From Blastocystis sp. Blastoise (taxonomy: Eukaryota > Sar > Bigyra > Opalinata > Blastocystidae), in contig JBBPEB010000003.1 of the NCBI GenBank assembly GCA_039096225.1, positions 490,001-554,000 of the forward strand: a stretch of DNA of 64,000 nt, given 5' to 3'. The notes beneath the pieces were generated by a model. The model made no database searches, was not told where the DNA came from, and saw only the letters and a list, made by a program, of their open reading frames with translations. Shown here in pieces: positions 1 to 64,000 of the stretch; position 1 is the stretch's first letter; each line of letters starts with the position of its first letter. The translations under genes and the position numbers were made by a program.

Positions 1-797
1 AAATCAATTGAATCATTATAACTATATTCATTAGAATCTAATGATGATTTAGATTCAAAAGAATAAGAATCAAAAGATTCAGAATGATTAGAAGAAGAAG
101 AAAAAGATTCACTAAAATCAGAATCATATAAATATAATATAGATGATTCATTTATTTTATCAATTATATCTATATAAATAATAATAATAATAATAAAAAT
201 AATAATAAACATACTTTTATTAATTAATTGATTTATATTATTTAAATATATAGAATTTATAATAAAATAATTATAAATACATTGAGAACAACATATATAT
301 TGAATATTATTAATATATATAGAAGATAAATGAAGAATATTATTATCTAAACAATGACAACAATTAATATCAATAAAATAATTATTTAATTTATAATTAT
401 ATTGATAATGTTTTTTATTACATATATGTTCTTCAATTGATTCATAATTATTATTATTATTTATTACTTTTGAATTTAAAATATATTTTTTACACTCTTT
501 ACAATATAAATATTTATAAGGTAAAGAAGAAATATATAATGAAGATTCTAATTTTATATTCATTATTTCATTATTATTAAACACTAAAGAAGAACTAAAA
601 GAACTAAAAGAACTAGAAGAACTAGAAGAACTAGAAGAAGAAACTGATGATTCTGATAAATTTGATTTTTTTGATATATATATATTATTATTATTTGTTT
701 CATTATATATACGTTTCATAGGAGTTTCTTTTGATAAATAATTCGAATTAATTTGTTTCGATGAAGAAATAATAGTAGGTTTATAACTTATAATCAT
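1..797 (-). CDS. UPF1-like protein, left inverted-repeat copy (5' part only)
   Basis: The start codon is the complement of 795-797 and the gene runs off the window at base 1. It is the second copy of the complete gene at 36708-40138. This copy covers the N-terminal Ser-rich leader, the Cys/His-rich region resembling the UPF1 CH domain, and the start of the Ser-rich linker. A 48-nt GT-AG intron (about 179-226) is retained as in the other copy; its length is a multiple of three, so unspliced it reads as a false hydrophobic segment. The two copies differ by substitutions (for example V/I and Q/H) and by small indels that keep frame in the Ser and Asn runs. This suggests that both copies were under coding constraint after duplication. 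See the right copy for the functional reasoning. Confidence 0.7.
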   Translation of the reverse strand, partial: MIISYKPTIISSSKQINSNYLSKETPMKRIYNETNNNNIYISKKSNLSESSVSSSSSSSSSSSFSSFSSSLVFNNNEIMNIKLESSLYISSLPYKYLYCKECKKYILNSKVINNNNNYESIEEHICNKKHYQYNYKLNNYFIDINCCHCLDNNILHLSSIYINNIQYICCSQCIYNYFIINSIYLNNINQLINKSMFIIIFIIIIIIYIDIIDKINESSILYLYDSDFSESFSSSSNHSESFDSYSFESKSSLDSNEYSYNDSID

Positions 798-1368
798 GTT
801 AATAGATTGATATATATATGATATTTAAGATGTATAAGAATATTTTTCTTTAAATAATAGAATTCATTTTAAAATAAGAATGAAAGATGAAAATAACTCT
901 CAAGAAAATAGTTTTCTTTTCTTAAATGATTGATTATTTGTTGGATTATAAATGAGATGAAATGATTTTTGTTGATGATTTGTATTCTATATTTGATTTC
1001 ATGTGAATTTAAAATGTAAAATGAATATAAATAAAATAATTTAATTTTAAAAATATTTTATATTATAAAAAAGTATAAAGAATTGAATAAATGAATAAAA
1101 TGATATATAATGTAAATAAAAATGAATAAATATAAAATTAAAAAAAAAAAGAATAGTTAGTAAGAAAGAAAATAAATAAATAAATAAATTTTTTGATTAT
1201 TTATAAATGTTTATAGAGAACAAGAGAAAATATAAAAAAAATACAAAAAAATATTTTTTGTGTCACGTTTTCATTTTTCTTCTTCTTCTTTTTTTATAAA
1301 TATATAATATATAATGAATGAATATATATTTCTATATGTTTAATAATAGATATATATTAATTTAATGA
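798..1368. promoter_or_regulatory. Divergent intergenic region, left copy
   Basis: These 571 bases separate the start codons of the UPF1-like gene (minus) and the membrane-protein gene (plus). They are very AT-rich with poly-A/T runs; one non-AT island, TGTCACGTTTTC, sits near 1260. The same spacer is conserved in the right arm (36140-36707), so the shared promoter was duplicated together with both genes. I see no ORF of note here. Confidence 0.55.
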
Positions 1369-4300
1369 ATGAATACAATGAGTAGAATGTTTGATGACAT
1401 TAGTCAAGTTGATAATTGTGTTGTGTTTCCTTTAGAAATTTCATCAAAAGATAATAAGAAGAATAAAGAATATATATGGAAGATTTTATTAGTGATATTA
1501 TCATGTATATTGATGTTATGTAGTACTTTATCTATGTGTCGAAAAATATGTGAAATAAGTATTAAAAAACCAAATATAATAGATGTAATGGATTCAATAC
1601 AAGTATATAGAATAGAATAGAATAGAATAGAATAGAATATATAGTTTTTAATAGAGAATACAAAGAAACAAAGTGATTCTTTTGAAGCTTGTATAAAGAC
1701 TTCAATACGAGTATTTATATAAATAAATATATATATATATATATATATAAAGAGATGTAATGATACAATGCATAAAGAAGCTATTGAAGAATCAAATCGT
1801 GTAAATGAAATATTTGAAAGAAATAATTCTTTATTGAAAGATTTAGATATTCAAGTACAATATTATAATAAAACGTATATATATATATAATAATAATTAT
1901 TATTATTATTATAATATAGAATAGAAATAATAAAAGAATATATATCAAAATATATAACATTAAATAAAGAAGGATATCCTTATGATATAAATTCAAAATG
2001 TAATATTAATGATATTAATGAATTAAACTATTTAATTGATCCTTCTTCTATAATAATGAGTTCTACTTATAATGTAATTGAAAATATTATTATTATTATT
2101 ATATATATATATATAGATAACAGTTGAATATGTTTCTCAGAATGAAATATTATTTAAAAAGATGATTGAATCTATGAATAAAAGGTATTTATTTATTTTA
2201 AAAGAATATTTTCTTTTTTTTATAAATTATATATATTATATATATATAGAATAGAATATGATTCTATATATTTTACAATGAAACAAAATCAATTATATTC
2301 AATAAATTCAACTTTTATAAATTTATTAGAAGATCATTTTAATCAATTATATAATTCTATAAAATGTATATAGAATATATATTAATATAATATATATATA
2401 GTATTAAATATAACTGAAATAAGTGAATGTATAACTATAAATGAGAAATGTTCTAATAATAATGGATTATATAGTATATTATATAATATAAAAGAATCTA
2501 TTAGAAATCAATGGGAAGATGCATCTTTAACTTATAAGTATATATATATATATTATTATTATTATGAATATAATAATAATAATAAAAATATATATATAGT
2601 CTTTTAGAAGATAGAATAGATAGTTATAAAATAAAAATAATATCTTTAATAGATAATATTCAATCCTTATATAATACAATTGATCGATTTCATGAAGATT
2701 TATTGAATGCAGGTATTGATTTAGGTCCACTTCCTTCTCTTTCTTTACCTTCTCTTTCAATTCCTATATTTCCACAAATACAATTACCTGGTATTTTATA
2801 TATAATAATAATTATATATATATATATATAGAATTATCAATAATATATTCAAGTTTAATACCTATATTAGAAGAAACACAAGAAATATATATTAATAGGA
2901 TAAATGAGTTTGAAGAGAAAACAAGATTATTTCTTTATGAATATAGTTCTTCTTTTTCTTCTATAATCGATTTCTTTGATGATTATTCTCCTCCTAATTT
3001 GAATAATACAATATTTGAAGAATTTCAAGAAGAATCGAAACAATATATAGAAAATACTTGGAATACAATGCAAAATATTTCAAATACTATTCAAACATCA
3101 ACGTATATTATAATATATTATTAATTAATTAATTAATTATTATATATAAATATAGTATAAAATTTGGAAATACAATACAATCTACATTTAATAGTGTATA
3201 TAATACATTATTAGAAACAATAATAACAAAATGGGATACTGAAGATTATGAAGGTATATATAAATAGTATAATAATAATAATAATAATATATATATAAAT
3301 AGGTCTTAGTTTTAATATTTCAGATATTTTATCAAATATAGATTCTATAATATCATTAGCTTGTTATATAGATATAATATATAGAATAATAAAGATAATT
3401 CAAGTATTTTAATAATATATATATATATATAATATTTTAGATAATAAATAAGATTTTAATAAAAGGAAATGTAAATATAAAAGTAATATCTTTATATAAT
3501 GAAAATATTTTAAATAAGATGAATGATTGTAATAATACTATATTAACAAAGATCTTAATGATTTTAATTCCTTATTCAATTCCTATTTTATTAATATTCA
3601 TTATTATGTATATAAATATATTTAAAATATTATAATATTTAATAAATGATAGTATATTGATATTATTTGGTTTAATAATGTTATATATTCCATTTTTGAA
3701 TGATTTCTTGAATGGTTGTGTGTATAATACAGTAGAAGGTGATTCAATAAGTCGTAATATTTATTCTTTCAGTTATAATTATGCAACTATAAAAGGAACA
3801 TTAGCAGAACAATCTGTATTTTTATTTATATTATTATTTTATTATTATTATTATTCTATAGGGTTTAACATATTATAAGAAGACTCAAAAACAATATTGT
3901 GATTATTGGGAATCTTTAACAGAAGAACAACATATTAAAGATATTCGTATATATTTTATTTTATAATAATAATAATAATAATAGAAATATATGATGAATA
4001 TATATATTGGTTATCTTATGATAAGCATTTAATTGAATCTCTTACTAATTGTACAAATATAAATATCTTATGTGAGTATATTATATATTATATAATAATA
4101 ATTAAATATATATTTTTAATAGAAATGATATTTCATTTTGTAATTATATGAGAAATATTTCTTCTTCTTCTTCTTCTTTTATTTTATCTTCATCTTCATT
4201 ATCATCTCTATCTCTTAATAATAATAATATACATAATTGTTCTAAAATTCCTTCTTGTAATCTTCAATGTGAAGGACCTAATAAACATCCTTTATATACG

Positions 4301-4539
4301 TATATATATTTATTATATATTTATTATATATTTATTATATATATTTATTATATATACTATATCTAAAGAAACAACATGTAAAAGTGAATGGTTTCTTCAT
4401 TCTTATATATTATTATATTCAATGTCTCTTCTTATTTGGTTAATTATCAATATATCAAGATATTTCTATATCGAATCATTCAAATGTTTCTTCTATAAAC
4501 AATTATCTGGAAATCTATTCATGTATTTATATATATTTA

Positions 4540-4571
<32 letters not shown>

Positions 4572-4776
4572 CTAATATAGCTGTGAAATACCAATTAATT
4601 CTAATGGAGAAATAATTTGGAATAAAGATAAAAATATATTAAATGATATCAATAACAATATTCATTCTTCTTCTTATTCATATATTCTCAAATCTATATT
4701 CTTTTTCCAAATCGCCACTCTCATTCATCTTCTATGGATCTATCCATTATTCTCTATCTCTAAAATCATACAATAA
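1369..4776 (+). CDS. Multi-pass membrane protein, left copy
   Basis: This gene has about 17 exons separated by short GTAT...AG introns, and I estimate about 850-900 residues. ATG 1369 is chosen because the ATG at 1365 hits an in-frame TAG at once. The stop is TAA at 4774-4776, in the frame ending FSISKIIQ. Visible features: a hydrophobic segment near residues 38-58; a long, probably extracellular region of about 500 residues with Asn/Ser/Thr sequons and helical, coiled-coil-like stretches; a pair of hydrophobic segments (around 3550-3710); a Cys-bearing second loop; and two more hydrophobic segments near the C-terminus. Several membrane spans with two large loops recall the topology of prominin or tweety proteins, but I recognise no diagnostic motif, so no family is assigned. 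It is divergently transcribed from the UPF1-like gene, and a second copy lies at 32733-36139. Confidence 0.72.
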
Positions 4777-5402
4777 TTCTTATTTTTATTTTTTTTTTAT
4801 GGATAACACTTCATTAATTGCTATTTTCAATTTATATTATATTCTAAACTATATCCTATATAAAATCAAATCATACACATTTATTATACACATCAAAAGT
4901 ATCATTTTATATCTATTTTACACATTATCATATATATCTCTATTTCTAAACTTCACACACTTTTGTTACTCATTTATTATTTACATCTCCAATATCCATA
5001 AAAAACAAATCTGTTGAAAAATATATATAACATGATTACTTTCTCATTTGCTGATCCATAAATTCATTTGATCCATCCTATCGAATCGTTTATTCTTTAA
5101 TTCTCACATCTCTTTAAAAGCAACAAAATATTTAAACGCTCACAATAAACATAAAGAAAACAGTCATTGAGAAAGATGCGTCATAAAAAAAGACGTAGTA
5201 TGGAGATGTTTTGTTTGTAAGGCAGTTCAAAACAAATAATCGTGATTATTTGATATGTATGAGGGAGGTAAATCAGAAGTTTCTATGTTTGGTTATTAGT
5301 GTAGAGGATTTAATAATTACAATATATCCTATAAAAACAAGCATTGACCAAATTAGGCTTCTTGAATAATCTAATTAAATCCCGTTTTAACAAAAAAGCA
5401 AA
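4777..5402. other. Inverted-repeat inner junction and bZIP upstream region
   Basis: Repeat identity to the right arm continues about 220 bases past the membrane-protein stop and ends at about 4995-5003. The remaining ~400 bases lead to the bZIP ATG and are less AT-rich than typical spacers here. They include two ACGT-type bZIP-like sites (5176-5198). No gene is visible. Confidence 0.7.
5176..5198. promoter_or_regulatory. Pair of bZIP-type binding-site candidates
   Basis: ATGCGTCAT (5176-5184) contains an ATF/AP-1-like TGCGTCA core, and GACGTAG (5192-5198) contains an ACGT core. They lie about 205-225 bases upstream of the start codon of a bZIP gene. Autoregulation is an inference from position only. 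Confidence 0.3.
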
Positions 5403-8251
5403 ATGAACAATCAACAAACGATGGACCAGATCAACAAAATGCTTAATTTTGTTGCTGGAAAACGTATACCAGATGGCATGAGGGGATACGATCAGCGGTT
5501 AAGTTCTTGGTTGTTGATGGCTTCTGATCTAATTCCTTTTTCTGGAGTGAATCAACATAAAAATTTGAGTGATATTTCTCAGACAGTATTTTATTTTTGA
5601 ATTTTCTATTTTTGTATTCAATATTATGGATTATTATTTTTTTGTATAGAACCAAGGAAATCTGGCACTTTCAAATGGACAAAATAATAATTTTAATCAA
5701 TGGGATTCTTCAATGAATGGTATGAATTGTGATACTACATATGGAGTAGCTATGAATAATAATCAGAATTCTCAGCCTATTTCATCGAATTACCCTATGC
5801 AGTCAAATGATTATGATTATATGAATCAATCTCATGTTATTAATGGCAATAATTGTTTAGATATGAATAATCCAATGTTAAATATAAATAATACAATTCC
5901 ATTTAATACTCCTTTAACACCTCTTCCTAATCATTCATTACCTTTAAATGCAAATACAAATACAAATGGAATACCACTTTCTTCTTCTTTACTTAATTCT
6001 ACATCTATAAATACATTACCTTCTGTCCATACTATGAATAATACTATATCATCATTAGATAATGGATCGAATAATAATAATAATAATAATACTATAAATA
6101 CAAATAATTATATGTATGATAATTCATTTCCTCCTGCTTCAAATCCTATGATAAATAATACTATAAACTCAACACCTCTTAATAATACTGTACAAACCAT
6201 GAATAATAATTCGTTATCTCTATCATGTATATTATTATTATTTATTGCTATTTATTCTTTTTGTTAAATGTTATTAGTTATTATTTATTATTGTTTATTT
6301 TATTCAATATATTATAATATAAATATAAATATATATATAATAAATAATATTTATGTATAGATGATGGTACAATGGATTCTATGACTGATTTGAAAGATTC
6401 ATCAAGTATACTACTATAATATAAGATAATATTATTATTATATTATAATAATATTATTATTATATTATAATAATATTATTATAATATATATAGATACAAA
6501 GAGGGTTCATGAAGATGAAGACAGTAAAGATTCGAAACGAATAAAGCGCCTTGAGAAAAACAGAGAAATTGCAAAGAATTGTAGAAAGAGAAAGAAGGAA
6601 AAGATTATTGCCTTAGAAGAAGAAGTATATACAAGTTATTATTTATTCTATATATATATATATATAATTTCTTTGAATTATTTTTCATTTAACAAGTATT
6701 TATAATATATAAGAATAATAATGATTAGATTATAATAATATCTATAATACTATTATATAGATACAACAATTACGTCAAGCTAATGATGATATGAAACGAC
6801 AAATGTTTAATAATGGTCAAAATACAGATAAAGAAAGAGTACAATCTGCATATGTTTCAAAACTTCGAGAACTTCTATTAGCACGTGCTTCGGATGAAGA
6901 AGTACAAAAAGAAATAGATGCATATTATGATAATTGGAAGAAGAATAATGAAGATCGTTTTAATAACTCAAAATTCCATTTAGAACAATTAAAAATGTTA
7001 TTATTACCTACTCAAGTATATATATATATATATATATTATATATAATAAATACAGTTCCAAAATCAGTATATATAAGTTGTACTATATTGAAGAACAGAG
7101 CTGTAAAATTAATATTATCACTACACATTTATATATATATATATTATATATATATATATATAAATAATAATACTAGCCCTTCGGGGGTTGGACGGAGGAG
7201 TCCAGATCTAGGGAGGTAGAGAACTAGGGAACTCGGGAATGGAATACTATTCCATGAAATCCTTATACTCATATATTTATAAATTATTCTAAAAGAAATA
7301 ATAATTTATTATTGTTTTTTAAAATTATATATATATAGGTAACAAAAATGTGTGTGTGGTCGTTACAACAGGATGATGAGTTTTATGATGAGAAATTAAA
7401 TGATATTAAATATGGAGGATCTATATGGACTTTATTATGTAATTCTATTGATGTATATATATATATGTATATTATTATTATTATTATTATTATTTATGTT
7501 AACTTTAATAGTCATATAATAATAATAAGAATAAGAATAATATAATAATAATAATATATAGATGACAAATGAACAAAAATTAAAGATTTTATCTCTTCGA
7601 AATGAGACTAATGAGGGCTGTCAAAATATGGATAAAATCATTGATATTATAGAAATGTTACAAGAAAAAGTATATATATATATATATATACTTTTTTTAA
7701 TATATTTTTATTATTTTTATATAAATTAATAGAATATGATTATTACGTTACTATTCTATATATTATTAATAAATATTACTATATATATTTTATAGATATC
7801 GGAGAATATGAGTATTTCTAGACAACAATTAGAAGGCATTATGAAGGTATTAAGTCCAAGACAACAAGCGAAATTCTTACTTTGGTGTGAAGATAATAAA
7901 AATAAAAATCAACTTTTATCTATTTTATTCTCTATTTTACATAAAACACAAGATACTGAAGTATATATAAAAATATTCTTCTTATTATGATGATTATTAT
8001 AAAAGTTTAACTATTATTATCACTATTATTATAACTATTATGATAACTTTATTATAACTATTATTATCACTATTAATATCACTATTATTATCACTATTAT
8101 TATCACTATTAATATCACTATTATTATCACTATTAATATCACTATTATTATAACTATTATTATAACTATTATTATCACTATTATTATCACTATTATTATA
8201 AATACTATATAGGAAGTAGATACAGATTCTTCTGATGATAATAATGCTTAA
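5403..8251 (+). CDS. bZIP transcription factor
   Basis: Nine exons join in frame into 538 residues: 5403-5585, 5650-6226, 6361-6405, 6494-6624, 6761-7015, 7339-7452, 7562-7669, 7796-7960 and 8213-8251. All introns are GT-AG. Residues 1-265 are rich in Asn, Ser, Thr and Met, like an activation region. The basic region near residues 280-305 contains NREIAKNCRKRKK, the N-x7-R signature of bZIP DNA binding, followed by a short leucine/isoleucine zipper. A conserved C-terminal helical region contains LSPRQQAKFLLWC (near residue 500), reminiscent of the C-terminal region of TGA/DOG1-type bZIPs; that likeness is recalled, not computed. It probably binds ACGT-core sites as a nuclear dimer. The fifth intron is unusually long and holds a GC-rich structured segment, and the last intron is a 12-bp minisatellite. 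Confidence 0.88.
7173..7262 (+). ncRNA. GC-rich hairpin-forming segment inside a bZIP intron
   Basis: This ~90-base block lies within the 323-nt intron 7016-7338 and has a base composition utterly unlike the TA-repeat intron around it. It can form CCC-TTCG-GGG (7177-7186); a GGAC/GTCC stem with a six-base loop (7190-7203, extendable by one or two pairs); a possible CTA/TAG stem (7208-7219); and a 7-bp stem with a three-base ACT loop (7239-7255). No C/D box pair, H/ACA box, hammerhead core or tRNA arms were found. Either an intron-encoded small RNA or a relic of inserted foreign sequence is possible. Confidence 0.35.
8011..8200. repeat. 12-bp minisatellite in last bZIP intron
   Basis: Tandem units close to ACTATTATTATC, with ACTATTAATATC and ACTATTATTATA variants, fill most of the intron 7961-8212. 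On the minus strand it reads as a false Asn/Ser/Asp repeat ORF. Confidence 0.85.
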
Positions 8252-8610
8252 TTTATTCATGTTTCTTGTTTATCTACAATGAAATATATTTGCTCTTTCC
8301 TATTTTATTGTTGTATTATACTTAATCTTTTCCATTTTTAGAATGGTATCAATTTATAAACAGTTTTTTTATTACTAGAATTTTTTGTATGATGTTTTGC
8401 TTTTATTAAACATCAATATATTTCAAAATTATGACTCTTGTTACTAGTAATATTAGCGTATATTAATAAATAAAATGAAATTTTTTTATATAAAATGAAT
8501 TCAAATAAAGAAAATTAAAAATAAAAAAAAGAACAATTTTTTTTCGTCGACTTTTTTTATTTCTATTTTTTTTTATCATAGAAATATTATTTTGCTTTTC
8601 CAGACGTACT
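8252..8610. other. Spacer between bZIP and EXD2
   Basis: An AT-rich tail-to-head spacer with poly-A/T runs. The last 70 bases before the EXD2 ATG hold TTTTCGTCGAC and AGACGTAC, the only GC-containing islands and possible promoter elements. No gene is seen. Confidence 0.5.
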
Positions 8611-9931
8611 ATGACAAACAAAAACACAAATATATCGAGTATTCTTGGATGGACATTGGGAATTAGTTTAGGATTATTTGCAATAAAGAAATATAGAGAT
8701 TATAAAAAGTTGCAGAACAAGATTCAAAATGTTTATGGCATACCTATTATTGTTGTTTACTCTGGCGAAGAGGCTGAGGATGCATTGAGAAAGTACAAAG
8801 TTAACGAAGAAAGATATATTGGCCTTGACTTAGAATGGTCGAAGAGATACCCTATTTCTTTGTGTCAAATATGTACAAGCAGTATATGTATAATTATTGC
8901 TAATGTTATGAATATTCCAAACATACCTGAGACATTAAAGACTATTTTATTGGATTCAAAAATTATCAAAGGAGGTGTAGGAATTGATGGTGATTGTCGA
9001 CATATTTATTCATTTTGGGGTATATCTGTGGAAAGTGTTGTTGATTTAAGGTAGTTTATATATTGTATCATTTTCTATTTTTGTTTTTCTTGTATACTTT
9101 AAATAAATTTATGGTTATATACTCTATATAGAGTATTAGCTTCAAATTCGGGTCATTCCAATCCAAAATGTTCGTTAAAATATCTATCTCAATTATATAT
9201 ACCTGTAAATATTGATAAAGATGAGAAGATTCAACGAGGAAACTGGGAAACTACTCCACTTTCAGAAGAACAAATCATGTATATATATATATATATAATG
9301 TTTAGTAATTATTTTTTTATTGATTTTTATTATTATTATAGGTATGCTGCAGAAGATGCTTATTGTTCTTTACAACTGTTACATGCTCTCTATCGATTGT
9401 AAGATATATAAGAAGAATAATAGTTATTATACTAGTTTTTATTCTATATATGTAATTGATTTTATGAATCTATATGTATGTATATATATAGTTCAAAATC
9501 AAAAATACCTGAATATGAATATCTATCTCAATTTAAAAATAAATTTATTTTCAAATCAACCAATAATTCAAATAAATCACCTTCAAATTCATCATCAGAT
9601 CCCTCAGTGCGTCAGTTGAAACGAAATCCTTTTACTTCTCGTCGTGAACCACTTTATGAAAATTGCCAAGTTCATATCCTTATATATATATATATATATT
9701 ATAATAATTATAATTATTATTTAAATATATTTCTTAATATATATACTTGCACCTGATGGTGAAATGTTATTTCTCGCTCCTCGAAAAAAGGTATTCTGGT
9801 ACCTTAATCGTAATCTAGCTAGTATATATAATAATAATATAGAAGAATATTTCTAATCATTATATATATATATATAGAGAAGATAAATGATGATCCATTA
9901 ACTATTCAATTGAAATTTGAACCTCATGGTA

Positions 9932-9990
<59 letters not shown>

Positions 9991-10065
9991 AAGAGGTCAT
10001 GCAGGCCAAACATTTTATTTAACGTCACACGATAATCGATGTGTTGTTTGTGGCAAAGAAGAGAC

Positions 10066-10149
<84 letters not shown>

Positions 10150-10712
10150 TTCATATTTATTTATTTATTTCATTTATTTATAAATAAATGAAAAACATAC
10201 GTATTTTATTTTATTAATTTAAAATATTAATAATCTATTTATAGATATGTGCGTCATTCTATTGTTCCTCACCGTTATCGTACGTTCCTTCCCGTTACAT
10301 TCAAATCACATGCTTCTCATGATATTGTTCTTCTATGTGTATATATATATATTATTTTTATATACATCTTCTTTTCTAATTGTACATATATATATATATA
10401 GTTAGATTGTAATATGAAATGTTGTACTAGTGATGATATTTTTAGTAAACAAATTGAAAAAGAAATGGGTGTAGAAGATATCAAAGTATATATATAATGA
10501 TTATGATTATTATGATTATATATATATGTTATTATTATTATTATTATTATATATATATATAGCCCAAAACATATGTTGACCATGAATTATATCAAGTTAT
10601 ACGTGCAGCTAATGCCTTATTAAAATCAAATAAAAAGAAATGCTCTATTCCTCAAGAAAGAAAGGACCATCTTACTGATATTGTGAAACACTATTTACTT
10701 GATGTACTTAAA

Positions 10713-10776
<64 letters not shown>

Positions 10777-11580
10777 CTTTATATATATAGTGAACTCTGA
10801 TGAAGTTACTTTATCTGATGAACAATTATTATTTGGTATATAAACATATATATATATAATGTTATATATATATAGTAACTAAGTTAGAAGTATCTATAAA
10901 ATTAGATCGTGATGAGAGTAAAGAAAAGAAAGTTATTGATATACTTATGAATACATCTGATCCTTTCGAATCATTATCTGAATTTGTATTTAAATGGAGA
11001 CGTCATTTTGTAGATATATCCTTATATATATATATTAGTAGTATATATTATTAAAAAAACTATATATATATATGTTCTTAATATATATACATTATGCATC
11101 CTCAGTATTTATCTTCTAATTGGAGTATATATACACCTCTTCGTTCTCTTGATTTCGATATGTCCCGTGGGGAATATAGTTGTGAAACAAAACGTAGAGA
11201 ATTAGAAGAAGAACAAAAAGAATCGTTTGTTAAAATGACTCCCGAAGAGATTAAACGCCAATTAAGAGCTATAGGAAAAGAAGACAATAGTGATACTAAT
11301 AATAACATTAATAATAATAATAAGATAAATAATAATAAGATTAATAATAATAATGAATTCAATGAGGAATCTAGTAATGAGTCTGTTTTATCTGGTATAT
11401 AATATGATAAAATAAATTATATATTTATACATATATATTAACTAATTATTAACTAATTATTATATAGATATAGGAAGTGATGTTGAGAATGAAATTATGA
11501 AAGATATGAATAGAATGAATAATAATGAATTCTATGATTCTGAAGATTATGATGAAGATAAAGAGATCAGTAATGAATAA
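8611..11580 (+). CDS. EXD2: EXD2-type 3'-5' exonuclease with HNH-like C-terminal domain
   Basis: The N-terminus has a hydrophobic helix (about residues 9-26) followed by KKYRDYKK, matching the membrane anchor of EXD2 at the mitochondrial outer membrane. The DEDDy exonuclease follows: motif I GLDLEW, motif II around [13 protein letters not shown], and motif [15 protein letters not shown]. The second half matches the EXD2-specific region: [46 protein letters not shown] (zinc/HNH-like ligands), then [15 protein letters not shown] near the end. It therefore looks like a full-length orthologue (human about 620 residues). EXD2 is linked to DNA-end processing and mitochondrial RNA/translation. Two introns (9674-9746 and 11016-11090) are AT-AC type, and the reading frame and homology require them. 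The other introns are GT-AG and hold long TA runs. Confidence 0.94.
9674..9746 (+). other. U12-type AT-AC intron in EXD2 (first)
   Basis: The donor is ATATCCTT exactly, and the intron ends ATATAC. A branch-site-like TTTCTTAAT lies at 9730-9738, about 10 bases from the end. Removing it joins GTT C to TT GCA and yields CQVLAPDGE, the conserved EXD2 sequence. No AG acceptor is available at the required position. Confidence 0.88.
11016..11090 (+). other. U12-type AT-AC intron in EXD2 (second)
   Basis: The donor is ATATCCTT, with branch-like GTTCTTAAT about 10 bases before the terminal AC. Splicing gives [15 protein letters not shown], matching the conserved C-terminal EXD2 region. The phase is 0. 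Confidence 0.87.
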
Positions 11581-12011
11581 ATTATATATATATAAAGTGC
11601 TTTTCTAATAAAATATTTTTTTTTAGATTTTTTACAAACTCATTTTTACAACTCCTTTTTTAAAAAACTTATTTCTTTTTCTTGTGCTATACAATTAATG
11701 TTTTCTTTTCATATTTGTAAATAAATAATAAAGTCATCTATAATTGTGTTTCTTTATATACTAATAATTGATACTAGTGGAATCAAAATATTATAAACTA
11801 TTCATACACTAACAAAACATTTCAATAAATACTTAAAAAGAGAAATTATATAGAAGATAATGATATAGTAATAAGGAATAGATAATAAGAACAGAAAAGA
11901 AAAAAAAAAAGAAAAATTACTGTTAGTATAAATAACTAAAGAAAACAAGAATACAAAGAACAATATGTGTTAAAAAAGAAACAAAGTGTATTGTGTAATA
12001 CATGAAAACAG

Positions 12012-12043
<32 letters not shown>

Positions 12044-12967
12044 CGAATACAATTCATAATGAAAATTGAAATAAGAAAACGAATGTAGAATAAATAAAAA
12101 TATAAACTATTTAGTATATAATACAAGAAAGAAGTAGAAATTTATATAGAAACGAACTAAGATGAAATTATATATAATTTTATGTAGAATATATAACTAA
12201 GAAAATTTCTTACAACAAAAATATATATATATATATTTATATTTATTTATATATATACTTTGATCTATATAGAAAGGAGTTAAAAACATCATAACTACTG
12301 TGATGATACTCATATAGATATGTAAAAAAAGTACTATATAAATAAAAATAAAAATAAACATATACATATATATATTAAGAGTAATATTACATAAAAGCAA
12401 TTAGATAATGGATATTATTGATTAAATAAATAATGATTATAAAAATATATAATGAAATTATTAAAAAAAAACAAATATATATAATAATTGTAAAATAAAT
12501 TGCAATTACATATAAATATATGATATAATTAAAAGAAAACTGAATAAATAGAAAACAAGTGTGTAGATATATATATATATATAAACAACAAAGAGATTCA
12601 TAAAATAAATAGATATATAAACTGATGTATAATCGAGTGAATGCAACAAAAATATATATAGAAAGAGCAATTAAAAACAATTTTTAAATATATATAAATA
12701 TATATATATATTTAAAAATAAAATAATTATTAATTAAAAAAAAAAAACAAAAGTTTGTATATTATATATTATATATAGAGAAGACTATTAGGTGTATACA
12801 AAAAAAAATTGTATTATGTTATACTTATATTAATTCTATTGATGACAAAAAATAATTGAGTATACATTAATTAAAAAACAAAATGTAGAGAAAATATATA
12901 TATAAAAGAAATGTATAAAATAAATATTATATTGAATAAAATAAAAAAAGCCATTTATATTCTTATC
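11581..12967. other. 1.4 kb convergent intergenic region
   Basis: This lies between the stop codons of EXD2 (plus) and the TLDc gene (minus). It is strongly A-rich on the plus strand, with TA repeats and scattered AAACAA and AATAAA-like words. The minus-strand ORFs here are Ile/Tyr/Leu low complexity and not credible. It may hold the 3' UTRs of both genes. Confidence 0.5.
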
Positions 12968-15131
<2,164 letters not shown>

Positions 15132-15844
15132 ATTTTTCCTATAAAAAGAAATAATTAATTACGCAATATAATATGCTATATACGATGAATGTATAAGAAT
15201 CTTTATTAAGGAAGAGACAAATAACAATTTAGTATCTGACACATTCTCTTTCTTGTTTGGTTTTATTGAATTCCACGGTTTTATTAGATTCTTCAGTATA
15301 CTTTATATATTTCCATGAATAATATAAAAATGTGTTTTCAATTTTTTATTTCATTCATTTTAGTTATTGTTTGCATTTAATTTTCACTTGTATAACGTTA
15401 ATTCTACTGATTTCTATTAAAACCATCTAAATACAAATGAACAGTGAAAATGGATTAGTATTTTTTTTTATTATTTTCTTGTTAGTTTTCTTTTTAGTAT
15501 TATAATAAAAAATAATAATTGTATCAACATAATGATTTCATTTTGATATATTATCATTCTTCATTATCTGAAAAAATATAGAAAAAAAAATAAATTCACT
15601 ATTTTCATTCACTAATACGTATCTCATTGTTAAAATTTAATCATGATACATATTAAATAAAAAAAATATATTATAACTATAATAAATGATTGAAAAACAA
15701 AAAGAATTAGGTAAAACACACGAAAAAGAAAATAAAAATAGGCAAAAAACAGTTAAAAATGGAAAATAAATACCAATATAAACTCTATATTATTTTAAAA
15801 AACTAACACAAAGCCATTACAATTGAAAATTCATATATATAGCC
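15132..15844. other. Spacer between TLDc gene and NTPCR
   Basis: This is upstream of the TLDc gene and downstream of NTPCR; both are on the minus strand. It is AT-rich with poly-T runs, and I see no ORF or RNA gene. Confidence 0.5.
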
Positions 15845-16390
15845 TTAATGATTCACATGAATTGAATGTTTTTCTAGTATTTCCAATATTTCATGAACCA
15901 TTGAATTTCGATTTTCATACGTGATTGTGACAAGATTCACATTACTCATTTTTTTGATTGTGTCGCCAAAACGATGATGATTCTCTAAGATAGTTCCAAA
16001 AACGATAGCATCACTTTTAAATAAGTTCATTATAGAAGATTTATATTCGTTACTAAGCATTTCCATCTTTCCTATCTCATCAACGACAACGAGAGGACAC
16101 TTTTCACGTAATGCAATATTTATTTCATTAACAATTGTTTTATTTATGTTTTCAATAGACACACCATAGGAGCCTACTTTTGGATAATTCTCTGATACAA
16201 ATTGCGTGGATGATAATATGGATTGTTGTCCTGAAAAGGTGGTGATGCTGAATCCAGATCGTCTACCATTCTCACGTATCTCTCCTGTATAGAATCCTCT
16301 ATAAGGATCTTGAATTCTTTTGCAAACCTCCTGAATAATAGTAGATTTACCTACTCCTGGCTTTCCTGTAAGTAATAAAACATATCCCAT
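15845..16390 (-). CDS. NTPCR: NTPCR/THEP1-family nucleoside triphosphatase
   Basis: A single exon of 181 residues, the usual size for the family (human NTPCR about 190). The Walker A motif GKPGVGKST is at residues 9-17. GFYTGEIRENGRRSGF (about 33-48) is the family-specific segment, and Walker B is VVVDEIGKMEM (about 97-107). The last third fits the THEP1 fold (IVFGTILENHH). The enzyme hydrolyses NTPs; its physiological substrate is not settled. It is transcribed divergently from TBC1D23, with 309 bases between start codons, so the two may share a promoter region. It has no introns, unusual in this window. Confidence 0.92.
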   Translation of the reverse strand: MGYVLLLTGKPGVGKSTIIQEVCKRIQDPYRGFYTGEIRENGRRSGFSITTFSGQQSILSSTQFVSENYPKVGSYGVSIENINKTIVNEINIALREKCPLVVVDEIGKMEMLSNEYKSSIMNLFKSDAIVFGTILENHHRFGDTIKKMSNVNLVTITYENRNSMVHEILEILEKHSIHVNH

Positions 16391-16699
16391 TATCTATATA
16401 TTGCTCATTTAAAACTAAAAAAATCAAATAATTCATTGAACATACTGTATAAATGAATAAGAAGAAAGAACATATCAAATGGAGCTAGCTTTTAGAGAAT
16501 AAGAATCCTTTATAGATGCCGCAAGAATATTAGAATTCCCGTGATCTATATCGGTGAATAGTGGGAATACAATAAGTATGTTTACACTGTATTTTTTTAT
16601 ATTTTTTTTTACTAAACATAATCAATATCTTTTGTTTTATTGAAATGTAAGTTTTCTTCTTGATTAATATATTATTTAGATATTATAGATATTATAAAA
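16391..16699. promoter_or_regulatory. Divergent NTPCR/TBC1D23 promoter region
   Basis: These 309 bases between two divergent start codons include a less AT-rich island at about 16480-16580 (GGAGCTAGC, CCCGTGATC) that stands out from the surroundings. No ORF is seen. Confidence 0.4.
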
Positions 16700-17617
16700 A
16701 TGTCTCAAAAAGAATTATTTGTTGTAGATAGTGACGATGATGACGATTGGGGTGAAGGTATTTTTTTTTATTTATATAGATGAATATTATACGATCTATA
16801 TGCTATTGTACATTAGAATTCAAAGTGATTCCTAATGTTCCTGTTCCTCCAATTCCTATTTCTATGGAAAAAGAGGTACCTAATGTCAATTTACCTCCTG
16901 AAAAACCAGTAAGTCCTACTCCAGAAAAGAAATCAAATGTATGTTAGTTTAGACTATTGTTTTAAACAGTTTTAGAGTTCATTTTATATATATATGTTTT
17001 TAAAAATTAATATATATTTTGAATATATAGATTTTTGAAAAGTATTTAGATGATTCTGAAGAAATACCTGAAGATAATCAAGAAACAAAACAAGCATTGG
17101 AAGAATTAGCTGCTACAATTGAATCAGATTCTACGTTAAGTAGGTTAGTTTTTGCTGTTGTTGTTTATTTATTTATTATGGCTTTGTTTGTTTTATTTTG
17201 TTGCTTTATTTTTTTGTTTTATATATATTATTTATATATATTTATATATAATTTATATGAATTGAATTTCTTCAAACGATATAAAATCGAATATATATAT
17301 ATAGATAAAGATTTTTCATATCCTATAGAGGATCCAATGTCTATAGAGCCAAAAGAGATAGTGAAAACACTTCAAGAGTCTCTTCAATCTCCAGTGAACT
17401 CTCAACCTAAAAACTCACAAGAAAATGAATCTATTCCCATTGTGTATATATATATAGATATATATAAATTATTCTTAAGAGAATAATGAATATGTTTTAC
17501 TTAATTATTTTTTAAATATACTTATAGAAAACGAGAAATTCCTGAGTTGAAAGAAGATATTGAGTTTTCTTTAAAGAAAGAAGTTCTTTTAGAACATCCA
17601 GGTATTTTGTATAGTTT

Positions 17618-17650
<33 letters not shown>

Positions 17651-20600
17651 TGTTGATTATATTCGACGATGTGTTATGAAGACCATGACAATTCCCACGG
17701 ATATTCGTAAAGAAATTTGGTGTTTATTATTAAATGTATAGATAACATATACAATTTTTTTTTAAATATAAATATATAATAATATATATATATATATATA
17801 TATATAGGTAGATATGTCAATGGTGAATGATATGAAGGCAAAATCTACTTGGAATATAGAGATTAATGATTATACACAATATATTCATTATTATATAAAA
17901 GAAAAAGTGAATCAAATTTCTATGGATAATCGTGATTCTGTTACTGAATATTTACAATGGATTACTGATGGATATTTAACCATTACACAATCAGATTTCT
18001 CTCCTTATGTTCTTAATCTTGCTTTACTTCTTCATTCTTATTCATTTCCCCGTGAAACTGCTTTATGTTGCATCTTAAGATTATATGCTAATACCTATAT
18101 AGATGGTAAACATAGTTGTATTTATAGTAATACTGATGGATATAATGCTTTAGATATGCATCAAATGTTTAAATTATTATTAAAATATCATAGTCCTACT
18201 TTATATCATTATTTAAATACTGTCTCTTCCTCATGGTATAATCCTACTTATAAATTTAATGATTATAAAGTATTTAGTTATTATTATTTTGTTGTTTATT
18301 ATAATTATTATATATATTAATATTTATATATTATTATATATTAGTATATTATTATTATATATTAGTATATTATTTTACTTATTATAATTATTATATATTA
18401 ATATATTATTATTATATATTTAGCCTCCAGAGATTCCTCAAGAAGTACCTACTACAACTGGTATATAATAATAAAAACATAATAATAATAAACATAATAA
18501 TGATAACATCTAATAATAAACATAATAATGATAACATCTAATAATATATAATAAATATAATAATAATAAACATAATAATACTTTATATATATAGAAGGTC
18601 CTATAACGCTTCTACAGACTCCTCCTTCTCCTGCTATTCCTCTTCCTGAACTACCTAAATATACTAATGGATTTATTAATACTGATTATTTATATAGAGG
18701 ATATTTATATACTAATTTAGATATAGATGGTTGTGATCGTGAAGTGAATATATATTTATATGATTATATGATTATTGAAGGTAATTGCACTCTTTATTTA
18801 TTTATATATTTGGCTATGCTTCTTGAAAATGAAGATAAATTAGTATATATTAATAAAGAAAATATGGAAATATATCTCAATAATATATATACAAATTATA
18901 AATCAATGGATACTTTTTCACATATCTTATCTTATGCTGTATCTCTTCGTTCTCTTACTCCTGCTACCAGTATTCCCGCGATTCTTTCTCTTTATTCTCA
19001 ATCATCATGCTTAATTCCCAGAAAAGTCGAAGGAAATTATGAAATTTGGAATAAAAGAATGACACTTTTCTATTTTTATTTTAATACATCAAAAATATCA
19101 CGTGTTTCTTCACTTCTTAAACAATGGAATGGTCAAGAGCACGTGTTTGAACAATCTGTTCTTAAAACATATCATGTGTCACGTGTACTTTCACGTGATA
19201 TATACTATATTGATAATGATATGGCTAATGGAAATATTTCTCAATGTATAAGTTTATGTATAAGTCCCGTTGAAATTGTTGAGAAAGTTATTTATAAGAA
19301 AGATAATCGTGATATAGATCATCATTATTTCCTTATTGATCTTCGTGAGGATATAGGTATTCAAAATGGTTATATAGGTATATATATATATATATGTTTT
19401 TGTTTTGCTGTTATTTATTGATCTATATATATATATTAATATATTAAATATTAATTCTATATTATTTATATATATATCTATATATTTATCTATATATATA
19501 TTTATATAGCGAATAGTTTTCAAATAGAACCACAAGTATGGAAGAAACCACTTCAATTAGAAGGATATATGAATACATTAAATACTGTTAAAAATGAAAG
19601 TCATATTGTGTTAGTCCCGTGGGGATGTCCAACAAAAGAAAGAAGAGATGAAGAAAATGAACTTATCTCTTTAGTATACCAGTATGTTATTTATATATTT
19701 TCATTTATTTACATATTTTAATTTATTTAAAAATAATAATATTATTATATTATTATTATTATTATTATATGTAGAAATTTATTTTCGGTTGGTTTTACAT
19801 ATGTGTCTATATGTAAAGATGGTTATTATGGTATTCATGAATATATACGAAAACATAAAGATATTGATTATATATTAGATCATAAGAAGGAGACTTGTCA
19901 AGGTATATTCATAATATATTATAATATTTATTTATGTTCATTATTATATATAAATATATATATATATATATAGTTTGTGCATTTTATAAATATGATGATA
20001 TGCTTAATTTAGCTAAAGAAAAAACAGAACAATTTATTTCTAGTGCTTCTAATACTGTTAGTTCTCTTTCCTCTACTATAAAGAAGCAGTTGCCGACAGA
20101 AGAAGCCACTAAACAAGGACTTAAAACTGTGGGTAAAAAAGCGGGAAATTTATTTACTTCTGCTTATTCTTGGGGATTAAAGCAAAAAGATACTTGGATT
20201 AAAGAAAAAGGTATGCTTTTTTTTTTGTTGTTTCTTTTTATTTTATAATTTATATTATGTTTTTAAATTTTATTTTATTATTATTTTTAGAGAATCGTGA
20301 AAAACAACGAAAGAATAGTAATGTATCTACTCAATCTATAGGTATATATTTTTATAATAGAAATTATTATTATTATTATATTATTTATATTCTTCTTCTT
20401 ATATTATTTATATTCTTCTTCTTATATTATTTAAATTCTTCTTCTTATACTATTTATATTCTTCTTCTTATATTATTTATATTCTTCTTCTTATATTATT
20501 TATTATATTAAACTATTTATATATAGATTCAGCTGTAACAACAACTTCTACTCATTCTACAAATTTTGTTATTGAAGAAGAAGAAGATGATGAAACTGAT

Positions 20601-21135
20601 TTAACACCTGCTCATTTACTCTATTTATCTCTTGTTGAAGGATCCAAATTCTTGAAATCTGGAGATAGTATTGAAACAAAGAAATATACAGATAATGATG
20701 GTATGCTATTTAAAGTTGAAAATGTAACTGCTTTATTTACGAATCTTGAAGAAAATACTATATACTATTATATGCTTTTTGGTGGTCGTTTATTATTATT
20801 GCATTCCGATCCTAATGTATTAGGAAAAGCTATTGTCGTCAATAACTGGCCAGCTGTTCATGTATTTATTTATTATTTTATATATATATATATATATATG
20901 TTTTAATCTATTTATATTTTAATCTATTTATATTTAATAATATTTTTATATAAATATTTTTTTTTTCTAGGTAAAACGTTTGACTTTTATGAAGAATGAT
21001 AAAAATACATTAACTCTTTATATTCTGATTGAAGGTAAGAGTGAAACTGAAATACTTAGAGGAAAGTTTGACGATACAGAACCTTTCGTTACTAAATTAC
21101 AAGTCATTATACAAGAAGAAGAAAAGAGATCTTAA
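16700..21135 (+). CDS. TBC1D23: TBC1D23 homologue (TBC, rhodanese and C-terminal PH-like domains)
   Basis: Many exons with short GT-AG introns. The N-terminus is acidic (VVDSDDDDDWGE). A TBC-like domain follows, spread over exons from about 17560 to 19200, with IPTDIRKEIWCLLLNV at its start. Then comes a rhodanese-like domain around HHYFLIDLRED and IVLVPWGCPTKERRDEE, ending VGFTYVSICKDGYYGIHEYI. A Lys/Ser/Thr linker leads to a C-terminal domain starting LTPAHLLYLSLVEGSKFL, which corresponds to the PH-like domain of TBC1D23. In animals this Golgin-245/97 partner captures endosome-derived vesicles at the trans-Golgi, and its TBC domain lacks GAP residues. I likewise see no arginine or glutamine finger motif here. 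Four CACGTG words cluster in one exon (19099-19197). Confidence 0.92.
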
Positions 21136-21706
21136 ATTATTTAATTTCACTATCCTTAGCTTATTATGATTTTTTATAAATAATATATTTTTGAATTATG
21201 AAGTTTTTTTATACTTTTAATTCAAATTATTTCATTTTTGTCTCCTTATTTACTTTTTTTTTAATATTATTTATGTATTTAAATAGAAATTGGTATAATT
21301 GATACTTGAAACTCATGATTCGTTATAAATAATGACTATTTTACTGTTTTCAAATAAAGAGGAAAAAAGCCACATTCAGATTCTTTCAGGTTTTTTTTTT
21401 TATAAAAACAAAAATCAAGTTAATAATAAGGATACATAAAACAAGAAATGACTGTTAAATAGTACACTAGAATTCGATAAAAGGTACCTAAAAAAAGAAT
21501 TAGGGGGCATATATAGTTATTGAAAAATAGAAAGTTTCCCCTTGTTTTTTTTATATTCTGTAATCAAAAAGTTGATATGAAAGAATCGCGGGAATCCTTG
21601 GATTGTCAGTGATTTTTTGTGAATCTCTATTCTACGACAAGAAACATTAGGTTATTTCTAAATACTATTGATATTTTCTTTCTAATTTTCCAATCTAAGA
21701 AATAAA
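21136..21706. other. Spacer between TBC1D23 and the next gene
   Basis: AT-rich spacer. GAATCGCGGGAATCC near 21580 and GGGGGC near 21503 are GC islands roughly 120-200 bases upstream of the next ATG and could be promoter elements. No gene is seen. Confidence 0.45.
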
Positions 21707-22959
21707 ATGAAGAGTGCTGTATCTAAGACTTCTATGCTTCTTAAGCGTTGCATAAATGTCAATACTACAAGAGCATTATCTGGTTGTACTGCTGCTCCTC
21801 TTTACAAACATCAAAGCAATATGTCTATTGAAGAATTATTTAAGATTGATTCTTTAGATAAAGCTGATATGACTGTATTTATAAACAAATAATTATTTTT
21901 TTGTATTGAATCTTTTATTTTTTTTATTATTATTATTTAAATATTAATTTTTATATCATATCATTTATATGATAGATCTTCCCTCGTGAAAGACAAGGAC
22001 GTGATTGTGCTTTCAACTGGTCTCTTGCTGCTGATTACATTACTGTTTGGAATAATGCTTATAGAAATCCTTCTCTTAATGTATTACGTCAAAGTATTGA
22101 TGGAACTTTAGATGAAAACAAAAATGTTGTTTGTCAAAGAAATTATGCTAATAATTCTGAAGTTTCTTCTGCTATTGGTCGTTTTGATGATTTCCTTGGT
22201 GAAGTATATAAATTAATATATATATTAAAATAAATATTTATCATTATTTGATGTATATTTATGTTATTTGATGTATATTTATGTTATTTAGATTCCATAT
22301 ATATATATATATATATTTTAAATTATAAGTATATATAAATAGGTAAAAGATTATTTATCAGAAGTTCCTGATTTATTTGTTGAAGATGCTGGTGTTGGTT
22401 CTGCTCTTGATTCTCAATTAAAAGTAAGAATGATTACTAATGATTCTGCTACTGCTTATGCTTTCAAATCTATGTTTGTATATATATTTAGAGTTATTAT
22501 ATTCTATGATTATATTCATTATTATTATATTCTATGATTATATTTATTATTATTATATTCTATGATTATTATTCTATTATATATTATGTTTTATAGGAAA
22601 CATTACCTCTTCGTGAACCAATTGAATCTCGTAATCTTTCTATTTATATTGCTCGTGGATTAGATTGTGAACAACCTCTTTCTGTTATTGGTCAAGATGA
22701 TATTAATAAAACTATATCTATTGCTGTTGCTGGTGAAGTCTCTATTGAACATATTTTAGCTGATATAGCTAAAGCCGTTGATGGTATATATAATGTACCT
22801 GTAGCTGCTGATGCTCCTAAACCTACTATATCCAAATGCATTTTACCTTGTAGTTGTGTATATCTTAATAATGAACCTACTCTTATCTTTGGATTATGTG
22901 ATGAATGTACTTCTAAAGCTTTTGAAAATGGAAAACTGTATTTATTTATTTATTTTAGT

Positions 22960-22998
<39 letters not shown>

Positions 22999-23383
22999 TT
23001 TTATTAATTTTATATTTATATTTATTATTATAAGAAAACTATATATATATATATATTATAGTTATGGTTCTAAGAATATTGTTTTATCAAATGATCATAT
23101 ATCAAAATTATGGGGTGGTGCTATGATTCAATCTAATAATACTAAGAAGTCTATCAAACTTAATGATTTTGCATATAATCATCTTAAAACTGCTAATGCT
23201 GAAATCATTCCTAAACAAGTTCTTATTGTCTCTGATAACAATAAATATGTTAGTGAAGATGAATTTAAGAATTATTTAAAGGATAATCATTTCTCTGAAG
23301 ATATGACTGCTTTCATTACAAACACTCTTAAGAATGCTAAGATTGAAACAGTTACTCCTGAAAACTTAAAATCTCAACTTTAA
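21707..23383 (+). CDS. Unrecognised protein, possible organelle-targeted
   Basis: Exons: 21707 to about 21870; 21976-22202; 22344 to about 22477; about 22597-22935; and about 23060-23383, with TAA at 23381-23383. The joined product is roughly 400 residues. Its first ~35 residues (KSAVSKTSMLLKRCINVNTT) are basic, Ser/Thr-rich and lack acids, like a mitochondrial or hydrogenosomal presequence. After it come MSIEELFKIDSLDKADMT, then IFPRERQGRDCAFNWSLAAD, a conserved-looking block at the start of exon 2. Cys motifs CILPCSC and LCDECTSKAF occur in the second half, followed by a Lys-rich C-terminus. I do not recognise the family. Codon use is richer in C-ending codons than the neighbours, which suggests high expression. 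Confidence 0.75.
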
Positions 23384-23691
23384 ATTTATATAACGACTAT
23401 TCTCTCAATTTCTTTTCTTTTTCGAATATTTTATTATCATTTTTTTTTTTAATTTTAATTATTTGCTACGTAATATAATATATCTTAAATACTTTTTTTT
23501 TGAAAACAGACATTTTAGTTATATTTAACAAATAATTTTACTACGTATTTTTAAAAACAATCAAATATTAAATAATTCCTATAACAAATAACATTTTTTT
23601 TTTGTTAAAAAAACTAGAAATAATTTATTTTATAAATCTATCTATTTACCAACTTTATTTTTTTTTTTTTAAATATAGATAAAACTAGAAT
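23384..23691. other. Spacer of 308 bases
   Basis: Extremely AT-rich, with several T8-T12 runs; no ORF. It separates two plus-strand genes. Confidence 0.5.
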
Positions 23692-24217
23692 ATGGATAAT
23701 GAACAATTATATGCTATCACTCCCATCACTCATTGCATGCACGATGCTAAATGTGTTGTTCCAAATTGTTATTATAAATTGAAATCGATTTTTTCGACAA
23801 AAAATAATTGCCATTGTTGTAAATGTTACAAAACTGAGAATCTATGGATATGTTGTGGTTGTTTACAATTATTTTGTGGTCGTGATCAAAACCGACATAT
23901 GATAATACATGCTCAACTGACAGATCACACAATATGTTGTAGTGTAGAAGATCTCTCTTTCTGGTGTTTTGGTGAAACAGATGATTGTGTCGGTTGCGAC
24001 TATTATATCGATGAAGTATGATTTTTTTAAATATATATACATATATATATCAATATTTTAATACTCTATATTATACTATTTAATTAATATAGTTCACAAA
24101 TCCACATATTAATGAAATATATAGATATTTAATTGATGTATGCTATTTTTATTATTATTAATTCTATAATTCTATATATAGATACGTGAAAGTTTAGAAA
24201 ACGAAACAAAGGAATAA
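23692..24217 (+). CDS. Small stand-alone ZnF-UBP protein
   Basis: Three exons (23692-24015, about 24093-24137 and 24182-24217) give about 134 residues, almost all of it one ubiquitin-specific-protease-type zinc finger. The features appear in order: CMHDAKC, then CHCCKCYKTENLWICCGC, LFCGRDQNRHMIIHAQLTDH, and SFWCFGETDDCVGCDYYI. The CGR, H-x3-H and WC-F positions match the ZnF-UBP fold that binds the free C-terminal Gly-Gly of ubiquitin in HDAC6, USP5 and BRAP. No catalytic domain accompanies it, so it may act as a ubiquitin sensor or adaptor. The R of CGR is kept; the usual aromatic after it (CGRY) is replaced by D. Confidence 0.85.
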
Positions 24218-24303
24218 TCAATTCTATTTATATAGAGACAAAACAAAATAAATAACATTTTTATATAAAAATATTTATTGTTTATATAATTAATAAATAA
24301 TTT

Positions 24304-24895
24304 TTATATATCATCATGATCTATAATGATAATATTTTTTGATGTATCTTTTGTAGGTACTTTATTTTGTTCTTGAACTTCTTCTTGTTGACTTTTAACG
24401 AATTCTTCTATATTTACAGCAGGTTTCATTTTAATAGACTCAATCTTTGCCTTCATTAATTCTTTTTCATCTGTAATTTCTGACTGTTCTTTTTGTTGCT
24501 TAGCTAATCGTTTCTTTTCCTTCTTTCTTCTTCGAAGATCAGCATTCTTTTTAGTTTTTGCTTCACATTCTTCCTTATTTTTTCGTATACGTTCTTCAAA
24601 TTCTCTTTGTTTCTCATCTTTTTCTTCCTCTTTCTTCATACTCTCTAAACGATCTAATTCAACATATTTTGCACGACGATAAATATCAAATGAAGAACTA
24701 TTCGCACCAGCTACACTACTGAAACGATTCTTCACTTTTTCTACTGCAAAGGCTGTTTTCAATTTTTCTTCATTTGTTTGTGGTGCTTGAGTTTGATTAC
24801 CTGTTGGAATAAATCTGGAACGATCACTTACTACATAAAACTTATTTACTATAATCTATTAATATTCACTTACTTGGATAATCAGGTCTTGACAT
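24304..24895 (-). CDS. PRKRIP1: PRKRIP1-like spliceosome-associated protein
   Basis: Two exons: a first exon coding MSRPDYP and a main exon starting ISDRSRFIPTGNQ, separated by a GTAAGT...TATGTAG intron. The total is about 180 residues, the length of PRKRIP1 (184 in human). The core FSSVAGANSSSFDIYRRAKY matches the conserved segment (SSAGAGSGEFHVYR in animals). It is followed by a long, highly charged helix (about residues 70-135, E/K/R) including REFEERIRKNKEECEAKTKK. PRKRIP1 sits in the catalytic C* spliceosome as a long helix bridging U2 snRNP and the active site. The C-terminus IIIIDHDDI is unusual. The gene is convergent with the ZnF-UBP gene, with only 86 bases between stop codons. Confidence 0.88.
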
Positions 24896-25154
24896 TGGTA
24901 AAGTTATTTAATATTTAATAAATAATTCAAATAATCACAAATTTCTCACTTGGATTCTGTCAGAAAAACTATTTTTCAGTGATTTTTTTTTTACTTTTTA
25001 AATATTTAAATATCTTTGCTTCTTATTGAATTAACAAGATGATTTATATTTGCAATCCAATTTAAGTGTATAAAGAAGCAACAAAATGATTAAAAAGTAA
25101 AGAATTATTAATTATAAAAAAGAAAATAAAATCTGTGAGAAATAGAATGAATCT

Positions 25155-28100
25155 TTAAAATCTTCCTTCAATATCTGCTTCTGTTTGTCTTTCAAAATAG
25201 GTAACTAATTCACAATGAGTTGTATAAGGGAATAAATCAATAGGCTTTGATTTTATAGGTTTAAAGGGTGTTCCTGGATATGTACGAGTTGGAGGTATAC
25301 AAAGATCACCTATAGAGAATATATATATATATAGACAATGTATATATAGAATTTAGTTCATAGTATTGTTAATAATAAGAGAGAAATCGTTTTTTTAAAA
25401 TAAGAATAAGAGTATTAATCAATATATATATATACATAAGTTATCAATGAATGTTCCAGTAGGATTACACGAAATATATATAATGGAATGAACTAAAGGA
25501 GAACGACGAAGAGCACTAGATATATATATGTTATATTAATCTAAGTATATATATAGAAAAAAATTAAAAAATAAAAGAAATATAAAATAGTTATATAAAC
25601 CATAATATATATATTTATATAGAAACAATAAAAAAAATTTAAAAAAATAAATAGATTTATATATATAACTATAATATATACGTAATAACATCTCTATGGA
25701 GACCACCACGAGGAGGATCAACAATAGCTATTATATTATCATAATCTATATATATATATATATAATAAAGATATAATGTTAAATAATAAAAAATATATAT
25801 ACTACTAATATCAGGTCGTTTAAGTAAATTGCTTAAAACTTTTTCAGCTGGAGATGCAATCCATTCAGTAGTTTCTTCAGCATGATTTTCACGTGCATTT
25901 TCACGTGCATCTAATACAGCAGATTCACAGATTTCAATACCAATGACCTATAATAAACATATATATATAATAATAATAATAATAATAGTTATAAATTCTA
26001 TACTAATAATGGTCTTTATATAAATAATAAATCTATATATATATATATATATACTTTATCTACTTTATCTGCTAGACATAATCCGATAGTACCTGTACCA
26101 CAACAAACATCCAATAATAACGTTTTTCCTTCAGGAATACACCAATCACCTACTAAATTATACATTGCTTCTGCAGCTTTCGAATTTACCTATATTTATT
26201 ATATTATTTATTTGTTATATTATTATTTATTATATTATTTATTATATTATTAATTTAGTTATATTTACTATTAATTATTAATTAATTATTTATTATTTAT
26301 ATTTACACTAAAAATCTTTAATATTATTATTTATAATAAGAATTATATACTTGGAAAAAGGCATCAGGTGAAATATGGAAGAATTTTCCACATAATTGTT
26401 CTGTTAAATATAAATCCCCGTAAATATGTTGAGGTTTTTCATCAGGTCTTGGAGCAGAAACACTGGAAAAACTATAAATATATACAAATATATAAAAGAG
26501 AAGAATTATATATAAAAATAGTCTTAATACTATAATAATATAGAAAACAATATAATACTATATATATACTCTTGATAATATAAACTAGTGACTTTATAAG
26601 TATGATTCTCTTTATTACTTTCCGTAATAATATGATTCTTAATCTCATCTAATTCTGTCTGAATAAGCATAGCATCTTGATCTTTACTCTTATACTTTAT
26701 AGATAATAATAAAGTATTTGTATATTTCGATTCTCGAATTAATATACTTCTCCAAAAACCGGTTGCTGATACTAAATCATATCTATATAGAATTATATAT
26801 ATATAATAATAATAAATATATAATAAATATATAAATAATAATTTATATATATATATATATATATATAGTATACACGGGTAATTTAGAATTAGTAATAAAA
26901 TCATCAATATAATGTAATAAAGAAAGAATAGGAGCTGATATAAAAGGAACTTCACTATATATATATATATATATTATATATAATTATTTCGAATATATAT
27001 ATATATATATATACTAAGGAGATTCAACAGTAATATTTCCTTCTTTATATAAGCCAACTCTAAATCCAACACATCGTTTATTTTCTTTATTCATACCTAC
27101 AGTAAATTCAAGTTTATTTCTATATCCTTGTAAAGATGGAGATGGAAGTATAGACTCAAGAGGACATATTAAACTACTTGTAGGACGTAAAAAAGAGGGA
27201 AATAATTGTAAATATTCACCACCCCAATCTCTTCCATCTTTTGATACTATTTATATATATTATTTAATATATATATATATATGTTTATAATATTATTTAA
27301 TATATATATACCATTCATTCCTTCTTCTTCATTATTATTGTCTTCTTCTAATTTTTGTTTTATTTCTTTTTCTTTTTCTCTTTCTTCTTCTTCTTTCTTT
27401 TTGATTTCTTCTTCTTCTTTCTTTAACATTTCTTCTACATTAACACTTGGATCTACATGAACAAATTTACATTTATCACCATATTTACAACTTCCAGTTT
27501 CATGATATTCATGACATATACGTTTTGGCTTTATATGTACTTTTGGTACTTTTGGTACTTTAGGACCTTCTAATCTATATATATATATATTGATTATAAT
27601 AATAATAATAATAATTATTATTATTATTATTATTATTATATAAAATTATTTCATATAAGTAATTTAAATATATATATATATACTTAGCTTGTTCTTCTTT
27701 TAAAGGTATAGATAATCCTAATACTTTATCATATTTCTTTCTTAATCGTCTACAACTCTTTGTTAATACAGTAGCCATATCTTTCTCTTTAAAAGAAAGT
27801 TGCTCTTCATAAGGCTTATTCGCCCAAGGAGCTGTTGCTTCTATAACATTATGACTCTCTATAACTATATATATATATATTGTTATATATATAGTATAAT
27901 AAAACAATTTTTTTTAACATAAACAAATATACATTCTTCTTCATCATTATTTATATTATTATTATTTTCTACTTCTTTTTCTGAACACAATTTCTTTGCT
28001 ATTGTTTTTTCTTCTTCTACAGATTGATATTTTCTTTTATTTGTCTTTGGTTGAAGAGGATTTGCCTATAGATTATATATATATATATACATCATCTATA

Positions 28101-28441
28101 CAAGAATCAATAAATCTAAAACATATTTCATATAAATATAGATATCATACTTCTCCAACAATAAGTTTCTTTCCTTTATATTCTAATGTTTCAATAACTT
28201 TACGAGCAGCTTCCTTTTCTTCAAGATTCTCAAAAATTACAAATCCAAACATCTTATCCTTAGTCTTTTGTACATTCTTATATTTAACATTATTTTGATC
28301 CAAAAATGTCATAATCTCTTGTTTCTTAACCCATTTACCGATGTTCGATAAGCATAACTTCATAGAATCAGTTTCTTGAAAACGATCAGCAATACGTTCT
28401 TGAGTTGTTTGCTCATGATTATCATTAACTTCTGTTTCCAT
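25155..28441 (-). CDS. TRMT2A: TRMT2A-type tRNA (uracil-54-C5) methyltransferase
   Basis: About 14 exons. Domain order: an N-terminal RRM-like domain in the first exon (KLCLSNIGKWVKKQEIMTFL to LEYKGKKLIVGE); a conserved block APWANKPYEEQLSFKEKDM; a CCCH zinc finger (C-x8-C-x5-C-x3-H, near 27480-27520); an acidic/Lys insertion; then the RUMT methyltransferase. The SAM-binding motif is DVCCGTGTIGLCLAD, followed by VIGIEICESAVLDARENA, VDPPRGGLHRDV, and the catalytic-cysteine motif YISCNPTGTF. The C-terminus is LFPYTTHCELVTYFERQ. The enzyme makes m5U54 in the T-loop of cytosolic tRNAs. The combination of RRM and CCCH resembles plant-type TRM2; animal TRMT2A has the RRM. All catalytic motifs are intact. 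Confidence 0.93.
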
Positions 28442-28886
28442 AGTTATATGTAAATATTTTATTGATTAATAATAAAAAATAAATCTAAAAGAAACAATTC
28501 TTTAAAAAAAAATCTCATTTAACTATTTTTGAATGGCCTCTGTAAATGTTTATATTAACATGGGAAATACAAAAAAATTAAAATTTGTCTTAAAAAAAAC
28601 ATTATTCTCATTTCTTAACTCACCTATTCACTTTTGAACAAAATAATATAGTAAGATAAGTTAATAGTAAGAAGATCAATACGAAAAATAGAAAAACAAA
28701 CATGGAAAAACAAATAAAATGAATGATAATATAAAATATTATTATAAAATATTTAAAACAAAGAATCATATGTATGTATATAAACCTGATTTTAATAAAA
28801 TACATCATAATATTCAATAAAAATTATAAAATGGTTAAAAGTAATGATAAGAATATTAAAAATATATAAGTATACAAGAAATATGC
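28442..28886. other. Spacer between TRMT2A and the nucleoporin gene
   Basis: Upstream of TRMT2A and downstream of the NUP50-like gene. AT-rich, with no credible ORF or RNA gene. Confidence 0.5.
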
Positions 28887-29416
28887 TTAATTCTTTAAAG
28901 AATTAATTTTTTGTAATACTTGTTCAGCAATTTCTGCAGAACTAAAGCGAATAAGAGCCTTAATAAGATTTCCATTTAGCATAGAAGTAAACATAATACC
29001 AGTTTTATGAGATAAAGTAGCTTCAAATTGAGGACTAATACGATTTGTAATAACAACACGACCTCCTGGAATAACAAAACTAATAATATAAACAGGTTGA
29101 TCCCTATAGATAATAATAGAATAGAAATATAATGATTATTATATTCTAATGATTATTTAATTCTATTCTTTTAATAATTTATTATTCTATTTACAATGAT
29201 AATAATTATAAATAAATAGTATTATATATACTTAAAATGTTCAATCTTAAGCCATCCTCTTCCTTGAGGGTCCCATGAAGCAGAAGGACCTTTAGTGTTT
29301 AATATAAATAACTTACCACTAAAATCACAGTCAGAAATAACATTATCAGCACTCTTTGGACATTGACTCTTATTTTCATCACAAGTTAATTGACTATCGG
29401 CATTAGAAGATGATGG

Positions 29417-29458
<42 letters not shown>

Positions 29459-30493
29459 AGTGTTATTTGAAGCTATAGGATTGACAGCAGGTGTGAATAC
29501 GGAAGATTTAGTTGAACCAAAAGGATTTGTAGAAACAGTAGTCGTAGTAGTAGAGACAGAAACTATTATTATTATTATTAATATATATATATATATATTG
29601 ATATAGTAATAAAAATTAAAAATATATATAATATAAATAAAATAAATAATTATAAAATATAAATGACTAATTAATAATAAAAACAAATAGATACTATTTT
29701 TACCAAATTGGAAAGGGGATATTGATTTTGTAGAATTATTGGTATCATTAGGAGTAAAAGTAGTTTTCATAGTATTATTAACAGTAGTAGATTTATTAGT
29801 ATCATTAAGAGAAGGGAAATCTTGAAGAGGATAATTGGAGAGAGAATGAGGAGGACTAAATTTATATACAGAAGGAATAGTATTATCAAAATGAATAGTA
29901 TCTAATGATTCCTTAGGAAGAAGAGGAGCAGGTAAAGGATCAAATGTATATGAAGTAGTAGTAGGTAAAGAAAAAGGAGATTTTGAAGAAGTATTATTGG
30001 TATTCATCGGCTTAAAAATAGAAGAAGATGAAGTAGGTTGAACAATAGTATTACTAGTGATACTAGAAGGAACAGTAATAGTATTATTAATACTAGAAGC
30101 AGTCATTGGAGTCCATGTCGATGAAGGTAATGTAGTTTTAGATAAATTAGTATTAACAGTTGAATCCTTATTAAAATTATTTGAAGCAAATATAGAATCG
30201 GCATGATTTATAGCAATATTATTATTATTATTGTTAGTAGTAGTAGTATTAGAAGTATTATTCAAAGTAGGTAAAGTATTCATAGTTGCTATAGTAGAAT
30301 TAAAAGAAGCAGGCTTAAAAGAAGAAGTTGAAGATGTAGATGGTAATTTAAACTGATTTGTTTCAGGTGTTATAACTCTGTATAGTTTTATAAATATAAA
30401 AGTATGAATTATTAATTATAAAAACATATATATATATATAGAATTGATTATTTAAACATAATAATAAATATAGAATATGTATATATATATATA

Positions 30494-30527
<34 letters not shown>

Positions 30528-32311
30528 TTCATCTATAATATATACGGAGTAAAATCAAGTGTTGGAGTACTTTGTAAAGAAGATACATGAGTGGGAAATG
30601 TATTGAGTGGCTTAGTATCTTGATTTAGTGATTTAGCTGTATCTAAAGAAGTATATATATTTGATTTAGTAGAATTAAGAGTAGAAAATCCATTATTATT
30701 ATTATTTGTAGTAGTAGTAGTATTTTTATTTGTATTAAACATACTATTAGTAGTAGAAGGAGGAGGGAGAGTAAGAGTAGGAAGAGCAGTATTAGGAAGA
30801 GTAGCAGTAGTAGTAGTAGTAGCTGTAGTAGTAGGAAGAGTAGATGGAACACTACTAGTAGCAGGAAGCGAATTAAATGAAGTAGTAGTAGATGGAACAG
30901 TTGTAGGAAGAGTATTTAATGTAACTTTAGGAATAGTATTTCCACTATTTGTAGAAGTATTAGGAATAGATGTAGTTGTAGGAAGAGTATTCAATGTATT
31001 AGTAGAAGGTGTATTTAATGTATTAGTAGAATGATTATTTAAAGTATCTGAAGAATCACGATACATACGTTTAGATGAATAATTCTCATTATTTTGAGTA
31101 GAAGGGAAAGAAATCAAACTCTTAATAATATCTTTTTCAGTACCATTCGTTTTCTTTTCAACAGCTTCATAAGGATGCTCTTTTATTCTTTGAACATAAT
31201 TATCTATTTTTTCAGATAAATTTTGATTCGTAGTAGACTTAATAGCATCAGAAGAAGTAGCTGGAACAATCTTATTCTTTTCTTCAGCTAATTTTCGTTC
31301 ATATTCAATTAATGCTGGTGATACTGCAGTAACATTTGTATTCCCATAATGAGCTCTCTTTGAAGTACTAGACTTATGATGATGATGACTTAATGAAGGT
31401 TTGTTCATATTATTAGAAGTAGATGAAGTAGTAGCATTATTATCATTCATAGCGGAAAACATTTGTAATTGTTGTCTATAGACTTCTTCTTGTTGAATAG
31501 CATTTAATAATTGAGGTGTAGCTGGATTCACAGAAGGAAAGAAGGAAGGAACAGTATAAGCATTATAATAAGGTATACTCGATTGTATAGAAGAAGGTCT
31601 TGGTAAAGAATCCTTTCTATTCAAACGAACTGTCTCATCTATTATTTTCTGACGATCTTTCATTTCATTAGAAGTCAAAGGTGTCAATTTATAACCATAT
31701 ACTAAATTTGTTAAATATATATACTCCTATAAATACATAATTCATAGGTGTAAAATACTTTTTATACTAATCAAAATATAATTAAATAATACATTCATTA
31801 TTTATATTCTCATAATATATATATATAAATACCATCGAAGTTTTTCTCCAATCAGAATAAGGATTTAATATAGACTCTGAATTAACCCATTCTTTGAATT
31901 GCTGATTTAAAATTGATATGCAACTATAGAATAGTTGAAATTGATATTGAACATAATAATTAATCATACCGTAATTGCTCAGGTGTCAAAGGGTAGTCTT
32001 TTTTCTCAGGATGAGGTAACGCTATAATTAAATTAGAGATAGATAATAAATTATAACGCAGATATACTTTTAGGAACATTTCCAACTTCAACATCTTTGT
32101 TAGAAGGAACAGTACCACGTTCAGCATTATTATGAAAACCAAAATAAGAGCTTCTGTGGTTTTCATTATCGCTTGTGTTCGTGCTATTTGTTGGGTATCC
32201 AATGATACGTTTTACCATATCAACAAGAGACTGGCCAAATGATTGATTCTGAGAATCACTATCATTGTTCAAGGAACTAGTCTCATCGAAAGCGTGAGTG
32301 CGTTTTGACAT
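28887..32311 (-). CDS. NUP50/Nup2-like nucleoporin with Ran-binding domain
   Basis: The start MSKRTHAFDET is chosen at 32311; an in-frame ATG lies six codons upstream. About eight exons. The N-terminal segment has SFGQS and YFGFHN, and the long central region is extremely rich in Ser, Thr, Asn and Pro with scattered FG motifs (FQFG, PFGS), as in FG nucleoporins. The C-terminal ~110 residues resemble the divergent RanBP1-like domain of Nup50: GKLFILNTKG, GRGWLKIEHFK, VYIISFVIPGGRVVITN, GNLIKALIRFSSAEIAEQVL. Proteins of this type bind Ran-GTP and importin alpha at the nuclear basket. The centre could not be aligned, so identity rests on the C-terminus. The gene starts only ~200 bases from the inverted-repeat junction, so its promoter may include duplicated sequence. 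Confidence 0.7.
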
Positions 32312-32732
32312 TTCTATAAACTTAAGCAACTGTCAGAAACCTATAGCAATTGCTAGAATAAACTGATGACTTTTTGAAAACACTCCCTTTGATAAAAACT
32401 TCTGTGGAGAATTAAGTTATTTTCAACATGTGCTGAAAATTGTTTTCGTTTGTTTCTATTTTTATTTATATTCAACAAAAATCATTCCTTTGAAACGAAA
32501 TTCATATTTATGCATATTGGAGATGTAAATAATAAATGATTAATAAAAGTGTGTGAAGTTTAGAAATAGAGATATATATGATAATGTGTAAAATAGATAT
32601 AAAATGATACTTTTGATGTGTATAATAAATATATATGATTTGATTTTATATAGGATATAGTTTAGAATATAATATAAATTGAAAATAGCAATTAATGAAG
32701 TGTTATCCATAAAAAAAAAATAAAAATAAGAA
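32312..32732. other. Nucleoporin upstream region and right-arm junction
   Basis: Repeat identity with the left arm begins at about 32505-32514, moving rightward. Unique sequence to its left forms the nucleoporin promoter; repeat sequence to its right is the region 3' of the membrane-protein stop. Confidence 0.7.
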
Positions 32733-35371
32733 TTATTGTATGATTTTAGAGATAGAGAATAATGGATAGATCCATAGAAGATGAATGAGAGTGGCGATTT
32801 GGAAAAAGAATATAGATTTGAGAATATATGAATAAGAAGAAGAATGAATATTGTTATTGATATCATTTAATATATTTTTATCTTTATTCCAAATTATTTC
32901 TCCATTAGAATTAATTGGTATTTCACAACTATATTAGAATAAATAAATAAATAAATAATAATATCATTTAAAATATATATAAATACATGAATAGATTTCC
33001 AGATAATTGTTTATAGAAGAAACATTTGAATGATTCGATATAGAAATATCTTGATATATTGATAATTAACCAAATAAGAAGAGACATCGAATATAATAAT
33101 ATATAGGAATGAAGAAACCATTCACTTTTACATGTTGTTTCTTTAGATATACTATATATAATAAATATATATAATAAATATATATATATATATACGTATA
33201 TAAAGGATGTTTATTAGGTCCTTCACATTGAAGATTACAAGAAGGAATTTTAGAACAATTATATATATTATTAGTATCAAGAGATAGAGATGATGATGAA
33301 GATGAAGATAAAATAAAAGAAGAAGAAGAAGAAGAAATATTTCTCATATAATTACAAAATGAAATATCATTTCTATTAAAAATATATATTTAATTATTAT
33401 TATATAATATATAATATACTCACATAAGATATTTATATTTGTACAATTAGTAAGAGATTCAATTAAATGCTTATCATAAGATAACCAATATATATATTCA
33501 TCATATATTTCTATTATTATTATTATTATTATTATAAAATAAAATATATACGAATATCTTTAATATGTTGTTCTTCTGTTAAAGATTCCCAATAATCACA
33601 ATATTGTTTTTGAGTCTTCTTATAATATGTTAAACCCTATAGAATAATAATAATAATAATATAAATAAAAATACAGATTGTTCTGCTAATGTTCCTTTTA
33701 TAGTTGCATAATTATAACTGAAAGAATAAACATTACGACTTATTGAATCACCTTCTACTGTATTATATACACAACCATTCAAGAAATCATTCAAAAATGG
33801 AATATATAACATTATTAAACCAAATAATATCAATATACTATCATTTATTAAATATTATAATATTTTAAATATATTTATATACATAATAATGAATATTAAT
33901 AAAATAGGAATTGAATAAGGAATTAATAACATTAAGATCTTTGTTAATATAGTATTATTACAATCATTCATCTTATTTAAAATATTTTCATTATATAAAG
34001 ATATTACTTTTATATTTACATTTCCTTTTATTAAAATCTTATTTATTATCTAAAATATATATATATATATATATATATTATTAAAATACTTGAATTATCT
34101 TTATTATTCTATATATTATATCTATATAGCAAGCTAATGATATTATAGAATCTATATTTGATAAAATATCTGAAATATTAAAACTAAGACCTATTTATAT
34201 ATATTATTATTATTATTATTATTATTATACTATTTATATATACCTTCATAATCTTCAGTATCCCATTTTGTTATTATTGTTTCTAATAATGTATTATATA
34301 CACTATTAAATGTAGATTGTATTGTATTTCCAAATTTTATACTATATTTATATATAATAATTAATTAATTAATAATATATTAAAATATACGTTGATGTTT
34401 GAATAGTATTTGAAATATTTTGCATTGTATTCCAAGTATTTTCTATATATTGTTTCGATTCTTCTTGAAATTCTTCAAATATTGTATTATTCAAATTAGG
34501 AGGAGAATAATCATCAAAGAAATCGATTATAGAAGAAAAAGAAGAACTATATTCATAAAGAAATAATCTTGTTTTCTCTTCAAATTCATTTATCCTATTA
34601 ATATATATTTCTTGTGTTTCTTCTAATATAGGTATTAAACTTGAATATATTATTGATAATTCTATATATATATATATATATAATTATTATTATATATAAA
34701 ATACCAGGTAATTGTATTTGTGGAAATATAGGAATCGAAAGAGAAGGTAAAGAAAGAGAAGGAAGTGGACCTAAATCAATACCTGCATTCAATAAATCTT
34801 CATGAAATCGATCAATTGTATTATATAAGGATTGAATATTATCTATTAAAGATATTATTTTTATTTTATAACTATCTATTCTATCTTCTAAAAGACTATA
34901 TATATATTTTTATTATTATTATTATATTCATAATAATAATAATATATATATATATACTTATAAGTTAAAGATGCATCTTCCCATTGATTTCTAATAGATT
35001 CTTTTATATTATATAATATACTATATAATCCATTATTATTAGAACACTTCTCATTTATAGTTATACATTCACTTATTTCAGTTATATTTAATACTATATA
35101 TATATTATATTAATATATATTCTATATACATTTTATAGAATTATATAATTGATTAAAATGATCTTCTAATAAATTTATAAAAGTTGAATTTATTGAATAT
35201 AATTGGTTTTGTTTCATTGTAAAATATATAGAATCATATTCTATTCTATATATATATATAATTTATAAAAAAAGAAATAATTCTTTTAAAATAAATAAAT
35301 ACCTTTTATTCATAGATTCAATCATCTTTTTAAATAATATTTCATTCTGAGAAACATATTCAACTGTTATC

Positions 35372-35405
<34 letters not shown>

Positions 35406-35752
35406 TTTTCAATTACATTATAAGTAGAACTCATTATTATAGAAGAAGGATCAATTAAATATTTTAATTCATTAATATCATTAATATTACATTTTGAATT
35501 TATATCATAAGGATATCCTTCTTTATTTAATGTTATATATTTTGATATATATTCTTTTATTATTTCTATTCTATATTATAATAATAATAATAATTATTAT
35601 TATTATTATTATTATATATATATATACGTTTTATTATAATATTGTACTTGAATATCTAAATCTTTCAATAAAGAATTATTTCTTTCAAATATTTCATTTA
35701 CACGATTTGATTCTTCAATAGCTTCTTTATGCATTGTATCATTACATCTCTT

Positions 35753-35784
<32 letters not shown>

Positions 35785-36139
35785 TATATATAAATACTCG
35801 TATTGAAGTCTTTATACAAGCTTCAAAAGAATCACTTTGCTTCTTTGTATTCTCTATTAAAAACTATATATTCTATTCTATTCTATTCTATTCTATTCTA
35901 TATACTTGTATTGAATCCATTACATCTATTATATTTGGTTTTTTAATACTTATTTCACATATTTTTCGACACATAGATAAAGTACTACATAACATCAATA
36001 TACATGATAATATCACTAATAAAATCTTCCATATATATTCTTCATTCTTCTTATTATCTTTTGATGAAATTTCTAAAGGAAACACAACACAATTACCAAC
36101 TTGACTAATGTCATCAAACATTCTACTCATTGTATTCAT
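32733..36139 (-). CDS. Multi-pass membrane protein, right copy
   Basis: Paralogue of the gene at 1369-4776 with the same exon order. The start MNTMSRMFDDISQ is at 36139 and the TAA at 32733-32735. Differences visible in exons include D to G at residue 15, K to E at residue 32, I to V in the SRNIYSF segment, and SLNNNN against SLDTNN near the Ser-rich second loop. Introns differ mainly in TA, ATT and AGAAT repeat length. I found no frameshift or premature stop in either copy, so both look capable of making protein. Topology and the uncertain prominin/tweety resemblance are as for the left copy. Confidence 0.72.
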
Positions 36140-36707
36140 TCATTAAATTAATATATATCTATTATTAAACATATAGAAATATATATTCATTCATTATATA
36201 TTATATATTTATAAAAAAGAAGAAGAAGAAAAATGAAAACGTGACACAAAAAATATTTTTTTGTATTTTTTTATATTTTCTCTTGTTTTCTATAAACATT
36301 TATAAATAATCAAAAAATTTATTTATTTATTTATTTTCTTTCTTACTAACTATTCTTTTTTTTTTAATTTTATATTTATTCATTTTTATTTACATTATAT
36401 ATCATTTTATTCATTTATTCTATTCTTTATACTTTTTTATAATATAAAATATTTTTAAAAATAAATTATTTTATTTATATTCATTTTACATTTTTAATTC
36501 ACATGAAATCAAATATAGAATACAAATCATCAACAAAAATCATTTCATCTCATTTATAATCCAACAAATAATCAATCATTTAAGAAAAGAAAACTATTTT
36601 CTTGAGAGTTATTTTCATCTTTCATTCTTATTTTAAAATGAATTCTATTATTTAAAGAAAAATATTCTTATACATCTTAAATATCATATATATATCAATC
36701 TATTAAC
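36140..36707. promoter_or_regulatory. Divergent intergenic region, right copy
   Basis: This spacer matches 798-1368 in reverse complement and separates the two start codons. Its near-complete conservation between arms, despite having no ORF, fits either recent duplication or a retained shared promoter. Confidence 0.55.
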
Positions 36708-38160
36708 ATGATTATAAGTTATAAACCTACTATTATTTCTTCATCGAAACAAATTAATTCGAATTATTTATCAAAAGAAACTCCTATGAAACGTATATAT
36801 AATGAAACAAATAATAATAATATATATATATCAAAAAAATCAAATTTATCAGAATCATCAGTTTCTTCTTCTAGTTCTTCTAGTTCTTCTAGTTCTTTTA
36901 GTTCTTCTTTAGTGTTTAATAATAATGAAATAATGAATATAAAATTAGAATCTTCATTATATATTTCTTCTTTACCTTATAAATATTTATATTGTAAAGA
37001 GTGTAAAAAATATATTTTAAATTCAAAAATAATAAATAATAATTATTATGAATCAATTGAAGAACATATATGTAATAAAAAACATTATCAATATAATTAT
37101 AAATTAAATAATTATTTTATTGATATTAATTGTTGTCATTGTTTAGATAATAATATTCTTCATTTATCTTCTATATATATTAATAATATTCAATATATAT
37201 GTTGTTCTCAATGTATTTATAATTATTTTATTAGAAATTCTATATATTTAAATAATATAAATCAATTAATTAATAAAAGTATGTTTATTATTATTTTTAT
37301 TATTATTATTTTTATTATTTATATAGATATAATTGATAAAATAAATGAATCATCTATATTATATTTATATGATTCTGATTTTAGTGAATCTTCTTCTTCT
37401 TCTTCTTCTAATCAATCTGAATCTTTTGATTCTTATTCTTTTGAATCTAAATCATCATTAGATTCTAATGAATATAGTTATAATGATTCAATTGATTTAA
37501 GTGAATCTATTAATTCTTCTTTATCTTCTAATATTTTTGATTTAAGTGAATCTATTAATTCTTCTTCTTCTTCTTCTAATCAATCTGTATCTAGATCTGA
37601 ATCATTTTCTTCTTCATCTTCATCTTCTTCATCTTCATCATCTTCATCTTCATCATCTTCTTCATCTTCATCTTCATCTTCTTCATATAATAATAATAAT
37701 AATGTTAATAATGTTAATAATAATGTGTTTAATAATAATATTAATAATAATGCTAATAATAATAATATTAATAATAATATTAATAATAATAATGTTAATA
37801 ATGTTAATAATAATGTGTTTAATAATAATAATAATAATAATATATATTTTCCTTTGCTTCTAAATAATATAAATAATTCATTATCTCCTTTATCTTCTTC
37901 TCCTTCTCTTCTTTCTCCTATACAATCAAATCATTTATTATCTTCATCACAATCATCCTCATTACCTCCTTCTCTTCCTCCTCCTTCTTTTTCATCATCT
38001 TCATCATCATCTTCTTCTTCTTCATCATCTTCTTCTTCTTCATCATCATCTCCTTCTTTTTCATCTTCTTCTCCTTCTTTTCCTTCTTCTCCTTCATCAT
38101 CTTCATCTTATTTATCACTTTCTCCTCCTCCTATTTCTCCTCCTCTTTCTCCTTCTTCAT

Positions 38161-38256
<96 letters not shown>

Positions 38257-39054
38257 TCTCAGATAATAATAATAATATTAATAATAATAATAATAATAAT
38301 ATCTCAGATAATAATAATAATATCTCAGATAATAATAATATATCATTATTTTCATTTCAACAAAACGAATTATTTTCAATAAATCATTCATTACAATCAA
38401 ATATTTCTTCTTCAATAAATCCTATTCTTCCTTTATATATTGATAAACAATATATAAAACGATTATGGAGTCAAACATTATTAGATCCATTTTGTAATAA
38501 TAATAATAAAGAACAATATATATTAAAAAATCAATGTATTTCTATTTCAAAAGAAACTACTTATATATATCATCTTAATTGTACATCTATTATTTCTAAT
38601 AAATTTAAAATAGGAGATTTATCATATATAGAATTAAATAATAATAAATGTAAAGTAATGGTATATGCAATAGGAGATAATTATATTGAATTTGAAGGTG
38701 ATTGTACATTTATTTCATTTCTTAAACCATTAAATGGATCAAAATGTATATATATATATATATATTAATTAATTTATTAAATAAAATTATATTATTATTA
38801 TATAGTAGGAAGAATAGAATATGAAAAAATAAATAATATAACAATTATATTACAAAAATCAAATTATATATTAAATTTATATATTGATTCAATTCATAAA
38901 TTTGAAGATTTTAATAATTTTCAAAAGAATCCATTTTTATATTATTTTTCTTCTCTTTCTTCTCTTCCTTCTATTTCTTATGATTTTATTCCAGAAAGAT
39001 TTATAACAAAATGGGGATATCCTAATACTATAAATAATTCTAATCAAATTAATA

Positions 39055-39102
<48 letters not shown>

Positions 39103-40138
39103 ATAATTATTATAATTATATAGAATATTTTTATTGATAATATGTTAAAGAAAACAATATCAATTCATAAAGTAGATTATTCTTATCAAAATGGTATATA
39201 ATAATAATAATAAAATAATAATAATAAACATATTTTTTTTTATAGATTGTTTAATAACATTAATAGAAAAATTATCAATATTAAAAAGTGATTCTAAAAT
39301 ATTAATTTGTTTTAATAGTAATAATATGTGTAATAAATTTACTATACAATGTAATAATAAGAATATTCCTGTAATTCGATATATATCCTATACAAAAAGA
39401 AATTCAGAACAATATATTATGAATAAAGATTTAAATCAATATATGTCTCATTCATTAGCATTTAATTCACTTCTTCAAGATATTTTTGTATATATATATA
39501 TAATAATAATAATAATATTTAATAATAATATATTTATATAGAAAAAATCCAATATAACAATAGAAAATGTAGAATATTATATAGATAATATATGTAATTT
39601 ATATAATTTAAATAATTATAAAAAAGATTTATTACAATTATTAAATTATTATTTTAAAGAAGAATCTTCTTTATGTTCTGAATATATAAATATACATTCT
39701 TCATCAATATTTTCTTTATTATGTAATCCTATATTTCATTTAAATAAAGAAGATATTAATCGAATTGTATATATTGATAAAGATTCAAATCATTTATTTA
39801 CTTATTTATATATACTTATTGAAAAATATAAAAATTATTTACTTTCAAATTATTCAGATAAATATATAAAGAAAGAAAGAGAAATATTAAATAATAATTC
39901 TATTCTATGTACTACATTTTATGGTTCTTCTAGTTTACCTGATAATTCAAAATATGATATTGTAATTCTATATGATGTTCAATATTGCTATGAAATAGAA
40001 ACTACATTACCTATTCATTATAATTGTAAACAATTATTTGTTTTTTATTGTGATGATATATTTACAAAAAGAATATGTAAAGTACCTTTTGAAGATACTT
40101 TAGCATATCGATTAATAAATAGTATTGGAAATATATAA
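36708..40138 (+). CDS. UPF1-like protein with degenerate, truncated helicase (complete copy)
   Basis: Six exons; introns include 37279-37326 and TA-rich introns near 38748, 39058, 39194 and 39488; stop TAA 40136-40138. Residues 96-169 hold ordered Cys/His (C96, C99, H120, C122, H126, C142, C143, C145, C165, C166, C169) in the order of the UPF1 CH domain. A huge Ser then Asn tract (37600-38340) is inserted next. After it, IKRLWSQTLLDPF and a 1B-like stretch lead to FIPERFITKWGYPN (UPF1: LPKRFTAQGLPDLN), KILICFNSNN (UPF1: PVLVCAPSN), REILNNNSILCTTFYGSSSL, and KQLFVFYCDDIF (UPF1: KQLILVGDHCQL). The Walker A segment is replaced by non-P-loop sequence, the DEST box by YDVQ, and RecA2 is absent. 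It should therefore lack ATPase and helicase activity. Orthology is by motif order read by eye. Confidence 0.68.
37600..38345 (+). repeat. Ser and Asn homopolymer-coding tract
   Basis: Trinucleotide repeats (TCT/TCA mixtures, then AAT) encode long Ser, Asn and Ser/Pro runs inside the UPF1-like gene. The purest part, 38161-38257, is about 32 consecutive AAT codons. Two blocks near 37705 and 37795 are a near-identical direct repeat around VNNVNNNVFNNN. Confidence 0.9.
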
Positions 40139-40202
40139 ATATATAAATTTATTTATTTATTTATTATTAATTTGTTTTGTTAAATATATTATTAAATATA
40201 TA

Positions 40203-40233
<31 letters not shown>

Positions 40234-40296
40234 TAAATAGATATTTGAATAGATGGATGATAATGAGTGAGATAGAAATAGAATAAGCTGTTAGAT

Positions 40297-40368
40297 GGCC
40301 TGCTGGTCTAGTGGTATGATTCTCGCTTAGGGTGCGAGAGGTCCCGGGTTCGATTCCCGGGTAGGCCC
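40297..40368 (+). tRNA. tRNA-Pro(AGG)
   Basis: 72 bases, no intron. The acceptor GGCCTGC (40297-40303) pairs with GTAGGCC (40361-40367) with one G-T pair; the discriminator is C. The anticodon stem CTCGC/GCGAG encloses loop TTAGGGT with anticodon AGG. The T stem CCGGG/CCCGG has loop TTCGATT. It is the strongest GC island in the region. A-box (TGGTCTAGTGG) and B-box (GGTTCGATTCC) promoters are intact. Confidence 0.98.
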
Positions 40369-40371
40369 ATA

Positions 40372-40376
40372 TTTTT
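40372..40376 (+). terminator. Pol III terminator of tRNA-Pro
   Basis: A T5 run four bases past the tRNA 3' end. Confidence 0.75.
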
Positions 40377-40532
40377 ATTTATTATATTTCTATTCATTAT
40401 TATTATTTTAATTCAATTTATATATATATATATAAACTAAATTCTTTTCTTTTTTTTTATTATTAAATAATATTAAAAATAATTAAAATAAATAAAAATT
40501 TATATATATATATATTTTTGTTTTTCTCTTTT

Positions 40533-55903
<15,371 letters not shown>

Positions 55904-57046
55904 TTCCGTCTATAACAATTCTTCTTTTTCTTTTCTCTTTAACAAAATCAAAATAAATTAAATTGAATTTTTTTATTTTTTTACATTTTTTTAACTATTT
56001 CAAGCTTATACTGAAAACGCTTGAATCAATTCTTATTATTAATTCTTTTGCCTTTTTTCTAGAAAAAATTTTGTCTCCGTTATTTTATTATAATTATATC
56101 ATTTTTCCTTGACTATTTTTGACTATTTCTGGCAATATTTCTTGATTTCTTGTTTCTAGTCAACCTATTCATTTGCATAATCATGGAATGTTTATCGAAA
56201 TGAAGTCAATTTTTATTTTTTCACTACACAAATCTATTCACCTATTTTCATAATGATTGGTAGGTGTGTCTTCCTTTCTTTAGGCATTACCATTTATTAT
56301 TATACTTAATATTGCGTAATTATTATTGCGTTTGAGATTAATTATTTGATGTCTGAGGTATATCTATAGATCTATTAAGTTTATTGACCACTATACTGTG
56401 TATATGAGATTCCTTTATTCTTGTATACATATCATGTTGGCCTAAATATATATACTTGATTATATATTTGGTCTTGTTTGCCTATAGCAAGATCAATAAA
56501 GAAAGTAGATTAATTATATTTTTCTTTTTATAGGTAATGAAGCAAATTGTCTAATTAAATGTAAGTGAAAGTATATTTATAAATATTTATATAATATATA
56601 TCTTTTGATTGTAAATGTGTGCGTATTGAAATGATGTTTTTTCTCTTATCTACCCTGAAAGCGTATGTGTAGAAAGCATTTCTATTACTGATCAATAAGC
56701 ACAAATATAATGTTATTTGTATATTTATTTTTTATTTAGTTTCATTAAATTAAAATATATTTTATTAGTGTAGTTTAGTTAGTATAATATACATTTTTTT
56801 AAGACAAATTTTGCATAATAAGAAAACAGCATATATAAACAACAATTTTGAGTACGATAATAATAGAATAGCCTTTATGAAAATATAGCGAAAATAACTG
56901 AGAGCTAATTAATTTGTTTTCTCTTTTTTGGTTACTTGGTCTTCATTGGTGTAGCAAAGGCAAAAGAGGGAAATGATATAATATACAAGAAGAATAACAT
57001 CTAAAGAAAAAGAAGTCAATATTAGTGAATATTGTTTAAGATAATA
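55904..57046. other. 1.1 kb upstream of TRRAP
   Basis: Lies between the TRRAP start and the stop of the RCE1-like gene, both on the minus strand. Its composition is less repetitive than the introns. I see no ORF, tRNA or snRNA; it probably holds the TRRAP promoter. Confidence 0.45.
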
Positions 57047-58403
57047 TTAAGATATATAGTAATAGATACTGCATAATGTCTGCATGGTGCTAGAGAGAGC
57101 TTTGACAGGATATATAGAATATGCAAAATTATTGTAAATATGGAAGATAATTACAATATATAATGATTTATTCTTATAGAAATGAAGACAATAAACACAT
57201 CCCACAATAAAACTGAAAACACACTATATAAAATAATAATACATAGATATATTATTGCACAATATTATTGAACAGAATATGATTATAAAGAATATAAATA
57301 ATAGAAATAGAAATTTATAGAAATAGAAATATATAGAAATAGAAATATATACAAATATGATTATGAAGAAATATAAATATAAAGAAATATAAATATATAA
57401 AAATATTATTATATATATATACTTGATAAATTGTATCAGTATAAGGAATAGAGACATTAAAAAGATTTAAAAGATGATAAAGAGCAAAGAAAAGACAACA
57501 AAGAATTGTATTGAAATATCTTTTATTGATTCTATATAATAAATAAATAAATATTGAATTTGATTTATTTTAAAATTATGAAAAAATATGGAAAATAAAG
57601 AAAATATAATACCTAAAGTCTAATTGAGATAAGATCAAACCTCTGAATATAAATTCTTCACAAATAGGAGATATAATGGCAATATTCATAAAATATGAAA
57701 TATCTTTTCCAAAAGACTATACAGAATAATATTATTATTTGAATAATTATTTTGAATTGTATTAAATATATTATATACAGCTAAAGATAATTTATTAAAG
57801 TGAAAAGCAAAAGTAGGACCATTTGAGAAAATCAAACGAATAATTAAAAATAAACATTGAAGATAAAAGAAGGATACTAAATAATGAAATCTAGCGTTAA
57901 TTTCATACATTACACTATATATAGTATAAGGATAGAAATACAAATCTATTTTTGAAAAGAAGTTAGGAATATACTTATCATAAAATTGTTTAACATTCAT
58001 ATGATAAAAAGAAAGAACAATAAGAAGAGTTAAATATGCAGGAATAATCTTCTTAAGAGGTTCTAAAATAAGAATAATAATATTACTTCCAAAAGACTAT
58101 AGAAATTAAGTATTATATTCGTAGAATTATTCACTGTTAGTACATACTGTTTCAGAGCCAAATGCCGTGATAAAAAGGTCTTCCACATAACTAATTCCAA
58201 ATTTCGTTATGAGAAACAAAACAATATATATCAAAAAGGTTACATAAGCTTCTATAATTCCAGCGATGTAAGATTTTACTGTATTTGATGAAGAAGACTC
58301 TTAATAAATAGATTAGTGATCAAGAATGCTTTAAAATACCCTTCTTAATATGTATGAGACCACAGTTATCACTGCAGTTTTTAAATCCTAGCTTTCCTGG
58401 CAT
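57047..58403 (-). CDS. RCE1: CPBP-family intramembrane protease, RCE1-like CAAX endopeptidase
   Basis: Six exons on the minus strand (58403-58340, 58299-58148, 58096-57779, 57716-57613, 57531-57423, 57223-57047) join in frame to 307 residues, close to eukaryotic RCE1. It has several hydrophobic helices. Motif 1 EEFIFRG (E198, E199, R203), motif 2 FALYH (H232), and motif 3 HIYNN (H277, N281) are the three catalytic motifs of the CPBP/Abi family. RCE1 removes the last three residues of prenylated CAAX proteins such as Ras in the ER. Motif 2 lacks the double His of classical RCE1 (FxxAHxHH), so a divergent RCE1 or another CPBP member is possible. Upstream sequence holds clustered bZIP-type sites (58492-58535). 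Confidence 0.75.
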
Positions 58404-59382
58404 TCAAGTAGTTAATAAAAGTATAAACTTTTGAATTTTAATGTCTCGAAGAAAAAACATAAAAAAATGATGCAGTTGCGTTTTGTTTACATGACGTAAT
58501 CATTCAATGGAAGATGACATCAGCAATTGCGCAATAACCAATAATTTAACGTTTACTATTTGTAGAATTCTATTGAACAACATAATTTAAATAGGTATTT
58601 TTTTAAAATATATATCTTTTTTTATTCTTATATATTTGAAAACGTTGTCAAGTCATATGTAAAAATGAATGGCAGATAAATAGGTGAACAAACATATATA
58701 ACAAAGCGACATTGAGAAAATTATTGAAAAAATCTCAAATGGGCATACTATTAAACATTCTGACGCTTTAGGGAAAATGATTAAATGAAGAATTGATGTT
58801 ATCAATCATATGTTATAATTAAAAAAGATTTCATAACATATTGCTTCTTCTGCAGAAATCATAATTTTGAAACATTTATATTAATTGTCAATACATCTAT
58901 AGTCTGAATAAATACGCTTAAGATATCTATGGACTCCCCAAAACAATAATTATCAAAAAGATTATCCTTAAATTGTCTCTTTCTTGTTTTCAATGCCATC
59001 AACATTATAGGATATACACTACCACTACGATTTCATATGTAAATAACAAATTATCTCATTTTTCAAAATATAATAATACAATTGGGGCTTGAAAATACAT
59101 GTTTTAATACATACAGGAATGATTATTGATTCGATCTAATTAGTAATAATTTCAAAATAGCATTAAACTCACTCAAAAAATGACCTAGTAAAAAGATAAA
59201 AATAATTTTTTTTTTCAAAATAATAATGATAATAAATGTTCTTAAAGTATATTTTTAATTTTTATCATAAAGATATAAAAATATCAAAATAGAATGAATT
59301 ATATATATTTTCAAATATATTTTATTTGTTGATCTGTGTATCTGGTCCTATTTCCATTTTTTTTCAGTTGAAAACGGTCAAA
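58404..59382. other. Divergent region between RCE1-like and tetraspanin genes
   Basis: 979 bases separate the two divergent start codons. Near the RCE1 side is a cluster of bZIP-like sites. Just before the tetraspanin ATG, a pyrimidine run ending TTTTTTTTCAG at 59365-59366 looks like a splice acceptor, so a 5' UTR intron is likely. No other gene is seen. Confidence 0.5.
58492..58535. promoter_or_regulatory. Cluster of CRE/C/EBP-like sites upstream of RCE1-like gene
   Basis: TGACGTAA (58492-58499), GATGACATCA (58513-58522) and the perfect palindrome ATTGCGCAAT (58526-58535) lie within 45 bases, 90-135 bases upstream of the RCE1-like ATG. All three are bZIP-class recognition words, and their density in so AT-rich a genome is unlikely by chance. 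Which factor binds is unknown. Confidence 0.45.
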
Positions 59383-60187
59383 ATGAGTTGTTGTAAGAAT
59401 TGTTGTAAAGATAAATACTTGGTGTATAACATCATATTATTATTCTTCTCCTTCGATTGTATTAGTGGATGTATAAAGCTAATTGATGATACTAGTGATT
59501 TCTCAAATGCTATTCTTGTTCCTATACGTGGATATTTATCTTTACTTTTAGAATATAGTTTTGATGTCTTTATTACAAGTATTATTGGATGCACTTTAAG
59601 ACAATACTATTGGTTCAATGTTATCTATTCTTATATGATCCTTTTCGTTATGTTTCTCTCTTGCTTTGCAATGTTAATGTGTTTTGCTATGATTATATCA
59701 TTTAAATCTGTATATAATGATATATATATATTATTCTTTCTTATTTGACTTTTCTTTTATATGATTCTATAGTTTATAAATTATAAATAATATTATATAT
59801 ATAAAGGAGTCAGGAAGTGGTACTGCAGAATTCAGTGTATTGTTCACTGGAATAAAGAAAATATTCACTACAAATCCTTCAAATTGGATTCTTATTCAGG
59901 ATAATTTTGAATGTTGTGGTTTTGGAGATTTAAATGAATTAAAGACAGGTGCAAATTGTAAAGATACTTCACATTTACTGAAGAATTGTATTACTGTTAT
60001 TCCAAATTCTTTAAGTATTATATTTGGATTTGCAATTTTTTTCTTTGCTATTATCTTGTTATTCTCTTTATTAGCAAATTCATACAGTACAAAGTTCTTA
60101 TGTTTCTGTAATAAGAAGAAGAGAGAACAATTTGCTGATAAACAAATGTCTCAAAGACTTATTGATATTCATAGTAGTAACGAATAA
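59383..60187 (+). CDS. Tetraspanin
   Basis: Two coding exons: 59383-59712, then 59806-60187. ATG 59383 is preferred over the in-frame upstream ATG 59326 because it gives the typical start MSCCKNCCKDKYLVYN, with Cys residues suited to palmitoylation. The upstream ATG also lies before a probable splice acceptor. Four hydrophobic segments are visible: after KDKYLVYN, near YYWFNVIYSYMILFVMFL, and FGFAIFFFAIILLFSLL, with a second segment in the first exon. The large loop contains NFECCGFGDLNEL, the CCG signature, plus C in TGANCKD and LKNCITV, making four loop cysteines. The cytoplasmic tail is short and basic (CNKKKREQF). Length is about 236 residues. Tetraspanins organise membrane microdomains; no ligand can be inferred. 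Confidence 0.87.
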
Positions 60188-60871
60188 AACTACTCTTTGT
60201 TCTAATGTTTGTTCTTTGTTGAATAATCATTTCAATCGTTGTTTTGTTTTTGTTATTATTTTGAGATACTCTAAAGGCTAAATATGTCATTAATATAATT
60301 AAAAAGTAAGAATAAAACAGATGAATTACTAAAAAGGGATAAATAGATTTAATTTATTACTTGATTCATGATAAATTACCTATGTAGTTTTTTGATATAA
60401 TGACTCTTGTTGTTTAACATAACGAGCATCAATATAAACATATGAATGAGAAAAAGGAGTTTAAATATTATATACTACTTTATTATAAGATATGCCTATC
60501 ATCTTATTATGATTATTTCCATATAATTAGATATTTAATCTGCTTTAAGGACAATGTAAATGAACATCAAGGTTATAAAAATAATATTTGAGAGACAATT
60601 AAAGCATCAATATTATGTATTAAACTGTTTTAATGATATTGATCATAATAATATATAATCAAACATAATGTATATATATTAAATAGCAATTCAAAAACTT
60701 AAGAACATTTCCAGCAATCATGTTTTTGCTCAAGCAAAATGCTAAGCAATATTTCTTTTGAAATAAGTGTTAATAATTTTTATGAAAAAATAATTATTAC
60801 TCTATAAAAACACTTTTATTCCTTATTATTTACAAAAATAATTCTTTTAACTCTATTCACTTACTTTTCTT
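60188..60871. other. Spacer between tetraspanin and SNRNP27
   Basis: AT-rich with no ORF or RNA gene that I recognise. Confidence 0.45.
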
Positions 60872-61748
60872 ATGCCTAGAGACAGAAGTATATCTAGATC
60901 ACGTTCTCGATCTAGACGTAGATCAAGAGATCGTTATGAGCGAAGAGTTAGTAGAAATTCAGATTATCGTGATGGAGGTGATCGTTATTCTTCACGAAGA
61001 AGAAGTGATTCAAGAGATAAGTATGATTTTTATTATTGATTAATGTTTATAATTGATAGACGTCGTAGTTCTTCTCGTAATTCAAGAAGATATCGTGATA
61101 ATGAAGAATATCGTCGTCGTTCAAGATCCAGAAGTTCTTCGTATCGTCGTTCTGAAACGTACATATATATTGTTTGCTTTTTTTAGTTTTTAATATCAAT
61201 AAATGATATACTATATAAACTTATTTCTTTAGTAAAACAGATTCTAGATCAAATGAAAAGTAATTTATATGTTTATAATATATTATAATAGTTCTATAGA
61301 GATTTTTATACAAGAAAAGTTGAAAAAAAAGAAATCCCAAAGAAAGCAGTGAATCCAACAACTGGTATATGTTTTATATATGATATTTTTTAATTTATAT
61401 ATGATATTTATATTTATTTAAATATGATATTTATATTTATTTCTATATGATATTTATATTTATATTTTTTTAGAAACAATATTTATTTATTTATATACAT
61501 AATATTTAGAAGATGGTGAATTAGATATAGCTGCTATTATGGGATTTGGTTCTTTTACAAGTACTAAAGTATTCTTCTATATATGTATTATTTTTAAGAT
61601 ACAATTATTGTTTATATATATATAGGGTAAGCCTGTAGAGACAAATAAGACAACTGCCGCTAAAGGAGCTTGTCGTTGTATTAAACAAAGAGATTTCAGT
61701 AGAGTTCTTAATAAGAAAGCTCCTCTTAATACGAATGTATTCAAGTAA
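60872..61748 (+). CDS. SNRNP27: U4/U6.U5 tri-snRNP 27 kDa protein (SNRNP27)
   Basis: Five or six short exons with GT-AG introns. The start MPRDRSISRSRSRSRRRSRD opens an Arg/Ser/Asp-rich region covering about the first 85 residues, as in the SR-like N-terminus of SNRNP27. The conserved C-terminal domain follows: ELDIAAIMGFGSFTSTKGKP (family MGFGGFxSTKGK), then RCIKQRDFSRVLNKKAPLNT (family QKRKYRQYMNRKGGFNRPL). The total is about 165 residues, near the human 155. The protein is part of the tri-snRNP and influences 5' splice-site choice. This is the second spliceosome gene in the window after PRKRIP1. Confidence 0.9.
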
Positions 61749-63465
61749 AGTCAATAATTATGTTATCTGTCAATTATATATGTGGTGTTCATTATAAATT
61801 GGTTTTTGTTATATATATATTGTTAATAATGAACATTATGTCATGAAATATGATTTATGATGATTTTTCACTATTTATTTATAAATAAAAATGAATATAT
61901 ACCTGAATTAAGATAAACTAAAAACCTCGATTAGAAGAACAAAGAAAGAGCATTATATTTTTATAAAGCATTTTTTCGCTTTTATCAAATCAAAGCATCA
62001 TATCATATTAAAGTATTCAACATATATAATTTCTGAATTCATTATTAAAGTACTACACAAAAAAAAACATCATTAATACCCAAAAACATAAAATAATTAC
62101 ACATGATGTTCAAAACAAAAGATTATTAAATAAAATCTTTCACTAGGCATATTAAAATTTAGTTTTTTCTACAATGATACGTGTACCAATATATCAATTC
62201 CACATTCACAAGATACTTAAAACACATGTTAAAAGTAACATAGTAAAATGTTATACACATTCACTAACCACACTATCAGGTTTACAAAATATAATTTTTA
62301 TAGTTCTTAATAAACACTCAAGTTAATCATTTGCTAAAAAAATGTTTTTATTAAAATTTTTATAAAGATTTTTTTTGTTTTTAATTTTATCTTTTATACA
62401 TGAAATTCATCGTTTTATTAAATGCCAGCATTACATAATATACCTATTTAGTTATTTAAATAAAAAAAAAATAAAAAATAGTGTCATTATTCTTTTATCA
62501 TGATGATAATTATCTATTTTTATTATTTTTTACGTAAAATAAGGATAATTCATTGCCAATAATCTTATTAGTTCCTAAAATTTTGACGTTATATTATTAT
62601 ACCATTTTCAAAACACGTTTTAACACGAATATTACATCATGTAACCATTGTCTCTGTCATTTCTGGATTGACAATAGCAAATTTTCCTTGATTAATCATA
62701 TCTCATTTAATAATTCTCACATCAATATACTTGAAAACAAGAGAATATATATATAAACAATATCTATTGTATATTTGATAATTTAAGACAATAATTTAGA
62801 ATCGTAGAGTATTCTAATTGTAGCATATTATCATTATCTTCTCAAAACTAGCCTTCAAAACTCATATTCTTGCACAACATAAAGCTGTTTTACATAAAAC
62901 AATGCTTATTATAATATAATAAACTAGATTTGTCAGTCCAGTTTTTTTTAAAGTAGTTATAGACTAAGCCCTTTTGATATATTATTACTCTCTATACTCA
63001 GGGAGAATAAGCTCCTAAAAGTATAAGTCGTCAAAATTCAAAAGCACAAAAAAATAATAAAAAACTTTTTTAAATATGTCTTTATTGATACTCAAAATGT
63101 ATAGATTGAATGCCTCAACCAGTTAGAAACTTATGCTGCTATAATGACTCCAGAAAAAATAAAATGAAAAAATATATGTATATCTCATACATCATGTAGG
63201 ATATAAAAATACATATCTAGATGCCATTATAAGTTGAACTTATTCTTTTCATACTTAAATAATCCTTTAATAATGGCATCAAACTTAGTCATAGATCTCA
63301 ACAAAAATTCCAGAATTTCTATTCGGGGTAGGAATGACAATCTTTAATCTCATTTGTTGACACAACAAATAGTAACAACAAAAATATCGTTTTCTATTGA
63401 AGGACATAGCAGTCAATAGATCTGACCAATGAATTGTCAGAGTTATTTTTATTATTCCTTTGTTG
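61749..63465. other. 1.7 kb region without recognisable gene
   Basis: Microsatellites become rare and the composition is more even than elsewhere, suggesting old, decayed sequence or UTR/intergenic DNA. ORFs in both directions (for example 62553-62756 and 63285-63497) show no family resemblance. No tRNA or snRNA is visible. Confidence 0.4.
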
Positions 63466-64000
63466 CAGGGTGTGCCAAAACTGCGCTTTAAGCGCAAAGT
63501 GCGCTTTTCGATGTTGTTTTTGCGCTTAAATCTTTTATTTCATTTTTCTTTTAATTTTTATAAATCTACATAGAATAAAACGTTTAATAATTTTTAGAGG
63601 ATCGAGATAAGCTCAATAATGATGTTTTTGACATTTTACACGAGGTTTGTGTTTGTTGATGTAATTTGATTTGTTGTTGAATAAATAATAACCTTACACA
63701 TATTATAATTAGAGAGCAAATTGAATTTTTTAGCATTTTTAGAATGTTAATCATGTAGTTATAATGATTGATTGTCTTTAAGTATTTAACAATTAGGAAA
63801 AAAGCGTGATTATGTGTAGATCTTAATAATATAGTAGTAGTAGAATCATAATAGCAATACATGCTTCAAATTTTTACAAAACTTTGAATTCTTTTAAATT
63901 GGCTAAATACTGATTATTAGTGGTCAAAAAATTTTCAAACTCAGCTCATCAAGACGCATTAATTTACACACTTTTCATGAAAAAAAGACCGGGTGACATA
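63466..64000 (+). mobile_element. Possible hAT-like transposon terminus running off the window
   Basis: CAGGGTGTGCCAAAACTGCG (63466-63485) resembles hAT terminal inverted repeats such as CAGGGGTGTCAAACT. It is followed by a subterminal GCGCTT cluster: the palindrome TGCGCTTTAAGCGCA (63482-63496), then GTGCGCTT and TTGCGCTTAA. The bases just upstream (CTTTGTTG) could be one side of an 8-bp target duplication. The opposite end is not in the window and no transposase is recognised; EDRDKLNNDVFDILHE at about 63597-63645 on the plus strand may be part of one. Confidence 0.35.

Follow-up and report, generated by a model that had tools for sequence, protein, structure and literature searches.

A six-exon gene of the gut protist Blastocystis sp. 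Blastoise encodes a shortened and, judging from its sequence, apparently catalytically dead offshoot of UPF1, the central helicase of nonsense-mediated mRNA decay. The gene lies in a stretch of 64,000 nucleotides (the window, C33:490001-554000 in contig coordinates), and its product of 1,050 aa consists of a Cys/His region, a linker of about 330 aa rich in S, N and P, and a RecA1 segment, in that order. The original prediction described an intact gene, and its coordinates are exact: the frame is open from ATG to TAA over all six exons (Table 1). The five introns (48, 60, 64, 52 and 54 nt) all have GT...AG ends, and the spliced core (residues 540-1050) contains no internal stop, where each of 1,000 base shuffles contained at least 33 (mean 52). 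Since intron 1 stays open in frame, its removal is presumed; its retention would add 16 residues, mostly hydrophobic, and in the second copy of the gene it is 45 nt long.

Table 1. Features in and around the UPF1-derived gene, in window positions.
Feature	Position	Strand	Description
Copy 2, 5' part	1-797	-	Corresponds to codons 1-247 of copy 1
Duplication arm, part	1-5002	-	Continues to the left of the window
Other duplication arm	32507-56027	+	Pieces at 95-97%; contains the window gene and the Tra1/TRRAP-like gene
Window gene (copy 1)	36708-40138	+	ATG at 36708, TAA ending at 40138
Exon 1	36708-37278	+	S/N-rich N-terminal tail and CH-like Cys/His region (residues about 92-170), the latter from trimmed profile match, ligand columns, alignment, and a model guided by UPF1 relatives with its fold matches
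Intron 1	37279-37326	+	48 nt, 6.2% GC; ends GTATGT...ATAG
Exon 2	37327-38745	+	S/N/P-rich linker (about 330 aa), followed by the beginning of the stalk/1B position (alignment)
Intron 2	38746-38805	+	
Exon 3	38806-39059	+	Domain 1B position and lead into RecA1, by alignment position only
Intron 3	39060-39123	+	Phase 0; at most one residue from the first intron of the C25 UPF1, likewise phase 0
Exon 4	39124-39193	+	70 nt (canonical UPF1: 73 nt); former Walker A site
Intron 4	39194-39245	+	Phase 1; at most one residue from the Walker A intron of the C25 UPF1, likewise phase 1
Exon 5	39246-39487	+	Motif Ia region, ILICFNSN where UPF1 has ILVCAPSN
Intron 5	39488-39541	+	Phase 0
Exon 6	39542-40138	+	Second half of RecA1, YDVQ at motif II DEAT; protein and RecA1 end together
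tRNA-Pro (AGG)	40297-40368		Starts 158 bases 3' of the stop codon of the window gene
Tra1/TRRAP-like gene	40759-about 54000	-	Extent guessed from ORFs

Sequence comparison establishes the relation of the RecA1 part to UPF1. Domain profiles built from UPF1 were searched against 611 ORFs of at least 60 aa from the six frames of the window and of 20 of 32 loci (the other 12 are further cuts around the UPF1 genes and the window gene); the set also included the trimmed CH region and the spliced core. With the RecA1 profile, E is 2.1e-8 for the spliced core, 8.4e-6 for exon 6 by itself and 0.002 for the open frame 39176-39538, in which exon 5 lies. The CH profile matches the trimmed region at E 0.003 and the copy 2 frame at 0.019, next below three true UPF1s; the 14 matches listed do not include the copy 1 frame in its untrimmed form, which is of low complexity. 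The matches to CH, the exon 5 frame and exon 6 follow the domain order of UPF1. A 1B-like stretch had also been claimed between the CH-like and RecA1-like parts. Its supposed place in the MAFFT alignment is the right one, but the 14 matches listed for the 1B profile do not include the window gene.

Other comparisons agree for the core and are less clear for the N-terminus. Pfam AAA_11 matches the gene product at E 8.1e-6 with 26.2 bits, slightly below its cut-off of 27, and Pfam yields no UPF1 match on the N-terminal part of the product. Genome-wide searches of the 33.3-Mb, 34-contig assembly with PF09416 (3 matches) and PF13086 (18 matches) do not include the window gene. In hhalign the core scores 48.7, against at most 23.8 over 60 shuffles and 17.5 for the reversed sequence; the CH region scores 22.4, with 2 of 60 shuffles above it. 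From sequence alone, the CH assignment is weak. Exon 6 is 31% identical to the canonical UPF1 gene of the same genome (on contig C25), 25% and 21% to two further UPF1 paralogs (C29 and C31, respectively), and 24-29% to 25 other UPF1s. In a database of 5.8 billion proteins, from which 7,989 candidates were scored, residues 540-1050 have no homolog at E <= 0.01; since the C31 UPF1 missed itself in the same way, this null result is no proof that the gene is unannotated.

The introns point to the source of the gene. In an alignment made with MAFFT (--add), which is blind to introns, introns 3 and 4 lie a single residue away from introns 1 and 2 of the C25 UPF1, respectively, with equal phases. When four introns were placed at random (200,000 draws), two or more such coincidences arose at a frequency of 1.5e-4 with a tolerance of one residue, and of 2.7e-4 and 7e-4 with tolerances of two and three residues. 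The third C25 intron and intron 5 of the window gene are both of phase 0, and both fall within a region where no alignment is possible. The second aligner, hmmalign, placed part of exon 6 only, and the intron positions are not confirmed by it. An intron right at Walker A is found in the C25 gene alone among the SF1 genes compared: it is absent from those on C4, C7 and C8, and the intron of the C24 gene lies about 15 residues further on, while in the SF1 gene at C29:852k the P-loop (Walker A) exon was not seen. Because two intron positions and phases are shared, and no intron right at Walker A was seen in the other SF1 genes compared, the intron-bearing canonical UPF1 is the likeliest source; the ranking of exon 6 identities (C25 above C29 and C31) agrees. 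Aligned in this way, the window gene shares descent with the local canonical UPF1. The predicted derivation from UPF1 is thus borne out by the RecA1 and CH profile matches, the hhalign score of the core and the intron positions, and the similarity sought by profile comparison is real.

What has been lost is the motor. At the canonical GPPGTGKT (Walker A) column, the window gene reads DYSYQNDC in MAFFT, or KVDYSYQN once the introns are aligned exactly. At motif II, where the local canonical UPF1 reads DEAT, hhalign and MAFFT both place YDVQ, and the CAPSN of motif Ia has become CFNSN. The chain stops after RecA1: its C-terminus, LAYRLINSIGNI, aligns to LFERLQITGIK, the end of RecA1 in UPF1, and none of the 15 genome matches to RecA2 (AAA_12) is on contig C33, part of which reads N near the window. 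The loss of Walker A, the replacement of motif II by YDVQ and the lack of RecA2 (from the AAA_12 search and the end of the alignment) had all been predicted and are all confirmed. The description of the protein as a CH domain only is not, since the RecA1 scaffold is kept. Such a product would be unable to bind or hydrolyse ATP.

The Cys/His region has been reduced as well. Its columns are numbered after human UPF1, anchored on P0005. The ligands of the first zinc site are all gone (Zn1, 0/4, columns C123, C126, C145 and H155), and those of the other two are all present (Zn2, 4/4, C137, 140, H159 and 165; Zn3, 4/4, C183, C186, C209 and C213). Eight of twelve ligands are therefore kept, and the four that are lost make up one whole site, which points to structural constraint. 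The Zn1 columns, like those of Zn3, are invariant across 28/28 UPF1 rows. The division of the ligands among Zn1, Zn2 and Zn3 is in part presumed, by analogy with the zinc-site pattern of nsp13 given in passages of PMC5501694. What remains of the region is CH-like and carries ligands for two zinc sites, not three.

One reading of this remnant is that the protein has left mRNA decay altogether and is now a structural protein with a zinc-ribbon-like N-terminus, derived from UPF1 by history alone. Against the PDB, the CH region by itself has no UPF1 chain among its matches and finds ribosomal protein eS27 best (E 0.015); the long S/N-rich linker, and some 90 aa more than in the C25 gene between the last intron and motif II, would suit such a protein. 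The spacing of the Zn2 and Zn3 ligands is nevertheless that of the UPF1 CH domain, and in the CH profile search of 611 ORFs the trimmed region ranks straight after the three real UPF1s, which makes this reading improbable.

The original prediction had proposed a decoy that could bind UPF2 or other UPF1 partners and modulate nonsense-mediated decay (NMD). As a UPF2 decoy, its CH domain would compete with UPF1 for UPF2 and dampen NMD. The CH-like region with its Zn2 and Zn3 ligands and the presence of a UPF2 gene in the genome speak for it. In UPF1 the CH domain docks onto RecA2, by which the enzyme is inhibited, as described in part of PMC12305709, and in a protein that lacks RecA2, and with it this docking site, CH would be free. 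The binding pocket speaks against it. According to portions of PMC4749658, mutation of Y184 together with E182 in human UPF1 abolishes UPF2 binding, as does mutation of V204 together with V206; the same portions list which residues of U. maydis UPF1 touch UPF2, with human counterparts for some of them, and the remaining U. maydis contacts were converted to human numbering by an offset of 8. None of the eight pocket positions so defined, both pairs included, is kept in the window gene (L176 to F, E182 to N, Y184 to C, F196 to S, V204 to a gap, V206 to Q, V161 to C and F192 to L), a count that excludes two more named contacts outside the aligned exon. The canonical UPF1 of Blastoise keeps five of the eight, with S at 196, A at 204 and A at 206, and because it has already changed at these positions the UPF2 interface of this organism may differ from the human one. 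The decoy is possible in principle, but it is not favoured and finds no support in the pocket; we consider it very unlikely.

Three UPF1 genes with intact motifs lie elsewhere in the genome. A complete canonical UPF1, 100% identical to WA158_006482, is present on C25, and this is accompanied by two single-exon paralogs, one of 896 aa on C29 (L014:2246-4954) and one of 873 aa on C31 (L015:2559-5186). Both have GPPGTGKT and DEAAQ intact and RecA2 present; of the 120 hits listed for the C31 protein, the most identical reaches 43%, over 56% of that protein. A likely UPF2 gene (L029:2697-4766, within C31:840501-850400) is recognised by its MIF4G domains and by PDB matches to UPF2, the best at 1.8e-15, although Pfam does not recognise the C-terminal part supposed to bind UPF1. 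Pfam searches with PF04050 and PF03467 (UPF2/UPF3), run without a positive control, gave zero matches; UPF3 was thus not found, which does not show that it is absent. The presence of UPF2, a core NMD factor, makes an NMD context plausible.

These genes also bear on whether the window gene might be a misassembled or partial piece of a true UPF1. It does sit in an arm of about 23.6 kb of an inverted duplication, a setting in which assembly is prone to error. However, there is a complete UPF1 on C25, and since exon 6 shares just 31% identity with it the two are different sequences; the second arm also carries the 5' part of the gene. Given this complete UPF1 and the real similarity to UPF1, both conditions named as refuting the original prediction fail. 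With the complete UPF1, two intact paralogs and UPF2 all in the genome, the window gene is no misassembled fragment, and an explanation of that kind, already refuted by the divergence, is hardly credible.

The duplication itself is extensive. Window positions 1-5002 are the reverse complement of 37498-32507 at 97.3% identity, and beyond the window C33:471258-495002 corresponds to 546027-522507 in six pieces at 95-97%. Between the arms lies a spacer of about 27.5 kb; the left arm is unreadable in part, and both arms contain at least parts of the window gene and of a Tra1/TRRAP-like gene. The inverted duplication may be real or may be an assembly artefact. The gene had been described as duplicated with its frame kept; this holds for the first 247 codons of copy 2, and the comparison covers that part of it. 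Over these 247 readable codons, the two copies have five non-synonymous and no synonymous differences. The exonic indels between them are of 9, 3 and 3 nt, all in or beside trinucleotide runs, and the two exon parts diverge by 0.53% and 1.18%, the flanks by 0.8-0.9%.

Such figures raise the possibility that the gene is a decaying or drifting relic, a UPF1 copy without function whose frame is still open through past or partial constraint. The five non-synonymous and zero synonymous differences, a count compatible with no selection, favour it, as do the exon divergence near flank level and the lack of relatives among the 7,989 database candidates. So does the very low GC3: the core has 2.7% GC at the third codon position, at or under the GC of the introns and below that of all nine coding stretches compared (7.6-24.6%), which may indicate that the gene is weakly expressed. 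The same numbers cut the other way when the codon positions are set against each other. GC in the core is 0.242, 0.240 and 0.027 at positions 1, 2 and 3, and 0.03-0.06 in the introns, and the contrast of 2.7% with 24% points to long-term coding constraint in the past. Although exon 6 has diverged to only 31% identity with the C25 gene, 1,050 codons in six exons have stayed open with canonical splice ends, and the zinc ligands have gone as one entire site. Present selection is unproven because of the five non-synonymous differences against none that are synonymous. On balance, a relic is a serious possibility, though on the unlikely side.

The explanation that we tentatively prefer, at somewhat less than even chances, is that the gene arose long ago as a paralog of the intron-containing canonical UPF1 and that its product, if it has any function, is an adaptor without enzymatic activity in mRNA decay or translation termination. 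The paralog has lost Walker A, motif II, RecA2 and the ligands of one of the three CH zinc sites, and it has an S/N-rich linker that is absent from the canonical gene. Because the RecA2 docking surface is missing, the two-zinc CH remnant would be permanently free. On its RecA1 scaffold the adaptor might then hold either a protein that binds CH, though not UPF2, or one that partners the UPF1 core. A more specific proposal, which we think unlikely, is that this pseudo-helicase of UPF1 origin has been retained to regulate mRNA decay: its motor gone and its CH domain released from autoinhibition, it would keep hold of NMD or termination factors without spending ATP. If so, it would be a non-enzymatic counterweight to the three motif-intact UPF1-type helicases of the same cell.

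Most often UPF1 exists as one gene, and its ATPase is regarded as its essence. A lineage with one canonical UPF1, two motif-intact single-exon paralogs and a motor-less offshoot would make it possible to test which UPF1 functions need no ATP. With the canonical gene (RENT1/NAM7, WA158_006482) the offshoot shares the domain order, two intron positions and phases, the RecA1 part in exons 5 and 6, and the Zn2 and Zn3 ligands; it differs in lacking Walker A, DEAT, RecA2 and the Zn1 ligands, and in having the linker of about 330 aa and two further introns. The single-exon genes on C29 and C31 belong to the same family and have the CH domain, but they are intronless, with intact motifs and RecA2, and they resemble the window gene less in exon 6. 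Outside the UPF1 family, Utp25p of the SSU processome is also helicase-like and is described as a pseudohelicase in part of PMC9539457; it is a different protein in a different process, and a relation to UPF1 is not claimed in that part of the source. In the nidovirus helicases nsp13 and nsp10, a zinc-binding domain, 1B and RecA follow one another as in UPF1, but according to passages of PMC5501694 they are active ATPases with three zinc sites and RecA2, and are brought in for comparison only. In the literature searched, with subscription papers mostly outside it, nothing was found on Blastocystis UPF1, on Blastoise or on UPF1 paralogs in NMD, and the sole match for Blastocystis with nonsense-mediated decay concerns, in the part of the text available, poly(A) sites.

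Two neighbours lie downstream of the window gene. The nearer is a gene for tRNA-Pro (AGG); tRNA is all that Rfam reports at its gathering thresholds. The second is the large Tra1/TRRAP-like gene on the opposite strand. The ORF that follows in this gene has no Pfam match and no convincing PDB match, while its ORF 42546-43808 contains a FAT domain. SMG1 was considered as the identity of this large neighbour and ruled out, since the FAT region matches Tra1/TRRAP, with a PDB match to Tra1 at E 6.8e-23.
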